A stretch of DNA of 64,000 nt, from assembly GCF_033441515.1 (NCBI RefSeq), contig NZ_JAWQJT010000003.1, positions 1,612,001 through 1,676,000 on the forward strand, read 5' to 3'. Both the position numbers and the translations under genes were made by a program. Position 1 is the first letter of the stretch. Each line of letters starts with the position of its first letter. The notes under the pieces were generated by a model. It was not told where the DNA came from. It was given only the letters and a program-made list of their open reading frames with translations, and made no database searches. Positions 1-64,000 of this stretch are shown here, piece after piece. Origin of the DNA: Amycolatopsis solani (lineage in GTDB: Bacteria > Actinomycetota > Actinomycetes > Mycobacteriales > Pseudonocardiaceae).

Positions 1-355
1 CCGGCGGGCCCTTGAACACGATCACGTCACCCGGCGAGGGCTCGGTGAAGTCGTAGGTGACCCGGTCGACGAGGATCCGGTCGCCGTGGCAGCCGGGACA
101 CCCGTGCAGCGTGGCCTCCATGGACCCCGAGGGGATCATGAAGACTTTCGCGAGGAATGTCTGGATCAAGATCGTGAGCACCAAGGCGATCACGAGCAGG
201 ATCGGCAGTTCCTTCCAGAACGACCGTTTCTTGGCGGGCTTGGCTCGCCGCCGGCGGGATCCCCCGCGCTCCTCGGATCGGGACAGCCGCGGCTTGTCCT
301 CTTCGGAGCGGTCGGGGTCATCCTCGGGAGCGTTCTGGGACACGGGTTCGGCCAC
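1..355 (-). CDS. lepB: Signal peptidase I, N-terminal part (cut by window edge)
   Basis: Membrane-bound serine protease that removes signal peptides from exported proteins on the outer face of the membrane. The visible 118 residues begin at a GTG (353-355) and show an acidic then Arg/Lys-rich cytoplasmic tail, one transmembrane helix at about residues 50-67, and the family motif PSGSME at 75-80, whose second serine (Ser78) is the catalytic nucleophile. The segment GDRILVDRVTYDF that follows is typical of the substrate-binding region. The catalytic lysine and the C-terminus lie outside the window. It is the last gene of the rpsP-KH-rimM-trmD-rplS-lepB cluster, as in other actinobacteria. Confidence 0.93.
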   Translation of the reverse strand, partial: MAEPVSQNAPEDDPDRSEEDKPRLSRSEERGGSRRRRAKPAKKRSFWKELPILLVIALVLTILIQTFLAKVFMIPSGSMEATLHGCPGCHGDRILVDRVTYDFTEPSPGDVIVFKGPP

Positions 356-386
356 GTCGTCAGGCTACCGGTAACCGGGTTGTGAC

Positions 387-755
387 TCAGTTAGCCGAGG
401 CCGTCTCGCGGTTCTCGCGGCGCTCCTTGATCTTGGCCTTCTTGCCGCGCAGGTCGCGCAGGTAGTAGAGCTTCGCGCGCCGCACGTCACCGCGCTTGTG
501 GACCTCGACCTCGGCGATGTTCGGCGAGTGCACCGGGAAGGTGCGCTCGACGCCCACGCCGAAGGAGACCTTGCGGACGGTGAAGGTCTCCCGGATGCCG
601 CCGCCCTGACGGCGGATCACGACGCCCTGGAAGACCTGGTTGCGCTCGCGGTTGCCCTCGATGACGCGGACGTGCACCTTGAGCGTGTCGCCCGGGCGGA
701 AGTCCGGGATGTCGGAACGCAGCGACTGCTTGTCCAGCGCGTCCAGGGTGTTCAT
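387..755 (-). CDS. rplS: 50S ribosomal protein L19
   Basis: Ribosomal protein at the 30S-50S interface. The 122-residue product ([19 protein letters not shown]...) has the usual L19 length and the conserved core [20 protein letters not shown], with [19 protein letters not shown] near the C-terminus. The ATG at 753-755 is chosen over an upstream in-frame start at 872 because homology begins here and a GAGGACGG purine stretch lies just upstream. It lies 152 bases downstream of trmD and about 30 bases upstream of lepB. The 152-base gap holds no gene and may carry its promoter or an L19 leader. Confidence 0.97.
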
Positions 756-907
756 CGGTGGTCCGTCCTCGTCTTCGTATGGCTTGCGTACACGTCCCCA
801 GGCGCGCAACGGTGCCGCTGCGGGCGACCCGGGGGGCTGCTGGCGGGCTCGCGGACGACGAGGTCCACTCACGCCAACCTGTCAAGTATGGCAGACCGGG
901 GTACGGA

Positions 908-1657
908 TCAAGTAACCGGCCCGGGGTCCAAGCCCTCGAGGACCCCGCGATCATGCTTGTCCAGGCTACCGTCGGGCAGCGCGGCCAGGAGATCGGGGCG
1001 GCGCCGGGCGGTGCGTTCGAGGGCCTGGTCGCGCCGCCAGCGGTCGATCAGGGCGTGGTTCCCGGACCGCAGCACGTCCGGCACGGCCAGCTCGCGCCAC
1101 ACCTCGGGGCGCGTGTAGCTGGGCCCTTCGAGCAGGCCGTCGGAGAAGGAGTCCTCGGCGGCCGAACGCGCGTTGCCGAGCACGCCGGGCAGCAGCCGGA
1201 CGACGGCCTCGACGATGACCAGCACCGCCGCCTCGCCGCCGACCAGGACGTAGTCGCCGATCGACACCTCGTCCACCGGCATCCGGCGGGCCGCGTCGTC
1301 GACGACCCGCTGGTCGATGCCCTCGTAGCGGCCGCACGCGAACACCAGGTGCTGCTCCGCCGCGTATTCGTGCGCCAGTTCCTGGGTGAACGGCTTGCCG
1401 GCCGGCGTCGGCACGACCAGCCGCGTCTCCGGGCGGCAGACGTCGTCCAGCGCCGGACCCCAGATCTGCGGCTTCATGACCATGCCGGGACCGCCGCCGT
1501 ACGGGGCGTCGTCGACCGCGCGGTGCACGTCGTGGGTCCAGTCGCGCAGGTCGTGCACGCCGACCTCGATGAGGCCGCGGTCGATCGCCCGGCCCAGCAG
1601 CGCGGCGCGCAGCGGGTCGAGGTATTCGGGGAAGATCGTGACGACGTCGATCCGCAT
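908..1657 (-). CDS. trmD: tRNA (guanine-37-N1) methyltransferase
   Basis: Methylates N1 of G37 next to the anticodon of tRNAs reading CNN codons, using S-adenosylmethionine; this prevents +1 frameshifting. The 249-residue length is normal for the family. Motifs of the SAM-binding trefoil knot are visible: [11 protein letters not shown] at about 51-61, [12 protein letters not shown] at about 107-118 and the signature [10 protein letters not shown] at about 133-142. The ATG at 1655-1657 lies one base beyond the rimM stop codon, so the two genes are almost certainly translationally coupled. Confidence 0.97.
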
Positions 1658-1658
1658 G

Positions 1659-2171
1659 TCAGGCGTCCAGGAGCCCTTCCGGCGGGTCGAGCACGACCCG
1701 GCCGCCCGCGATGTCCACCGTGGGGACGATCGCGCGGACGAACGGCACCAGCACCTCGCGGCCGTCGACGTCCAGTTCCAGCAGCTCGCCCGCGGGCGAG
1801 TGGACGACCTCGACGACCTTGCCGACGACCGTGCCGTCGGTCAGCTCGGCCCGCAGGCCGGCCAGCTCGTGGTCGTAGAACTCGTCCGGGTCGCCGGTGG
1901 GCGGCAGCGTGTCGGTGTCGGCGAGCAGGAGGGCCCCCCGCAGCGTCTCGGCGACGTCGCGGGTCAGCACCTCCTCGAAACGCACCAGCAGCCGCCCGCT
2001 GTGTTCGCGGGCGGCTGCGATGGTGAGTTCCCTTTTGCTGCCGTCACGCAGCTTCGTCGTCACGGCCGCGCCGATCCTGAACCGCTGGTCCGGCGAATCC
2101 GTGCGCACGTCCACCGCGAGTTCCCCGCGGATTCCGTGCGCCTTGGCGATGCGGCCGACTACGACGTCCAT
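1659..2171 (-). CDS. rimM: 16S rRNA processing/maturation factor RimM
   Basis: Assembly factor for the head of the 30S subunit that binds ribosomal protein S19 and acts in 16S rRNA maturation. The 170-residue protein opens with [17 protein letters not shown], the family signature, followed by a beta-barrel domain; a PRC-barrel domain ([21 protein letters not shown] region, about 100 onward) ends in [13 protein letters not shown]. It lies 21 bases downstream of the KH-domain gene and directly before trmD in the conserved cluster. Confidence 0.96.
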
Positions 2172-2192
2172 CCTGACCGTTTCCGAAAAGGC

Positions 2193-2432
2193 TCAGCGGT
2201 CGGTGTCGACGACGTCGACGCGGACGCCGCGGCCACCGATGCCGCCCATGACGGTGCGCAGGGCGGTCGCCGTGCGACCACCCCGGCCGATCACCTTGCC
2301 GAGGTCGTCGGGGTGCACGTGCACCTCGAGCGTGCGGCCACGGCGAGTGGTCAGCAGCTCGACCCGGACCTCGTCCGGGTTGTCGACGATCCCGCGCACC
2401 AGGTGCTCGAGGGAGTCAGCCAGAAAGCTCAC
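2193..2432 (-). CDS. KH-domain RNA-binding protein (KhpA type)
   Basis: A 79-residue protein consisting of a single type II KH domain; the RNA-binding GxxG loop is seen in [15 protein letters not shown] at about residues 45-59. The family (KhpA, formerly YlqC) binds RNA in complex with KhpB in Gram-positive bacteria and affects cell elongation and division. The start is GTG, and its GTGA overlaps the rpsP stop codon by four bases, indicating translational coupling. The gene sits invariably between rpsP and rimM in actinobacteria, as here. Confidence 0.94.
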
Positions 2433-2872
2433 TCGGCCTTCTCACCCTCGGTGGCTTCGGCCTTCTCGGCCTCGGCCTTCTTGGGGGCCGACTTCTTCTT
2501 CGGCGTGGTGGCCTCGGTGGAGGGCTCCTCGCCGGCCGCGGCCAGCGCCGCGTTGAACAGGTCCTGCTTCGACGGCTTCGGCTCGGCCACCTTCAGGGTG
2601 CCCTCGGCACCCGGCAGGCCCTTGAACTTCTGCCAGTCACCGGTGATCTCCAGCAGGCGCTGGACCGGCTCGGTCGGCTGCGCGCCGACACCCAGCCAGT
2701 ACTGGGCGCGCTCGGAGACGACCTCGATCAGGCTTGGCTCTTCCTTCGGGTGGTACTTGCCGATCGTCTCGATGGCCTTGCCGTCCCGGCGGGTGCGCGC
2801 GTCGGCGACGATGATGCGGTAGTACGGCGCACGGATCTTGCCGAGGCGCTGCAGCTTGATCTTGACGGCCAC
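2429..2872 (-). CDS. rpsP: 30S ribosomal protein S16
   Basis: Ribosomal protein of the 30S body. The first 80 or so residues ([19 protein letters not shown], then [18 protein letters not shown]) are classic S16. The 147-residue length comes from an Ala/Glu/Lys-rich tail beginning near residue 115, an extension common in actinobacterial S16. It is the first gene of the ribosomal cluster. The 171 bases upstream (2873-3043) contain no gene and should hold the promoter; an AGAGACTCGAGGAGAACC stretch just before the ATG supplies the ribosome-binding site. Confidence 0.97.
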
Positions 2873-3043
2873 GGGTGTGGGTTCTCCTCGAGTCTCTCTG
2901 GTGCTGGGCTGGGCGCACGCGGGCCGAGTGGGGACACGGACGCGGGCACCCGAAGGTCAGGAGCTTTCGCACGGTGAGAGGGTCCGGCGGAAGCAGGCAG
3001 TGACCCATTCTGCCAGACGGCTGCCGCGGGCCCGGAAAGAGGC

Positions 3044-3841
3044 TCAGAAAGAGGCCACGCCGAGCGCGCCGAGCAGGATGGTGAGCGCCGGGAGGAAGTT
3101 GTTCACCTGGTGCGCGACGATGCTGGCGGGCAGCCGTCCGGTGACCAGCCGGGCGAGGCCGATCGGCACCGCGATGACCAGCAGCAACGTCGTGCGCAGC
3201 GGCTCGAGGTGGCTGGCCGCGAACACCGCCGTGCACAGCAGGAACGCGGCCACGCGGCCCCAGCGCTCGCTGCGCCACTGCAGCTGCTCGGCGGCGCCCC
3301 AGAGCAGGCCGCGGTAGATGATCTCTTCGCAGATCGGGCCGAGCAGCCAGAGGTAGACGAACATCACGACGGCGGCCGAGACCGACATCCGGCGGTCCTC
3401 GACCAGGGAGCTGATCGCCGACGTCGCGTTGGCGTCGCCGACCAGCCGCGTCCACAGGTAGGCGGCGAGCGTGGTGAAGACGAGCCCGACGCAGCCGTAC
3501 CGGAAACCGGTCTTCACGTCGGCCCAGCGCCACTCGATCCGCAGGTCGACGACGGGTCCGTTGCCGCGGACGTACGTGATCAGCACCGCGACGCCGGCGG
3601 CGATCATCGTCGGCAGCATGGTGCCGAGCAGCACGACGCGCATCGGCAGCGGACCGGGCCCGGTGTCCCCGACCAGCACGGACACGAACGCGGCGGTCGA
3701 CAGCAGCACGGCTTCGACGAGCAGGAAGGCGCCGAACCCCCACCGGTGTCTCGGCACGGCCGGGAGGAAGGCGGCGGGCTCTTCCGGCTCGGGCAGGGGC
3801 GTCGCGTCGGCAGCCGGGTCCCGGGGCTGGGAAGTGGTCAC
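3044..3841 (-). CDS. CPBP-family intramembrane metalloprotease (Abi/CAAX type)
   Basis: A 265-residue multi-pass membrane protein with the CPBP (Abi, PF02517-like) motifs: EEIIYRG at about 172-178, which supplies the catalytic glutamates, and a late HQVNNFLP box (about 240-248) supplying a metal-ligand histidine. The first 35 residues are a hydrophilic, Pro/Glu-rich cytoplasmic tail. Bacterial members act as CAAX-like proteases or self-immunity proteins; no substrate can be read from the sequence. A paralogue lies immediately upstream on the same strand (3941-4666), so the pair probably arose by duplication. Confidence 0.87.
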   Translation of the reverse strand: MTTSQPRDPAADATPLPEPEEPAAFLPAVPRHRWGFGAFLLVEAVLLSTAAFVSVLVGDTGPGPLPMRVVLLGTMLPTMIAAGVAVLITYVRGNGPVVDLRIEWRWADVKTGFRYGCVGLVFTTLAAYLWTRLVGDANATSAISSLVEDRRMSVSAAVVMFVYLWLLGPICEEIIYRGLLWGAAEQLQWRSERWGRVAAFLLCTAVFAASHLEPLRTTLLLVIAVPIGLARLVTGRLPASIVAHQVNNFLPALTILLGALGVASF

Positions 3842-3900
3842 GCCTTGCCCTCCGCGTCGCTCGGCTCCTGCTTCGAGCCTAGCCGCCGGGCGGTGATCAC

Positions 3901-3922
3901 ACAGTATCCGTCCGACTACTGT
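3901..3922. promoter_or_regulatory. Short inverted repeat upstream of the first CPBP gene
   Basis: ACAGTA at 3901-3906 and TACTGT at 3917-3922 form a 6-base inverted repeat in the 99-base gap between the two CPBP genes. Read on the minus strand, TACTGT fits a TANNNT -10 element. It could be an operator or promoter part, but there is no independent support. Confidence 0.3.
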
Positions 3923-3940
3923 CCATCGATCTTCGCAACG

Positions 3941-4666
3941 TCAGTGCGCGACGAACAGCAGGACGGCGGGCGGGAGGTTGTTGGCGGCGTGGGCGATCAC
4001 GCCGGCGCTGACGCGGCCCGACAGGTGCCGGGCCAGCCCGATCGCGATGCCCTGGCCGATCAGCGCGATCGTGCGCGTCGGCTCGCCGTGGAGCTGGGCG
4101 AACACCACCGACGTCACCAGGAGCACCACCCACGGCGGGACGCGGTGGAACGACAGCGCGTTCCAGAGCGTGCCGCGGACCAGCAGTTCCTCGGTGATCG
4201 GGGCGCCGGCGATGACGATCACCGCGGCGAGCACCAGCCACACGGTGTCGCCGTCAAAGGTGTCGGCGAGGTCGGTCAGCGGACTGTCGGAGACGTCGTC
4301 GGCGCCGTAGACCGCGATCAGCACCAGGTTGAGCAGGTAGCCGACGACGAGCGCGAGCACGCCGCAGGCGAGGCCGATCCGGACGTCGCGCCAGGTCGGC
4401 TTGAGCCCGAAGTCGGCGCGCAGCCCGTGGCCCCACGTCCAGGAGCCCACCGCCGGGCCGAGGCCGAGCAGGAGGTTGGGCACGAAGGCGAGCAGCAGCA
4501 GCGGGCCGATGTCCCGCAGCTCGAGGGGATCGAACTCGCCGACGTTGCGGTTGACCGCCGCGGCGATGAGCAGGTTGATCAGGTAGTAGCCCGCGATCCC
4601 CGCGAAGAACGCCACGAAACACCAGTGCGCTCCCAGTACGCGCCGTGCGCCGTCGTCGTCCGTCAC
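3941..4666 (-). CDS. CPBP-family intramembrane metalloprotease (second copy)
   Basis: A 241-residue multi-pass membrane protein paralogous to its neighbour at 3044-3841. The catalytic box ITEELLVRGTLWN and a C-terminal HAANNLPP box match the CPBP family. The GTG at 4664-4666 is preferred to a TTG 30 bases upstream: a TAGCGT hexamer on the minus strand ends seven bases before it, which would make this a leaderless start, while the TTG has no ribosome-binding site. The tandem pair lies between ffh and rpsP, where many actinobacteria have no such genes. Confidence 0.82.
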   Translation of the reverse strand: MTDDDGARRVLGAHWCFVAFFAGIAGYYLINLLIAAAVNRNVGEFDPLELRDIGPLLLLAFVPNLLLGLGPAVGSWTWGHGLRADFGLKPTWRDVRIGLACGVLALVVGYLLNLVLIAVYGADDVSDSPLTDLADTFDGDTVWLVLAAVIVIAGAPITEELLVRGTLWNALSFHRVPPWVVLLVTSVVFAQLHGEPTRTIALIGQGIAIGLARHLSGRVSAGVIAHAANNLPPAVLLFVAH

Positions 4667-4711
4667 GCCTCCCACGCTAAAGTGCCGGTCCCGCAAGGAA
4701 AACGGCGGGGT

Positions 4712-5788
4712 CTACGCGTAAACCACGCCGCCGAGCACGATGTGCGAAGGATGCCGCAGGACGCCCAGGTCGTCGCGCGGATCGCTCGGGTAGACGAGCA
4801 GGTCGGCCGGGGCGCCGTCGGCGATGCCGGGGTGGCCGAGCCAGTCCCGGGCCGCCCAGGACGCGCTCGCGAGGGCCTGTTCGCGGGTCATGCCCGCGCG
4901 GTGCAGCGCCTCGATCTCGTCGACGAGCCTGCCGTGCTCGACCATGCCGCCGGCGTCGCTGCCCGCGAAGACGCGTACGCCCGCTTCGATGGCGGACGCG
5001 ACCATCTCGCCGACGCCGGCGTGCAGCGCCCGCATGTGGTTCGCGTACGCCGGGTACTTGCCCGCCTTGTCGGCGATGCCCGGGAAGTTCTCGATGTTGA
5101 TCAAGGTCGGCACCAGGGCGACGTCGTTCTGCGCGAGTTCCGCCAGCTGGTCCGCGCTCAAGCCGGTGCCGTGCTCCAGGCAGTCGATGCCCGACGCGAG
5201 CAGGCCGGGCAGCGCCGCTTCGCCGAACACGTGCGCGGTGACGCGGGCGCCGTTGTCGTGCGCCACCTTCACCGCTTCGGCGAGGACGTCGTCGGGCCAC
5301 AGCGGCGCGAGGTCGCCGGCGCCGCGGTCGATCCAGTCGCCGACGAGCTTGACCCAGCCGTCACCGTCCCGCGCCTGCTCGGCGACCGCGTCCGGCAGCT
5401 GCGAAGGGTCGTCCAGCTCGATGCCGAGGCCCGGGATGTACCGCTTGGCCAGCGCGAGGTGCTGCCCGGCGCGGATGATCGTCGGCAGGTCGGCGCGCCG
5501 CTGCAGGGGCCGGACGTCGATCGGCAGGCCGCAGTCGCGGATCAGCAGCGTCCCCGCGGCCCGGTCCCGGAGTGCCTGCTCGGTCGCCTCCTCGAGCGAC
5601 ACCGGCCCGCCGACGCCGATGCCGGGGTGGCAGTGCGCGTCGACCAGGCCGGGCACCAGAAAGACGTCCCGGCCCAGCGTTTCGGCGTCCGGCACCGGCT
5701 CGGCCGAGATCCGGCCGCCGGTGATCCAGAGTTCGCGGGACTCGCCGCCGGGCAGGACCACCCCGGCGACGTGCAGCGCCCCGCTCAA
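4712..5788 (-). CDS. Amidohydrolase-superfamily metal-dependent hydrolase
   Basis: A 358-residue enzyme of the imidazolonepropionase-like branch of the amidohydrolase superfamily. Metal ligands are visible as DAHCHPG (HxH, about 50), ARVTAHVFGEAA and DCLEHGTG (two later histidines) and FAGSDAGG (terminal aspartate). The substrate is unknown; relatives hydrolyse cyclic amides or prolyl dipeptides. The start is a TTG that overlaps the ffh stop codon (TTGA), so the gene is probably translationally coupled to ffh, which is an unusual partner for a metabolic hydrolase. Confidence 0.82.
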   Translation of the reverse strand: MSGALHVAGVVLPGGESRELWITGGRISAEPVPDAETLGRDVFLVPGLVDAHCHPGIGVGGPVSLEEATEQALRDRAAGTLLIRDCGLPIDVRPLQRRADLPTIIRAGQHLALAKRYIPGLGIELDDPSQLPDAVAEQARDGDGWVKLVGDWIDRGAGDLAPLWPDDVLAEAVKVAHDNGARVTAHVFGEAALPGLLASGIDCLEHGTGLSADQLAELAQNDVALVPTLINIENFPGIADKAGKYPAYANHMRALHAGVGEMVASAIEAGVRVFAGSDAGGMVEHGRLVDEIEALHRAGMTREQALASASWAARDWLGHPGIADGAPADLLVYPSDPRDDLGVLRHPSHIVLGGVVYA

Positions 5789-7323
5789 TTGTCCTTCGGG
5801 TTCTTCGGCAGCTTGAACTTCGACGGGTCGAAGCCCGGGACGTCGTTCATGCCGCCCAGCTTCGAGAGATCGGGCATCCCGCCCGGCATCTGCCCGCCCG
5901 GGGGCAGCATCGGCATGCCGCCGGGGAAGCCGCCGCGGACCTTGGGCTGCGTCGGGCCGCGGCCCTTCTTGCCCTTCTTGCCCTTGCGCGACTTGGAGCC
6001 GCCGCCCCCGCCGCCGAAGCCGAACCGGCCGGCCATCTGGGCCATCATCTTGCGGGCCTCGAAGAACCGGTTGACCAGGTCGTTGACCTCGCGGACGGTC
6101 ACGCCGGACCCGTTGGCGATGCGCAGCCGCCGGGAGCCGTTGATCATCTTGGGGTCGTCGCGCTCGGCCGGGGTCATGCCACGGATGATGGCCTGCAGCT
6201 TGTCCAGGTGCTTGTCGTCGACCTGGGCCAACTGGTCCTTCATCTGACCGGCGCCCGGGAGCATGCCGAGCAGGTTGCCGATCGGGCCCATCTTGCGGAC
6301 CGCGAGCATCTGCTCGAGGAAGTCCTCGAGGGTGAGCTGGCCGCTGGACAGCTTCGCCGCGGCCTTCTCGGCCTGGTCCTGGTCGAAGGCCTGCTCGGCC
6401 TGCTCGATCAGGGTGAGGACGTCACCCATGCCGAGGATCCGCGACGCCATCCGGTCCGGGTGGAAGGTGTCGAAGTCCTCGAGCTTCTCGCCGTTCGAAG
6501 CGAAGAGGATCGGCTGGCCGGTGACCTCGCGGACGCTCAGCGCGGCACCACCGCGGGCGTCGCCGTCGAGCTTGGTGAGCACGACACCGCTGAAGCCGAC
6601 GCCGTCGCGGAACGCCTCCGCCGTGGTCACGGCGTCCTGGCCGATCATCGCGTCGACGACGAACAGCGTCTCGTCCGGCTGCACGGCGTCGCGGATGTCC
6701 GCGGCCTGCTTCATCAGCTCTTCGTCGACACCCAGGCGGCCCGCGGTGTCGACCACGACGACGTCGTGCTGCGCGCGCTTCGCCTCGGCGATGGCGCGGC
6801 GGGCGACGTCGACCGGGTCGCCGACGCCGTTGCCGGGCTCGGGCGCGAAGGTGACGACGCCGGCGCGCTCGCCGACGACCTGCAGCTGCGTCACGGCGTT
6901 CGGGCGCTGGAGGTCGCAGGCGACCAGCATCGGCGCGTGGCCCTGCTTCTTCAGCCACAGCGCGAGCTTGCCGGCGAGCGTCGTCTTACCGGCACCCTGC
7001 AGGCCGGCCAGCATGATGACGGTCGGCGGCGTCTTGGCCAGGTTGAGCCGGCGCGTCTCGCCGCCGAGGATCGCGACGAGCTCCTCGTTGACGATCTTGA
7101 CGACCTGCTGCGCGGGGTTGAGCGCCTGGGAGACCTCGGCGCCCTTCGCCCGCTCCTTGATCTTCGCGATGAAGGTCTTGACCACGCCGAGGGCGACGTC
7201 GGCCTCCAGCAGCGCGATGCGGATCTCGCGCGCGGTGGCGTCGATGTCGGCGTCGGACAGCCTGCCCTTGCGCGTGAGCGTCTGCAGGGCGGCGGTGAGC
7301 CGATCGGAGAGGGTGTCGAACAC
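5785..7323 (-). CDS. ffh: Signal recognition particle protein Ffh
   Basis: GTPase subunit of the signal recognition particle; with 4.5S RNA it targets nascent membrane proteins to FtsY (also in this window). The 512-residue product begins at GTG 7321-7323 (VFDTLSDRLTAALQTL...), where homology starts, not at an upstream in-frame ATG. The N and G domains show GLQGAGKTTLAGKLA, DTAGRLGVDEELM and TKLDGDARGG; the Met-rich M domain carries MGPIGNLLGMLPG and the RNA-binding RRLRIANGSGV segment. The C-terminal 60 residues are Gly/Lys/Pro/Met-rich (FGFGGGGGGSKSRKGKKGKK), typical of high-GC actinobacteria. Confidence 0.97.
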   Translation of the reverse strand: MFDTLSDRLTAALQTLTRKGRLSDADIDATAREIRIALLEADVALGVVKTFIAKIKERAKGAEVSQALNPAQQVVKIVNEELVAILGGETRRLNLAKTPPTVIMLAGLQGAGKTTLAGKLALWLKKQGHAPMLVACDLQRPNAVTQLQVVGERAGVVTFAPEPGNGVGDPVDVARRAIAEAKRAQHDVVVVDTAGRLGVDEELMKQAADIRDAVQPDETLFVVDAMIGQDAVTTAEAFRDGVGFSGVVLTKLDGDARGGAALSVREVTGQPILFASNGEKLEDFDTFHPDRMASRILGMGDVLTLIEQAEQAFDQDQAEKAAAKLSSGQLTLEDFLEQMLAVRKMGPIGNLLGMLPGAGQMKDQLAQVDDKHLDKLQAIIRGMTPAERDDPKMINGSRRLRIANGSGVTVREVNDLVNRFFEARKMMAQMAGRFGFGGGGGGSKSRKGKKGKKGRGPTQPKVRGGFPGGMPMLPPGGQMPGGMPDLSKLGGMNDVPGFDPSKFKLPKNPKDN

Positions 7324-7506
7324 GGGTGTGCACGCTCCAGCTGGGTCGAGAGTGGCGCGCCGGACGAGGCCGGCCCCTTCGAGGGTAGTCGCTCCGGCTG
7401 GTTCTCTTCGCGGGCACGCGCCTGTACTACGCATGTGCGTACCAACACTTCACCGGTTTCCGGAAAAACACTGGAACATTGCCCCGAATTAAGTAAACAT
7501 ACGCGT
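7324..7506. promoter_or_regulatory. Divergent promoter region between ffh and the ABC exporter
   Basis: The 183-base gap contains no gene and must drive ffh leftwards and the ABC gene rightwards. Its right half is the most AT-rich stretch nearby. A perfect 12-base palindrome (CATACGCGTATG, 7498-7509) covers the ABC start codon and could be an operator for the MarR regulator encoded downstream. A TAAACA-like -10 just before it would make the exporter mRNA leaderless. Confidence 0.45.
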
Positions 7507-9285
7507 ATGACTTCCGCGCCTGTCCTCCGTGAACCGGCCACCGACGCCGACGAGCCGGTCCCGCTGCGGCGGATCGCCGGGCTGTTCCGCCCGCACCGCG
7601 GGCCGCTGACTGCGCTGTTCGCGCTGATCGTCGTGCAGGCCGGCCTCGGCGTCGTCTCGCCGTTCCTGCTGCGCGAGATCCTCGACGACGCCCTGCCGCA
7701 CCGCGACACGCTGCTGATCAGCCTCCTGGCCGCGGGAATGATCGCCTGCGCGGTCGGCAGCGGCTCCCTCGGCGTGGCCACCACCGGGCTGTCGAACACG
7801 ATCGGGCAGCGCGTCATGAACGAGCTGCGCGTGTCGGTCTACGGCCACCTGCAGCGCATGTCGCTCGGCTTCTTCACGCGGACGAAGAGCGGCGAAGTGC
7901 TCTCACGGGTGTTCAACGACATCGGCGGCGTCGACAACGTCATCACCACGACCGCCGGCTCGGTGGTGCAGAACGCGACCACGACGATCGCCATCACCGC
8001 GGCGCTGATCGCGCTCGACTGGCAGCTGGCGGGGCTGTCGCTGGTCGTCGTCCCGCTGTTCCTGCTGTTCACGCTGCGGCTCGGCAAGCGGCGGCGGACG
8101 CTCGCCCGAGGCCGGACGCGGCGGCTGGCCCGGCTGACGACGATGGTCGAGGAGTCCCTCTCCGTCACCGGCGTGCTGCTCGCCAAGACGATGGGCAACG
8201 AGCGGGCCGTGCGCGAGCGGTTCGGCGCCGAGTCGCGGGAGATCGCGGCGCTCGAACGCGCCGCCGCGCTGGCCGGGCGCTGGCAGACCGCGTCACGCGG
8301 GATGAGCCTGACCGCCATCCCCGCGCTGGTCTACTGGATCGCCGGGCTCGCGCTGGCCGGCGGCGCGTCGCCGTTTTCGCTCGGCACCGTCGTGGCGTTC
8401 ACCAGCATGCTCAACCGGCTGGTCGCCCCGGCGACCGCGATGCAGACGATCGGCCAGAACGTGGCGACGTCGAAGGCGCTGTTCGGCCGCATCTTCGAGG
8501 TGCTCGACCTGCCGGTGGAGATCGCGGACAAGCCGGGGGCGCGGGCGCTCGAGGTGCGCCGGGGCGACGTCTCGATGCGCGGGGTGTCGTTCCGGTACGG
8601 CTCCGAGGGCGGGTGGACGTTGCGGGACGTCGACCTCGACGTCCCGGCCGGGACCACGACGGCGCTGGTCGGGTCGACCGGCTCGGGCAAGACGACGCTC
8701 GCCTACCTGGTGGCGCGGCTGTACGAGGTGGACGCCGGGTCGGTGCGGATCGACGGCGAAGACGTCCGTGACGTCACGCTGGCCTCGCTCGCGGCGGGCG
8801 TCGGGCTGGTGTCGCAGGAGACCTACCTGTTCCACGACACCGTGCGCGAGAACCTGCGCTTCGCGAAGCCGGACGCGACCGACGAGGAGATCGAGCTGGC
8901 GGCGAAGGCGGCGCACATCCACGACACCCTCGCCGCGCTGCCGGAGGGGTACGACACCGTCGTCGGCCAGCGCGGCTACCGGTTCTCCGGCGGTGAGAAG
9001 CAGCGGATGGCGATCGCGCGGATCCTGCTGCGCAACCCGCCGGTGCTCATCTTGGACGAGGCGACCAGCGCTTTGGACACCCGCACGGAACGGTCGGTGC
9101 AAGCCGAGCTCGACCGGCTCGCCGCGGGGCGCACGACGCTGACCATCGCGCACCGGCTGTCCACTGTGGAGCACGCGGACCAGATCGTGGTGCTGCACGA
9201 GGGCCGGATCGCCGAACGCGGGACGCACGCGGAGCTGCTGGCGCTCGACGGGCGTTATGCCCGGCTGGTCCGGGGAACCGCCTAA
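7507..9285 (+). CDS. ABC transporter, fused permease and ATPase (exporter half)
   Basis: A 592-residue ABC exporter half-transporter: an N-terminal six-helix membrane domain (about 40-320), then an ATPase domain with Walker A GSTGSGKTT (about 392-400), signature FSGGEKQRMAIAR and Walker B LILDEATSALD, ending in the IAHRLSTV switch. Such proteins work as homo- or heterodimers exporting drugs, lipids or peptides; the substrate is not evident. The ATG at 7507 is chosen because the open frame to its left is antisense to ffh. A MarR gene begins nine bases downstream, so this is probably a MarR-controlled efflux unit. Confidence 0.92.
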   Translation: MTSAPVLREPATDADEPVPLRRIAGLFRPHRGPLTALFALIVVQAGLGVVSPFLLREILDDALPHRDTLLISLLAAGMIACAVGSGSLGVATTGLSNTIGQRVMNELRVSVYGHLQRMSLGFFTRTKSGEVLSRVFNDIGGVDNVITTTAGSVVQNATTTIAITAALIALDWQLAGLSLVVVPLFLLFTLRLGKRRRTLARGRTRRLARLTTMVEESLSVTGVLLAKTMGNERAVRERFGAESREIAALERAAALAGRWQTASRGMSLTAIPALVYWIAGLALAGGASPFSLGTVVAFTSMLNRLVAPATAMQTIGQNVATSKALFGRIFEVLDLPVEIADKPGARALEVRRGDVSMRGVSFRYGSEGGWTLRDVDLDVPAGTTTALVGSTGSGKTTLAYLVARLYEVDAGSVRIDGEDVRDVTLASLAAGVGLVSQETYLFHDTVRENLRFAKPDATDEEIELAAKAAHIHDTLAALPEGYDTVVGQRGYRFSGGEKQRMAIARILLRNPPVLILDEATSALDTRTERSVQAELDRLAAGRTTLTIAHRLSTVEHADQIVVLHEGRIAERGTHAELLALDGRYARLVRGTA

Positions 9286-9294
9286 CCTGGGTCC

Positions 9295-9759
9295 ATGCAC
9301 CCGGACCCCGACACCGCTTCGCGCGTGAGCGCCGACGCCGAGCTCGCCGACCTGGCCTGGCGGGTCCGCGAGGGCGTCGGGCGGCTCAACTGGCGGATGC
9401 GCGCCGAGCGCGACCCGAGCGGCCCCGGCCCGGCGGTGCTCGCGGTGCTGAGCCGGCTGTACCGGGCGGGCACGCACACGCCGACCGAGCTGGCCGAAGC
9501 GGAACGGCTGCAGCCGCAGTCGCTGACGCGGATCCTGGCGTGGGTGTCGGAGCGCGAGCTGGTGACGCGGACGACCGACCCGGAGGACGGGCGGCGGTCG
9601 CTGATCAGCATCACGCCGGCGGGGCTGGCGGTGCTGCGGGAGTACAGCGTCCAGCGGGAACGGTGGCTGGCGGCGGCGCTGGAGTCGACGTTGTCGCCGA
9701 CGGAACGGCAGCTGCTGAAGCTGGCGGCCGATCTTTTGGTGCGGGTGGCGGACGCCTAA
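9295..9759 (+). CDS. MarR-family transcriptional regulator
   Basis: A 154-residue winged-helix regulator. The core HTPTELAEAERLQPQSLTRI is the recognition helix-turn-helix, followed by the wing RTTDPEDGRRSLISITPAG typical of MarR proteins. It lies nine bases after the ABC exporter gene and probably represses it in the absence of a ligand. A TAACCT hexamer at 9283-9288 ends six bases before the ATG, so it may also have its own leaderless transcript. Its stop overlaps the convergent SIR2-like gene by four bases. Confidence 0.9.
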   Translation: MHPDPDTASRVSADAELADLAWRVREGVGRLNWRMRAERDPSGPGPAVLAVLSRLYRAGTHTPTELAEAERLQPQSLTRILAWVSERELVTRTTDPEDGRRSLISITPAGLAVLREYSVQRERWLAAALESTLSPTERQLLKLAADLLVRVADA

Positions 9760-10751
9760 TCCGCGAGGTTCGCTGCCGATGCGACCCAATTGGGCACCGA
9801 GGAGACGCCAAGACCTGCGTAATCCGTGATGATCCGGTCCGCGGGGAAGATCCGCTGGAGGTTGTCCACGATCGCGTCGCCGTAGTCGACGGGGATGATC
9901 GTCGCGTCGGTGTTCAACTCCGTCGCGAGCATCGAACGGACTATCTGGTCCGAGGGTGGCAGGCTGAACCCGATGATCACCAACTCGTCCGCTTCGCGGA
10001 GCGCTTCCGCGGCTTGGCGCCACATCGCTCGGATCGTGTTGTTCACGTAGTAGGGACTCTTCACAGCCGCGGGTGGAACGATCATCGGCACCTTGTCGGC
10101 GCTCAGCTCTTCGGAGTCGTCCGTGCGGGGAATCCCGCTGCCATCCCACGGGGCGTAGCCGACATCGAAAACCTGGTCACCCGGCGGGCTCGACGGTCCC
10201 GAATAACGCCAGTTCAGGGAGCCGTGCAGCTTCAGGAGCCGTAAGCCGCCCTTGTTGCCCTCACTACCCCACACCGCCGCGACTCGTGATCCGATCGGCG
10301 CGATCGCTACCGGGTAGAGGTCGCCCCAGCCATGTCCTCGTTCGAGGGCCAACCAGGATTTTTCGACCAACAGGTCATAGTTGAAAGTGATCACTGTCGA
10401 GCCCACCGCCTGCCAGTGCCGGACGAGTGTGGCCAGCCAAGCCGGCGGCGCGTCCGTGGTCACCTGAAGCTGAAGAGCGGACAAAACGGAATGCAGGCTT
10501 TCGGCCACGTCGCTGAAGGCACCGCGGTTTCGATACGTCTGCCCCTCAGCCAGCCACGGCGGCTCCTCGACGAGGTAGCTCAGCCACTGTTCGAAGTTGT
10601 CCGCCAGTGGGGTGTCTTGCCCGGGGAGGGCCGGTAGCCCTCTGGCGCTCAGATCGTTGCGAATGGCCACGGAAAGGCCGTCCATGGTGGGCATGTGCTC
10701 GCTGATCGCCCGGCTGAAACCAGACCCGAGCAAGTAGACCGAACCCGCCAC
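9756..10751 (-). CDS. SIR2-like NAD-binding domain protein (possible NADase)
   Basis: A 331-residue protein made of one SIR2-like Rossmann domain. It opens with SVYLLGSGFSRAIS, the GxGxS nucleotide loop; STVITFNYDLLVEKSW (about 117-132), LKLHGSLNWRY (about 172-182) and ELVIIGFSLPPSDQ (about 250-263) are the further core motifs of the SIR2_2 group. In that group such domains cleave NAD+ and several serve in anti-phage defence; no partner domain is fused here. The GTG start has GGGAGGT four bases upstream. Codon use is less GC-biased than its neighbours, with an ATT- and AAT-rich C-terminus, hinting at acquisition. Five hairpins lie just upstream. Confidence 0.75.
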   Translation of the reverse strand: MAGSVYLLGSGFSRAISEHMPTMDGLSVAIRNDLSARGLPALPGQDTPLADNFEQWLSYLVEEPPWLAEGQTYRNRGAFSDVAESLHSVLSALQLQVTTDAPPAWLATLVRHWQAVGSTVITFNYDLLVEKSWLALERGHGWGDLYPVAIAPIGSRVAAVWGSEGNKGGLRLLKLHGSLNWRYSGPSSPPGDQVFDVGYAPWDGSGIPRTDDSEELSADKVPMIVPPAAVKSPYYVNNTIRAMWRQAAEALREADELVIIGFSLPPSDQIVRSMLATELNTDATIIPVDYGDAIVDNLQRIFPADRIITDYAGLGVSSVPNWVASAANLAD

Positions 10752-10806
10752 CGCACCTCCCGTAGAACTGGGCGGTCAGGGTAACTCCGGCATCGCGGAC
10801 GCCTGA

Positions 10807-11005
10807 AAGCCGCCGCGGAGACCCCTCGATCCCTCCACGGCGGCTTCAAGCTCCCCTCCGTCCGCGCCACCTCCCCGTGGTGCGGGCGGGTTCCGGAACG
10901 GGCCGCTCCTCCATCGGCCCGCCCCGGAACCCTGGTCCCCGGACGGCTCACCTCCCCAGGGGCCGTCCGGATCCCCCCTGCCAGCGATCCGGTATCCGCT
11001 GACAG
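10807..11005. ncRNA. Cluster of five consecutive hairpins (candidate structured RNA)
   Basis: The 325-base gap 10752-11076 has no convincing gene but contains five stem-loops in a row. (1) 10807-10819 with 10834-10846: 13 positions, one mismatch. (2) 10862-10870 with 10877-10885: 9 pairs including one G-U. (3) 10888-10904 with 10916-10932: 15 pairs around a 2x2 internal loop. (4) 10939-10947 with 10962-10970: 9 pairs. (5) 10978-10986 with 10997-11005: 9 positions, one mismatch. Loops of 2 and 4 read CTCCCC on the plus strand, and GGGGAG, Shine-Dalgarno-like, on the minus strand. The transcribed strand cannot be decided. Part of it could terminate ku; five hairpins exceed what that needs. Confidence 0.5.
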
Positions 11006-11076
11006 GAAAGGAGTCTGCCGCGCCGGGGGTGGTCCGTTGAGTGTGAGAACCCTCAATTACCCGTGGGTAGTAATAC

Positions 11077-11940
11077 TCAAGACGTCTTCGCGCGCCCGCG
11101 ACCGGCGGCTCGCTTCGCCGTCGTACGCGCTCTCGCCGCCCTGGACGCGGCGGCTTTCGCCTTCACGACGGCGGCCGGGCGGGCGTCCGCCGCGGTCTCC
11201 TGCAGCGCCGCCAGCAGGCGGGTGACGCCGTCCGCCTGCTCGGCGGCCGTGGGCTGGACGACCTCGGCGCCGTCGATCTTCGCCTGGATCAACGCTTGGA
11301 GCGCTTCGCGGTAACGGTCGGGCACGCGGCCTGGGTCGAACTCGCCGGTCAGCTCCTCGATGAGGTTCACCGCGCGGCGCAGTTCGCCGGGCCGGATGTC
11401 GACGTCGGCGTGGCGGAACGGGAAGTCGGGCTCGCGCACTTCACCGGGCCACAGCACGGTTTCCAGCACGATCACCTGGTCACGCACGCGCAGGGCGCCG
11501 AGCGTCTCGCGGCGGCGGAGCGCGACCGTCACCAGCGCGATCCGCCCCGACTGCTGCAGCGCCTCGCTGAACAGCACGTACGGCTTCGTGCCCGCCGGCT
11601 CGGGTTCGAGGTAGTAGCTGCGCGCGAACCAGATCGGGTCGACGTCGGCGAGCGGGGCGAAGCCGCGGATGGCGATCGTGCGGCCGGGCATCGGGAGCGA
11701 CGCCAGCTCGTGGTCGGTCAGCAGCACGACGTCGCCACCCGGGACCGGGTAGCCGCGGACCACCTCCGCCGGCGGCACCTCTTCGCCGTCGACCTCGCAC
11801 ACGCGCTTGACCCGGACGCGGCCGCCGTCGGTTTCGTGGACCTGGTGCAGCGGGATCTCGCGCTCTTCCGTCGCGCTGTACGCCTTCACCGGAACGGCGT
11901 AACTGCCGAACCCGATCGTGCCCGTCCAGACGGCCCGCAT
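11077..11940 (-). CDS. ku: Ku DNA end-binding protein (non-homologous end joining)
   Basis: Bacterial Ku homodimer that encircles broken DNA ends and recruits LigD. The 287-residue protein has the standard core beginning MRAVWTGTIGFGSYAVPVKA, with VRGYPVPGGDVVLLTD and the bridge region following. The last 40 residues are Ala/Lys/Arg-rich, the basic tail seen in many actinobacterial Ku proteins that adds DNA affinity. The ATG at 11938-11940 is preferred to a GTG nine bases upstream because GGAGG is then eight bases away. No ligD is present nearby. A small minus-strand ORF of unknown function lies upstream. Confidence 0.93.
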   Translation of the reverse strand: MRAVWTGTIGFGSYAVPVKAYSATEEREIPLHQVHETDGGRVRVKRVCEVDGEEVPPAEVVRGYPVPGGDVVLLTDHELASLPMPGRTIAIRGFAPLADVDPIWFARSYYLEPEPAGTKPYVLFSEALQQSGRIALVTVALRRRETLGALRVRDQVIVLETVLWPGEVREPDFPFRHADVDIRPGELRRAVNLIEELTGEFDPGRVPDRYREALQALIQAKIDGAEVVQPTAAEQADGVTRLLAALQETAADARPAAVVKAKAAASRAARARTTAKRAAGRGRAKTS

Positions 11941-11993
11941 GCGCACCACCTCCGCAGGTCCCAGGCTAACCAGGCGGTCCCGCGGCCCGACAG

Positions 11994-12356
11994 CTACAAA
12001 CGGGTGTCAGGTGCGACGGATTCGCTCACACATTCGAACGACGGCGTGACCTCGTCGAGCGCTTCGGCCGAACAGCGGGACGCGATGGCGGCCGCGCGGA
12101 GCACCTCGGTGACCACCTCGACGTCCAGCGGCGGGGCCGCGGCGAGCGCGGCCGACCCGCCTTCGACGCGGGCGGCGAGGCCGGCGAGCGCGTGCGAAAT
12201 GGCCTCCTGGCCGGCGACGAGCTGGGCGACGACGTCGGTGAGCTCGGCGGTCGTCGCGCCCGGGCCGCCGCAGCGCAGGCTCACCGCGAGCTCCTCGGCG
12301 CACGACCGCAGGTGGGTGGCGACGACGGTCGGCGGCAGCGTCAGCCGGTCCTGCAT
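11994..12356 (-). CDS. Hypothetical protein, alpha-helical
   Basis: A 120-residue protein I do not recognise. It is rich in Ala, Val, Glu and Thr with long predicted helices (ELTDVVAQLVAGQEAISHAL and similar) and three cysteines, two of them in CAEELAVSLRC. There is no signal peptide or membrane segment. It is divergent from the TetR gene at 12474 and lies 53 bases upstream of ku in the same direction. Third-position GC bias in this frame supports it as real. Confidence 0.6.
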   Translation of the reverse strand: MQDRLTLPPTVVATHLRSCAEELAVSLRCGGPGATTAELTDVVAQLVAGQEAISHALAGLAARVEGGSAALAAAPPLDVEVVTEVLRAAAIASRCSAEALDEVTPSFECVSESVAPDTRL

Positions 12357-12436
12357 CGCTCACCCCCTCCGGTCCGAGCAGCCATGGTGCCACCGCACGC
12401 GCTTTCACCCGAAGCGACACACCGCCGCTTACTTAT

Positions 12437-12466
12437 TTGACCGAGCGTTCTCGATACGGCTAGGGT
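12437..12466 (+). promoter_or_regulatory. Promoter of the TetR gene, with embedded inverted repeat
   Basis: TTGACC (12437-12442), an 18-base spacer and TAGGGT (12461-12466) form a good vegetative promoter; transcription would start at or very near the ATG at 12474, giving a leaderless mRNA. Inside the spacer CGAG-CGTT-CTCG (12442-12453) is a perfect short inverted repeat, a plausible autoregulatory TetR operator. Confidence 0.55.
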
Positions 12467-12473
12467 TTCGATC

Positions 12474-13058
12474 ATGTCCCGGGTGAAGGAGTTCGACGTC
12501 GACGAAGCCTGCGACGCCGCGCTGACGCTCTTCCGGCGGCAGGGGTACGAGGCGACGTCGGTCAGCGACCTCGTCACGCACGTCGGCGTCGCCAAGGCCA
12601 GCCTGTACGCCACCTTCGGCTCGAAGCACGACTTCTACGTGACGGCGTTGAAGCGCTACGCGGACCGGGCCGACGCACGGGTGCTGGCCGAGCTGTCGGG
12701 CCCGGGTTCGGGGGTGGCGGCCGTGCGGCGGCTGTTCGACGGCTACCGGGCGGAAATCCTCGGCGACGAGGTGAAGATGGGCTGCTTCGTCGTCAACTCG
12801 GCGATCGAGCTGCTCCCCCACGACGCCGAGGTCGCGCGGCTGGTGGAGCGCAGCTGGGACACCCTCGAGGTCGCGCTGACCATGGCGCTGGAACGCGCGC
12901 GGGCGCAGGGCGAACTCGACGGCGGCAGCGAGCCGGCGACGCTGGCGCGCTTCCTGCTCACCGTGCTCCAGGGCCTGCGCGTCCTGGGCAAGGGCGCGGA
13001 CGCGGCACGACGGCTGGACGCGGCCATCTCGCAGGCAATGCGACTCATTCAAGACTGA
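12474..13058 (+). CDS. TetR-family transcriptional regulator
   Basis: A 194-residue regulator with the TetR helix-turn-helix near the N-terminus (TSVSDLVTHVGVAKASLYATFGSK, quoted in part: VGVAKASLYATFGSKHDFY at about 40-58). The ligand domain contains KMGCFVVNSAIELLPHD, common in TetR proteins that control short-chain dehydrogenases or electrophile resistance. It lies 23 bases upstream of an SDR oxidoreductase gene in the same direction and probably represses both genes. No Shine-Dalgarno is visible, which fits the leaderless promoter just upstream. Confidence 0.92.
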   Translation: MSRVKEFDVDEACDAALTLFRRQGYEATSVSDLVTHVGVAKASLYATFGSKHDFYVTALKRYADRADARVLAELSGPGSGVAAVRRLFDGYRAEILGDEVKMGCFVVNSAIELLPHDAEVARLVERSWDTLEVALTMALERARAQGELDGGSEPATLARFLLTVLQGLRVLGKGADAARRLDAAISQAMRLIQD

Positions 13059-13081
13059 TCGGACCAGAAAGAAGGCACACC

Positions 13082-13828
13082 ATGGGGGCACGGTTCACGG
13101 GCAAGGTCGTCCTGGTGACGGGCGGCAGCTCGGGCATCGGGCGGGAGACGGCGCGGGCGTTCGCGGCCGAGGGCGCGACGGTGGTCGTCGCCGGGCGGGA
13201 CGAGCAGCGGCTGGCGGCCACGGTGAAGGAGATCGGGGGCGACGCGGTGACCGTGGACGTCACCGACTCCGCCGACGTGGCGCGGATGGTCGAGACGGTC
13301 GTCGCGCGGCACGGCGGGCTGCACGTCGCGGTCAACAACGCGGGCATCCTCGGGTCGCCGGCCCCGGCCGCGGACCTCGACGAGGACGGGTTCGGCGCGG
13401 TGCTGGACACGAACGTCACCGGGACGTGGCTGTGCTTGAAGCACGAGGTCACGCACATGCGGGCGCACGGCGGCGGCGCGATCGTCAACATCTCGTCGAA
13501 CATCGGCGCGCACGGGCGGCTGCCGAACATGGCGGCCTACGCGGCGTCGAAGGCGGCCGTGAGCGCGCTGACCCGCACGGCGGCGCGCGACCACATCGCC
13601 GATCGCGTCCGCATCAACGCGGTCAGCCCGGGCGCGACCGACACCGAGATGTCGCGGCGCCCCGGCGAGACGGACGCCGATCGCGCCGAGCGGCTGAAGG
13701 GCGCGATCCCGCTGGGCCGGGTGGGTGCCACCGCCGAGGTGGCGGCCGCGGTGCTGTGGCTGGCTTCGGACGAAGCGGCCTTCACCGTGGGGCACGACCT
13801 CGTGGTCGACGGCGGCGCGACCGCCTGA
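13082..13828 (+). CDS. SDR-family NAD(P)-dependent oxidoreductase
   Basis: A 248-residue classical short-chain dehydrogenase: cofactor loop VTGGSSGIG (about 11-19), NNAG at about 82-85, catalytic Ser in VNISSNIG, YAASK giving the Tyr and Lys, and the C-terminal substrate loop with MSRRPGE. Asp/Arg residues after the second strand (VVAGRDEQR) suggest NADP(H) preference. It is cotranscribed with the TetR gene 23 bases upstream, which probably senses its substrate; the substrate itself is unknown. Five minus-strand tiny ORFs begin 27 bases after its stop. Confidence 0.93.
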   Translation: MGARFTGKVVLVTGGSSGIGRETARAFAAEGATVVVAGRDEQRLAATVKEIGGDAVTVDVTDSADVARMVETVVARHGGLHVAVNNAGILGSPAPAADLDEDGFGAVLDTNVTGTWLCLKHEVTHMRAHGGGAIVNISSNIGAHGRLPNMAAYAASKAAVSALTRTAARDHIADRVRINAVSPGATDTEMSRRPGETDADRAERLKGAIPLGRVGATAEVAAAVLWLASDEAAFTVGHDLVVDGGATA

Positions 13829-13855
13829 GCGGCCCCACCCGAGCCCGCGGCTCCT

Positions 13856-13876
13856 TCAGGACTCACGGTTGCGCAT
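13856..13876 (-). CDS. Tiny ORF 5 of array: hexapeptide MRNRES
   Basis: ATG CGC AAC CGT GAG TCC TGA on the minus strand. An AAGGGA Shine-Dalgarno-like stretch lies at 13885-13890, eight bases before the ATG. This copy has CGT instead of CGC for Arg4, a silent change. It is the last copy in the minus direction and is followed by a 5-pair GAGCC/GGCTC hairpin (13841-13853). Confidence 0.6.
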   Translation of the reverse strand: MRNRES

Positions 13877-13920
13877 GGTGACGTTCCCTTCTCGTGCCGG
13901 GCGGTCGGGGTGCGGTGGGG

Positions 13921-13941
13921 TCAGGACTCGCGGTTGCGCAC
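13921..13941 (-). CDS. Tiny ORF 4 of array: hexapeptide MRNRES
   Basis: GTG CGC AAC CGC GAG TCC TGA on the minus strand, with GGAAGGAG at 13948-13955 placed six bases upstream. Same encoded peptide as the other four copies; uses GTG as start. Confidence 0.6.
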   Translation of the reverse strand: MRNRES

Positions 13942-13981
13942 GGGGCTCTCCTTCCGAGCGGTGCGGACAGGTGGGCTCGGG

Positions 13982-14002
13982 TCAGGACTCGCGATTGCGC
14001 AC
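13982..14002 (-). CDS. Tiny ORF 3 of array: hexapeptide MRNRES
   Basis: GTG CGC AAT CGC GAG TCC TGA on the minus strand, with GGAAGGAG at 14010-14017 placed seven bases upstream. The AAT codon for Asn3 is a silent difference from the other copies, and a notable use of a rare AT-ending codon in this genome. Confidence 0.6.
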   Translation of the reverse strand: MRNRES

Positions 14003-14043
14003 GGCGCTGCTCCTTCCGGACGTACGGCGAGGGCTGCGGCGGC

Positions 14044-14064
14044 TCAGGATTCGCGGTTGCGCAC
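14044..14064 (-). CDS. Tiny ORF 2 of array: hexapeptide MRNRES
   Basis: GTG CGC AAC CGC GAA TCC TGA on the minus strand, with GGAGGGAGG at 14070-14078 placed five bases upstream. The GAA codon for Glu5 is a silent difference from the other copies. Confidence 0.6.
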   Translation of the reverse strand: MRNRES

Positions 14065-14110
14065 GACGGCCTCCCTCCGGTGGTCCGCGGCGGACATCGG
14101 ACTCAGGGGC

Positions 14111-14131
14111 TCAGGACTCGCGGTTGCGCAT
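14111..14131 (-). CDS. Tiny ORF 1 of array: hexapeptide MRNRES
   Basis: ATG CGC AAC CGC GAG TCC TGA on the minus strand, with AAGGGAGG at 14140-14147 placed eight bases upstream. This is the promoter-proximal copy; the promoter should lie within 14148-14241, shared with the divergent GGDEF gene. No clear -35/-10 pair could be picked out. Confidence 0.6.
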   Translation of the reverse strand: MRNRES

Positions 14132-14241
14132 GGCGGCAGCCTCCCTTCGCTGCTCCGATCGTGTGGCAATCGTCGATCGCGGCCGCCCGGTGTGGTGTGG
14201 TGGACGCGGATCGTCGGCTCACCCAGGGGAGTTGCACCGCC

Positions 14242-15552
14242 TTGAGTATGGACGGCGCCCGTCCGGACCAGTCCCGGCCGGGCCGGATCCGAGGGGCGCT
14301 GAACCCTGCTCGCTGGACGCTCTGGCGGCAGCGCCGGTCGCTCGTCTTCTACTGCTTCCTCGTCGAGTCCGTGGCGCTCGTGGCCACCGTCTGGACGGCC
14401 GCCGTGGTGCCGGTGCGCGCGTGGGACCTGGCCGTCTTCGGGGTGCTCGCCGGCCTCGGGGTGCTGCAAGCCGAGCTGGGCCGTCAGGTCGAGCGCGTCC
14501 GGCGGCTGGTGTCGGACACCCCGCACATCAACCTGACGTCGGTCTGGACGTTCGCCGGGGTGCTGCTCCTGCCGCCGGCGCTGGTCACGGCGTTGATCGC
14601 CGTCCTGTACACGCACCTGGCGACGCGCAGCCTGGCGCGGATCAAGCGCGTCCCGCCGTTCCGGACCACGCTGAACGCGACGCTGGTCGTCGTCACCTGC
14701 TACTCGGCCGAGTTCGTGCTGAGCCGCCTCGGCATCCCGGACATGTACACGGCGCTGACGGCGGGCTGGCGCGGCGTCACGGCCATCGCGCTCGCCGCGG
14801 CGGCGTACTTCCTGGTCGCGGCGATCACGATCCTCCCGGCGCTGACCATCACGACGCGCTCGGTGAAGGCGTTCTTCGGCGGGCTCGGTGACAACCTGCT
14901 CGAGGTCGCGACGCTCTGCCTGGGCCTGCTCACGGCGCTGACGCTGGCGACACTGCCCGCGCTCGCCGTCGCGATCGTGCCGCCGCTGCTCGTGCTGCAC
15001 CGGGCGGTGCTGATCAAGCAGCTGGAGATCGCGGCGACGACCGACGAGAAGACCGGCCTGTTCAACACGACCGGCTGGCACCTGCTGGCGTCACGCGAGC
15101 TCGCGCGGGCCCAGCGCAGCACGCGGAGCACCTTCGGCGTGCTGATGATCGACCTGGACCACTTCAAGCTGATCAACGACGAGCACGGCCACCTGGCGGG
15201 CGACGCGGCGCTGCGCGCGGTCGCGGCGACGATCAAGTCCGCGGTCCGCGACTACGACTCGGTCGGCCGCTTCGGCGGCGAGGAGTTCGTGGTCCTGCTC
15301 CCGGACATCGGCCCGGCCGCGGTCCTGGCGGTGGCCGAGCGCATCCGCTCGGCGATCGAGACGCTGAAGGTCGAGTACTCCGACGGCACGGCGTCGCGCG
15401 TGATCGGCGACCTGTCGGCGTCCATCGGCGTGGCCACCTACCCGGACGGCGGCACGGCCGTCGACCGCCTGCTGCAGGCCGCGGACAAGGCCCTGTACCG
15501 GGCCAAGGACGCGGGCCGCAACCAGGTGGTCGACGGCACGGCGCCGGCTTAG
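14242..15552 (+). CDS. Membrane-anchored GGDEF diguanylate cyclase
   Basis: A 436-residue protein that should make cyclic di-GMP from two GTP. The N-terminal 250 residues hold about six membrane helices (MASE-like sensor region); the C-terminal domain carries DEKTGLFNTTGWH, the metal-binding MIDLDHFKLIND and the active-site signature RFGGEEF at about 343-349, so it looks catalytically competent. No inhibitory RxxD site is apparent before GGEEF. The TTG at 14242 is ten bases after AGGGGAG (14225-14231); an ATG at 14248 is the alternative. It is divergent from the MRNRES array and its stop overlaps glnD, convergently, by four bases. Confidence 0.88.
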   Translation: MSMDGARPDQSRPGRIRGALNPARWTLWRQRRSLVFYCFLVESVALVATVWTAAVVPVRAWDLAVFGVLAGLGVLQAELGRQVERVRRLVSDTPHINLTSVWTFAGVLLLPPALVTALIAVLYTHLATRSLARIKRVPPFRTTLNATLVVVTCYSAEFVLSRLGIPDMYTALTAGWRGVTAIALAAAAYFLVAAITILPALTITTRSVKAFFGGLGDNLLEVATLCLGLLTALTLATLPALAVAIVPPLLVLHRAVLIKQLEIAATTDEKTGLFNTTGWHLLASRELARAQRSTRSTFGVLMIDLDHFKLINDEHGHLAGDAALRAVAATIKSAVRDYDSVGRFGGEEFVVLLPDIGPAAVLAVAERIRSAIETLKVEYSDGTASRVIGDLSASIGVATYPDGGTAVDRLLQAADKALYRAKDAGRNQVVDGTAPA

Positions 15553-17858
15553 GAAGCCGCCGCCAGGACGGCTTGTTCCACCTCTCGGCGCCAGCCCGGT
15601 TCGATGCGGCCGCTGCGGGGGGTCACCGCGAACGAGTCCACCACCGCACCTCCGAGCGTCGACGCCTTGGCCCAACGGACTTCGGCGTCACAGCGACGCA
15701 GCGCGCCCGCCACGCGGAACAGCAGGCCGATGCGGTCGGCCGCGCGTAGTTCCAGGACCACCGTGTCGGGGCCGCTCGTCTCGTCGTCGAACCACAGGAC
15801 CTTCGGGGCGACCGGTGCCGGGGCGCCGTAGTCGCGTTCCTTCGCCGCCAGGCGCTGGGTCAGCGGGAGCGTGCCCGCCACCGCCCTCGCGAACTGCTCG
15901 CGCAGCAGCGTCGCGTCCGGCAGGGAGCCGAACTTCGGGGACGCCGTGAACACGCCCGCGCGGCCGCCGTCGTGGCCGCGCAGGATCGCTGAATGGACCT
16001 CCAGCGAATTCAGCGCCAGTACGCCCGCCGCCGGGGCCAGCAGTTCCGCGCGGGCCGGGACCGCCAAGAGCACCGTCACGACCTTGCCGTGGGAGCTGAT
16101 CCGGATCTCGCCGGTTCCCGACGCCACGGCCGAAGCGACGAGTTCGCGTTGTTCGTCGTCCATCGGCGACGGGGCCGTGAAACCCTTGCCGCGCAGCACT
16201 TCTTCGCAGCCGGAGACCAGTTCGGCGAGCAGGCGCGCCTTCCAGTCCGTCCAGACGCCGGGGCCGGTGGCCAGCGAATCGGCCTGGGTCAGCGCGTGCA
16301 GGAGCTCGACCAGGACCAGGTCGCTGTCCAGCGTCTTCACCACCCGCGCCACGGTGGCCGGTTCGCTGATGTCGCGCCGGGTCGCCGTGTGCGGCAGCAA
16401 CAGGTGGTGGCGGACCATCGACGACACCGTCGCGGCGTCGGCCGGGCTCAGGCCGAGCCGGGTCGCGACCTGGGCGGAGATCTTCGCGCCCAGCTCCGAA
16501 TGGTCGGCGTCGCGGCCCTTGCCGATGTCGTGCAGCAGCGCGCCGATCAGCAGCAGGTCCGGCCGCGGCACCGTGGTGGTCAGCTTGGCCGCCTCGACGC
16601 AGGTGCGCACGAGGTGCCGGTCGACCGTCCACTGGTGCACCGGCGAGCGCGGCGGCAGGTCGCGGACCGCGCCCCACTCGGGGAACAGCCGGGACCACAG
16701 GCCGGTCCGGTCGAGCGACTCGACCGCGTCGACCAGCCCCTCCCCCGCGCCCAGCAGCTCCACCAGCGCGTTCAACGCCTCGGACGGCCACGGCGCGCGC
16801 AGTTCCGGCGCCGACTCGGCGAGGGCCTTGAGCGTGCCGAGCGCGATCGGCTTCCCGGTCCGCGCCGACGCCGCGGCGACCCGCAGCAGCAACGCCGGGT
16901 CCTTCGCCGGGACGGCGTCGCGGGCCAGCGCGACCTCGTTCCCGTGCAGCACCACGTTTTCCGCGAGCGGCGTCCGCGACGGGCGCCGCCCGAACCGCGT
17001 CTTCGGCGGCTCCACAGTGGACCGGAGAGCGACGTCCAGCGCGTACGCGATGGTGCGGCCCGCGCCGGAAAGCTTGCGGGCCAGCGTGAACCGGTCGCCG
17101 AACCCGAGTTCGGAAGCGACCAGCTCGGCCTCCGGCGCGGACAGGACGTCCCGTTCGCGCCGGATCTCGCGCCGCAGCTCGGTGCGGACGTCGAGCAGGA
17201 GTTCCTTGGCCGCCAGGAGTTCTTCGCCCGGACGCGCCGTCAGCTGCGCCGCGGCCAGCGCCTCCAGGACGGCGAAGTCGCGCAGCCCGCCCCGGCCGTG
17301 CTTGAGGTCGGGTTCGGCGGACTGCGCGATCTCGCCGCTGCGGGTCCAGCGCTGCCGGACCGACGCCGTCATGTCCGGGAGCTGCTTGCGCGCGGTGCGG
17401 CGCCACTGCTCACGCGCCGCCGCGACGAGCCGCCCGCTCAGCTCGGCGTCCCCGGCGAGGTGCCGGGCGTCGAGCAGGCCCATCGCCACGCGAAGGTCCT
17501 CCGAAGCGACCTTCAGTGCTTCGCCGGGCGTCCGGACCGAGTGGTCGAGCCCGACTTTCGCGTCCCACAAGGGATACCAGAGCGCGTCCGCGATCTCGCC
17601 GATGCCACCGTTGCCGTTGTGCACCAGCAGCAGGTCGAGATCGGAGAACGGCACCAGCTCCCGGCGGCCGAGCCCGCCCACGGCGACCAGCGCGACACCC
17701 GGTTCCGCGGTGTCGACGCCGGCCGCCGAAGCTCCCCTGCCCAGCCAGAACTCGTAGAGGTCGACCAGGGCCGCCCGCAGTGCGGACGCCCCCAGCCTCC
17801 CGTGCCTGCCCTCGAGCAAACGCTCGGTGGCCTTGACCAGTTCGCCCCCGTCGGCCAT
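15549..17858 (-). CDS. glnD: PII nucleotidyltransferase/deadenylylase GlnD
   Basis: Nitrogen-status sensor that modifies the PII protein GlnK on Tyr51 (adenylylation in actinobacteria) and removes the group when glutamine rises. The 769-residue protein has the nucleotidyltransferase motif GGLGRRELVPFSDLDLLLVH (about 61-80) with its two aspartates intact, an HD phosphohydrolase domain (LLHDIGKGRDADHSE, about 435) and two C-terminal ACT domains. It lies nine bases after glnK in the amtB-glnK-glnD operon controlled by the GlnR box upstream. Confidence 0.95.
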   Translation of the reverse strand: MADGGELVKATERLLEGRHGRLGASALRAALVDLYEFWLGRGASAAGVDTAEPGVALVAVGGLGRRELVPFSDLDLLLVHNGNGGIGEIADALWYPLWDAKVGLDHSVRTPGEALKVASEDLRVAMGLLDARHLAGDAELSGRLVAAAREQWRRTARKQLPDMTASVRQRWTRSGEIAQSAEPDLKHGRGGLRDFAVLEALAAAQLTARPGEELLAAKELLLDVRTELRREIRRERDVLSAPEAELVASELGFGDRFTLARKLSGAGRTIAYALDVALRSTVEPPKTRFGRRPSRTPLAENVVLHGNEVALARDAVPAKDPALLLRVAAASARTGKPIALGTLKALAESAPELRAPWPSEALNALVELLGAGEGLVDAVESLDRTGLWSRLFPEWGAVRDLPPRSPVHQWTVDRHLVRTCVEAAKLTTTVPRPDLLLIGALLHDIGKGRDADHSELGAKISAQVATRLGLSPADAATVSSMVRHHLLLPHTATRRDISEPATVARVVKTLDSDLVLVELLHALTQADSLATGPGVWTDWKARLLAELVSGCEEVLRGKGFTAPSPMDDEQRELVASAVASGTGEIRISSHGKVVTVLLAVPARAELLAPAAGVLALNSLEVHSAILRGHDGGRAGVFTASPKFGSLPDATLLREQFARAVAGTLPLTQRLAAKERDYGAPAPVAPKVLWFDDETSGPDTVVLELRAADRIGLLFRVAGALRRCDAEVRWAKASTLGGAVVDSFAVTPRSGRIEPGWRREVEQAVLAAAS

Positions 17859-17867
17859 CCCAGACGC

Positions 17868-19585
<1,718 letters not shown>

Positions 19586-19635
19586 ATCGTCCTCCCGTGC
19601 CCTGGGTTGGTGCGTTGGCAGTTTTGGCTCGCGGT

Positions 19636-19673
19636 GTTTCACGAGGCGGCGCGTGAGGTTTCACCCGCGTGAA
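19636..19673 (-). promoter_or_regulatory. GlnR box upstream of amtB
   Basis: Read on the minus strand, TTCAC-6-GAAAC-6-CGCCG-6-GAAAC matches the actinobacterial GlnR consensus (gTnAc-n6-GaAAc repeated) in three of four elements with exact spacing. It lies 51-88 bases before the amtB start, the expected distance for activation of amtB-glnK-glnD under nitrogen limitation by the global regulator GlnR. The glnR gene is not in the window. Confidence 0.75.
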
Positions 19674-19758
19674 CTGTCCGCGCGGGGTTGTTACGGGCAG
19701 GTTTCCGGAGACCTGTGCTGAAGTGTCCGGTTGCTTTACGCCGTGGTCGAATATCCCC

Positions 19759-20613
19759 ATGAGCGCGAGCGGCCACGGGAATGACCCACTGCCACCCCGG
19801 GTCGTCGAGGCGTTGCGGTGTTCGGTGTGCGGCGACCCGATCGGACTAGCCGATCGCACGCTGCGTTGCGGGAACCGCCACTCTTTCGATCTAGCGCGAC
19901 AGGGTTACGTGAACTTGTTGCACGCGCGAATCCCAGCGGGGACCGCGGACACCGCGGAGATGGTCGCGGCGCGCGCGGACTTCCTCGCGTCGGGCGCCTA
20001 CGGCGGGCTCGCCGACGAGCTGGCGCGGGCGTGCGCCGAGGCCGACGACCTCGTCATCGACGCGGGCGCGGGCACCGGCCACTACCTGGCGCGAGTGCTG
20101 GACGCGTCGGGGGCGTTCGGCCTCGCGCTGGACGTCTCGGCGGTGGCCCTGAAGCGGGCCGCCCGCGCCCACCCGCGGCTGGGCGCGGCGGTGTGGAACC
20201 TGTGGGAGCCGTGGCCGGTGGGCGACGAGGTGGCGTCGGTCGTGCTGAACGTCTTCGCGCCGCGCAACGGGCCGGAGTTCCACCGCGTCCTGCGCCCCGG
20301 CGGCCTGCTGGTCGTGGCCGCCCCGGCCCCGGACCACCTGCGCGAGCTGGGCGACCTGGTGCTCGCGGTGGACGAGCGCAAGGACGAACGCCTGGACGGC
20401 ACCCTCGGCGAGTTCTTCGCGCGGACGGGCCGCACGGAGGTCCGTCAGGAGGTCGAGCTGTCGCCGGTGCAGGTGCGGCAGGTGGTCGGGATGGGTCCCG
20501 CGGCGTTCCACCTCGACCGCGGCGACCGTCGCGCGCGCCTGGACGCGCTGAGCGAGCCGCAGGTCGTGACGACGTCCTTCACGGTGTCGACGTACCGGCG
20601 TCTGGGAGGGTGA
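19759..20613 (+). CDS. RlmA-type 23S rRNA (guanine-N1) methyltransferase
   Basis: A 284-residue SAM-dependent methyltransferase with an N-terminal zinc finger (Cys21, Cys24, Cys37, His41 in CSVCGDP...CGNRHSF) and the SAM-binding loop VIDAGAGTGHYL at about 94-105. This architecture is that of RlmA I/II, which methylates G745 or G748 in 23S rRNA; the RlmA-II form (TlrB) gives resistance to tylosin-type macrolides. Whether this copy is housekeeping or resistance-linked cannot be said. It is divergent from amtB across the GlnR region, and the FhuF-like gene begins four bases after its stop. Confidence 0.87.
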   Translation: MSASGHGNDPLPPRVVEALRCSVCGDPIGLADRTLRCGNRHSFDLARQGYVNLLHARIPAGTADTAEMVAARADFLASGAYGGLADELARACAEADDLVIDAGAGTGHYLARVLDASGAFGLALDVSAVALKRAARAHPRLGAAVWNLWEPWPVGDEVASVVLNVFAPRNGPEFHRVLRPGGLLVVAAPAPDHLRELGDLVLAVDERKDERLDGTLGEFFARTGRTEVRQEVELSPVQVRQVVGMGPAAFHLDRGDRRARLDALSEPQVVTTSFTVSTYRRLGG

Positions 20614-20617
20614 AGGG

Positions 20618-21247
20618 GTGAAGCCCGACTGGACCGCGTCCGCGACCCGGCTCGCGGACGCGGAGTGGGTCCGGGCCCGCATCGGCGGCGCGGCGAAGCT
20701 CTACGGGTGCGCGCGGCCGGAGGTGCTGGGCACGATCTGGTGGTACTCGCTCTCGTCGGTGCTGGTGGCGCCGGCGGTGGAAGGCCTGGTCGCCGGGCGG
20801 CTGGTGGACCCGTCGCTGGACGCCGTCGAGATCGACCTGGTGGCCGACGGCCGCTTTCTCGGCGCGCGGTCCACGCGTGCGCTCGACGGCGGGCTGCCCG
20901 AGCTGGGCGCGGCGTTCAAGGTCGCGCTCGGCACCGCGATCGGCACCATCGCGGCCGTCAGCGGGGCCCGGGAGCGCGCGCTGGGGGCGATCGCCACCGA
21001 CTCGATCGGGAACCGGCTGCTGTGGACGCCCGATCCTGCGCGGGCGATCAGCCTGGCCGAACCGCTGGTGGCCGCGATCGGGCTCGACCTGCCGAAGCCG
21101 CGGTTCGTGCACGTCGGGCGCACCCCCGCCGTGCGGCGGGCGTCGTGCTGCCTGATCTACGAGGTGGGCAACCCCAAGTGCGTGAGCTGCCCGCGTCAGA
21201 CGCCCGCCGAGCGCGAAGCCCGGCTCCGGGCCGCGCTCAGTCGCTGA
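20618..21247 (+). CDS. FhuF-like [2Fe-2S] ferric siderophore reductase family protein
   Basis: A 209-residue protein whose C-terminus holds the FhuF-type cysteine cluster CC-x9-C-x2-C (RASCCLIYEVGNPKCVSCPR), which binds a [2Fe-2S] centre used to reduce ferric siderophores in the cytoplasm. The rest of the chain is only weakly patterned, as is normal for this family. The GTG start follows AGGGTGAAGGG and is four bases from the methyltransferase stop, so the two are cotranscribed. No siderophore transport genes are adjacent. The 3' end overlaps the convergent sigma factor gene by 11 bases. Confidence 0.78.
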   Translation: MKPDWTASATRLADAEWVRARIGGAAKLYGCARPEVLGTIWWYSLSSVLVAPAVEGLVAGRLVDPSLDAVEIDLVADGRFLGARSTRALDGGLPELGAAFKVALGTAIGTIAAVSGARERALGAIATDSIGNRLLWTPDPARAISLAEPLVAAIGLDLPKPRFVHVGRTPAVRRASCCLIYEVGNPKCVSCPRQTPAEREARLRAALSR

Positions 21248-22115
21248 CGGCCAGCTCGAGCTCCGCCAGCCGGTCCGGGTCGGCGATGACCTCGATGCCG
21301 GTGATCCGGTCGTCCGCGACGCGGAACGCCAGCACCACCGCCGGCCGCCCGTCGCGGACCATGAGCAGGCCGGGCCCGCCGTCGACGAGGACCAGTTCGC
21401 TCGCGCGAGCTCGTTCGGAGGCGAGGATCGCGCCGCGGCGGACGCTCTCGACCCCGCGCAGCACGATCGGCGCCGGGCTCGGGCCGACGAACCGGTCGGC
21501 GCGCAGGACGACGTCCGGGTCGAGGAGGGCGAGCAGCGCCTCGAAGTCCCCGCCGCGGGACGCCGCCAGGAACGCTTCGACGACCTTGCGCCGCCGGGGC
21601 AGATCCTCGGTGGCCGTCCCGCCTTTGACGCGGCGCCGGGCGCGGCTCGCGAGCTGCCGGGTCGCCTCCGGCGTCTTGCCGAGCATCGGCGCGATCTCGT
21701 CGAACGGCACCGCGAACATGTCGTGCAGCACGAACGCGACCCGCTCGGCCGGGCCCAGCGCGTCGAGGACGACCAGCAGCGCCAGCCCGACCTCGTCCGC
21801 CAGCTCGGCCTCCTGCGCGGGATCGCGGCGCTCGTCGTCGGGCTCGGGCTGCCCGTCGAGGGCCTCTTCGGGGTGGGTGCGCCGCGCCCGCAGCGCCGAC
21901 AGGCACACCCGCGCGACCACGGTCGTCAGCCACGCGGGGACGTTGTCGATCTCGGCGGCATCGGTGCGGTGGAACCGCAGCCAGGCCTCCTGGACGGCGT
22001 CGTCGGCTTCGGCCGCCGAACCCAGCATCCGGTAGGCGGCCGCGCGCAACCGCGGCCGCTCCCGCTCGAACCGCTCGGTCAGCGCGTCCACTCTGGTCCT
22101 CTCACCCGGGGTCAT
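21237..22115 (-). CDS. ECF sigma factor of the SigJ/ECF41 type with SnoaL-like domain
   Basis: A sigma-70 family factor of about 285-292 residues. Region 2 reads RPRLRAAAYRMLGSAAEADDAVQEAWLR, here quoted only as AYRMLGSAAEADDAVQEAWL; region 4 includes EIAPMLGKTPEATRQLASRA. A C-terminal SnoaL-like (NTF2-fold) extension of about 110 residues follows, as in ECF41/SigJ factors, where it replaces an anti-sigma factor. The start is uncertain: ATG 22113-22115 gives the family-like N-terminus MTPGERTR but lies in the edge of a hairpin loop with no Shine-Dalgarno; GTG 22089-22091 has AGAGG six bases upstream. Confidence 0.88.
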   Translation of the reverse strand: MTPGERTRVDALTERFERERPRLRAAAYRMLGSAAEADDAVQEAWLRFHRTDAAEIDNVPAWLTTVVARVCLSALRARRTHPEEALDGQPEPDDERRDPAQEAELADEVGLALLVVLDALGPAERVAFVLHDMFAVPFDEIAPMLGKTPEATRQLASRARRRVKGGTATEDLPRRRKVVEAFLAASRGGDFEALLALLDPDVVLRADRFVGPSPAPIVLRGVESVRRGAILASERARASELVLVDGGPGLLMVRDGRPAVVLAFRVADDRITGIEVIADPDRLAELELAVSD

Positions 22116-22140
22116 AGGAGTAGACCCCGGGTGAGAGGAC
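22096..22140. promoter_or_regulatory. Perfect 18-pair inverted repeat at the sigma factor start
   Basis: 22096-22113 pairs perfectly with 22123-22140 around a 9-base loop. On the minus strand the second arm ends in GTGAGAGGAC and contains the best ribosome-binding site for the GTG start of the sigma factor; the ATG alternative sits at the loop edge. It lies between the VOC gene stop and the sigma gene. It may terminate the VOC transcript, hide the sigma ribosome-binding site, or be a DNA operator. No T-run follows. Confidence 0.65.
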
Positions 22141-22168
22141 GATGTGACCGGTTTGCGCGTGGCCCCGG

Positions 22169-22606
22169 TCACAGCACGCAGAACTCGTTGCCCTCCGGGT
22201 CCGCCATCACGGCGTGATCGGGGTGGCCGTCGAGGGTGTGCTCCCGCAGCACCGTCGCGCCGGCCGCGGTGAGCCGGGCGATCGCTTCGACGACCCGCTC
22301 CCAGCGCGTCTCCCAGGGCACGTCACGGCTCCCGCCGGCCTGGATGTCCAGGTGGAGGCGGTTCTTCGCCGTCTTGCCCTCCGGGACCTTGAGGAAGCTC
22401 AGGTTCGGCAGGACGCCCTCGGGGTCGCTCAGGTAGGCGCCGTCGTCCCACTCCGCCTCGGGTACGCCCTGCTGCTGGAACCAGGTTTCCCAGCTCGCGA
22501 ACCCCGGTGGGGGCGGGCGTTCGATGTAGCCGAGGGCCACCGCCCAGAACTTCGCCAGCTCGCGGGGTTCCGCGCAGTCGATCGTCAGGCTCCAGCGCAC
22601 CGTCAC
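22169..22606 (-). CDS. VOC/glyoxalase-superfamily protein
   Basis: A 145-residue protein of the vicinal oxygen chelate fold (glyoxalase-like domain 6 group). It begins VTVRWSLTIDCAEPRELAKFW, with VALGYIERPPPP following, and ends DHAVMADPEGNEFCVL; the DPEGNEFC C-terminus and the NRLHLDI strand are typical. Function in this subfamily is undefined. The GTG at 22604-22606 fits homology; an upstream in-frame start would add 24 residues without similarity. It is transcribed towards the sigma factor gene, separated by the 18-pair hairpin. Confidence 0.85.
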   Translation of the reverse strand: MTVRWSLTIDCAEPRELAKFWAVALGYIERPPPPGFASWETWFQQQGVPEAEWDDGAYLSDPEGVLPNLSFLKVPEGKTAKNRLHLDIQAGGSRDVPWETRWERVVEAIARLTAAGATVLREHTLDGHPDHAVMADPEGNEFCVL

Positions 22607-22641
22607 GGTCGAAGGGTAGCCTCGCCCACGCGGCGGGAAAC

Positions 22642-22672
22642 TTGACCGACCGGCCGAACCTGCGATTACGGT
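22642..22672 (+). promoter_or_regulatory. Promoter giving a leaderless mRNA for the homoserine sulfhydrylase
   Basis: TTGACC (22642-22647), a 19-base spacer and TACGGT (22667-22672) precede the ATG at 22681 by eight bases, so transcription should begin at or beside the start codon. There is no Shine-Dalgarno sequence upstream of this ATG, which fits. Confidence 0.5.
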
Positions 22673-22680
22673 GGGCACCG

Positions 22681-23967
22681 ATGAGTGAACGCACCTGGGG
22701 CTTCCGCACCCGTGCCCTGCACGCCGGCGGCACCCCCGATCCGGCGACCGGGGCGCGGGCCGTGCCGATCTACCAGACCACCAGTTTCGTCTTCGAGGAC
22801 GCGGCCGATGCCGCCAACCTGTTCGCGCTGCAGAAGTACGGGAACGTCTACAGCCGGATCGGGAACCCGACCGTGGCCGCGTTCGAGGAGCGGGTGGCCA
22901 GTCTCGAAGGGGCCATCGGCGGGGTCGCCACCGCGAGCGGGCAGGCGGCCGAGTTCCTCACCTTCAGCGCGCTCGCCGAGGCCGGCGATCACATCGTGTC
23001 CGCCAGCGGGCTCTACGGCGGGACCGTCACCCAGCTCACCGGGACGCTCCGGCGCTTCGGCGTCGAGACGACGTTCGTCAGCGGCGGGATCGACGACTAC
23101 GCCGCCGCGATCACCGAGCGGACCCGGCTGCTCTACACCGAGGTCATCGGCAACCCCGGGGGTGGCATCGCCGACCTCGCCGCGCTGGCCGACCTCGCGC
23201 ACGCGCACGACATCCCGCTGGTCGTCGACGCCACGCTGGCGACGCCGTACCTGTGCCGGCCGATCGAGCACGGGGCCGACATCGTGCTGCACTCGGCGAC
23301 GAAGTTCCTCGGCGGCCACGGGACGACGCTCGGCGGGATCGTCGTCGAATCCGGGAAGTTCGACTGGGGCAACGGGAAGTTCCCGCGGATGACCGAGACC
23401 GTCGAGAGCTACGGCGGCCTGAAGTACTGGGAGAACTTCGGCGAGTACGCCTTCTGCACCCGGTTGCGCGCCGAGCAGCTACGGGACATCGGCGCGGTGC
23501 TGTCGCCGCACTCGGCTTTCCTGCTGCTGCAAGGGATCGAGACGCTGCCGCAGCGGATGGACGCGCACGTGGCCAACGCCCGCGCGATCGCCGAGCACCT
23601 CGAAGCCGACCCGCGCGTCGCGTGGGTGTCCTACGCCGGGCTGCCGTCGCACCCGCACCACGAGCTGGCGAAGAAGTACCTGCCCGCCGGGCCGGGCGCG
23701 GTGTTCTCCTTCGGCATCGACGGCGGCCGCGCGGCCGGCGAGAAGTTCGTCGAGTCGGTCGAGCTGCTGTCGCACCTGGCGAACGTCGGGGACGCGCGGT
23801 CGCTCGTCATCCACCCGGCGTCGACCACGCACGCGCAGCTGTCGGAGGAACAGCTCGCCGCCGCGGGCGTCGGGCCGGACCTGATCCGGCTGTCGATCGG
23901 CCTGGAGGACGTCGACGACCTCGTCTGGGACCTGGACCAGGCGCTCGGCAAGGCGGTGGCCGGATGA
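22681..23967 (+). CDS. O-acetylhomoserine aminocarboxypropyltransferase (sulfhydrylase)
   Basis: PLP enzyme that converts O-acetylhomoserine and sulfide to homocysteine, a direct route to methionine. The 428-residue length fits the family. Visible features are [20 protein letters not shown] at the start, [17 protein letters not shown], and the PLP lysine in [17 protein letters not shown] (about 205-220). It probably forms an operon with the CoA-binding protein that follows, whose ATG overlaps its stop (ATGA). Confidence 0.94.
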
Positions 23968-24440
23968 CGTACGACGTCGGCGCCGTCGAGCGGCGCGCGA
24001 TCCTGAACCGGACGAAGTCGGTCACGATCGTCGGCGCGTCCGCCAACCCGGCGCGGCCCAGCTACTTCGTGGCGACTTATCTGCTCTCCTCGACGCGGTA
24101 CGAGGTCAACTTCGTCAACCCGCGGCTGGACACGCTGCTCGGGAAGCCGGTGTACGCGTCGCTCAAGGACGTGCCGGGCGAGCTCGACCTGATCAGCGTG
24201 TTCCGCAAGCACGACGACCTGCCGCAGGTGGCCGAAGAGGTCGTCGACGCCGGCGCGCGGACGCTGTGGCTGCAACTCGGGTTGTGGCACGAGCCGGCGG
24301 CCGACCGGGCGCGGGAAGCCGGGCTCGACGTCGTGATGAACCGGTGCGTGAAGATCGAGCACGCGCGTTTCGCCGGCGGGCTGCACCTGGCCGGCTTCAA
24401 CACCGGCGTGATCAGCTCGCGGCGGCAGTCGGCGCCCTAG
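23964..24440 (+). CDS. CoA-binding domain protein (YccU type)
   Basis: A 158-residue single-domain Rossmann protein of the CoA-binding (succinyl-CoA synthetase alpha N-terminal-like) family; VTIVGASANPARPSY and the later LWLQLGLWHEPA and DVVMNRCVKIEHAR are family patterns, the latter with the conserved Cys. Its biochemical role is not established. Very often it sits next to O-acetylhomoserine sulfhydrylase genes in actinobacteria, and here its start codon overlaps that gene's stop, so a link to sulfur amino acid metabolism is likely. Confidence 0.88.
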   Translation: MTYDVGAVERRAILNRTKSVTIVGASANPARPSYFVATYLLSSTRYEVNFVNPRLDTLLGKPVYASLKDVPGELDLISVFRKHDDLPQVAEEVVDAGARTLWLQLGLWHEPAADRAREAGLDVVMNRCVKIEHARFAGGLHLAGFNTGVISSRRQSAP

Positions 24441-24474
24441 GAAGAGACCGGGCGCTCCCGCTGTTGGCCCAGGC

Positions 24475-25233
24475 ATGACCTTGGGGATCACGTTGTCCGG
24501 CGGCCCGACCGCCCTGCTGGAACTGGGCGGCGTGCGGCTGCTCACCGACCCGACCTTCGACGCGCCCGGCGACCACCCCGTCGGCGAGCGCGTACTGGTC
24601 AAGACCGAGGACTCGGTGCTGACCGAGGACGCGGTCGGCGTGGTGGACGCCGTGCTGCTGTCCCACGACCAGCACCCCGACAACCTCGACGACCGCGGCC
24701 GCGCGTACCTCGCCACGGTGCCGCTGACACTGATCACGCCCAGCGGCGCCGCGCGGCTCGGCGGGACCGCGAAGGGCCTGGCGCCGTGGGAGGAGACGCG
24801 CGTCGGGCCGCTGACCGTCACCGCCGTCCCGGCCCGGCACGGACCCGAAGGTGCTTCGCGGCTCACCGGCGACGTGACCGGGTTCGTGCTGACCGGCGAC
24901 GACCTCCCGACCGTGTACGTCAGCGGGGACAACGCGTCGGTCGACGTCGTGCGCGAGATCGCCGCGCGGTTCCGCGTCGACATCGCGGTGCTGTTCGCCG
25001 GCGCCGCCCGGACGGCGCTCTTCGATGGCGCTCCCCTGACGCTGACCAGCGAGAACGCCGTCGAAGCCGCGAAGGTGCTGGGCGCGGCGAAGGTCGTTCC
25101 GCTGCACTTCCGCGGCTGGCAGCACTTCAGCGAAGGCCCGGAGGCGCTGCGGACGGCGTTCGAGGCGGCCGGCCTGGCCGATCGGCTGGTGCTCCTCGAA
25201 CCCGGACGTCCGTACGAGGTCGTGAGTGTTTAG
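24475..25233 (+). CDS. MBL-fold metallo-hydrolase (UlaG-like)
   Basis: A 252-residue metallo-beta-lactamase-fold protein. It starts with MTLGITLSGGPTALLELGG and RLLTDPTFDAPG; the metal box is LLSHDQHPDN, with Asp64-His65-like changes from the standard HxHxDH (first His present, third position Gln), and VYVSGDNAS supplies the bridging Asp. VVPLHFRGWQHF gives a late histidine. UlaG-like members hydrolyse lactones or phosphodiesters; the substrate here is unknown. Its stop codon lies inside the left arm of a strong terminator hairpin. Confidence 0.83.
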   Translation: MTLGITLSGGPTALLELGGVRLLTDPTFDAPGDHPVGERVLVKTEDSVLTEDAVGVVDAVLLSHDQHPDNLDDRGRAYLATVPLTLITPSGAARLGGTAKGLAPWEETRVGPLTVTAVPARHGPEGASRLTGDVTGFVLTGDDLPTVYVSGDNASVDVVREIAARFRVDIAVLFAGAARTALFDGAPLTLTSENAVEAAKVLGAAKVVPLHFRGWQHFSEGPEALRTAFEAAGLADRLVLLEPGRPYEVVSV

Positions 25234-25264
25234 GAGGGTTAGAACCCTCCTAAACACTCACGAC
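25219..25264. terminator. Perfect 22-pair hairpin with 2-base loop (dispersed terminator family)
   Basis: 25219-25240 pairs perfectly with 25243-25264 around the loop AG. The left arm includes the last codons and stop of the MBL gene. A second member at 51664-51711 shares the outer sequence GTCGTGAGTGTTTAGG and differs by a compensating G-C to C-G swap in the inner stem, so pairing is maintained. Likely a bidirectional terminator belonging to a dispersed repeat family. Confidence 0.8.
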
Positions 25265-25309
25265 CCGGGTGAGCACGGGCCCGGCGGCGGGCCGTGAGAG
25301 GCTGGCGGC

Positions 25310-25486
25310 ATGGCCAAACCGACCCCGCTCCAGTTCCGCAACCTCCTCGTCGCCCTCCTGGCGGCGGCGGGCTTCGTCTGGAGCATCGTGACCGGCCTGC
25401 CGTGGTGGGTCAGCGCGATCGTGGGCTGCGCCTGCGTCCTGTCGCTGGCTTCGGCTTACCTCAACCGGCCGGGGGCGAACAGCTAG
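25310..25486 (+). CDS. Small two-helix membrane protein
   Basis: A 58-residue ORF: a short basic N-terminus (MAKPTPLQFRN), then two hydrophobic helices (LLVALLAAAGFVWSIVTGL and VSAIVGCACVLSLASAYL) separated by PWW. I do not recognise the family; actinobacteria have many small membrane proteins of this form. The start codon follows GAGAGGCTGGCGGC. It is between the MBL terminator and the Mrr gene, nine bases before the latter. Confidence 0.6.
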   Translation: MAKPTPLQFRNLLVALLAAAGFVWSIVTGLPWWVSAIVGCACVLSLASAYLNRPGANS

Positions 25487-25495
25487 CGTGACCCC

Positions 25496-26512
25496 ATGAC
25501 GACGATCTGGGGTGTCCACAACGACCAGCCGCAGCTGGATCTGGTCGCGAACGGATTCGTGTCGATCGGCTGGGACGACCTGGGCGACCTCACCGATCTC
25601 AAGGACGACCGCGAGGACGCGAAGGAACGGGTCGCCCGGCATCGCCCGTTCCTCAAGCCAGGTGCCATCCCGGTCACCGCCGGCACGCTGCTCTCGTTCC
25701 GGCACCGGATGCGGCCCGGGGACATCGTGATCTACCCGTACAAACCGGATAGCACGATCAGCATCGGCCGCATCACGGGTGACTACTACTTCGAAAAGGA
25801 CGCTCCCACCCACGCCAACCGGCGACGGGTCACCTGGCTGCGGACCGGCGTGCCTCGCACGACTTTTTCACAGAGCGCGCGCTATGAAATCGGCTCGGCG
25901 GTGACCGTCTTCCAGGTCAAGCAGCACAAGCAGGAGTTCCTCGACTTTCTCGACGGAACGCCGCCTGCCCCGTCCACGGTCGAAGCCGAACCCGAAGCCG
26001 CCGCGGATGAAGCCGCGGATCAGCCTGATCCAGAACGGATCGAGAACTACACCCGCGACTTCATCATCGAAACCCTGATGACCAAGCTCGAAGGGATCGA
26101 TTTCGAGCACTTCGTAGCCCACCTGCTCGGCGCCATGGGGTACCGGACGGAGGTCACGAGTCCTTCGCGGGACGGCGGCTACGACATCCTCGCCTCGCAC
26201 GACCCGCTTCTGCTGGAGCCGCCGATCGTCAAGGTGCAGTGCAAACGCACGACCTCGCCGATCGGCCGGCCCGAGGTGCAGCAGCTGACCGGGACGCTCG
26301 CCGCCGGTGGGTCGGAACTCGGGCTGTTCGTGACCCTCGGCAGCTACTCCGCGGACGCGCAGCACGAAGAACGGCACCGGCAGAACCTCCGCCTGATCAA
26401 CGGACGCCAGCTGGTCAAGCTGATCTTCGAGCACTACGACGAGTTCAGCCTCGAATACAAGCGCGTGCTTCCCCTGCGGCCCGTCTACATCGTCGACCGC
26501 AGCATGAGCTAG
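25496..26512 (+). CDS. Mrr-like restriction endonuclease with N-terminal EVE-like domain
   Basis: A 338-residue protein. The N-terminal 135 residues resemble an EVE/PUA-like modified-base reader (MRPGDIVIYPYK, then ISIGRITGDYYF); a Glu/Ala-rich linker (about 155-185) leads to an Mrr catalytic domain with FEHFVAHLLGAMGYRTEV, SRDGGYDIL and VKVQCKR, the (D/E)-x-K nuclease triad of type IV enzymes. Such proteins cut DNA carrying modified bases. No methyltransferase is near, as expected for modification-dependent restriction. A TAGCGT -10-like hexamer ends six bases before the ATG, suggesting a leaderless mRNA. The stop overlaps the convergent allantoicase gene by four bases. Confidence 0.82.
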   Translation: MTTIWGVHNDQPQLDLVANGFVSIGWDDLGDLTDLKDDREDAKERVARHRPFLKPGAIPVTAGTLLSFRHRMRPGDIVIYPYKPDSTISIGRITGDYYFEKDAPTHANRRRVTWLRTGVPRTTFSQSARYEIGSAVTVFQVKQHKQEFLDFLDGTPPAPSTVEAEPEAAADEAADQPDPERIENYTRDFIIETLMTKLEGIDFEHFVAHLLGAMGYRTEVTSPSRDGGYDILASHDPLLLEPPIVKVQCKRTTSPIGRPEVQQLTGTLAAGGSELGLFVTLGSYSADAQHEERHRQNLRLINGRQLVKLIFEHYDEFSLEYKRVLPLRPVYIVDRSMS

Positions 26513-27513
26513 CGCGTCTTCGCGAACCGGGCCTTGAGGTTCGTGCGGCCCGCCTCCGTGAGCCGGCCGAAGAGCCTCAGCCGGGCGAGGCCGCCGTCCG
26601 GGTAGATGTCCAGGCGGGCCTCCGTCACCTCCGGGCCGTCCGGGAGGGCGAAGCGGTGGCGGGTGTCCGGTTGCAGGCGGGTCTTCGGGAGCAAGGCGAC
26701 CCACTCGCCGTACGTGTCGCGGCCGCTCACCGAGGCCCAGCCCGGGGCGTTGCCCTTCAGGTTGCTCGTGTCCAGCTCCGCGAAGCGGATGTGGCCCGCG
26801 CCGGCCAGGCGCAGCGTCACCCAGTCGTTGCCGTCGTCGCGGCGGCGGGCCGTTTCCCAGCCTTCTGCCTGGTGGGCCGCCAGGCCCGGGGACAGCAGGT
26901 TGTTCGGGGACGAATAGAACTTGTTGCTGCAGCCGGTGACCACCGCGCCGTTCTCCAGCGCCGCCAGGTCGAGCGCGTCGAGGTCCAGCAGGTCCGGGTC
27001 CGGGATCGGGAGACCGTGGACGCGCAAGCGGGCGACGCCGCCGTCCGGGTGCTGGGTCAGGCGCACGTGCGTGTAGCGGCGTGAGCCGTTGACCGCGTAA
27101 AAGTTCTCCGTGTGCCCTGAAGCCGGGGCGCGGTCGACCAGGACGTCCCAGTCCGCCGACTGCAGCTCCGCCGCCGACGGGTAGCCCGGGACCGAGGCCG
27201 CCTCCACCGAGACGAACGGCGGGTAGTTGCCCTTGAAGAACGCCGTGTCCACGATGACGCCGGTGACCGTGCCCGCCAGGCCGAGCCGCAGCACGGCCTG
27301 GTCGTCGCCCGGTTCGCGGTGGCGGCGGGTTTCCCAGCCGTCGTAGACCTGGCCCTTCGGGCCGAACGTCTCGGCGCGGTGCGCCGGGACCCACGGGTTG
27401 ACCAGGTTCTCCTTCTCGGCGAACAGCTCGTCGGTCGCCCACATCACGGTCCCGCCGAAGCGCCGGGACGCGAGGTCGGGCAGTTCTGTCCACTCAGGAC
27501 GGTCGGTCACCAC
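26509..27513 (-). CDS. alc: Allantoicase (allantoate amidinohydrolase)
   Basis: Hydrolyses allantoate to ureidoglycolate and urea. The 334-residue protein shows the internal duplication typical of allantoicases: DTAFFKGNYPPF in the first half (about 90) and DTSNLKGNAPGW in the second (about 248), each in a jelly-roll repeat, with RRHREPGDDQAVLRLGLAG matched by RRRDDGNDWVTLRLAGAGH. The start is GTG. It follows allantoinase by ten bases in the same direction, giving the two consecutive steps from allantoin. Confidence 0.94.
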   Translation of the reverse strand: MVTDRPEWTELPDLASRRFGGTVMWATDELFAEKENLVNPWVPAHRAETFGPKGQVYDGWETRRHREPGDDQAVLRLGLAGTVTGVIVDTAFFKGNYPPFVSVEAASVPGYPSAAELQSADWDVLVDRAPASGHTENFYAVNGSRRYTHVRLTQHPDGGVARLRVHGLPIPDPDLLDLDALDLAALENGAVVTGCSNKFYSSPNNLLSPGLAAHQAEGWETARRRDDGNDWVTLRLAGAGHIRFAELDTSNLKGNAPGWASVSGRDTYGEWVALLPKTRLQPDTRHRFALPDGPEVTEARLDIYPDGGLARLRLFGRLTEAGRTNLKARFAKTR

Positions 27514-27523
27514 AGCCTCCAGT

Positions 27524-28852
27524 TCAGCAGTTGTCCCGGGTCAGCAGCTCGCCGTGCGGCGCGTCGCCGGTGATTTCGGTGCCCCGCAGCCACGTCGAGC
27601 GCACGACGCCGGCCAGCGGACGGCGGTCGTAGGCGCTCACCGGGTTGCGGTGCTTCAGTTTCGCGACGTCGACCACGAACGCCTCGTCCGGCGCGAACAC
27701 GCAGAAGTCGGCGTCGTAGCCCACCGCGAGGTGGCCCTTGCGGCGCATCCCGGCCTGCGCCGCCGTGCGCTCGGCCATCCAGCGGACGACGTCGGTGAGC
27801 GCGAACCCGCGCTGGCGCGCCTGCGTCCAGATCGCCGGCAGGCCCAGCTGCAGGCTGGAAATCCCGCCCCACGCCTCGCCGAAGTCGCCGCTGTCGAAGC
27901 GTTTCAGCTCCGGCGTGCACGGCGAGTGGTCGCTGACGATCGTGTCGATCACGCCGTCGGCGAGCCCCTGCCAGAGCTGCTCGCGGTTGGCCGCCTCGCG
28001 GATCGGCGGGCAGCACTTGAACTGCGTGGCGCCGTCGCGGATCTCCTCGGCGACGAAGCTCAGGTAGTGCGGGCAGGTCTCCGCCGTCAGCTCGACGCCG
28101 TCGCGGCGGGCCGAGGCGATCAGCGGCAGCGCGTCCGAAGAGGACAGGTGCAGGATGTGCGCCCGCGCGGAGTTCCGCCGGGCCGCCTCGATCACGTGCG
28201 TGATCGCGAGGTTTTCCGCCTGCCGCGGCCGCGAGTGCAGGAAGTCGACATAGCGACCGCCGTGCGGTTCCGGTGCCGAGCCGATCTCGTGCGCGTCTTC
28301 GGCGTGGACGATCATCAGCGCGTCGAAGGAACTCAGCTCCCGCAACGCTTCGTCGAGCCCGACCGGGTCGAGCGGCGGGAACTCGTCGACGCCCGAGTGC
28401 AGCAGGAAGCACTTGAACCCGAACACCCCGGCGTCGTGCAGCCCGCGCAGATCCGTGACGTTGCCCGGGATCGCACCGCCCCAGAAGCCGACGTCGACGT
28501 GCACCCGGCCGGCCGCCGCCTTGCGCTTGACCTCCAGTGCGGCGACGTCGACCGTCGGCGGCAGGCTGTTGAGCGGCATGTCCACGATCGTGGTCACCCC
28601 GCCCGCGGCGGCCGCGCGGGTGGCCGTCTCGAAGCCCTCCCACTCGGCGCGGCCGGGGTCGTTGACGTGGACGTGCGTGTCGACGAATCCCGGCAGCAGC
28701 ACGACGTCGTCGCCGAGGTCGAGGACGCGGTCGCCGGACAGCGAAGCGCCGCCGGGTTCGGCCGCGACGATCCGGCCGCCGTCGACGCCGAGCGTCACCG
28801 GGACTTCGCCCTCGGCCGTCACGGCCCGGGCGGCGCGCACCACAAGATCCAT
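27524..28852 (-). CDS. allB: Allantoinase
   Basis: Opens the hydantoin ring of allantoin to give allantoate. The 442-residue amidohydrolase has its binuclear metal site visible: [12 protein letters not shown] (HxH), [11 protein letters not shown] (carboxylated lysine), [18 protein letters not shown] and TIVSDHSPC (final Asp). The ATG at 28850-28852 with AAGGG upstream is chosen; the open frame extends further but without homology. It is divergent from the MTH1187-like/HTH regulator, so the 129-base gap (28853-28981) probably holds the operators for both. Confidence 0.95.
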
Positions 28853-28981
28853 CCGAAAGCCCTTCGCCGGGAGGATGAACACCATCGATTCCACAGAACG
28901 GAAAGACGGTTTCGCACAACGACAGTAACCACGGCGCGCGCCGCTCGTCAACGACGGACGTCGCGCGTTACGGTCATTCTC

Positions 28982-29458
28982 GTGCGGCTTGAAGCGGAGT
29001 TCACCAGCGAACCCTTCCACGGCGAAGGCTCGCCGCCCGAACACGCGATCGCCGCGCGCGACGCCGCCGCGGAAGCGGGACTGGAGACCGACTTCGGTCC
29101 GCTCGGCACCCTGGCGAGGGGCGAGGCGAAGGAGCTCTACGACGCGCTCCCGGCCATCGCGAAGGCCGCGCTCGAGGGCGGCGCCACCCGCGTCACGCTG
29201 CAGCTGCGCCGGGCCGACGACGACCGGGGCGCGCCCGCCGTCGAGCTCAACGACGCACTCGCCCGGCTGATCGCCGACGTCGAACGCGAACTGGGCGCCA
29301 AGCTCGGCGAACTCGACCGCGCGGGCAAGCAGCGCGCGGTCCGGCTGCTGCGCGAACGCGGCGCCTTCGGCCTGCGGAAATCGGTCTCGTCGGTGGCCGA
29401 CGCACTGGGGGTCACGCGGTTCACGGTCTACAACTACCTCAACCGGGAAGCGGACTGA
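28982..29458 (+). CDS. Regulator with MTH1187/YkoF-like domain fused to a helix-turn-helix
   Basis: A 158-residue protein of two parts. Residues 1-85 ([61 protein letters not shown]) follow the pattern of the MTH1187/YqgV thiamine-binding-like ferredoxin fold. Residues 115-158 ([30 protein letters not shown]) form a Fis/resolvase-like helix-turn-helix. It sits between allantoinase and the uricase operon, so it is probably the local regulator of uric acid breakdown, with the N-terminal fold sensing a ligand. The GTG start is eight bases after TACGGT (28969-28974), fitting a leaderless mRNA. Confidence 0.75.
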
Positions 29459-29467
29459 CCAGCGCTT

Positions 29468-29507
29468 TCAACAAAATGTTGACGGAACTCCGGGCTCGAC
29501 GTACGGT
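29468..29507 (+). promoter_or_regulatory. Promoter and operator of the uricase operon
   Basis: TTGACG (29479-29484), a 17-base spacer and TACGGT (29502-29507) form a near-consensus promoter; the GTG of the first gene is at 29514, so the mRNA should be leaderless. A perfect inverted repeat TCAACA-AAA-TGTTGA (29468-29482) overlaps the -35 element, the position expected for a repressor site. Confidence 0.7.
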
Positions 29508-29513
29508 CAGGCC

Positions 29514-29966
29514 GTGCTGCTCACCGAGTTCAACACCACCGACGACGTCCGCCCGCTGCTGACGGAGTGCCTCGCCGTGCCCCGGTGGGTGGAAGCGGTC
29601 GCCGGAAACCGGCCGTACGCCGACGTCGAGGCGCTCAAAGCCGCCGCGGACTTGCCGCTGAGCAGCGACGAGATCCGGCAGGCCATGACCGCGCACCCGA
29701 GGATCGGCGAGAAGCCGGCGGGCGGCTGGGCGCGCTCGGAACAGTCCGGTGTGGACAACGCCGACGCGTTCGCCGCCGCGAACGCCGAGTACGAAGCCAA
29801 GTTCGGGCACGTCTACCTCGTCTGCGCCAGCGGACGCAGCGGCGAAGAGCTGTTGAAGATCCTGCGTGAGCGCTTGAGCAACGACCCCGCGACCGAACTC
29901 GCCGTCGCCGGGCGCGAACTGCTGAAGATCGCCGAACTCCGACTCGCGAAAGCGGTGACCGCGTGA
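29514..29966 (+). CDS. uraD: OHCU decarboxylase
   Basis: Decarboxylates 2-oxo-4-hydroxy-4-carboxy-5-ureidoimidazoline stereospecifically to S-allantoin, the last step of urate breakdown. The 150-residue helical protein carries the catalytic histidine in MTAHPRIGEK (His61) and a conserved Glu in WARSEQSGVD. It starts at a GTG without Shine-Dalgarno directly under the promoter described at 29468-29507, and its stop overlaps the next start (GTGA). First gene of uraD-uraH-uricase. Confidence 0.93.
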   Translation: MLLTEFNTTDDVRPLLTECLAVPRWVEAVAGNRPYADVEALKAAADLPLSSDEIRQAMTAHPRIGEKPAGGWARSEQSGVDNADAFAAANAEYEAKFGHVYLVCASGRSGEELLKILRERLSNDPATELAVAGRELLKIAELRLAKAVTA

Positions 29967-30280
29967 GCCTCGTGACCACCCACGTCCTCGACACCGCGAA
30001 GGGGCGGCCCGCCAAGGGAATCGCCGTCCGCTTCGAAACCGCCGGGGGCGGGCCGATCGCCGACGGGCGCACCGACGACGACGGCCGGATCCGCGACCTC
30101 GGTCCCGAAAGCCTCGAGCCCGGCGTTTACCGCCTGGTCTTCGACACCGGCGCCTACCTGGGCCCGGACGCGTTCTTCCCGGAGGTCGCGCTGACCTTCC
30201 GGATCTCCGACGGCACCGCGCACCACCACGTGCCGCTCCTGCTGAGCCCGTTCGCCTATTCGACCTACCGAGGGAGCTGA
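29963..30280 (+). CDS. uraH: 5-hydroxyisourate hydrolase (transthyretin-like)
   Basis: Hydrolyses 5-hydroxyisourate, the uricase product, to OHCU. The 105-residue transthyretin-like protein has all family marks: THVLDTAKGRPAKGI at the start (catalytic His), an Arg in the middle strand (VYRLVFDTGAYLG), HHHVPLLLSPFAYSTYRGS ending in the invariant YRGS tetrapeptide. It overlaps uraD by four bases and is two bases from the uricase gene. Confidence 0.95.
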   Translation: MSLVTTHVLDTAKGRPAKGIAVRFETAGGGPIADGRTDDDGRIRDLGPESLEPGVYRLVFDTGAYLGPDAFFPEVALTFRISDGTAHHHVPLLLSPFAYSTYRGS

Positions 30281-30282
30281 CC

Positions 30283-31164
30283 GTGGCCGTCACCCTGGGC
30301 CCCAACCAGTACGGCAAGGCGGAGGTCCGCCTGGTCACGGTGCGCCGCGACGGCGCCGTGCACCACCTGAAGGATCTCACCGTGTCGACGTCGCTGCGCG
30401 GCGAGCTGGCCGCGACGCACCTGACCGGCGACAACGCCGGCGTGCTCGCGACCGACACGCAGAAGAACACCGTGTACGCCTTCGCGAAGGAGGCGCCGGT
30501 CGGCGAGATCGAGGACTTCGGCCTGCGCCTGGCGCGCCACTTCGCCGGCTCGCAGGAGAACATCACCGGCGCGCGCGTCAAGGTCGACGAGCACGACTGG
30601 GACCGGATCGCGGTCGGCGGGGAGCCGCACGACCACGCGTTCAGCCGCTCGGGCGACGAACGGCGCACCACCGCGGTGACCGTCCAGGGCGGCCGCGCGT
30701 GGGTCGTGTCCGGCATCGACGGCCTGACGCTGCTCAAGTCCACCGGTTCGGAGTTCCACGGCTTCCCGCGTGACCAGTACACGACGCTCGCCGAAACCGA
30801 CGACCGGATCCTCGCCACCGCCGTCACGGCGAAGTGGCGTTACCAGGGCGAGGACATCGACTGGGCGGAGAGCCACCGCGAGATCCGCCGCCTGATGCTG
30901 GAGACCTTCGCGACGAAGCACAGCCTTTCGCTGCAGCAGACGCTGTATGCGATGGGGGCAGCGGTGCTGGAGGCTCGCGAAGAGGTCGCCGAAGTACGGC
31001 TGTCGCTGCCGAACAAGCACCACTTCCTCGTCGACCTGAGCCCGTTCGGGCTGAAGAACGACAACGAGGTCTTCTACGCCGCGGACCGGCCCTACGGCCT
31101 GATCGAGGGCACCATCCTGCGCGACGACGCCGAGGACCCCGGCCCGGCCTGGGACATCCACTGA
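30283..31164 (+). CDS. Urate oxidase (uricase)
   Basis: Cofactor-free oxidase converting urate to 5-hydroxyisourate and hydrogen peroxide. The 293-residue length is typical. The T-fold signature LTLLKSTGSEFHGF (about 145-158) and its continuation DQYTTLAETDDRILAT are present, along with KNTVYAFAKE near 65-75 (catalytic Lys/Thr area). Third gene of the uraD-uraH-uricase operon; a strong hairpin follows three bases after the stop. Peroxide produced here would need catalase, which is not in the window. Confidence 0.96.
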   Translation: MAVTLGPNQYGKAEVRLVTVRRDGAVHHLKDLTVSTSLRGELAATHLTGDNAGVLATDTQKNTVYAFAKEAPVGEIEDFGLRLARHFAGSQENITGARVKVDEHDWDRIAVGGEPHDHAFSRSGDERRTTAVTVQGGRAWVVSGIDGLTLLKSTGSEFHGFPRDQYTTLAETDDRILATAVTAKWRYQGEDIDWAESHREIRRLMLETFATKHSLSLQQTLYAMGAAVLEAREEVAEVRLSLPNKHHFLVDLSPFGLKNDNEVFYAADRPYGLIEGTILRDDAEDPGPAWDIH

Positions 31165-31166
31165 CC

Positions 31167-31214
31167 GTCGCTTTCACGTGCAAGCTACGGGCGTAGCTTT
31201 CACGTGAAAGCGAC
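31167..31214. terminator. Nested hairpin after the uricase operon
   Basis: 31167-31180 pairs perfectly with 31201-31214 (14 pairs), and inside it 31182-31189 pairs with 31192-31199 (8 pairs) around a GG loop, separated by one C/T mismatch. It begins three bases after the uricase stop, so it should terminate this operon. Its right arm reaches the promoter area of the TetR gene, and CACGTG within the arms is itself palindromic. Confidence 0.75.
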
Positions 31215-31217
31215 CTT

Positions 31218-31233
31218 GATAGATCGCTCTATC
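31218..31233 (+). promoter_or_regulatory. TetR-type operator over the promoter of the TetR gene
   Basis: GATAGA-TCGC-TCTATC is a perfect 16-base inverted repeat ending nine bases before the GTG start of the TetR gene. TATCAT (31230-31235), a good -10 element, overlaps its right half, so binding would block transcription: the layout of negative autoregulation. The mRNA would be leaderless. Confidence 0.65.
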
Positions 31234-31241
31234 ATGAGGGT

Positions 31242-31826
31242 GTGGCAGGGACCAAGGAACGCATCATGGCCGCCGGCGCGGAACTGTTCCGGCGCAACGG
31301 CTACTCCGGCACCGGGCTCAAGCAGATCGTCACGGAGGCGAACGCGCCCTTCGGGTCGCTCTACCACTTCTTCCCCGGTGGCAAGGAGCAGCTCGGGAGC
31401 GAGGTCATCCGCACCTCCGGGCTCGCCTACATCCAGCTCTTCGACCTCTTCATCGCCCCCGCGCCCGATCTGATCAGCGGCGTCGAGGCCTTCTTCGCCG
31501 CCGGGATCGCGACGCTCGAAGCCACCGACTACGTCGAGGGCTGCCCGATCGCGACCGTCGCGCTGGAGGTCGCCGCGACCAACGAGCCGCTGCGGCAGGC
31601 CACCGCGGAGGTCTTCACGGCCTGGATCGACGCCGGGACCGAACGGTTCGCGAAGTTCGGCATCGGCACCGAAGCCGCCCGGACGCTGACGATCACCGCC
31701 GTCAACAACCTCGAGGGCGCGTTCGTGCTCTGCCGTGCGCTCCGGGACACCGAAGCCATGGCCGTCGCGGGAGCGGCGACCGTCGACGTTGCCCGCCGAT
31801 TGCTGCAAGAAACACCACAACTTTAG
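31242..31826 (+). CDS. TetR-family regulator (LmrA/YxaF type)
   Basis: A 194-residue regulator. The helix-turn-helix is TGLKQIVTEANAPFGSLYHFF (here about 25-45; core IVTEANAPFGSLYHFFPGGK), and the ligand domain CPIATVALEVAATNEPLRQA is characteristic of the LmrA/YxaF subgroup, which usually represses a nearby oxidoreductase or transporter. No such gene is directly adjacent: the uricase operon lies before it and a secreted alpha-galactosidase after it. A perfect palindrome upstream suggests autoregulation. Confidence 0.9.
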   Translation: MAGTKERIMAAGAELFRRNGYSGTGLKQIVTEANAPFGSLYHFFPGGKEQLGSEVIRTSGLAYIQLFDLFIAPAPDLISGVEAFFAAGIATLEATDYVEGCPIATVALEVAATNEPLRQATAEVFTAWIDAGTERFAKFGIGTEAARTLTITAVNNLEGAFVLCRALRDTEAMAVAGAATVDVARRLLQETPQL

Positions 31827-31926
31827 TCGGGAATCCAACAAAAATACTCAACATGGCGCTTGACCGCGCAGCAGTGGACACGGAAGCTGCTCTTCTCCTC
31901 CCCCACCGCTGTCGGTTGGAGCTGCC

Positions 31927-33504
31927 ATGCGCCGAGTCCTCGCCGTCCTCGCCACCGCCGTCGCCGCGATCGGGCTCGTGAGCCCGGCCGCGGAAGCCCT
32001 GGAGAACGGCCTCGCCCGAACACCCCCGATGGGGTGGAACACGTGGAACACCTTCGAGTGCGACATCAACGAGACGCTCGTCAAGCAGACCACCGACCTC
32101 ATGGTCAGCTCCGGGATGCGCGACCGCGGCTACACCTACGTCAACCTCGACGACTGCTGGATGACCCGCAACCGCGACGGCGCGGGCCACCTCGTCGCCG
32201 ACCCCGCGAAGTTCCCCAGCGGCCTCAAGGCCCTCGGTGACTACATCCACGCGCGTGGGATGAAGTTCGGCATCTACGAGAGCGCCGGCACCGAAACCTG
32301 CCAGCACTACCCCGGCAGCCTCGGGCACGAGCAGGCCGACGCGAACAGCTTCGCGAGCTGGGGCGTCGACTACCTCAAGTACGACAACTGCGGCAGCCCC
32401 GCCGGGGAGAACCAGCAGGACTACGTCCGCCGCTACGCCGCGATGCGCGACGCGCTGAAGGCCACCGGCCGCCCGATCGCCTACAGCATCTGCGAATGGG
32501 GCAACTTCAGCCCGTCGACGTGGGCGCCGGACGTCGGCAACCTGTGGCGCACCACCGGGGACATCACCAACAACTGGGGCAGCATCGACTCGATCTACCG
32601 CCAGAACGTCGGTCTCGCGGCCGCCGCGAAACCCGGTGCCTGGAACGACCCGGACATGCTCGAAGTCGGCGACGGCATGGACTTCCAGGAGGACCGCGCC
32701 CACTTCACGCTGTGGGCCGCGATGGCCGCGCCGCTGATCGCGGGCGCCGACCTCCGCTCCGCCAGCGTCGCCACCTTCTCGACGTACCTCAACAGCGACG
32801 TCATCGCCGTCGACCAGGACCCGCTCGGCAAGCAGGCCACGCGGATCTCGTCGAGCGGCGGCCTCGACGTCCTGGCGAAGCCGCTCCAGGGCGGGGACGT
32901 CGCCGTGGTGCTGTTCAACGAAAACAGCAGCACCAAGACCGTCTCCACGACCACCGCCGCGGCCGGGCTGCCCGGCGCGTCGAGCTACCGGCTCACCAAC
33001 CTGTGGACGAAAGAACAGACCACGAGCACCGGCACGATCAGCGCGGCCGTCCCGTCGCACGGCACCGTCGTCTACCGCGTCAAGGCCGGCGCGAGCGGCA
33101 GCAGCACCGCGCAACCGCTGCAGGGCGCGTCGTCCTCGCGCTGCATCGACGTCAACGGCAACGTCACCACACCCGGCACGAAGGTCGACATCTGGGACTG
33201 CGACGGCGGCCCGAACCAGACCTGGACGTTCACCAGCGCCGGCGAACTCAAAGCCGGTAACGGCCTCTGCCTCGACGCCAGCGAGGGTGGCACCACCGCG
33301 GGCACCAAGCTCATCGCCTGGACGTGTCACGGCGGCGCGAACCAGAAGTTCAAGCTCAACCCCGACGGCTCGATCACCGGCACGCAGACCGGCCTGTGCG
33401 TCGACGTCACCGGCGGCGACAAGCCCGCCGGCAACGTCAACGGCGTCCAGCTCGAACTGTGGGGCTGCAACGACGACGCCAACCAGAACTGGCAGCTCAG
33501 GTAG
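31927..33504 (+). CDS. Secreted alpha-galactosidase, GH27 with CBM13 lectin domain
   Basis: A 525-residue exported glycosidase. A signal peptide (MRRVLAVLATAVAAIGLVSP, cleavage near AAEA-LENG, residue 24) precedes a GH27 barrel: ARTPPMGWNTWNTF, NLDDCW, nucleophile Asp153 in YLKYDNC, acid/base Asp243 in WNDPDMLE. A beta-sandwich follows, then a ricin-B/CBM13 domain from about residue 395 with three repeats ending NQTWTF, NQKFKL and NQNWQL. It should cleave terminal alpha-galactose from plant polysaccharides. Unrelated to the surrounding purine genes; the 3' end overlaps the convergent xdhA by eight bases. Confidence 0.94.
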   Translation: MRRVLAVLATAVAAIGLVSPAAEALENGLARTPPMGWNTWNTFECDINETLVKQTTDLMVSSGMRDRGYTYVNLDDCWMTRNRDGAGHLVADPAKFPSGLKALGDYIHARGMKFGIYESAGTETCQHYPGSLGHEQADANSFASWGVDYLKYDNCGSPAGENQQDYVRRYAAMRDALKATGRPIAYSICEWGNFSPSTWAPDVGNLWRTTGDITNNWGSIDSIYRQNVGLAAAAKPGAWNDPDMLEVGDGMDFQEDRAHFTLWAAMAAPLIAGADLRSASVATFSTYLNSDVIAVDQDPLGKQATRISSSGGLDVLAKPLQGGDVAVVLFNENSSTKTVSTTTAAAGLPGASSYRLTNLWTKEQTTSTGTISAAVPSHGTVVYRVKAGASGSSTAQPLQGASSSRCIDVNGNVTTPGTKVDIWDCDGGPNQTWTFTSAGELKAGNGLCLDASEGGTTAGTKLIAWTCHGGANQKFKLNPDGSITGTQTGLCVDVTGGDKPAGNVNGVQLELWGCNDDANQNWQLR

Positions 33505-35752
33505 CGGTGAGGTGCTCCGGCCGCACCGGGACGCGGGTGAGCGCGAGCCCGGTCGCGGCCCGGATCGCCGCCACGATCGCGGGAGTCGAGGAGATCGTCG
33601 GCGGCTCGCCCACCCCGCGCAGGCCGTAGGGCGCGTGCGGGTCCGGGCGCTCCAGGACGTCGATGCTCATCGGCGGCATGTCCAGGACCGTCGGGATCAG
33701 GTAGTCGGTGAAGGAGGGGTTCCGGATCTTCCCGCCGGAGGTCTGGATCTCCTCCATCACCGCGAGCCCGAGCCCCTGCGCCGAGCCGCCCTGGATCTGG
33801 CCCAGCACGGCCTGCGGGTTCAGCGCCTTGCCGACGTCCTGAGCGCAGTCCAGCGAGACGACCTTCACCAGGCCCAGCTCGGTGTCGACGTCGACGACCG
33901 CCCGGTGCGCGGCGAAGGCGTACTGCACGTGCGCGGTCCCCTGCCCGGTCTCGGGATCCAACGCCGAAGTGGGCCGGTGCCGCCACTCGATCGTCTCGTC
34001 GTAGACGTCGTCGCCGAGGATGTCCACCAGGTCGGCGAGCACCTGACCGTCGGCCGCGACGAGCTTGCCGCCGACCACGCGCACCTTGGCGCCGAACCGG
34101 GACAGCAGCCGCGACCGCACCGCCACGCAGGCGGCTTGGACCGCGCCGCCGGTGACGTAGGTCTGGCGTGACGCCGACGTCGAGCCGCCGTTGCCGATCG
34201 AGGTGTCCATCGGCAGGACCGTCACCTGCTCGACGCCCAGTTCGGTCCGGACGATCTGCTGCATGATCGTCACCAGGCCCTGGCCGACCTCGCAGGCCGC
34301 GGTGTGCACGGTCGCCGCGGGCTCGCCGCCGACCAGCTGCAGGCGCACGCGAGCCGTCGAGTAGTCGTCGAAGCCTTCGGAGAAGCAGACGTTCTTGATC
34401 CCGACGGCGTAGCCGACCCCGCGGACGACGCCTTCGCCGTGCGTGGTGTTCGAGACGCCGCCCGGCATGTGCCGCAGGTCGAACGGCCGCTCCGGCGGCA
34501 TCGGCTTGGCCCGCACCAGTTCGAGCAGTTCCGCGACCGGGGCGGCGGAGTCGACGACCTGGCCGGTCGGCATCAGGTCGCCCTCGCTCATCGCGTTGCG
34601 GACGCGGATCTCGACCGGGTCGAGGCCGCAGGCGTCCGCGAGCTTGTCCATCTGCGACTCGTAGCCGAAGGCGGCCTGCACCGCGCCGAAGCCACGCATG
34701 GCGCCGCACGGCGGGTTGTTCGTGTAGGTGCCCCAGCAGTCGACCGACGCGCTGTCCACTTTGTACGGTCCGACGCCGAGCGTGGCCGCGTTCGCGACCA
34801 CCGCACCCGTCGAGGACGCGTACGCGCCGCCGTCGAGGTACAGGCGCGTGCGGACGTACACGAGCCGTCCGTCGCGGGTGGCGCCGTGCTCGTAGTACAT
34901 CTTCGCCGGGTGGCGGTGGACGTGCCCGTAGAAGGACTCTTCGCGGTTGTAGACCATCTTCACCGGCTTACCGGTGTGCAGCGCCAGCAGGCACGCGTGC
35001 ACCTGCATCGACAGGTCTTCGCGGCCGCCGAACGCCCCGCCGACGCCGCCGAGGGTCAGCCGCACCTTCTCGGTGGGCAGGCCCAGCGCGGCGACGATCT
35101 GCTGCTGGTCGACGTGCAGCCACTGCGTTGCGACGTAGAGGTCGACGCCGCCTTCGGTGTCCGGCACGGCCAGCCCGGACTCCGGGCCGAGGAACGCCTG
35201 GTCCTGCATCCCGACCTCGTAGACACCCGAGACGACGACGTCGGCCGTGACGTCCTGAGCGCCGTGGCGGATCTTCACGTGCCGGACGACGTTGCCCCCT
35301 TCGTGCAGCGAAGGCCCTTCGCCCGCGACAGCCGCTTCGGAGTCCGTGACGGGCTCCAGCTCCTCGTAGGAAACGACGATCCGCTTCATCGCGCGGCGCG
35401 CGGTCTCGGGGTGGTCGGCGGCGACGAGCGCGACCGGTTCACCCTGGTAGCGCACGACTTCCGACGCCAGCACCGGCTGGTCGGCGTGTTCGAGGCCGTA
35501 GCGGTTGACGCCCGGGACGTCCTCGTGCGTCAGCACCGCGTACACCCCCGGCACGGTGAGGGCGTCCGTGATGTCGATCGCCGTGATCCGCGCGTACGGG
35601 TGCGGGCTGCGCAGCGTCACGCCCCACACCATGTCGTCGTGCCACAGGTCCGAGGAGTAGGCGAACTCGCCGCGGACCTTGACGATCCCGTCGGGGCGCT
35701 GCGGCGACGTGCCGACGCCGCCGACCGGCTGCGTGGTGACGGTGGTGGTCAT
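33497..35752 (-). CDS. xdhA: Xanthine dehydrogenase, molybdopterin-binding large subunit
   Basis: Catalytic subunit oxidising hypoxanthine or xanthine to urate at a molybdenum cofactor. The 751-residue protein has the xanthine oxidase family motifs GGVGGAFGGREDLS (about 230-243), CGAMRGFGAVQAAFGYE (about 335-350, with the Arg that binds purine), cofactor contacts in GGSTSASRQTYVTGG and the catalytic glutamate in LRGVGEPPTISS (about 722). ATG 35750-35752 overlaps the deaminase stop (ATGA). Last gene of the FAD-FeS-deaminase-Mo operon. Confidence 0.94.
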   Translation of the reverse strand: MTTTVTTQPVGGVGTSPQRPDGIVKVRGEFAYSSDLWHDDMVWGVTLRSPHPYARITAIDITDALTVPGVYAVLTHEDVPGVNRYGLEHADQPVLASEVVRYQGEPVALVAADHPETARRAMKRIVVSYEELEPVTDSEAAVAGEGPSLHEGGNVVRHVKIRHGAQDVTADVVVSGVYEVGMQDQAFLGPESGLAVPDTEGGVDLYVATQWLHVDQQQIVAALGLPTEKVRLTLGGVGGAFGGREDLSMQVHACLLALHTGKPVKMVYNREESFYGHVHRHPAKMYYEHGATRDGRLVYVRTRLYLDGGAYASSTGAVVANAATLGVGPYKVDSASVDCWGTYTNNPPCGAMRGFGAVQAAFGYESQMDKLADACGLDPVEIRVRNAMSEGDLMPTGQVVDSAAPVAELLELVRAKPMPPERPFDLRHMPGGVSNTTHGEGVVRGVGYAVGIKNVCFSEGFDDYSTARVRLQLVGGEPAATVHTAACEVGQGLVTIMQQIVRTELGVEQVTVLPMDTSIGNGGSTSASRQTYVTGGAVQAACVAVRSRLLSRFGAKVRVVGGKLVAADGQVLADLVDILGDDVYDETIEWRHRPTSALDPETGQGTAHVQYAFAAHRAVVDVDTELGLVKVVSLDCAQDVGKALNPQAVLGQIQGGSAQGLGLAVMEEIQTSGGKIRNPSFTDYLIPTVLDMPPMSIDVLERPDPHAPYGLRGVGEPPTISSTPAIVAAIRAATGLALTRVPVRPEHLTAT

Positions 35753-37089
35753 CTGGTCCCCCTCAACCGGGCGCTCGCGGCCGCCAGCTCGGCCGCGATT
35801 TCCGGCTCGTCCGCCTCGCGCAGCGTGGCGTCCTCGACGACGGCCTTGCCGCCGACGAACAGCCGGCGCAGCGGCGGGGTCGTGCCGAGCACGAGGGCCG
35901 CGACCGGGTCGGCGATGCCCGCGTAGTTCAGCCCGGTCAAGTCCCAGACGGCCAGGTCGGCGAGCTTGCCGGGTTCGATCGAGCCCAGGTCGTCCGCGCG
36001 GCCGAGGCAGCGGGCGCCACCCATCGTCCCCATCCACAGGGCCTCGCGCGTGGTCAGGCCGCGCGGCCCGCCGCGCTGGCGGGCCTGCAGCAACGCCTGG
36101 TGCAGTTCCTCGCCGAGGCCGCCGGACTCGTTGGACGCGGCCCCGTCGGCGCCGAGCCCGACCGGGACCCCGGCGTCGAGCAGGTCGCGGACCGGGGCGA
36201 TGCCGGCGCCGATGCGGCCGTTGGACGTCGGGCAGTGCGCCGAACCGGTGCCGGTGGCGCCGAAGCGGCGGATCGCGTCGGGCGCGAGGTGGATGGTGTG
36301 TGCGAGCCAGACGTCGTCGGCGAGCCAGCCCAGCTTGTCGGCGTATTCGGCGGGCGTGCAGCCGACCTCGGCCAGGCACTGCTTTTCTTCGTCGACGGTC
36401 TCGGCGAGGTGCGTGTGCAGGCGGACGCCCTCGCGACGGGCCAGCTCGGCGGCGCCGGACATCAGCCGCTCGGTGACGGAGAACGGCGAGCACGGACCCA
36501 CGGCGATCTGCAGGTGCGCACCCGGCGAAGCGTCGTGGAAGCGGCCGATCGCCGCTTCGGTGCCGGTCAGCGCCTCCTCGGTCGACTCGACGAGGTTGTC
36601 CGGCGGCAGGCCGCCGTCGGACTCGCCGCGGTCCATCGACCCGCGCACGACGTGCAGCCGGACGCCGATCCGCTGCCGGGCCGCCGCCAGCGCCGCGACC
36701 TGGTCACCGCCGTCGCGCGGGAAGACGTAGTGGTGGTCGGCGACGGTGGTGCAGCCGGTCAGCGCGAGCCGCGCCATCCCCGCCGTACCGGCCGCGTGCG
36801 TGATCTCGTCGTCGAGCCGGCCCCAGACCGGGTAGAGCGCGACCAGCCACTCGAAGAGCGTGTGGTCGGCGGCCATCCCGCGGGTCGCCCACTGGTAGAG
36901 GTGGTGGTGGGTGTTGATCAGGCCCGGCGTGACCAGGCACCCTTCGGCCTCGACGCGCTCGTCGAACTCCCCGGTGTACACGCCTTCGCCGACTTCGGCG
37001 ATGCGGTCGTTCTCGACGACGACGTGGCCGGACGCGTACTCCTCGCCGGTGACCGTGGCGATCGCCGCGTTCGCGATGAGCGTCCTCAC
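35749..37089 (-). CDS. 8-oxoguanine/guanine deaminase-like amidohydrolase
   Basis: A 446-residue TRZ/ATZ-type deaminase. Metal and substrate residues: LINTHHHLYQWATRG (HxH), LHTHLAETVDEE, VWLAHTIHLAPD, GSAHCPTSNGRIG and PVGLGADGAASNE (Asp). NTHHHLYQ with the CPTSN motif is what is seen in 8-oxoguanine deaminases, which feed 8-oxoguanine (as urate) or guanine into purine breakdown. Its position inside the xanthine dehydrogenase operon, overlapping both neighbours by four bases (GTGA and ATGA), strongly supports a purine substrate; exact specificity is inferred. Confidence 0.88.
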   Translation of the reverse strand: MRTLIANAAIATVTGEEYASGHVVVENDRIAEVGEGVYTGEFDERVEAEGCLVTPGLINTHHHLYQWATRGMAADHTLFEWLVALYPVWGRLDDEITHAAGTAGMARLALTGCTTVADHHYVFPRDGGDQVAALAAARQRIGVRLHVVRGSMDRGESDGGLPPDNLVESTEEALTGTEAAIGRFHDASPGAHLQIAVGPCSPFSVTERLMSGAAELARREGVRLHTHLAETVDEEKQCLAEVGCTPAEYADKLGWLADDVWLAHTIHLAPDAIRRFGATGTGSAHCPTSNGRIGAGIAPVRDLLDAGVPVGLGADGAASNESGGLGEELHQALLQARQRGGPRGLTTREALWMGTMGGARCLGRADDLGSIEPGKLADLAVWDLTGLNYAGIADPVAALVLGTTPPLRRLFVGGKAVVEDATLREADEPEIAAELAAASARLRGTR

Positions 37090-37553
37090 GCGACACCTCC
37101 CTTCGCGACCGCGCGCACCGCGTCGAGGATCTTCTCGTAGCCGGTGCAGCGGCACAGGTTGCCGGCGAGTGCCTCGCGGATCTCCTCGTCGGACGGATCG
37201 GGGACGCGGTTCAGCAGGTCGTGGGCGGCGACGACCAGGCCCGGCGTGCAGAAGCCGCACTGCACCGCGCCGTTGTCCACAAAGGACTGCTGGACGGGGT
37301 CGAGCGCGTCGCCGTCGGCCAGCCCCTCGACCGTGCGCACCACGCGGCCCTCGGCCTGGCCGGCCGCGACCAGGCAGGCGCACACCGGGACGTCGTCGAG
37401 GTAGACCGTGCAGGAGCCGCATTCGCCCTGCTCACAGGCGTTCTTCGAGCCCGGGAGGCCGAGCCGCTCGCGCAGGACGTAGAGCAGGCTTTCCCCTTCC
37501 CAGACGTCGTCCGCCTCGCGGTCCTCGCCGTTGATGGTCACGTTCAGGCGCAT
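37086..37553 (-). CDS. xdhC: Xanthine dehydrogenase, [2Fe-2S] small subunit
   Basis: Electron-transfer subunit with two [2Fe-2S] clusters. The 155-residue protein has the plant-ferredoxin-like set Cys40, Cys45, Cys48, Cys60 (CEQGECGSCTV) and the second, helical set Cys99, Cys102, Cys134, Cys136 (QCGFCTPG and NLCRCTGY). All eight ligands are present. The ATG at 37551-37553 overlaps the end of the FAD subunit gene by ten bases, and its stop overlaps the deaminase GTG. Confidence 0.95.
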   Translation of the reverse strand: MRLNVTINGEDREADDVWEGESLLYVLRERLGLPGSKNACEQGECGSCTVYLDDVPVCACLVAAGQAEGRVVRTVEGLADGDALDPVQQSFVDNGAVQCGFCTPGLVVAAHDLLNRVPDPSDEEIREALAGNLCRCTGYEKILDAVRAVAKGGVA

Positions 37554-38407
37554 GCGCGCTCCCCCGTCCGGTGTTCGTCCCAAGCCCAGGTCAACGTACG
37601 CCGCGCTAGTACCCCCAACGCGTGCTTCCGATACGCGGCACTGCCCCGGACGTCGTCGATCGGCTGGGCGGCCGCGCCGACCAGGTCGCCGAAGCGGCGT
37701 TTCAGGGAGTCCGGCAGCGGCTCGGGCGACGTCCACGGCAGCTCGGCGGCCAGGAACTCTTCAGCCTCCCGGGCCCGGCGCGGGGTGGGCGCGGCGGAGC
37801 CGATCGCGGCGCCGACTTGGCCGTCGCGCAGGGCGAGCGCGAAGGAGCAGACCGCGATGACCATGGCGTTGCGCGTGCCGACCTTGGCGAACTGCTGCGG
37901 CCCGGCGTGCGCGGGCAGGTGGACGGCGGTGATCAGCTCGTCCGGGTCGAGGGCGTGGCGTTTCACGCCGACGTAGAACTCCTCCGCGCGCAGGAGCCGG
38001 GTCCCCCGGACGGAGGCCGCCTCGATCCGCGCGTCGAGGGCGAGCAGCACCGGGTGGGTGTCGCCGGCCGGGGACGCGGCGCCGAGGTTGCCGCCGACCG
38101 TGCCGCGGTTGCGGATCTGCGGCGAGCCGACCGTGCGCGAGGCCATGGCCAGCGCCGGGAGGGATTCACCCAGTTCGGCGATCACGCGGGTGTACGGGAC
38201 GCCGGCGCCGAGCCGGACCGTCCCGTCCGATGTGGACCACGTCGTCAGCTCGGCGATCCGGGTCAGGTCCAGCAGGGCTTCGGGGCGCCGGTGGTCGAAG
38301 TTGAGCTCGACCATGACGTCGGTGCCGCCGGCGATCGGGACGGCGTCAGGGCGCTCGGCCTTGAGGGCCAGTGCCTCGGCGAGCGTCGCGGGACGCAGGA
38401 ACTCCAC
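37544..38407 (-). CDS. xdhB: Xanthine dehydrogenase, FAD-binding subunit
   Basis: Passes electrons from the FeS clusters via FAD to the acceptor. The 287-residue protein begins VEFLRPATLAEALAL and shows the FAD loops AVPIAGGTDVMVEL (about 22-35) and QIRNRGTVGGNLGAASPAGD (about 97-116). GTG 38405-38407 is chosen because GAAGGAG lies about ten bases upstream and homology starts here. First gene of the four-gene operon, divergent from pucR; the 124-base gap between them is the likely control region. Confidence 0.94.
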   Translation of the reverse strand: MEFLRPATLAEALALKAERPDAVPIAGGTDVMVELNFDHRRPEALLDLTRIAELTTWSTSDGTVRLGAGVPYTRVIAELGESLPALAMASRTVGSPQIRNRGTVGGNLGAASPAGDTHPVLLALDARIEAASVRGTRLLRAEEFYVGVKRHALDPDELITAVHLPAHAGPQQFAKVGTRNAMVIAVCSFALALRDGQVGAAIGSAAPTPRRAREAEEFLAAELPWTSPEPLPDSLKRRFGDLVGAAAQPIDDVRGSAAYRKHALGVLARRTLTWAWDEHRTGERACA

Positions 38408-38510
38408 TGTCGTTGCTCCTTCGTGAGGGCGATAGACCAGTAGACGCCGAAGCGGGCTGGGGCGGCAACGGCACGTCGCATGAAACGCACAGGAGCGAAA
38501 CCCGGCGCGT

Positions 38511-38526
38511 TTGTGCTTTCCTACAA
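38511..38526. promoter_or_regulatory. Candidate operator before pucR
   Basis: TTGTG-CTTTCC-TACAA is a partial inverted repeat (TTGT/ACAA) ending five bases before the pucR ATG, in the most AT-rich part of the divergent xdhB-pucR gap. It could bind PucR or the MarR protein; sequence alone does not decide. Confidence 0.3.
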
Positions 38527-38531
38527 GCCTG

Positions 38532-39854
38532 ATGACGACCGTGAAAACTCTGCTGGGCCTCCCCGGTCTGCGGCTGCGCCCGTGGGCCGGGGCCGACCTG
38601 CTCGACCGGCCGGTGACGCGCATCTACGTCACGGAGCTGCCCGACCCCGGACGGTACCTGTCGGCGGGCGAGCTGGTGCTGTCCGGCCTGCTCTGGTGGC
38701 GCCGCCCGGGCGACGCCGAGCCGTTCGTGGCCGCGCTGGCCCGGGCGGGCGCGGCGGCGCTGGCCGCGTCCGGCGCCGACTCCGGCGGGATCCCGGCCGA
38801 CGTCGTCGACGCCTGCGAGCGGCACCGGATCCCGCTGCTCGAGGTGCCGGCCGACCTGTCGTTCTCGGTGATCACCGAGCAGGTGGTGCTGGCGCTGGCC
38901 GCCGCGTCCGACAGCGCGCGCAAACGTTTGCAGGCCGCCGCGGACGCGCCGGTCGAGACGCTGCTGGAGCGCGCTTCGGCCGAACTCGGGCTGCCGTGCT
39001 GGGTGCTCTCGGGCCTCGGCCGGGTGATCGCCGGGACCGCGCCGCTGCCGCTGCCCGCCGAAGACGTGGTCCGCCGGTACGCGGCGCGCAAGTCGGGGCC
39101 GCTGACGGTGGTCCCGGTCGAAGGGCGGCACGCCGTGCCGTGGCTGATCGCCGCCGGCGGCCCGTTGAGCACCGCGCAGGCCGAGCTGGCCGAGGAACTC
39201 GCGGGGCTGATCGGGGTCACGCGGGCGCGTGCCATCCCGGCCGAAGCCGAGTTGCCCGGCGAAGCCCGCGTCGTCGCACTGCGGACCGAAGGCAGCGACG
39301 AGAGCCGGGACGTCCTGCGGGAGCTGCTGCCGGACGGGCTCCTGCTGGAGTCCACCGGGGACACCTCGTACGCGGCGACCACCCATCTTCCGTCCACAGT
39401 GGAGTTGTCCACTGTAGAGCCGTTGCTCCGGTCCGCGCGGATCCTCTGCGGGGTCAGCGATCCGGCGCCGCGGGCCGAGGCGTGGGAGACCGCGCGGTAC
39501 GCGGTGGGGGTGGCGGCCCGGCGCCCGGGCCGCGTCGTGGTCGTCCCCGCCGCCGAGGTGGCGGCGCACCAGCTGCTGCTCGCCGGGGCCCCGGACGGGC
39601 TGCGCGCGGCCCTGCGGCGGCGGGTTCTCGGGCCGCTCCTGGCCTACGACGCCGAGCAGCACACGGACCTGGTGCACACGGTGCGGGTGTTCCTGGAGTG
39701 CTCGGGCTCGCCGACGCGGGCGGCGAAGGCGTTGCACGTCCACGTCAACACGCTGCGCTACCGCATCGGCCGGGCGGGCGAACTGCTCGGCGCGGACCTG
39801 ACCGAGTTCACCGACCAGCTCGACGTCTACCTCGCGCTGCGCATGGAGGAGTGA
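38532..39854 (+). CDS. pucR: PucR-family purine catabolism regulator
   Basis: A 440-residue transcription factor with the PucR N-terminal domain (TVKTLLGLPGLRLRPWAGAD, then ELPDPGRYLSAGELVLSGLL) and the C-terminal CdaR/PucR helix-turn-helix (FLECSGSPTRAAKALHVHVN, then TLRYRIGRAGELLG). PucR proteins activate purine breakdown genes in response to purine intermediates. It is divergent from the xanthine dehydrogenase operon and one base ahead of a MarR gene, so it should control both the xdh operon and itself. ATG 38532 chosen; an upstream TTG would add seven residues. Confidence 0.92.
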   Translation: MTTVKTLLGLPGLRLRPWAGADLLDRPVTRIYVTELPDPGRYLSAGELVLSGLLWWRRPGDAEPFVAALARAGAAALAASGADSGGIPADVVDACERHRIPLLEVPADLSFSVITEQVVLALAAASDSARKRLQAAADAPVETLLERASAELGLPCWVLSGLGRVIAGTAPLPLPAEDVVRRYAARKSGPLTVVPVEGRHAVPWLIAAGGPLSTAQAELAEELAGLIGVTRARAIPAEAELPGEARVVALRTEGSDESRDVLRELLPDGLLLESTGDTSYAATTHLPSTVELSTVEPLLRSARILCGVSDPAPRAEAWETARYAVGVAARRPGRVVVVPAAEVAAHQLLLAGAPDGLRAALRRRVLGPLLAYDAEQHTDLVHTVRVFLECSGSPTRAAKALHVHVNTLRYRIGRAGELLGADLTEFTDQLDVYLALRMEE

Positions 39855-39855
39855 A

Positions 39856-40338
39856 GTGGAGATCACGTCGGCACAGCAGGCCGGGTACGACCCGCGGATC
39901 CTGGCCTTCGGCCGGCTCCAGGGCGCGGCGAACCGCCTCGAGTACCTGCTCGGGCGGGAGCTGGAACGCGAATGCGGGATCACGCACCTGATGTACGAGG
40001 TGCTGCTGATCGTCGGCCGCGCGGGCCCGGACGGGCTGACGATGCGCTCGATCGCGCAGGAGCAGGTCCTGACAACGGGCGGCGCGACCCGGCTGGTCGA
40101 CCGGATGGCGGCGCTCGACCTGGTGACCCGCACCCCGTCCCCCCGCGACGGCCGCGTCCAGCTGGTGCGGCTGACCCCGCTGGGCGAGGAGACGACGGTC
40201 CGGGCCAGCCGCCTGCACGTGGAGAACATCGAGCAGTTCTTCTTCCGGCCGGTCCCGGCGGAGCACCGGGAGCGCTTCGCCGACGACTTGCGGGCATTGA
40301 GCCACGCGGCCCGCGACGCCCTCCCCCGGCTGCGCTGA
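39856..40338 (+). CDS. MarR-family transcriptional regulator
   Basis: A 160-residue winged-helix protein: MYEVLLIVGRAGPDGLTMRS leads into the recognition helix TGGATRLVDRMAALDLV, and RTPSPRDGRVQLVRLTPLG is the wing. The GTG start is one base after the pucR stop, so the two regulators are made from one mRNA. Being linked to pucR suggests a role in purine or urate sensing (some MarR proteins, such as HucR and PecS types, bind urate), but this protein lacks the long N-terminal helix of that group as far as I can see. Confidence 0.87.
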   Translation: MEITSAQQAGYDPRILAFGRLQGAANRLEYLLGRELERECGITHLMYEVLLIVGRAGPDGLTMRSIAQEQVLTTGGATRLVDRMAALDLVTRTPSPRDGRVQLVRLTPLGEETTVRASRLHVENIEQFFFRPVPAEHRERFADDLRALSHAARDALPRLR

Positions 40339-40425
40339 AGCGCCCCAATGTGGCGTTCGGTGCGTCCAGCGCACCCAATGTGGCGTTCGGTGCGTCTGAC
40401 GCAACCAACGCCACATTGGGGCGCT
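40339..40425. repeat. Composite repeat: 19-pair inverted repeat enclosing a 23-base direct repeat
   Basis: 40339-40357 pairs perfectly with 40407-40425. The left arm also begins a 23-base direct repeat (40344-40366 and 40374-40396, identical). Each direct-repeat end forms a small further hairpin (GGTGCG/CGCACC; TGCGT/ACGCA). It starts at the marR stop, so it may act as a terminator, but the compound layout looks like a REP-type dispersed element that has gained a second half-unit. Confidence 0.65.
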
Positions 40426-40466
40426 CGGGGCGGGCGGCCGGCTGCGGTGAGGCACACTGTCCCAGC

Positions 40467-41693
40467 GTGGGCAAGAAGAACCGCCGCAAGCGCGTAGCCG
40501 TCGAGGAAGCCGTCCCGTGGGCCGGGGCGGCCGCGACCGCCGAGGAAGCCCGCGACGCGCTGCTCACCGCCGGCTACGAGGTCGCGCGGGGTGTCCCCGG
40601 TGCGGCCCGGAAGCACGCGGACCGGTTCGCTCCCGGCCTCGACTTGCCCGCCGCGCTGGCCGACGCCGCCGACCTGGCCGGGCAGCAGCTGATCAGCCGG
40701 GTCTGCCGGGGCGGCTGGCTACCCATGGACCTCGACCAAGCCGCCCGACGGCACGTCGACGACTTCGCCCGGTCCTTCCTGCTCGACACGCTCGCCGCGT
40801 ACGTCGAGCGGTTCGCGCCGGCCACCGTGCACCCCCGCTGGCGGGAGCAGCTCGAAGACACCGGCGCCACGCACTGGTGGCCGGAGCCGCACCTGACGCA
40901 CTGGGCGGCGAAGCACATCCTGACCCCGGCCGAGGCGCTGACGACGGTGATCGAGGCGCTCGGCTTCCTGCTCACCCTGCCGGCCGTCACGCCCGTCCTG
41001 CCCGCGCCGGGGACCGCGGCACCGCAGCGGCCGGCGCACCACGCCGTCGACGAGAAGAAGCTCGGCCGGGTTCGCGCGCTGCTGGCGAAGGCCGAGTCGA
41101 GCTCGTTCCCCGACGAGGCCGAGGCCCTGTCGGCGAAGGCGCAGGAGCTGATGACCCGCTACGCCCTCGACCGCGTGCTGGTCGAGGCGGGTGAGGCCGC
41201 GCCCGACGTGCCGTCGGCCCGGCGGATCTGGCTCGACACGCCTTACGTCGACGCCAAGTCGCTGCTGGTCCACGTCGTCTCGAAGGCCAACCGGTGCCGC
41301 GCGATCTTCGACCCGCGCTGGGGGTTCGTCACCGTCGTCGGCGACGAGGACGACCTGGACGCCGTCGAGCTGCTGACGACGTCCCTGCTCGTCCAGGCGA
41401 CGCGGGCGATGATCGCCGACCCGGCCGGGCGGTCCCGGGCGTTCCGGAAGTCGTTCCTCGTCGCCTACGCCACCCGGATCGGCGAGCGGCTCGACCAGGC
41501 CGCCGAAGCGACGATCGCGGACTCGCCGGACCCGGCCCGGCTGCTGCCGGTGCTGGCGTCGCACGAGCTGAAGGTGGCGTCGGCCTTCAGCGAGCGGTTC
41601 CCCGAAGTGGTGAGCAAATCGGTGACCGTGCGCAGCCACGAAGGCTGGGGCGCGGGCCGCGAGGCCGCCGACCGCGCCCGGCTCGGCGAGTGA
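40467..41693 (+). CDS. DUF2786 domain protein
   Basis: A 408-residue protein of unknown function. The DUF2786 segment is clear at about 190-235 (EKKLGRVRALLAKAESSSFP, then DEAEALSAKAQELMTRYALD). The N-terminus is basic (GKKNRRKRVAV), the first half is helical with tryptophan-rich patches (THWWPEPHLTHWAAKHIL), and the C-terminal part follows the usual DUF2786 companion region. Members are common in phages and actinobacterial chromosomes; no activity is known. The GTG start has no clear Shine-Dalgarno, and a leaderless transcript is possible. Confidence 0.85.
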   Translation: MGKKNRRKRVAVEEAVPWAGAAATAEEARDALLTAGYEVARGVPGAARKHADRFAPGLDLPAALADAADLAGQQLISRVCRGGWLPMDLDQAARRHVDDFARSFLLDTLAAYVERFAPATVHPRWREQLEDTGATHWWPEPHLTHWAAKHILTPAEALTTVIEALGFLLTLPAVTPVLPAPGTAAPQRPAHHAVDEKKLGRVRALLAKAESSSFPDEAEALSAKAQELMTRYALDRVLVEAGEAAPDVPSARRIWLDTPYVDAKSLLVHVVSKANRCRAIFDPRWGFVTVVGDEDDLDAVELLTTSLLVQATRAMIADPAGRSRAFRKSFLVAYATRIGERLDQAAEATIADSPDPARLLPVLASHELKVASAFSERFPEVVSKSVTVRSHEGWGAGREAADRARLGE

Positions 41694-41696
41694 CCC

Positions 41697-42884
41697 TCAG
41701 CCCTCGCGCCGCGCGTACTTCTCCAGCTCCGGCCGCCCGAACGGCAGCTCGCCCCCGTCGAGTGCGCCGCAGTCGAGCCCGCGCAGCAAGTACACCGCCA
41801 GTGCCTGGGCCGTCGCCGGCTCGTCCAGCACTCCCCCGGCCACCTTCGACGCGTACGCCGTCAGCCGCTCGACCGCCTCGGGGAAGCCCGAGCGGTAGAA
41901 CCGGTACGTCGCCGCGAACCGCGTCGGGAGCTGGTGGGGGTGCAGGTCCCAGCCCTGGTAGAAGCCGCGTTCCAGCGACCGCCGCACCAGGCGCAGGTGT
42001 TCGGCCCACGCCGCGGGCAGGGCGTCGCCGACCGGGAGCTTGTTCGTCGAGCCGTCCGACAGCCGGACGCCCGTGCCCGCCGCCGCGACCTGCATCAGGC
42101 CCTTGGCGAGGTCCGCCACCGGGTGCTCCATGCTCTGGTACGCCGCCGCGATGCCGAGGCCCGCGCTGTAGTCGTACGTCCCGTAGTGCAGCCCCGAGCA
42201 CCGGCCGTCGGCCGCCTGCACGATCCGCGGCACCGAGAGCGTCCCGTCGAGGTCCACAATGGACTGGGACGTCTCGATCTGGACCTCGAACCGGAGCGTG
42301 CCCGCGGCGAGCTCGTACGCGGATTCCAGCCGGGCCAGCACTTCCGCCGCCACCGAGACCTGCTCGATCGCCGTCACCTTCGGCAGCGTGACGACGAACC
42401 CGGGCGGCAGCGGGCCATTGTCCAGCAGCCCGGTGAGGAACAGGTCGAGCGTGCGGATCCCGCGCCGGCGCGTCGCCGCTTCGAAGCTCTTGAACCGGAT
42501 GCCGCAGAACGGCGTGCCGCCGGTGGTGGCCAGGGTGTGCCCGGCCGCCAGCGCGGCGGCGTCCTCGACGTCGTCGGGTACGCGGCCGTAGCCGTCCTCG
42601 AAGTCGATCCGCAGGTCCTCGATCGGCTCGGTGAGCAGCTTGGCGCGCACGCGTTCGTACTCGTCCGGGGCCAGGCCGAGCAGGTCTTCGTGCTCGACGA
42701 AGACGCGCATCGCGCGCTTGCCCCAGTCGGCGACCAGGCGCGTCCGGTACTGCGACGCCGGCACGTACACCGTGTGCACCGGCTGCCGTCCCGGCCGCTC
42801 GCCCGGGTACGCCGCCGCGACGCGCGCGTCGGCCGAAGCCAGGCGCGCGTCCGCGGCGGCGTAGACGTCTTCGGGAAGACGCAC
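41697..42884 (-). CDS. HpcH/HpaI aldolase / citrate lyase-like protein (DUF6986)
   Basis: A 395-residue CitE-like TIM-barrel protein: DLRIDFEDGYG, GIRFKSFEAATRRRGIRTLD, FEVQIETSQSIVDLDGTLSV (metal-binding Glu/Asp) and GWDLHPHQLPTRFAATY. The family usually cleaves or forms carbon-carbon bonds in hydroxy acids or their CoA esters. Its start lies directly against the malate synthase stop, without a gap, so the pair is translated together; a role in glyoxylate or malate-type acid metabolism is likely. Exact reaction unknown. Confidence 0.82.
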   Translation of the reverse strand: MRLPEDVYAAADARLASADARVAAAYPGERPGRQPVHTVYVPASQYRTRLVADWGKRAMRVFVEHEDLLGLAPDEYERVRAKLLTEPIEDLRIDFEDGYGRVPDDVEDAAALAAGHTLATTGGTPFCGIRFKSFEAATRRRGIRTLDLFLTGLLDNGPLPPGFVVTLPKVTAIEQVSVAAEVLARLESAYELAAGTLRFEVQIETSQSIVDLDGTLSVPRIVQAADGRCSGLHYGTYDYSAGLGIAAAYQSMEHPVADLAKGLMQVAAAGTGVRLSDGSTNKLPVGDALPAAWAEHLRLVRRSLERGFYQGWDLHPHQLPTRFAATYRFYRSGFPEAVERLTAYASKVAGGVLDEPATAQALAVYLLRGLDCGALDGGELPFGRPELEKYARREG

Positions 42885-44462
<1,578 letters not shown>

Positions 44463-44490
44463 GGGGAAACACCTCGAGGGTTCGGATCTT

Positions 44491-44547
44491 TGGATAACGG
44501 CCCTACGGTTTTCTACCAGCCGGACTATAGTTTCTGCATAGCGGAAG
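44491..44547. promoter_or_regulatory. Divergent aceB-iclR control region
   Basis: The 112-base gap carries a palindromic ACTATAGT (44524-44531) that supplies a TATAGT -10 on both strands, and just downstream an imperfect inverted repeat TTTCTGC-ATA-GCGGAAG (44531-44547), the form often bound by IclR-family proteins. Binding there would cover the promoter of the IclR gene and could reach the aceB promoter. Confidence 0.5.
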
Positions 44548-44574
44548 CTCAACGCCGACGTAAGGAGGGCCACC

Positions 44575-45351
44575 GTGCCGGCGGAGAAGAACGGTCGCGA
44601 CGGCGGCGTCCAATCCCTGCAGCGCGCCTTCGAGCTGCTGGAACACCTCGCGGACACCGGCGGCGAGGCCAGCCTCTCGGAGCTGGCGACGCTGTCCGGG
44701 CTGCCGATGCCGACGATCCACCGGCTGATCCGCACCCTGGTCGACCTGGGCTACGTCCGCCAGAACACGAACCGGCGCTACGCACTGGGCGCCCGGCTCA
44801 TCCGGCTGGGCGAGAACGCGAGCATGCAGTTCGGCGCGTGGGCGCGGCCGCTGCTGGCGGAGCTGGTCGAGGAGGTCGGCGAGACGGCGAACCTGGCGGT
44901 CCTGGAGCGCGACGAGGTCGTGTACGTGGCCCAGGTGCCCTCGAAGCACTCGATGCGCATGTTCACCGAGGTCGGCCGGCGGCTGCTGCCGCACGGGACG
45001 GGGGTGGGGAAGGCGATGCTGGCGCACCTGCCTCCCTCCGACGTGCGCTCGTTGCTCTCCCGGACGGGGATGCCCGCTTACACCGAGCACACGTTCACCG
45101 ACGCGGACGCGCTGGCGGTGGAGCTTTCGCGGATCGCTTCGCAGGGGTACGCGCTGGACGAGGCCGAGCAGGAGCTGGGCGTCCGCTGCGTGGCGGTGGC
45201 GGTCCCGGGGGCCCCGGTCCCGGCGGCGGTGTCGGTGTCGGGCCCGTCGGGCCGGCTGACCGCCGAGGCGGTGGCGCACATCGCCCCGGCGGTGCAGCGG
45301 GTGGCGGACGCCCTGGGGGCGAGCCTTTCCCAGGCCCCACTATCAGTGTGA
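44575..45351 (+). CDS. IclR-family transcriptional regulator
   Basis: A 258-residue regulator: N-terminal winged helix (GVQSLQRAFELLEHLADTGG, then LATLSGLPMPTIHRLIRTLV) and a C-terminal GAF-like effector domain (HGTGVGKAMLAHLP; GVRCVAVAVPGAPVPAAVSV, SGPSGRL). GTG start with AAGGAGGG five bases upstream. It is divergent from aceB-citE-like, so it is most likely their repressor (AllR/GclR or glyoxylate-responsive type); glyoxylate or allantoin derivatives are plausible effectors. Confidence 0.91.
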   Translation: MPAEKNGRDGGVQSLQRAFELLEHLADTGGEASLSELATLSGLPMPTIHRLIRTLVDLGYVRQNTNRRYALGARLIRLGENASMQFGAWARPLLAELVEEVGETANLAVLERDEVVYVAQVPSKHSMRMFTEVGRRLLPHGTGVGKAMLAHLPPSDVRSLLSRTGMPAYTEHTFTDADALAVELSRIASQGYALDEAEQELGVRCVAVAVPGAPVPAAVSVSGPSGRLTAEAVAHIAPAVQRVADALGASLSQAPLSV

Positions 45352-45367
45352 CATAGGGTGATATCTA

Positions 45368-45724
45368 GTGACCGAAAGTGACCTACCCGCGGGAGTGTCG
45401 GACCCCGCCGGTAAAGTGACCGACATGGCAAGACTCGAAGACCTCGAAGCCCGCGTGACCGTTTTGGAAGAACAGGTGCGGTCAACTCGACAGGACGCCG
45501 CGGCGGCGCGCGTTCTCGCCGGGGCGGCGGACAGGGATGTCTCCGACTTCAAGCAAACCTTGAACGGCCACACCAAGGTGCAGAACGCGGTGCGCGAGAC
45601 CCAGATGGAGCATGGTCAGCGGCTCGACGCGATCGAGTCCAAAATCGACAGCGGGTTCACCAAGATCAACGTCGGCATGGAGCAGATGAGCCGCTTGCTC
45701 CAGCAGGTCATCGACAAGAGCTGA
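45368..45724 (+). CDS. Small coiled-coil protein
   Basis: A 118-residue soluble protein with strong heptads: RLEDLEARVTVLEEQVRSTR near the start and EHGQRLDAIESKIDSGFTKI near the end, where the last helix carries INVGMEQMSRLLQQVIDKS. No known domain. The GTG start is eight bases after a TAGGGT -10-like hexamer (45354-45359) lying at the end of the IclR gene, so a leaderless mRNA is possible; an ATG at 45425 (MARLEDLEAR) is the alternative start. Confidence 0.65.
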   Translation: MTESDLPAGVSDPAGKVTDMARLEDLEARVTVLEEQVRSTRQDAAAARVLAGAADRDVSDFKQTLNGHTKVQNAVRETQMEHGQRLDAIESKIDSGFTKINVGMEQMSRLLQQVIDKS

Positions 45725-45728
45725 CCCC

Positions 45729-46232
45729 TCACGTCAGCTCCCCCGCCAGCAGGTCCATCAGCAGGCCGTCGTGCCAGCTGCCGTCCGGCGCCCGTTCGTA
45801 GCGGCGCAGCACGCCCACCGGGCGGAATCCCACCTTCGTGTACACCCGGATCGCCGTCTCGTTCGACGCCGCCGGGTCGATCGTCAGGCGGTGGTGGCCG
45901 CCGTCGAGGAGGTGGCGGGCCAGGGCGCGGAGGGCGTCCGTGCCGAGGCCGCGGCCGTGGAAGTCCGGGTGGACCGAGATGTCGATGCCCGCGTGGCGGT
46001 ACTGCGGGTCGAGTTCCTCGCAACTCTGGATCAGGCCGACGACGACGTCGTCGAGCTCGATGACGTAGCAGGTGTACCCGTCCTCGACGGTGTACAGGCC
46101 TTCGGTTTCGGTGTCCGGGTCGCCCCACCAGCGGGCGACCTCCGGAGTGGCCAGGATTTCGTGCGCACGGGTGCGATCCGCTGGGCCGATCGGGCGCAGC
46201 CGTACCCGTTCGCCGTGAATGGCGGTCATCAT
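45729..46232 (-). CDS. GNAT-family N-acetyltransferase (RimJ/RimL or AAC(6')-like)
   Basis: A 167-residue acetyltransferase. It begins GERVRLRPIGPADRTRAHEI; FVIELDD-type strand YVIELDDVVVGLIQSCEELD is followed by the acetyl-CoA loop DFHGRGLGTDALRALARHLL (R-x-x-G-x-G/A variant GRGLGT), and RVYTKVGFRPVGVLRRYERA at the end. Closest in pattern to aminoglycoside 6'-acetyltransferase-like and RimL-type proteins, so resistance is possible but cannot be claimed. Convergent with the coiled-coil gene. Confidence 0.85.
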   Translation of the reverse strand: MMTAIHGERVRLRPIGPADRTRAHEILATPEVARWWGDPDTETEGLYTVEDGYTCYVIELDDVVVGLIQSCEELDPQYRHAGIDISVHPDFHGRGLGTDALRALARHLLDGGHHRLTIDPAASNETAIRVYTKVGFRPVGVLRRYERAPDGSWHDGLLMDLLAGELT

Positions 46233-46370
46233 TGTTCCTTCCTCGTAGCGATTGACGGCTTCGGAGCGTCTGCTACGGGGAGGGGCACGAGCGGAAATGC
46301 GTCAACCGGGCACACCGGGAGTGTGCGCCGCCGCACGGGCACCCGTCATCCGAATATCGCCGGAGGCCGC

Positions 46371-46841
46371 ATGGACGTGCACACCGGCGCCCTGACCTGG
46401 CTCGCCCAGGGCGCCGCATCGAATCTGCTGGACCGCCTGGTCGACCGCGCCCTCGACGGCTCACCGCCGGCCCCGGCGTGGCCCCGCCCCGGCGGAACGC
46501 CGGCCGGCACCGTCGAGATCTCGGTGCGCCACCACTCCGCCGCGAAGGGCCGCACGCCGGTGATCCTCACGCTGCAGGAGAGCGGCAGCCGCACCGGCAC
46601 GGTCTTCTCACTGGTGCTGGGCAACACGGCCCGCATCGCGGTCCCGGGCGGCGATTATTTCGGCGCGGCGATGGTGGTCGACCCGGCCCGCCGGACGTTG
46701 CAGGGCATCGGCTGGTCCCGCCTGACGGTCGCGGCGCGCCGGACGTCCCCGTGCCTCATCCCGGCCCACCGCCCGTCGGCACCGGTGATCCTGCAGCTGG
46801 GCCTGCGGAAGCCGGACGGGACGCCGTTGTTCCGGCTCTAG
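46371..46841 (+). CDS. Hypothetical protein, beta-rich
   Basis: A 156-residue protein with GGAGG four bases before its ATG. A short helical N-terminus (MDVHTGALTWLAQGAASNLL) is followed by what looks like a beta-sandwich (GTVEISVRHHSAAKGRTPV, TGTVFSLVLGNTARIAVPGG). There is no signal peptide. I do not recognise the family. A TTGACG-16-TACGGG promoter-like pair lies about 100 bases upstream. The gene stands alone between GNAT and ftsY. Confidence 0.6.
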   Translation: MDVHTGALTWLAQGAASNLLDRLVDRALDGSPPAPAWPRPGGTPAGTVEISVRHHSAAKGRTPVILTLQESGSRTGTVFSLVLGNTARIAVPGGDYFGAAMVVDPARRTLQGIGWSRLTVAARRTSPCLIPAHRPSAPVILQLGLRKPDGTPLFRL

Positions 46842-46869
46842 CGGGCATCAGGGAGAAGCCGGGCCGGCC

Positions 46870-48135
46870 TCAACCCAGCAGGGCGTCCACGAACGCGCCC
46901 GGCTCGAACGGGGCCAGGTCGTCCGGGCCTTCACCCAGCCCGACCAGCTTCACCGGCACGCCCAGCTCGCGCTGGACCTGGAACACGATGCCGCCCTTCG
47001 CGGTGCCGTCCAGCTTCGTCAGGACGATGCCCGTCACGTCGATGACCTCCGCGAACACGCGGGCCTGCATCAAGCCGTTCTGGCCCGTCGTCGCGTCCAG
47101 GACCAGCAGGACCTCGTCGACCTTTGCCTGCTTCTCCACGACGCGCTTGACCTTGCCCAGCTCGTCCATCAGGCCCGTCTTCGTGTGGAGGCGGCCCGCC
47201 GTGTCGACCAGGACCGCGTCGACGCCCGTGTCCACGCCGCGCTTGACCGCGTCGAACGCCACCGCGGCCGGGTCTGCGCCTTCCTTGCCGCGGACCACCT
47301 CCGCGCCCACGCGCTCGGCCCACGTCTGGAGCTGGTCGGCCGCTGCCGCGCGGAAGGTGTCCGCCGCGCCCAGCAGGACCGTCTTGTCCTGGGCCACCAG
47401 GACGCGGGCGAGCTTGCCCGTGGTCGTCGTCTTGCCCGTGCCGTTGACGCCGGCCACCAGGACCACCGCGGGCTGCTTCTTGCCGTCGACGATGTGCGGC
47501 AGGGCGCGGACCGCGCGCTCGCTGTCGGTCGACAGCTGGGCCGTCAGGACCTCGTGCAGCACCTCGCGGGCCTCGGCCGACGAGCGGATCGCGCGCCGCG
47601 AGAGCTCGTCGCGCAGGCGGTCGACGATCTGGGTCGTGGTGGCCGCGCCCAGGTCGGCCATCAGCAGCGTGTCTTCGACGTCCTGCCAGGAGTCCTCGTC
47701 GAGGTCGCCGGCGCCGAGCAGGCCGAGCAGGCTCGTGCCGAACACCGAGCGCGACTTCGCCAGGCGGCCGCGCAGGCGCTCCATGCGCCCGGTCGCCGGA
47801 TCGATCTCCTCGACGACCGGTGCGGGCTCGTCCGGCAGCTTGACGTCGCGGACCGTGCGCTGCGCCGAATCGCGCGGCACGGCGGCGTCGTCGCCGACCG
47901 CGGGCTGGCCGTCGGTCTCCGGCCGCTCTTCGACCGGGTGCTCGACCTCGGTCCCGCCGGGCGCGAGCGCGATGCCCCCGCTGGCCGCGTAGGAGCCGCC
48001 CTTCGGTTTCTCCTCGACCGCGCGCTTCGCGTCCAGGCTGATCCGGCGCTTGCGCGCGACCAGCAGACCGGTCACCAGGAGGGCGACCAGCACGACGACG
48101 GCGAGGACTACGAACAGGAACCAGGTGCTCGACAC
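46870..48135 (-). CDS. ftsY: Signal recognition particle receptor FtsY
   Basis: Membrane receptor for the Ffh-ribosome complex. The 421-residue protein has an N-terminal membrane helix (WFLFVVLAVVVLVALLVTGL), an acidic A region (Glu/Asp/Pro-rich, about 40-110), and the NG GTPase domain with VAGVNGTGKTTTTGKLARVL, DTAGRLHTKTGLMDEL and TKLDGTAKGG, ending GEGPDDLAPFEPGAFVDALL. In actinobacteria it usually follows smc directly; here three plus-strand genes intervene. Confidence 0.97.
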   Translation of the reverse strand: MSSTWFLFVVLAVVVLVALLVTGLLVARKRRISLDAKRAVEEKPKGGSYAASGGIALAPGGTEVEHPVEERPETDGQPAVGDDAAVPRDSAQRTVRDVKLPDEPAPVVEEIDPATGRMERLRGRLAKSRSVFGTSLLGLLGAGDLDEDSWQDVEDTLLMADLGAATTTQIVDRLRDELSRRAIRSSAEAREVLHEVLTAQLSTDSERAVRALPHIVDGKKQPAVVLVAGVNGTGKTTTTGKLARVLVAQDKTVLLGAADTFRAAAADQLQTWAERVGAEVVRGKEGADPAAVAFDAVKRGVDTGVDAVLVDTAGRLHTKTGLMDELGKVKRVVEKQAKVDEVLLVLDATTGQNGLMQARVFAEVIDVTGIVLTKLDGTAKGGIVFQVQRELGVPVKLVGLGEGPDDLAPFEPGAFVDALLG

Positions 48136-48238
48136 GGGACCATCCTTTCATCCGCGCCGCACGGACCCGGACACCCCGTCCGCACAGGCAATTCATAACG
48201 ACGTGGATCCCGATTGGGCCAAGACTTCACCAAGTGGG

Positions 48239-48268
48239 TTGCGTCACACGCAGGACCTGCACTAAACC
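48239..48268 (+). promoter_or_regulatory. Promoter of anmK
   Basis: TTGCGT (48239-48244), an 18-base spacer and TAAACC (48263-48268) lie so that transcription would begin at the ATG at 48276, giving a leaderless mRNA; no Shine-Dalgarno is seen before that ATG. Confidence 0.45.
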
Positions 48269-48275
48269 CCTCCGG

Positions 48276-49487
48276 ATGGGGATTCGCGCCAGCCACGGCT
48301 TCCGGGTCATAGGCCTGATTTCGGGCACGTCGGTGGACGGCATCGACGTGGCCGCCGCCGACCTGCACGCCGAAGACGACACGGTCGTGCTGACCCCGCT
48401 CGGCGAGCTCGACGTCCCGTACCCCGAACCGCTGCGTGAAGCCCTCCTGGCCGCCTTGCCGCCGAACCCCTGCACGGCCGGCGAGCTGACCCGGCTCGAC
48501 ACCGGCGTCGGGCAGGCGTTCGCCGACGCGGCCGCGCGCGGCGTCGAAGAGCTGGGCGGCACCGCGGACCTCGTCGCCTCGCTCGGCCAGACGGTGTTCC
48601 ACTGGGTCGAAGACGGCCACGTCCGCGGCACGCTGCAGCTCGGCCAGCCCGCCTGGATCGCCGAGCGCACCGGGCTGCCGGTGCTCGCCGACCTGCGGGT
48701 CCGTGACGTCGCCGCGGGCGGTCACGGCGCTCCCCTGGCGAGCACGCTGGACCAGCTGTGGCTGCGCGGCCTCGCCCAGGACACCGGCCGCCCGGTCGCC
48801 GCGCTGAACCTCGGCGGCATCGCGAACATCACCGTCGTCGCCGACGGCGCGCCGGCGATCGCCTACGACACCGGCCCCGCCAACGCCCTGCTCGACGTCG
48901 CCGCCCACCGGGTCACCGGGCACCGCAGCGACGTCGACGGGCGGCTCGCGCTCGGCGGCTCGGTGCGCTCCGACCTGCTCGGCCGGCTGCTCGCCGACCC
49001 CTACTTCGCCGCCGCGCCGCCGAAGTCGACCGGCAAGGAGCACTTCAACGAGACCTACCTCGACGCCGCGCTGGCCGGCCTCGTCCCGGTCGACCCGGGC
49101 GACCTGCTCGCCACGCTGACCGAGCTGACCGCCGTGACCGTGGCCGACCAGTGCGTCCGCCACGGCGCCACGATCGTCATCGCCTCCGGCGGCGGCATCC
49201 GGAACCCGGCGGTGATGACGGCGCTGGCGCGGCACCTCCCGTCCGCGGTGCTCAAGACCAGCGACGACCTCGGGCTGCCCGGGGCCGGTAAGGAGGCGTA
49301 CCTGACCGCGCTGCTGGGCTGGCTCACCTGGTGCGGCGTACCCGGTAGCGTCCCGTCGGCGACCGGTGCCCGCGGGCCGCGCCTGCTCGGGGCGCTCGTC
49401 CCGGGTGCCGGGCCCCTGATCCTTCCCGCCCCGCTGGGGGGCACCGTGACGCGGATGCGAGTCGCGGAGAAGACCGGATGCGAGTAG
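48276..49487 (+). CDS. anmK: Anhydro-N-acetylmuramic acid kinase
   Basis: Cleaves and phosphorylates 1,6-anhydro-MurNAc to MurNAc-6-phosphate in cell-wall recycling. The 403-residue sugar kinase has the ATPase-fold phosphate loops VIGLISGTSVDGIDVA (about 11-26) and AALNLGGIANITVV, the catalytic-base area AYDTGPANALLD and the late adenosine loop IVIASGGGIRNPAVM. It is followed after nine bases by a sodium symporter gene with GGAG-aagtcc before its start, so the two form an operon. Confidence 0.92.
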   Translation: MGIRASHGFRVIGLISGTSVDGIDVAAADLHAEDDTVVLTPLGELDVPYPEPLREALLAALPPNPCTAGELTRLDTGVGQAFADAAARGVEELGGTADLVASLGQTVFHWVEDGHVRGTLQLGQPAWIAERTGLPVLADLRVRDVAAGGHGAPLASTLDQLWLRGLAQDTGRPVAALNLGGIANITVVADGAPAIAYDTGPANALLDVAAHRVTGHRSDVDGRLALGGSVRSDLLGRLLADPYFAAAPPKSTGKEHFNETYLDAALAGLVPVDPGDLLATLTELTAVTVADQCVRHGATIVIASGGGIRNPAVMTALARHLPSAVLKTSDDLGLPGAGKEAYLTALLGWLTWCGVPGSVPSATGARGPRLLGALVPGAGPLILPAPLGGTVTRMRVAEKTGCE

Positions 49488-49496
49488 GAGAAGTCC

Positions 49497-51062
49497 ATGC
49501 GCGGTGTTGACCTCGCGATCATCGTGGTCTACCTGGCGGCGATGCCGCTGATAGGCGTGCTCGTCGGCCGGAAGCAACGGTCGGCGGCCGACTACTTCGT
49601 CGGCGAGCGCAGCCTGCCGTGGGGCGCGGTGATGCTGTCCGTGGTGGCCACGGAGACCTCGACGCTGACCGTGATCAGCACGCCGGGCCTCGTCTTCGGC
49701 AACGCGTTCCTGTTCCTGCAGCTGGCCTTCGGCTACATCATCGGCCGGACGATCGCCGCGTTCGTGCTGCTGCCGCGGTACTTCCGCGGCAACCTGGTGA
49801 GCGCGTACGCGTTCCTCGGGAAGCGGTTCGGCTCCGGGCTGCAGGGCACGGCGTCGGTGACGTTCGTGATCACCCGGCTGCTCGCCGAGGGCGTGCGCCT
49901 GTTCGCCGGCGCGATCCCGATCAAGGTGATCCTCGGCCACTACAACATCCACCTGGACTACTGGGTGATCGTCGTCATCCTGACCGCGCTGACCCTGATC
50001 TACGCCTACATCGGCGGGATCAAGGCGGTCGTCTGGGTCGACGTCATCCAGCTGACGCTGTACCTCGGCGGTGCGGCGGTGGCCGCGATCGTGCTGCTGA
50101 ACAAGCTGCCCGCCGACTGGGCCACGCAGGCGTCCGCGGACGGCAAGTTCATGCTCGTCGACTTCACGAAGAACCTGCTGACCAGCCCGTACGCGTTCAT
50201 CACGGCGGTGCTCGGCGGCGCGGCGCTGTCGATGGCCTCGCACGGTGCCGACCAGCTGATCGCGCAGCGGCTGATGGCCACGCGCAGCCTGCGTGACGGC
50301 CAGAAGGCGCTCATCGGCAGCGGCATCATCGTCACCATCCAGTTCGCGCTGTTCCTGCTGGTCGGCGCGATGCTGTGGGTGTTCAACGGCCGCAAGTCCG
50401 TGGCGCAGCTGGGGTTGCAGAGCCCGGACGACGTGTTCTCGCGGTTCATCATCGACGACCTGCCGGTCGGGGTGTCCGGGCTGCTCATCGCCGGTGTGCT
50501 CGCCTCGACCATGGGTGCGCTGGCGTCGGCGCTCAACGCGCTTTCGACGTCCACTGTGGCCGATCTCTACCAGCGCTTCACCAAGCGCGCGCCCGAAGAT
50601 TCGAAGCTGCTCAAGCACGGTCGCATGTGGACACTCATCTGGGCCGTCGTGTTCGCGGTGTTCGCGTCGCTGTTCTCCACCACGAAGAACTCGGTCATCG
50701 AGCTCGGCCTGGCGATCACCGGCTACACCTACGGCGCGCTGCTCGGGTCGTTCCTGCTCGGCCTGCTGATCAAGAAGGCCCGGCAGGTGGACGCGATCAT
50801 CGCGTTCGTGGCCACGGTCGTCGTGATGGCGTTCGTGATCCTGGGCGTGAAGTTCAGCGCGAAGACCGGCGGCTTCATCGGGATCGACTTCAGCAAGGCG
50901 GCCGGGGACAAGGTCGCGCTCGCCTACCCGTGGTACACGCTGCTCGGCGTGGTGATCACGCTGGTCGTGGGCGGGTTGCTGGCACTGCGGCACCGCACGC
51001 CGGACCCGAAGGCGGCCGAAGCCGAAGCCGTGGGCGAAACCGAAGAGGTCACCACCGCCTGA
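49497..51062 (+). CDS. Sodium:solute symporter (SSS family)
   Basis: A 521-residue membrane protein with about 13 helices of the SSS/LeuT fold; TETSTLTVISTPGLVFGNAF (helix 1 unwound region with sodium ligands), GGIKAVVWVDVIQLTLYLGG and SMASHGADQLIAQRLMATRS are family signatures. The C-terminal tail is charged. Operon linkage to anmK suggests it imports an amino sugar such as anhydro-MurNAc, MurNAc or a sialic-acid-like compound for recycling; this is inference from context only. Confidence 0.9.
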   Translation: MRGVDLAIIVVYLAAMPLIGVLVGRKQRSAADYFVGERSLPWGAVMLSVVATETSTLTVISTPGLVFGNAFLFLQLAFGYIIGRTIAAFVLLPRYFRGNLVSAYAFLGKRFGSGLQGTASVTFVITRLLAEGVRLFAGAIPIKVILGHYNIHLDYWVIVVILTALTLIYAYIGGIKAVVWVDVIQLTLYLGGAAVAAIVLLNKLPADWATQASADGKFMLVDFTKNLLTSPYAFITAVLGGAALSMASHGADQLIAQRLMATRSLRDGQKALIGSGIIVTIQFALFLLVGAMLWVFNGRKSVAQLGLQSPDDVFSRFIIDDLPVGVSGLLIAGVLASTMGALASALNALSTSTVADLYQRFTKRAPEDSKLLKHGRMWTLIWAVVFAVFASLFSTTKNSVIELGLAITGYTYGALLGSFLLGLLIKKARQVDAIIAFVATVVVMAFVILGVKFSAKTGGFIGIDFSKAAGDKVALAYPWYTLLGVVITLVVGGLLALRHRTPDPKAAEAEAVGETEEVTTA

Positions 51063-51148
51063 TCCTTCTGAACCGTTTCCGGCGGGCGCCCGTGTCGGTC
51101 TGCGGGAGCCCGCCGAGAAGCGGCGGGAGGACATCGAAGGTGGACTTC

Positions 51149-51649
51149 ATGAAGCGGATGACGGTGGCGCTCGCGATCGGCGGCCTCCTCCTCGGCGGCG
51201 CGGCGACGGCCTCGGCCACCCCGGCGGGCACTCGCGTCCCCGACGCGATCAAGGTCCCGGCGGGCAACAAGGCCCTGGCCGCGTACCCCGCCGAAGGCGT
51301 GCAGATCTACGGGTGCACGGCCGGGGCGTGGACGCTGATCCAGCCCGCGGCGGTGCTGTCGAAACACGGCAAGCCGGTGGCGCTGCACAGCAAGGGCCCG
51401 GTCTGGACGTCCATCGTGGACGGCAGCACGGTCGGCGCGGCGGCGGTGGCCAACGCCCCGCGGGACGGCGCGATCCCGGAGCTGCTGCTCAAGGCGAACC
51501 TGAACACCGGCGACGGGATCTTCTCGAAGGTGACGTACATCCAGCGCCTCCACACGCGCGGCGGCGTCGCCCCGGCCGGGACGTGCACGGACGGCGCGCA
51601 GACCGCGGTGCGCTATTCGGCCGACTACGCGTTCTGGGTCGCGGGCTAG
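51149..51649 (+). CDS. Secreted DUF3455 family protein
   Basis: A 166-residue exported protein: signal peptide MKRMTVALAIGGLLLGGAAT ending near ASA-TPAG, then a DUF3455 domain (VPAGNKALAAYPAEGVQIYG, CTAGAWTLIQPAAVL, GPVWTSIVDGSTVGA and the closing YIQRLHTRGGVAPAGTC...YSADYAFW). Two cysteines could form a disulfide. Function unknown. ATG 51149 has GAAGG eight bases upstream; a GTG nine bases earlier is possible. A strong hairpin terminator follows. Confidence 0.87.
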   Translation: MKRMTVALAIGGLLLGGAATASATPAGTRVPDAIKVPAGNKALAAYPAEGVQIYGCTAGAWTLIQPAAVLSKHGKPVALHSKGPVWTSIVDGSTVGAAAVANAPRDGAIPELLLKANLNTGDGIFSKVTYIQRLHTRGGVAPAGTCTDGAQTAVRYSADYAFWVAG

Positions 51650-51663
51650 CGCTCGGTGCAAGT

Positions 51664-51711
51664 GGTCGTGAGTGTTTAGGACGGTTCTAACCGTCCTAAA
51701 CACTCACGACC
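51664..51711. terminator. Perfect 23-pair hairpin with 2-base loop (second family member)
   Basis: 51664-51686 pairs perfectly with 51689-51711 around the loop CT. It lies between the convergent DUF3455 and smc genes and probably terminates both. It shares nearly all of its sequence with the hairpin at 25219-25264, differing inside the stem by paired changes. Confidence 0.8.
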
Positions 51712-51728
51712 AGCCGCGGCAGACTTGG

Positions 51729-54700
51729 TCAGCCGGCCGGGACAGGCTCTTCCTCCGCCGTGCGCAGGCGCTGGGAGATCACCTTCGTGATGCCGTCGCC
51801 CTGCATGCTGACGCCGTAGAGCGCGTCGGCGATCTCCATCGTCGGCTTCTGGTGGGTGATGATGATCAGCTGCGACGAGTCGCGCAGCTGCTCCAGCAGG
51901 CCGATCAGGCGGCGCATGTTGGTGTCGTCGAGCGCCGCCTCGACCTCGTCCATCACGTAGAAGGGCGAGGGGCGGGCGCGGAAGATCGCGACCAGCATGC
52001 CGACCGCGACCAGCGACTTCTCGCCACCGGACAGCAGCGACAGCCGCTTGACCTTCTTGCCCGGCGGGCGGGCTTCGACGTCGACGCCGGTGCTGAGCAG
52101 GTCGTCCGGCTGGGTGAGGACCATCCGGCCCTCGCCACCCGGGAACAGCACGCTGAACACCGTCTCGAACTCGCGAGCAACGTCCGCGTAGGCGCCGGCG
52201 AAGACCTCGAGGATCTTCTCGTCGACCTGCTTGATGACGGCTTCGAGGTCCTTGCGGGTGTCCTTGAGGTCTTCCAGCTGCGTGGAGAGGAACTTGTACC
52301 GCTCCTCCAGCGCCGCGAACTCCTCCAGCGCGAGCGGGTTCACCTTGCCCAGCAGGGAAAGGTCCTTCTCGGCGCGCTTGGCGCGACGGGCCTGGGTGTC
52401 GCGGTCGTACGGCATCGGCGGCGGCGGGGTGACGTCCTCGCCGCGGTCCTTGGCCGCTTCGTACTCGGCCATCTCGCCGGCGCTCGGCGGGACCGGGACG
52501 TCCGGACCGTACTCCTGGACGAGGTCCGTGAGGCCGATGCCGAAGTCCTCGGCGATCTTCGCTTCGAGGGTCTCCAGGCGCAGCCGCTGCTCGGCGCGCA
52601 GGACCTCGTCGCGGTGGACGGCGTCGGTCAGCTTCTCCAGCTCGCCGGTCAGCTCGCGGACCTTGGCGCGGACGCCGGTCAGCGCCTGCTCGCGGCTCTG
52701 GCGGCGGGCCTGGACCTGGTCGCGTTCGGTGGCCGCGCGCTGGACGGAGTGCTCGATGCGCTCCAGCGCCAGCTCGCCGCCGTTGACGACGGCGTTGGCG
52801 ATCTCGGCGCCGCGCTTGCGGGCCGCGGCCGCGCGCTCGGCGCGTTCACGGGCTTGCTGCTCGGCGTGCGCGGCGCGGCGGAGCCCCTCGGCCTTGCCCG
52901 CGATGCTGCGCGCCCGCTCTTCGGCGGTGCGCTGCGCGAGCCGCGCCTCCATCTCCTGCTGTCGGACGACGGCCAGCTCCTCGACGGCGGCGTCGCGCTC
53001 GGCGGTGTCCGGGTCGTCCTCGACGGGCTGCTCGGCGACGGCGGCGAGCCGTTCCTCCAGCTCGGCGAGCTGGGCCAGCGCCTGGACGCGGCTCTGCTCG
53101 ACCTTCGCGCGCTGCCCGGAGAGCCGCTCGACCTCGGCCTGGGCCTGGCGGGCGGCCTGCTGCATCCGGTTGAGCCGCTCCGACGAGCGGGCCTTGCGGA
53201 CCTTCGCCTCGCCGAGCGCGTCCTTGGCCTGCGAGACCTCTTCGCGGCGGGCCTGCTGCTCGGCGCGGGCGCCTTCCAGCTCGGCCGCGTAGCGCTCCAG
53301 GGAGCGCTCGGCCAGGCGCAGGCGCTCCGCCGCCTCGTCGACGGCGGCCTGGACCTCGATGACGCTCTCGCGCTTGCCGGAGCCGCCGATCGCCCAGCGG
53401 GCGCCGAAGACGTCGCCCTCGGCGGTGACCGCGCGGACCTCCGGGTGCACCGCCACCAGCCGGCGGGCGGCGTCGAGGTCGCGGACCAGGGCGAGCTTGT
53501 CGAGGGCCTCTTCGACGGCGGGGCGCAGCTGCGCGGGCGCCGAGACGACTTCGCGGGCCCACCGCGCGCCTTCCGGCAGCGACGGCCACGAGTACGTGTC
53601 CACAGTGGACTCGGGACCACCGAGCAGGATGCCCGCGCGGCCGGAGTCGGTGTCCTTCAGGTACTTCAGGGCGCGCAGGGCGTCTTCGCCGCCGGTGACG
53701 GCGACCGCGTCGGCCACCGGGCCGAGCGCCGCGGCCAGCGCCACCTCGTGGCCGGGCTCGACGGTGAGCAGCGCGGCGACCGAGCCGAGCAGGCCCGGCA
53801 GCTCGTGGGACGCGCCGAGCAGCGCGCCCGCGCCGTCCTTGCGCTTGAGGCCCATCGAGAGCGCCTCGACGCGTGCCTTGTCGGACGCGATCTCGCGCTC
53901 GGCCGCGCGTTCGGCCTTGACCAGCTCTTCGACGCGCGCCTTGGCCGCGTTGTTGGCCTCGACCGCCCGGTCGTGGCGGTCCATCAGGCCGGCGTCGTCG
54001 GACTCTTCGACACCGCCCTCGGCCTTGGCCATTTCGAGTTCTTCGACGGCGATCTCGGCGCGCTCGGCGGCCTCTTCGAGGGAGACGCTGAGGCGGTCGA
54101 TCTCGTCGGAGGTGGCGCCGTTCTTGCTGCGCAGCGCCTCGACCTGGCCGGTCAGCTTGGCCATGCCCTCGCGGCGGTCGGCGATGGCGCGGACGGCGGC
54201 CCAGTGCGCGCGCTCGGCGGCCTGGACGCGCTGTTCGAGGTCTTCGCGGCGCAGCACCGTCTCGGCGAGCAGCTCCCGGGCCTCCATGACGGCCTCGTTG
54301 AGCTCCTCTTCCTGCTCGGCGACGCGCTCGGCCTCTTCGAGGAGCTCCTCGGGGTCGCGGCCGCCGGTCGACGTCGAGACGTCGGCGGAGAGGTGCCGCT
54401 GCCGCTCGACGGCGAGGCGGACGGTGCCGCGGAGGCGCTCGGCCAGCGCGGAGAGCTTGTACCAGGTCTCCTGGGCGGTCTGCAGGAGCGGAGCGTCCTC
54501 GGCGAGCGAGGCCTCCAGCTCGGCTTCTTCGGCGGAGACGATCTCGAGGTGCTGCTCGACCTCGGCACGGCGCTGGCGGGCGGTGCGCTCGTCGGCCTCC
54601 TCGCGCGCGATCGCGTCACGCTGGGTGACCAGGTCGTCGGCGAGCAGGCGCAGGCGGGAGTCGCGCAGCTCGGACTGGACCGACTGGGCCTTGCGGGCGA

Positions 54701-55331
54701 TCTCGGCCTGCTTGCCCAGCGGCTTGAGCTGGCGGCGCAGCTCGGTCGTCAGGTCGCCGAGGCGGTCGAGGTTGCCCTGCATGTTGGCCAGCTTGCGCAG
54801 GGTCTGTTCCTTGCGCTTGCGGTGCTTGAGGACGCCGGCGGCCTCTTCGATGAAGGCGCGGCGCTCTTCGGGCTTGGACTCGAGGATCGCCGAGAGCTGG
54901 CCCTGCCCGACGATGACGTGCATTTCGCGGCCGATGCCGGAGTCCGAGAGCAGCTCCTGGACGTCCATCAGGCGGCAGCGGTCGCCGTTGATCTCGTACT
55001 CGCTCGCGCCGTCGCGGAACATCCGGCGGGTGATCGACACCTCGGAGTACTCGATGGGGAGCGCGCCGTCGGCGTTGTCGATGGTGAGGGTGACCTCGGC
55101 GCGGCCGAGCGGGGCGCGGCCCGCGGTGCCGGCGAAGATGACGTCCTCCATCTTGCCGCCGCGCAGGTCCTTGGCGCCCTGGGTGCCCATGACCCAGCGC
55201 AGCGCGTCCAGCACGTTCGACTTGCCGGAGCCGTTCGGCCCGACCACGCAGGTGATCCCGGGCTCGAAGCGCAGCGTGGTGGCCGAGGCGAAGGACTTGA
55301 AGCCCTTCAGCGTCAAGCTTTTCAGGTGCAC
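51729..55331 (-). CDS. smc: Chromosome segregation protein SMC
   Basis: ATPase of the condensin complex, acting with ScpA and ScpB. The 1200-residue protein has Walker A VVGPNGSGKSNVLDALRWVM (29-48), long coiled-coil arms (about 165-500 and 660-1010, Ala/Glu/Arg-rich), the hinge (ELPGLLGSVAALLTVEPGHE to AVTAEGDVFGARWAIGGSGK, about 500-660), the signature LSGGEKSLVAVGMLVAIF and Walker B PFYVMDEVEAALDDTN near the C-terminus. The start is GTG 55329-55331. acyP lies 134 bases upstream in the same direction. Confidence 0.97.
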   Translation of the reverse strand: MHLKSLTLKGFKSFASATTLRFEPGITCVVGPNGSGKSNVLDALRWVMGTQGAKDLRGGKMEDVIFAGTAGRAPLGRAEVTLTIDNADGALPIEYSEVSITRRMFRDGASEYEINGDRCRLMDVQELLSDSGIGREMHVIVGQGQLSAILESKPEERRAFIEEAAGVLKHRKRKEQTLRKLANMQGNLDRLGDLTTELRRQLKPLGKQAEIARKAQSVQSELRDSRLRLLADDLVTQRDAIAREEADERTARQRRAEVEQHLEIVSAEEAELEASLAEDAPLLQTAQETWYKLSALAERLRGTVRLAVERQRHLSADVSTSTGGRDPEELLEEAERVAEQEEELNEAVMEARELLAETVLRREDLEQRVQAAERAHWAAVRAIADRREGMAKLTGQVEALRSKNGATSDEIDRLSVSLEEAAERAEIAVEELEMAKAEGGVEESDDAGLMDRHDRAVEANNAAKARVEELVKAERAAEREIASDKARVEALSMGLKRKDGAGALLGASHELPGLLGSVAALLTVEPGHEVALAAALGPVADAVAVTGGEDALRALKYLKDTDSGRAGILLGGPESTVDTYSWPSLPEGARWAREVVSAPAQLRPAVEEALDKLALVRDLDAARRLVAVHPEVRAVTAEGDVFGARWAIGGSGKRESVIEVQAAVDEAAERLRLAERSLERYAAELEGARAEQQARREEVSQAKDALGEAKVRKARSSERLNRMQQAARQAQAEVERLSGQRAKVEQSRVQALAQLAELEERLAAVAEQPVEDDPDTAERDAAVEELAVVRQQEMEARLAQRTAEERARSIAGKAEGLRRAAHAEQQARERAERAAAARKRGAEIANAVVNGGELALERIEHSVQRAATERDQVQARRQSREQALTGVRAKVRELTGELEKLTDAVHRDEVLRAEQRLRLETLEAKIAEDFGIGLTDLVQEYGPDVPVPPSAGEMAEYEAAKDRGEDVTPPPPMPYDRDTQARRAKRAEKDLSLLGKVNPLALEEFAALEERYKFLSTQLEDLKDTRKDLEAVIKQVDEKILEVFAGAYADVAREFETVFSVLFPGGEGRMVLTQPDDLLSTGVDVEARPPGKKVKRLSLLSGGEKSLVAVGMLVAIFRARPSPFYVMDEVEAALDDTNMRRLIGLLEQLRDSSQLIIITHQKPTMEIADALYGVSMQGDGITKVISQRLRTAEEEPVPAG

Positions 55332-55465
55332 TGGGTGCTGACCCCTCTGGCTGCCGGTACTGGCGTTTCAATCGTCCCAGGCTACCTGGGGGCCTTCGGG
55401 GCCCGCCGGACGCGCCCCCTCCTCGGCGCGCCTAGCACACGAGGCCCCACCCCGGCAACCCTCCG

Positions 55466-55753
55466 TCACCGCTCGACGAAGCCGTCCAGTCCCCCTTTCG
55501 GGTCAGACCAGCGCTCGGCGACGTGCTCCACACTTCCGGGTGATTCTCCCGACCGCAGCGCCGTCAGCAGCCGCTCACAGTGGTCACGACTACCCTCCGC
55601 TACGACCTCGACACGGCCGTCGGCCAGGTTGCTCGCGCTCCCGACCAGCCCGAGTTCGAGCGCACGGCTGCGCGTCCACCAGCGGAAACCGACACCCTGG
55701 ACCCGGCCTCGCACCCACGCCGTCAGCCGGGTGTTCGTTTCTTGCTCACTCAC
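55466..55753 (-). CDS. acyP: Acylphosphatase
   Basis: Small enzyme hydrolysing acyl phosphates. The 95-residue protein has the full signature VRGRVQGVGFRWWTRSRA (catalytic Arg in GVGFR) and the second motif GSASNLADGRVEVVAEG (catalytic Asn). GTG 55751-55753 has GGGAGG six bases upstream. It lies directly before smc in the same direction, a conserved actinobacterial arrangement. Confidence 0.93.
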   Translation of the reverse strand: MSEQETNTRLTAWVRGRVQGVGFRWWTRSRALELGLVGSASNLADGRVEVVAEGSRDHCERLLTALRSGESPGSVEHVAERWSDPKGGLDGFVER

Positions 55754-55929
55754 GCTTTTCCTCCCTTCCGGGTCAACTGACCGCGCACAGTAACGGATCA
55801 AGCCCACTACCTGGGCGAATACCCGCACGCCGGTGATAACCTCCCGGCCGAGGTCGCTCCCCCGCCGTCGGGCTTCACGCCCGGTTCACGACCTCGCCCG
55901 CGCCTCCCCGAAATCCCCAAGGAGCCTGT

Positions 55930-56547
55930 ATGCCCCGCCCCGACGGGTCGGATTCGAGCTCTCGGATCACCAGGATCGACACCGCACCGCCCAAGAGCAG
56001 CAAACCGAACCGCACCGGGTACGTCGTGCTCGGGGTCGCCGGGCTGGTGGTCGCGACCGCGTTCGCCGCCGTCGCCGAACTGGCGGGCCCGGACCCGGCC
56101 ACGACCGCGGGCGGCACCGGCGGCACGGGTGGCCAGGGCACCTCGCAGGCCGGCCTGCAGACGGTGCCGAACACCCCGTCCCCGTCCGGCCCGTCGACCG
56201 TCGGCGCCCCGACGAGCACCTCGGCCACGACGTCGTCGAGCGCCCCGACCACGGTCGTGTCGGTCAGCCCGGACGGCAAGACCACGACGACGCTGGTGAC
56301 CCAGCCCCCGCCGCCCCCGCGCAGCGACACGGGCGACAACCCGCCACCGGTCACGACGACACCGAAGCCGCCGACGACCACCCCCAAGCCCCCGACGACG
56401 ACACCCACGACGCCGCCGGCGACCACCCCGACCACGGAACCGCCGACCACGACCACCGGCGGCGGCACGAGCACGGGCGGCGCCCCGACCTCGACGCCGG
56501 CCGGCCCGTCGTCCGGCGTGACCGGCAGCAGCACGCGCGCTCAGTAA
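55930..56547 (+). CDS. Membrane-anchored Thr/Pro-rich protein
   Basis: A 205-residue protein: a short Ser/Arg-rich cytoplasmic part, one membrane helix (TGYVVLGVAGLVVATAFAAV, about 29-48), then about 150 extracytoplasmic residues of low complexity, rich in Thr, Pro, Ser and Gly (repeats such as TTTPKPP). Probably a cell-surface or wall-spanning stalk; no domain recognised. AGGAG lies six bases before the ATG. Its 3' end runs convergently into kdpE, whose frame continues antisense through the last 200 bases of this gene. Confidence 0.72.
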   Translation: MPRPDGSDSSSRITRIDTAPPKSSKPNRTGYVVLGVAGLVVATAFAAVAELAGPDPATTAGGTGGTGGQGTSQAGLQTVPNTPSPSGPSTVGAPTSTSATTSSSAPTTVVSVSPDGKTTTTLVTQPPPPPRSDTGDNPPPVTTTPKPPTTTPKPPTTTPTTPPATTPTTEPPTTTTGGGTSTGGAPTSTPAGPSSGVTGSSTRAQ

Positions 56548-57202
56548 GCGAAGGCCGTGAAGGCTCCGGCTCCAGCTTCCGCCGCAGCTGGGCCAGGTAC
56601 ACCCGCAGGTAGTGGGACTCCGTCTCGTACGACGGGCCCCACACCTCGTGCAGCAGCTGCTTCTGCGCCACCAGCCGGCCGCGGTTGCGGACCAGCAGCT
56701 CCAGCACTCCCCACTCCGTCTTCGTCAGGTGGACTTCCGAGCCGTCGGTGAGGCGGACGCGCTTGGCCGCCAGGTCCACGCTGAACGACGACGTCTCCAC
56801 CACCGCGTCCGCGCCGTCCGGGCCCGTCACCGCCGAGCGGCGGACCGCCGCGCGGAGCCTCGCCAGGAGCTCGTCCATGCCGAACGGCTTGGTCACGTAG
56901 TCGTCCGCGCCTGCGTCGAGGGCCTGGACCTTGTCCGCCGAGTCGCCGCGGGCGGACAGGACGATGATCGGGACCGTCGTCCAGCCGCGCAGGCCCGCGA
57001 TCACCTCCGTGCCGTCCAGGTCCGGCAGGCCGAGGTCCAGCACCACCACGTCCGGCTTGGTCTCGGCCACCGCCTTCAGCGCGGCCGTGCCGTCGTGCGC
57101 GGTGATCACCTTGTAGCCGCGGGCGTTGAGGTTGATCCGCAGTGCCCGCACGATCTGCGGCTCGTCGTCCACCACCAGCACGGTGGCGCCCGGGTCGCTC
57201 AT
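56351..57202 (-). CDS. kdpE: KdpE response regulator with abnormal C-terminus
   Basis: OmpR/PhoB-type activator of kdpFABC, phosphorylated by KdpD on Asp56 (VVVLDLGLPD). The receiver domain (1-120) and winged helix (130-217) are clear, including TKPFGMDELLARLRAAVRRS and THYLRVYLAQLRRKL-like SHYLRVYLAQLRRKLEPEPS. After residue 217 the expected final wing (TEPGMGYRF in normal KdpE) is missing; the frame instead continues about 66 residues antisense to the Thr/Pro-rich gene before a stop at 56351. Neither other frame restores the motif, so this looks like loss of the 3' end. ATG overlaps the kdpD stop (ATGA). Confidence 0.8.
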   Translation of the reverse strand: MSDPGATVLVVDDEPQIVRALRINLNARGYKVITAHDGTAALKAVAETKPDVVVLDLGLPDLDGTEVIAGLRGWTTVPIIVLSARGDSADKVQALDAGADDYVTKPFGMDELLARLRAAVRRSAVTGPDGADAVVETSSFSVDLAAKRVRLTDGSEVHLTKTEWGVLELLVRNRGRLVAQKQLLHEVWGPSYETESHYLRVYLAQLRRKLEPEPSRPSLTERACCCRSRRTTGRPASRSGRRPCSCRRRWSWSAVPWSGWSPAASWVSSSGAWGWSSAASVSS

Positions 57203-59727
57203 CGCACCCCCTCTTCTTCGAACTCGACGCTGAACGCGGGCAGGGAAACCACGATCGTGAGCCCGCCGCCCGGGGTGTCCTCGGCGCGGATCGTGCCGCC
57301 CATCGCCTCGGTGAAGCCCTTCGCCACCGACAGCCCGAGCCCGACGCCCGGGGTCGTGTCGCGGTCGCCGCCCAGGCGCTGGAACGGGGCGAACGCCGAG
57401 GCCGCCACGCCCTTGCGCAGGCCCTTGCCGTGGTCGACGATCCGCAGCTCCACCTGGCCGGAGTGGGCCGAAGCCCGTGCGGACACCGGTGCGCCGCCGT
57501 GCCGGAGCGCGTTGTCCAGCACGTTCGCCACGACCCGTTCCAGCAGGCCGGGGTCGGCCAGCACCGCGGGCAGCTGGTCGTCCACCGCCACCAGCACGTC
57601 GTCCGAATCGTCCACATTGGACAGCGCATGCGCGACGACCTCGTCGTACCCCACCGGACGCAGGTGCGGTCGCACCGCGCCAGTGGCCAGGCGCGAGGAG
57701 TCCAGCAGGTTGTCGATCAGGCCGGCGAGCCGGTCGGCGGACAGCTCGATGGCCTCCATCAGCTCGGCGGTGTCCTCTTCGGACAGCCGGAGGTCGGGCG
57801 CGCGCAGGCTGCCGATGGACGCCTTGATCGACGTCAGCGGCGTCCGCAGGTCGTGCCCGACGGCCGACAGCAACGTCGTGCGCAGCTCGGTCGCCTCCGC
57901 CTTGCGCTCGGCGCGCGCCGCCGCGGCCGCCGTGCGCTGCTGGCGCAACGCGAGCAACGCCTGCCCCGCCACGGCTTCCAGCACCCGCCGGTCGGCCGCC
58001 GGCAGCGCGCGCCCGCGCAGGGTCAGGTGGACGTCGGCGGTGACGGCGATGTCGACGTCGGCCTCGTCCGGGTCCGCGCACGGCCGCTCCCCGGCGGCCG
58101 CCACGCCCTGCCACGCGCCTTCCTGCTTCTCCAGCAGCGTCACCGACGTCAGCCCGAAGTTCTCCCGGACCTTCTCCAGCAGCCGCTCGATCGGGTTCGC
58201 GTGGGTCAGCACGGTCCGGGCGTAGGAGGCCAGCAGCGCCGCTTCCGTCCGCGCCCGCGCCGCCTGCGTGGCCCGGCGGGCGGCCTGGTCGACGACCAGC
58301 GCGACGAGCACCGCGACCACGACCATCGCGATCAGCGTCACGAGGTTCTGCGGCGTGTGCACGTTGAGCGTGTACAGCGGCGGCGTGAAGAAGAAGTTGA
58401 GCAGCCCGGCCCCGAGCACGGCCGCGACCAGCGCCGGGCCGAGGCCGCCGACCAGCGCCACGACGACGGTGGCCAGCACGTAGGAGATGACGTCGGTGGC
58501 GAAGTCGAGGCCGCTCGGCACGGCGACGCCGACCAGGGTGACCAGCACCGGCAGCACGACGCTCAGCACCCAGCCCGCGACCAGCCGCGAGAACCCCAGC
58601 GGGCTCGCGCCCAGCCGGGCCCGCAGCCGCCCGCCCGCTTCGGAGTGGGTGACCATGTGCACGTCGATCGGCCCCGACCGGCGGACCACCGAAGCGCCGA
58701 TGCCCTCGTCGAACAAGCGGGCCACGCGGGAGCGCCGCGAGGTGCCGATGACGAGCTGGGTCGCGTTGACGCCGCGGGCGAAGTCCAGCAGCGCGGCCGG
58801 GACGTCGTCGCCGACGACGGTGTGGAAGGTCGCGCCCACCTCCTCGGCCAGGGTGCGGCAGCGGGCCATCGCGGTGGGCCCGATGCCGGACAGGCCGTCG
58901 CCGCGCAGGATGTGCAGCACCTGCAGCTCGGCGCCGGCCCGGGTGGCGATCCGGCTGGCGCGGCGGATGAGCGTCTCGCTCTCCGCGCCCCCGGTGATCG
59001 AGACGACGACGCGTTCGCGCGCCTCCCAGGTGTCGGTGATGCGCTGCTCGGCGCGGTAGCGCTGGAGGGCGACGTCGACCTGGTCGGCGACCCAGAGCAG
59101 CGCGAGTTCGCGCAGCGCGGTCAGGTTGCCCGGGCGGAAGTAGTTGCCGAGCGCGGCGTCGATCCGCTCGGCCGGGTAGACGTTGCCGTGCGCAAGCCGG
59201 CGCCGCAGCGCCTCCGGCGTGATGTCGACCAGCTCGAGCTGTTCGGCGCGGCGGACGACCTCGTCCGGCACGGTCTCCTGCTGCGTGACGCCGGTGATCC
59301 GCTCGACGACGTCGTTGAGGCTCTGCAGGTGCTGCACGTTGACCGTGGACAGCACGTCGATGCCGGCCGCCAGCAGCTCCTCGACGTCCTGCCAGCGCTT
59401 GGCGTTGCGCGACCCCGGAACGTTGGTGTGCGCCAGCTCGTCGACGACGGCGACTTCCGGGGCCCGCGCGAGGATCGCGTCGACGTCCATCTCGTCGAAC
59501 GCGCGGCCGCGGTGTTCGGCGTGCCGCCGCGGGACGATCTCAAGGCCGTCCAGGAGCACCGCGGTCTTCTCGCGGCCGTGGGTCTCCACCAGCCCGACGA
59601 CGACGTCGGTGCCGCGGTCGGCGCGCCGGCGCGCTTCGCCGAGCATGGCGAAGGTCTTGCCGACGCCCGGAGCCGCGCCGAGGTAGATCCTCAGCTCCCC
59701 CCGGCGCGGCTTCTTTGCGGTGGTCAC
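57199..59727 (-). CDS. kdpD: Sensor histidine kinase KdpD
   Basis: Potassium/turgor sensor that phosphorylates KdpE. The 842-residue protein is complete: N-terminal KdpD domain with P-loop GAAPGVGKTFAML (17-29) and VVDELAHTNVPGSRNAKRW, a USP-like domain (VVVSITGGAESETLIRRASR; NATQLVIGTSRRSR), four membrane helices (about 380-480), a GAF region, the H-box SAVGHDLRTPLTSIK and ATPase boxes NVLDNALRHG and GVGLGLSVAKGF. GTG start 59725-59727. The sensor being intact makes the truncated partner KdpE more notable. Confidence 0.95.
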   Translation of the reverse strand: MTTAKKPRRGELRIYLGAAPGVGKTFAMLGEARRRADRGTDVVVGLVETHGREKTAVLLDGLEIVPRRHAEHRGRAFDEMDVDAILARAPEVAVVDELAHTNVPGSRNAKRWQDVEELLAAGIDVLSTVNVQHLQSLNDVVERITGVTQQETVPDEVVRRAEQLELVDITPEALRRRLAHGNVYPAERIDAALGNYFRPGNLTALRELALLWVADQVDVALQRYRAEQRITDTWEARERVVVSITGGAESETLIRRASRIATRAGAELQVLHILRGDGLSGIGPTAMARCRTLAEEVGATFHTVVGDDVPAALLDFARGVNATQLVIGTSRRSRVARLFDEGIGASVVRRSGPIDVHMVTHSEAGGRLRARLGASPLGFSRLVAGWVLSVVLPVLVTLVGVAVPSGLDFATDVISYVLATVVVALVGGLGPALVAAVLGAGLLNFFFTPPLYTLNVHTPQNLVTLIAMVVVAVLVALVVDQAARRATQAARARTEAALLASYARTVLTHANPIERLLEKVRENFGLTSVTLLEKQEGAWQGVAAAGERPCADPDEADVDIAVTADVHLTLRGRALPAADRRVLEAVAGQALLALRQQRTAAAAARAERKAEATELRTTLLSAVGHDLRTPLTSIKASIGSLRAPDLRLSEEDTAELMEAIELSADRLAGLIDNLLDSSRLATGAVRPHLRPVGYDEVVAHALSNVDDSDDVLVAVDDQLPAVLADPGLLERVVANVLDNALRHGGAPVSARASAHSGQVELRIVDHGKGLRKGVAASAFAPFQRLGGDRDTTPGVGLGLSVAKGFTEAMGGTIRAEDTPGGGLTIVVSLPAFSVEFEEEGVR

Positions 59728-59731
59728 GCTG

Positions 59732-60343
59732 TCAGTGTGCCCCTCCGGCCGCGGCTCGCACGGCCAAGTTGAGCGGGAGCACATCGACGCCCGGGACGCC
59801 GATCCCCGCCCCGCTCGTGTTCTGGTCGACGAGCTGCTTCACCCGGTCCACCGGGAGCCCGGTGTTCCGGGCGACGCGGGCGATCTGGAGGTCGGCGTAG
59901 GCGACGCTGATCGCCGGGTCCAGGCCGGAGCCCGACGCGGTCACGGCGTCCGGCGGTACCTGGTCGGGTGACACGCCTTCGCGCTGGGCGATGGCCGCCC
60001 GCCGCTCCTGGATCGTCTTCACCAGATCTTCGTTGTACGGGCCCTTGTTGGACGCGCCGGACGTCGACGGGTCGCCGGGGCCGAGCGCGTCCTTCGCCAG
60101 CGCCGAGGGCCGGTTGTGGAACCACGGGTCCTTCGCCGGGTCGGCGGGCACCGGGTCGACGCCGATGAGCGACGACCCGACGGCCTGGCCGTTCTGCGTG
60201 ACGAGCGACCCTTCGGCGTTGCCTTCCAGGCCCGGGATGCGGGCGATCGCCCACACCGCCAGTGGGTAGAGGATCCCGAGCAGGACCGTCATGACGAGCA
60301 GGACGCGAAGCCCGGCCCACGTCTGCTTGACGAGCGTGTTCAC
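59732..60343 (-). CDS. kdpC: Potassium-transporting ATPase subunit KdpC
   Basis: Assembly and stabilising subunit of the KdpFABC pump, held by one N-terminal membrane helix (LRVLLVMTVLLGILYPLAVW). The 203-residue protein has the family segments GSSLIGVDPVPADPAKDPWF, VTASGSGLDPAISVAYADLQ and ARVARNTGLPVDRVKQLVDQ. The GTG start lies six bases after the kdpB stop; kdpD begins four bases after its own stop. Confidence 0.95.
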   Translation of the reverse strand: MNTLVKQTWAGLRVLLVMTVLLGILYPLAVWAIARIPGLEGNAEGSLVTQNGQAVGSSLIGVDPVPADPAKDPWFHNRPSALAKDALGPGDPSTSGASNKGPYNEDLVKTIQERRAAIAQREGVSPDQVPPDAVTASGSGLDPAISVAYADLQIARVARNTGLPVDRVKQLVDQNTSGAGIGVPGVDVLPLNLAVRAAAGGAH

Positions 60344-60349
60344 GAGGAG

Positions 60350-62401
60350 TCACCCGATTCCAGGGATGAGGCGCACGAGCAGGTCGATCAGCCAGATCCC
60401 GAGGAAGGGGCTGACGATCCCGCCGAGGCCGTAGACGAGCAGGTTGCGGCGCAGCAGCGCCGACGCCGATGACGGCTTGTACCGCACGCCGCGCAGGGCC
60501 AGCGGGATGAGCACGACGATGATCAGCGCGTTGAAGATGACGGCGGAGAGGATCGCCGACTTCGGGGTGGCCAGGTGCATGATGTTCAGCCCGCCCAGCT
60601 GGGCGTAGATGCCGGTGAACATCGCGGGCAGGATGGCGAAGTACTTGGCCAGGTCGTTGGCGACGCTGAACGTGGTCAGCGCGCCGCGGGTGATCAGCAG
60701 CTGCTTGCCGATCTCGACGATCTCGATCAGCTTCGTGGGGTCGCTGTCGAGGTCGACCATGTTCCCGGCTTCCTTGGCGGCCGAGGTGCCGGTGTTCATC
60801 GCGACGCCGACGTCGGCCTGCGCGAGCGCGGGGGCGTCGTTGGTGCCGTCGCCGGTCATCGCGACCAGCCGGCCACCTTCCTGCTCCTTCTTGATGAGCG
60901 CCATCTTGTCTTCGGGCTTGGCCTCGGCGAGGAAGTCGTCGACGCCGGCGTCCGCGGCGATGGCCCGGGCGGTGAGCGGGTTGTCGCCGGTGATCATCAC
61001 CGTCTTGATGCCCATCGCCCGCAGCTCTTCGAAGCGCTCCTTCATGCCCGGCTTGACGACGTCGGACAGCCGGATCACGCCGCGCACCACGGTGTTCTCG
61101 GCGACGACCAGCGGGGTCCCGCCCTGGGCGCTGATCTCGTCGACCACGCGCTCGGTCTCGTCGGGGAACTCGCCGCCGTTGTCGCGCACCCAGGCACGCA
61201 CGGCGCTGGCCGCGCCCTTCCGGATTCGCCGGTCGCCGATGTCGAGGCCCGACATCCGGGTCTGCGCGGTGAAGGGGACGAATTCGCCGTGCTCGTCCTG
61301 GGCCGCGTAGTCCGCGGTCAGCTCGACGACACTGCGGCCTTCGGGGGTCTCGTCGGCGAGGCTGGCCAGCCGGGCGGCCCGCGCGAGTTCGTCCGCGGTG
61401 GACGAGCCGACCGGGATCAGCTCGGTGGCCCGCCGGTTGCCGAAGGTGATGGTGCCGGTCTTGTCGAGCAGCAGCGTCGAGACGTCACCCGCGGCCTCGA
61501 CCGCGCGGCCCGACGTCGCCAGGACGTTGCGCTGCACCAGGCGGTCCATGCCCGCGATGCCGATGGCGCTCAGCAGCGCGCCGATCGTCGTCGGGATCAG
61601 GCAGACGAGCAGCGCGGTCAGCACGATCACCGACTGCTCGGACCCGGAGTAGCGGGCCATCGGCTGCAGCGCGACGACGGCGAGCAGGAAGATGATCGTC
61701 AGCGTCGAAAGCAGGATCGTCAGCGCGATCTCGTTGGGCGTCTTCTGCCGCGAAGCGCCTTCCACCAACGCGATCATGCGGTCCACGAAGGACTCGCCCG
61801 GTTTCGTGGTGATCTTCACGACGATGCGGTCGCTCAGCACCGTCGTACCGCCGGTGACAGCGCTGCGGTCACCGCCCGATTCGCGGATGACCGGGGCGGA
61901 CTCGCCGGTGATGGCCGACTCGTCGACGGTCGCGATGCCCTCGACGACGTCGCCGTCACCCGGGATCACCTGGCCCGCCTCGACGACGACCCGGTCGCCG
62001 ATCTTCAGCTCGACCCCGGGCACCTGCTCTTCCGAGCCGGTCGCGGTGAGCCGGCGGGCGACGGTCTCCTTCTTCGACCGCCGCAGGGATTCCGCCTGCG
62101 CCTTGCCGCGGCCTTCGGCGACGGCTTCGGCGAGGTTCGCGAAGAGCACCGTGAACCACAGCCAGACGGCGATCAGGATGGTGAACACGCTCGGGTCGGT
62201 GATCGCGAAGACCGTGGTGAGCGCGGATCCCACCCACACCACGAACATCACCGGGTTGCCGAGCTGGTGCTTCGGGTTGAGCTTCCGGAAGGCGTCCGGC
62301 AGCGACGTCCAGAGCTGGCGCGGGCTGAACACCCCGGCGCCGACCTTGCTCGTGGTTTCCGAGGGGGGAGTCACCTGGGGTCGTTCTTCGGTGACGGTCA
62401 T
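60350..62401 (-). CDS. kdpB: Potassium-transporting ATPase ATP-binding subunit KdpB
   Basis: P-type ATPase subunit that powers potassium uptake through KdpA. The 683-residue protein shows TGES at 165-168, the phosphorylated Asp313 in [18 protein letters not shown] (nucleotide binding), and [14 protein letters not shown] and [12 protein letters not shown] in the hinge and P-domain. ATG 62399-62401 overlaps the kdpA stop codon (ATGA). All catalytic residues are intact. Confidence 0.97.
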
Positions 62402-64000
62402 GCGAGTGCCTCCGCGATGGGCCCGAGCGCGAGCGCCGGGATGAACGTGAGGGCCGCGACGAGCACCACCGTGCCGGTGAGCATGGTGGCGAACAGCGGG
62501 CCGGTGGTGGGCAGCGTGCCCGCGGTTTCGGGCACCTTGCGCTGCGCGGCCAGGGAACCGGCCAGGCAGAGCACGGCGACGATCGGGATGAACCGGCCGA
62601 TCGCCATGGCGACGCCGAACGAGGACTGGAACCAGTCGTTCGTCGCGGTCAGGCCGCCGAACGCGCTGCCGTTGTTGTTGCCGGTGGAGGCGTAGCCGTA
62701 GAGGATTTCGGACAGCCCGTGCGCGCCGCCGTTGCCGAGCGCGCCCGCCGTGTCCGGGAGCAGCAGGGCGATCCCGGAGCCGAGGAGCACTACGGTCGGC
62801 ATCGCGAGCATGGCGATCGCGGCGCAGGTGACCTCGCGGCGGCCGAGCTTCTTGCCCAGGTACTCCGGGGTGCGCCCGACCATCAGGCCGGCCAGGAACA
62901 TCGCGATGATCGCCATGACCAGGATCCCGTAGAGCCCGGTGCCGACGCCGCCCGGCGAGATCTCGCCGTAGAGCATGTTCAGCAGCGGTCCCCCGCCGCC
63001 GAGCCCGGAAAGGCTGTCGTGAGCGCCGTTGATCGCGCCGGTGGACGTGCCGGTCGTGGTGTCGGCGAAGATCGATGTCAGGCCGATGCCGAACCGCTGT
63101 TCCTTGCCCTCCATGCTGGCGCCCGCGGCCTGCGCGGCCGGGTTGTTCGCGTACGCCTCGGAGAACCAGATGATCGCCAGCGAGGCCGCCCAGAGCAGGG
63201 TCATCACGCCGAGCAGCACGTACCCCTGCTTGGGCTTGCCGACGAGCTTGCCGAACGCGCGGGTCAGGCTGACCGGGAGCACCAGGATCAGGAACAGCTC
63301 GATCAGGTTCGACCAGGCGTTGGGGTTCTCGAACGGGTGCGCGGAGTTGGCGTTGAGGATGCCACCGCCGTTGGTGCCCAGTTCCTTGATCGCTTCCTGG
63401 CTCGCGGCCGGGGCGAGGGCGATGGTGCTCCGGCTGCCGTCCGGGTTGGTGACGGCGACGCCGGCCTTGAGGCTCTGCACGACCCCGAGCGCGACCAGCA
63501 CGAGCGCGAACACGAACGCCATCGGCAGCAGCACGCGGACCGTGCCGCGCGTGAGGTCCACCCAGAAGTTGCCGAGGCGGTCGGTCTTCGCGCGGACGAA
63601 CCCGCGGGTGACCGCGATCGCCACGGCCAGGCCGACGCCGGCGGAGAGGAAGTTCTGCACGGTGAGCCCGGCCATCTGCACGAAGTGGCCCATCGTCGTC
63701 TCGGGGACGTAGGACTGCCAGTTCGTGTTGGTGACGAAGGAGATCGCCGTGTTGAACGCGACGCCGGGGCTCACCGAGCCGCGGCCGAGGTTCCACGGCA
63801 GGAGCGGCTGGAGCCGTTGCAGCAGGTAGAGCAGGACGACCGAGACGAACGAGAAGCCGAGCACGCCGGCGGCGTAGGTCGGCCAGCGCTGTTCGGAGTC
63901 GGGGTTGACCCGGAAGAGCCGGTAGAGGCCCTTCTCGAGCTTCGAGTGCTTCTCGGTGGAGAAGACGCGCGCCAGGTAGTCGCCGAGCGGTTTGTAGACC
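62398..64000 (-). CDS. kdpA: Potassium-transporting ATPase subunit KdpA (5' end cut by window edge)
   Basis: Channel-like subunit that selects potassium. About 534 residues are visible, from [24 protein letters not shown] N-terminal sequence at the window edge to the stop at 62398; only some 20 N-terminal residues should be missing. Selectivity-filter segments include [40 protein letters not shown] and [17 protein letters not shown]. First visible gene of the kdpABCDE operon; kdpF, if present, lies outside. Confidence 0.95.

Follow-up and report, generated by a model that had tools for sequence, protein, structure and literature searches.

What purpose could be served by five genes of six codons each, lying in a row and all specifying the same peptide? 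The question is raised by an array (13856-14131) on the minus strand of the window, a 64,000-nucleotide stretch of the Amycolatopsis solani genome, where it sits between the end of an SDR gene and the start of a gene for a membrane GGDEF protein, from which it diverges; the gene next beyond it is convergent. A sequence-only reading had described five MRNRES ORFs at steps of 61-67 nt, each preceded by a ribosome-binding site, with conservation confined to the units. The ORFs are confirmed with exact coordinates (Table 1): the five units, of 21 nt each, read start-Arg-Asn-Arg-Glu-Ser-TGA and follow one another at steps of 65, 61, 62 and 67 nt. Purine-rich sites were read upstream of all five, and conservation falls sharply outside the units, ribosome site excepted. 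When the 10.28 Mb genome was searched for MRNRES units with at most one mismatch there were five matches, all belonging to this array.

Table 1. Features of the micro-ORF locus, in window coordinates, and of the related polyprotein gene elsewhere in the genome
Feature	Position	Strand	Basis or remark
Micro-ORF 1, ATG, MRNRES	14111..14131	-	Sequence reading, genome match, tandem detector
Ribosome site, micro-ORF 1 (AAGGGAGG)	14140..14147	-	Read from sequence; purine block kept among the 176 units
Micro-ORF 2, GTG, MRNRES	14044..14064	-	Sequence reading, genome match, tandem detector
Ribosome site, micro-ORF 2 (GGAGGGAGG)	14070..14078	-	Read from sequence
Micro-ORF 3, GTG, MRNRES	13982..14002	-	Sequence reading, genome match, tandem detector
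Ribosome site, micro-ORF 3 (GGAAGGAG)	14010..14017	-	Read from sequence
Micro-ORF 4, GTG, MRNRES	13921..13941	-	Sequence reading, genome match, tandem detector
Ribosome site, micro-ORF 4 (GGAAGGAG)	13948..13955	-	Read from sequence
Micro-ORF 5, ATG, MRNRES	13856..13876	-	Sequence reading, genome match, tandem detector
Ribosome site, micro-ORF 5 (GAAGGGA)	13885..13891	-	Read from sequence
SDR gene	13082-13828	+	Its end faces the array
Array-DGC interval (116 bp), both promoters presumed here	14132..14247	.	Strong conservation, alignment of 26 Amycolatopsis loci
Membrane diguanylate cyclase (DGC), 434 aa, presumed peptide receptor	14248..15552	+	GGDEF domain E 9.7e-44; invariant residues
DGC membrane-domain stretch	14413..14958	+	Predicted model, structural match; no Pfam family
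GGDEF catalytic domain, residues 263-426	15034..15525	+	Pfam scan
PTDW polyprotein (L226/L286)	Contig C1, 3663719-3663973	Antisense to both neighbours	Between MFS and DGC genes

We collected 176 units from 27 loci in 26 Amycolatopsis genomes (one array is split across two contigs, and the count missed one unit near a contig end, at L164), where arrays comprise 4-11 units. Codons 2-6 differ from those of the majority unit 150 times and all 150 differences are synonymous, against an expectation of 11 silent changes among the 45 possible single changes; the MRNRES units are related by descent, and these counts are therefore of non-independent events. The silent-only variation that had been noted within the window thus holds across these 26 Amycolatopsis genomes, and the frequent non-synonymous or frame-breaking changes that would have pointed to a DNA-binding repeat were sought in homologous arrays, where every difference proved synonymous. 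No residue-changed unit was found in the Amycolatopsis arrays with up to five mismatches allowed, an extra row at L118 being a spacer overlap and not a unit. The 176 units begin with GTG (115), ATG (60) or GTT (1) and all end in TGA, and they represent separate ORFs, as the distances from one to the next (59-95 nt, mean 64.5) are not divisible by three. Arginine is encoded by CGC or CGT in 352 of 352 cases, compared to 57% in five genes of the window, a bias that suggests selection on translation.

Where residues differ from one lineage to another, most exchanges are conservative (E/D, S/T/N); serine is encoded by either TCN or AGC. Comparison of adjacent units in 36 arrays from all lineages gives 73 synonymous and 14 non-synonymous codon differences, although the detector that found them, which requires at least two SD-preceded micro-ORFs sharing at least four of their last five residues, limits the non-synonymous differences that this count can show. 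Applied to 30 loci (1.194 Mb of strand-bases), the same detector returned the known arrays only, and it returned no tandem pair in 2.56 Mb of Markov-shuffled window sequence. These results bear directly on the notion that the repeats are DNA-binding sites or a structured small RNA that merely looks coding. Their regular spacing, near 62-65 nt in Amycolatopsis, and their intergenic position would suit such an element, but silent-only variation, exchange of start codons, the change of serine codon class and unconserved spacers would not; nor would the folding of the array RNA, which is weaker than that of shuffled sequences (z +2.25), or a comparison with Rfam, where nothing reached the gathering score and the best match (19.9 bits, against a family threshold of 70 bits) lay outside the array. 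A polyprotein form of the same kind of peptide, described below, is likewise at odds with it. We reject a DNA or RNA element on these grounds and regard it as barely credible.

Arrays are restricted in their distribution. The tandem pattern was found in 30 of 390 genomes of the family, these being 26 of 80 Amycolatopsis genomes and all four genomes of one other genus, in which the units read MRNRDS with a V[AS]NRDS unit in first place; an order-wide search recovered the pattern in four of 397 genomes. An ortholog of the window's DGC with at least 85% identity is present in exactly the 26 Amycolatopsis genomes that hold arrays (the nearest named relative, from A. eburnea, is 96% identical). More distant orthologs are accompanied by a single MRNRDS (80-83% identity) or by two MRNRES units (68%), and others by MSNRDT, VRNRET, MRNRDS, MRNREN or three MSRDN units, while no micro-ORF was found at three of the 20 loci fetched. 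Solihabitans has MRNRDT, Kibdelosporangium MDNRDT and Fodinicola five MRNRDT units, again divergent from the DGC. Outside Amycolatopsis the micro-ORF is still divergent from the DGC, and the other neighbours vary. Synteny with GlnD/PII and with Ku is restricted to Amycolatopsis, and we rejected these genes as partners. The SDR was also rejected, as it is present in the MRNRES clade and in one further genome (G008, 87-90%, L299) and SDRs are common. At nine loci of one DGC subgroup (L064-L070, L093 and L283) an SDR that is 33-36% identical to the window's lies near the group of array, MFS transporter and DGC, and may be there by chance, SDRs being common.

The protein that remains beside the micro-ORFs falls within the GGDEF family (PF00990), and its GGEE and RxxD (R334/D337) motifs, the latter of which we take to be the inhibitory site, are invariant across 36 relatives. 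It is predicted to be a diguanylate cyclase and to synthesise c-di-GMP. Its membrane domain models like the S-components of ECF transporters, with a Z score that the tool itself rates as possibly generic; Foldseek returned nothing at E<=0.001 for the N-terminal domain alone, and PF07694 was absent at E<=1 from a Pfam scan of six diverse members. By the positive-inside distribution of loop charges, loops L1 and L5, which are conserved and covary with the peptide, are placed inside. The putative pocket would then face the cytoplasm, which is awkward for sensing from outside. The same membrane domain was detected in 48 of 246 genomes in a class-wide sample, and in a phylum-wide sample of 246 in the window's own genome only.

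A motif-free scan upstream of paralogous DGCs uncovered further peptides: xxNRDN in Thermocrispum (11 units), three MRDRGN units in Herbihabitans, four VSNRDF in A. anabasis and six MRGNSWD in Jiangella, with no micro-ORF at eight of 34 loci. Class-wide additions include MRDNTWT, MRDTTWS (11 units with one variant), MRANSWD, MRDNKWSR, MRHTSWS and MRGVKWA, among others. The membrane domain was present at 159 loci, a number that includes duplicates from one genome; five of these were dropped before clustering because the frame does not reach the GGDEF motif (L041, L056, L177, L242 and L247); L164 has no DGC. Clustering of the remaining 154 at 85% identity produced 91 receptor clusters, of which 36 have arrays, 34 a single motif micro-ORF and 21 neither. 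Tandem arrays lie on the divergent strand in those 36 clusters and on the same strand in none of the 91; for motif micro-ORFs the corresponding figures are 70 and none, compared to three in 445 shuffled kilobases. The motif was defined after the peptides had been seen, and the single calls are for that reason weaker evidence than the arrays. Silent-only variation and these strand counts together lend strong support to the earlier proposal of selection on a translated hexapeptide in several copies, and coding selection on the peptide and its pairing with the DGC family are both well supported by genome comparison.

Some loci depart from the common arrangement. Four that the detector missed carry other repeat or peptide forms (L198, L219, L226 and L254), among them L198, with five repeats of (CTG)RDTNWSW upstream of the DGC that lack the usual start and ribosome site. 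A common divergent micro-ORF, MGDYFR, lies about 160 bp upstream of the DGC at L250 and L258, and since it falls outside the motif, some of the clusters scored as having no micro-ORF may hold unrecognised peptides. One DGC subgroup with the same membrane domain (L045-L048, L055, L057 and L221) has no divergent micro-ORF in the scanned stretch; its signal, if any, is located elsewhere.

If the peptide and the DGC form a pair, which part of the enzyme does the peptide follow? In the 70 clusters for which a peptide was called, once GGDEF distance is controlled for, the distance between peptides correlates with that between membrane domains (partial r 0.41, 0/2000 permutations); with the membrane domain controlled for, there is no correlation with GGDEF distance (0.01, 737/2000). 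The permutations here and below ignore shared ancestry, which inflates all of these values. Because 34 of the peptides had been picked with the motif filter, we added a test on the 36 array clusters, which involve no such filter, and this returned 0.32 for the membrane domain (0/1000) and 0.08 for the GGDEF domain (74/1000). Covariation is evident among the 36 Trp-containing peptides (0.41, 0/1000) and is not significant among the 34 without Trp, to which MRNRES belongs (0.09, 187/1000). The best single columns correspond to model residues 178, 213, 207, 104, 88, 77 and 86, in L1, TM3, TM5 and early TM6. Across the clusters, then, and as far as aligned sequences can indicate, peptide sequence tracks the membrane domain of the DGC rather than its GGDEF domain.

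The window's genome encodes eight DGCs with this membrane domain. Peptide genes lie beside six of them, all different, and none was found beside the other two. Five of these loci have micro-ORFs, encoding MRNRES (five copies), MRGKDQ, MCGRDN, xxNRDL (three) and MSDKGW (three). The sixth has, in the equivalent place and on the equivalent strand, a single ORF of 85 residues with seven PTDW repeats. Of 80 genomes of the genus, 31 encode this precursor, with 5-10 repeats at the fetched loci, where a DGC stands on one side in 30 of 30 cases and an MFS transporter on the other in 29 of 30, the exception ending at a contig edge; the name given to six database relatives is hypothetical protein in every case. 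Because a short peptide in many copies is thus packaged in two ways at one address, the polyprotein beside a paralogous DGC argues that the product of the locus would be a peptide and not a DNA or RNA element. Since paralogous loci carry different peptides, one genome may contain several parallel channels.

At many loci the DGC strand also encodes, on the far side of the array, a transporter from a single MFS subfamily. Eleven members are 36-78% identical, belong to MFS_1 and MFS_3, and match EntS, MefA and Tap weakly, below curated cut-offs. Counting an MFS match on the DGC strand anywhere in the sequence piece as linkage, the transporter adjoins 42 of the 70 clusters that bear micro-ORFs, that is, 25 of 36 with arrays and 17 of 34 with singles, and three of the 21 without. 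When comparison is confined to the 76 of 91 clusters with at least 1.3 kb of flank, which are not phylogenetically independent, the figures are 36 of 56 with and two of 20 without a micro-ORF (Fisher p 4.6e-5). The three clusters that have an MFS gene and no called micro-ORF are L226, with the PTDW polyprotein, L198, with the five CTG-started repeats, and L228, which stands in tandem with L198, so that its MFS probably belongs to the latter. At the MRNRES locus itself no MFS gene is adjacent. Six MFS of this family are encoded in the window's genome, five beside other DGCs and a sixth that is 39% identical to the query, and no clear orphan ortholog that might serve MRNRES was found there. In Fodinicola (L041) the array is followed, on its own strand, by MFS pieces in broken frames, and both there and at L177 the MFS and DGC genes are broken up into several frames beside five intact MRNRDT units.

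The mechanism that we propose is that the tandem six-codon genes, each with its own ribosome site, would give rise to many copies of (formyl-)MRNRES, and that this peptide would serve the membrane DGC encoded divergently from it as a dedicated ligand or regulator, acting on the S-component-like membrane domain and thereby switching c-di-GMP synthesis. That the multi-copy micro-peptide is the cognate signal of the DGC in this sense we hold to be probable. Weighing against it are the non-Trp peptides, whose covariation is not significant, the 21 of 91 clusters in which the detector found no micro-ORF, the MRNRES locus with its missing MFS, a topology that fits poorly with outside sensing, and the possibly generic S-component match. 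Translation in vivo, binding, export, the direction of the effect, the side of sensing and the cellular output are what we infer from the genomes. The divergent DGC and, in many related loci, the MFS transporter are partners that lay beyond the view of the sequence-only reading. At many related loci the transporter would complete a module of signal, exporter and receptor-enzyme, and the peptide may therefore leave the cell as an autoinducing, pheromone-like signal, while paralog-specific peptides would supply parallel channels. An advantage of genes of only 6-8 codons may be that ribosomes retranslate such ORFs without leaving the mRNA. Among the functions that had been suggested, the best fit is a signal peptide whose dose is set by copy number, with its secretion or import a presumption.

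The topology inferred for the membrane domain, together with the missing MFS at the MRNRES locus, is the reason that we retain a second account, in which the peptide is not exported at all; translation capacity and proteolysis would set its level, and an inverted S-component-like domain would read that level from inside the cell, coupling translation to c-di-GMP. The charge pattern that puts loops L1 and L5 inside agrees with this, as does the cytoplasmic origin of leaderless peptides, but linkage to MFS in 42 of 70 clusters would go unexplained if nothing were transported, and the topology is itself a prediction. We consider this account unlikely. It is more doubtful still that the peptide is exported for a role of its own, as an antimicrobial or another small ribosomal product, with the DGC controlling its production or the sensing of rivals and not acting as receptor. 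The precedent would be microcin C, with its 7-codon precursor gene and export pump, and the relatives of the MFS are drug and siderophore exporters, scoring below curated cut-offs. Against this, no modifying enzyme recurs; when 26 loci were compared, no family apart from DGC, MFS and overlapping frames occurred in more than five, and those common to 3-5 loci were confined to close relatives or to overlapping DGC/MFS frames, except one group of three and the SDR. A modification enzyme was rejected as partner on this basis, and the suggestion that the peptide is a precursor for one is not borne out across the lineages of these 26 loci. Peptide sequence is also tied more closely to the DGC membrane domain than to the transporter. 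In the 43 clusters with an MFS, peptide distance is related to MFS distance given the GGDEF domain (0.31, 0/1000); given the MFS, the relationship with the membrane domain is 0.28 (0/1000), compared to 0.09 (17/1000) for the MFS given the membrane domain.

Short ORFs with ribosome sites also invite interpretation as leader peptides or uORF attenuators, whose translation would control a downstream gene, and the Fodinicola locus, where the broken MFS pieces are downstream on the array strand, might be cited in favour. At the MRNRES locus, however, the next gene is convergent and there is no same-strand gene downstream to be regulated, so that a ribosome-based sensor acting in cis, as had been entertained, is unlikely here. 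In most loci with an MFS gene, that gene shares the strand of the DGC and is antisense to the array, and neither as many as 11 units nor a polyprotein form would be expected of an attenuator, which we rejected and judge highly improbable.

Returning to the peptide as signal of the DGC, several known systems resemble the proposed arrangement in part. In the Rgg/SHP systems of streptococci the gene order is divergent, the receptor is a cytoplasmic transcription regulator, and the peptide precursor is longer and processed. The likeness lies in a very short peptide gene beside a receptor gene, with a separate exporter; the differences are that the paired protein here is a membrane GGDEF protein, that the genes are tandem and of 6-8 codons, and that the predicted output is c-di-GMP. 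In agr, peptide, export function and membrane receptor are encoded together, the output is through a histidine kinase, and the peptide is processed and cyclised, whereas here the output would be through a DGC and no processing enzyme was found. According to PMC5167397, SHP peptides are exported by the separate exporter PptAB, and according to PMC3679016 there are several Rgg/SHP copies per genome. The microcin C precursor MccA is described as the product of a 7-codon gene (MRTGNAN), formylated and with its own pump MccC, its short length favouring repeated translation by ribosomes that stay on the mRNA (PMC6495379). The 6-8-codon genes and linked MFS are comparable, the MRNRES locus excepted; but microcin C is an antibiotic and needs the adenylating enzyme MccB, no equivalent of which recurs in the 26 loci compared, and the gene here is tandemly repeated and paired with a DGC. 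Receptors of the S-component fold (5TMR/LytS-type), some with GGDEF output in the account of PMC11109136, may share with the DGC a membrane domain that models like an S-component, fused to a signalling output. They differ in that no PF07694 match was found in the six members scanned, in the pairing with peptide genes, and in that loop charges here suggest an inverted orientation with one additional helix at either end.

The components are of known broad kinds (a GGDEF enzyme, an MFS transporter, a short peptide, an S-fold-like receptor), and their combination, architecture and private pairing match no family that we can name. The sequence-only reading knew of no described system of this kind, and none emerged from the literature searched, mostly non-subscription papers with preprints outside its scope, which held no account of peptides from tandem micro-ORFs that pair with a diguanylate cyclase, or of tandem repetition as a means of dosing a leaderless peptide. 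On balance we lean, if only slightly, towards a new signalling class, in which a private mini-peptide would be the ligand of an adjacent S-component-like membrane DGC, often with its own MFS exporter, six paralogous channels would converge on one second messenger and gene copy number would set the dose. To our knowledge, the activating signal of most membrane diguanylate cyclases is unknown; at loci of this type, candidate ligands are encoded right beside the enzymes with which they are paired, and the hosts are antibiotic-producing actinobacteria. Development and secondary metabolism in Streptomyces are reported to be governed by c-di-GMP (PMC6205966, PMC7026642). The arrays also indicate an unannotated layer of genes, as ORFs of six codons are missed by ordinary gene finding.

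Two further features of the arrays concern individual units. In one genome (G039; L124/L158) GTT replaces the start codon in one of eight MRNRES units, the remainder being intact. Across the MRNRES loci (L116-L141) the first and last units mostly begin with ATG and the middle ones with GTG, while codon 4 of the last units is mostly CGT, so that, judging from these patterns, the array ends look stable and the middle appears to expand and contract.
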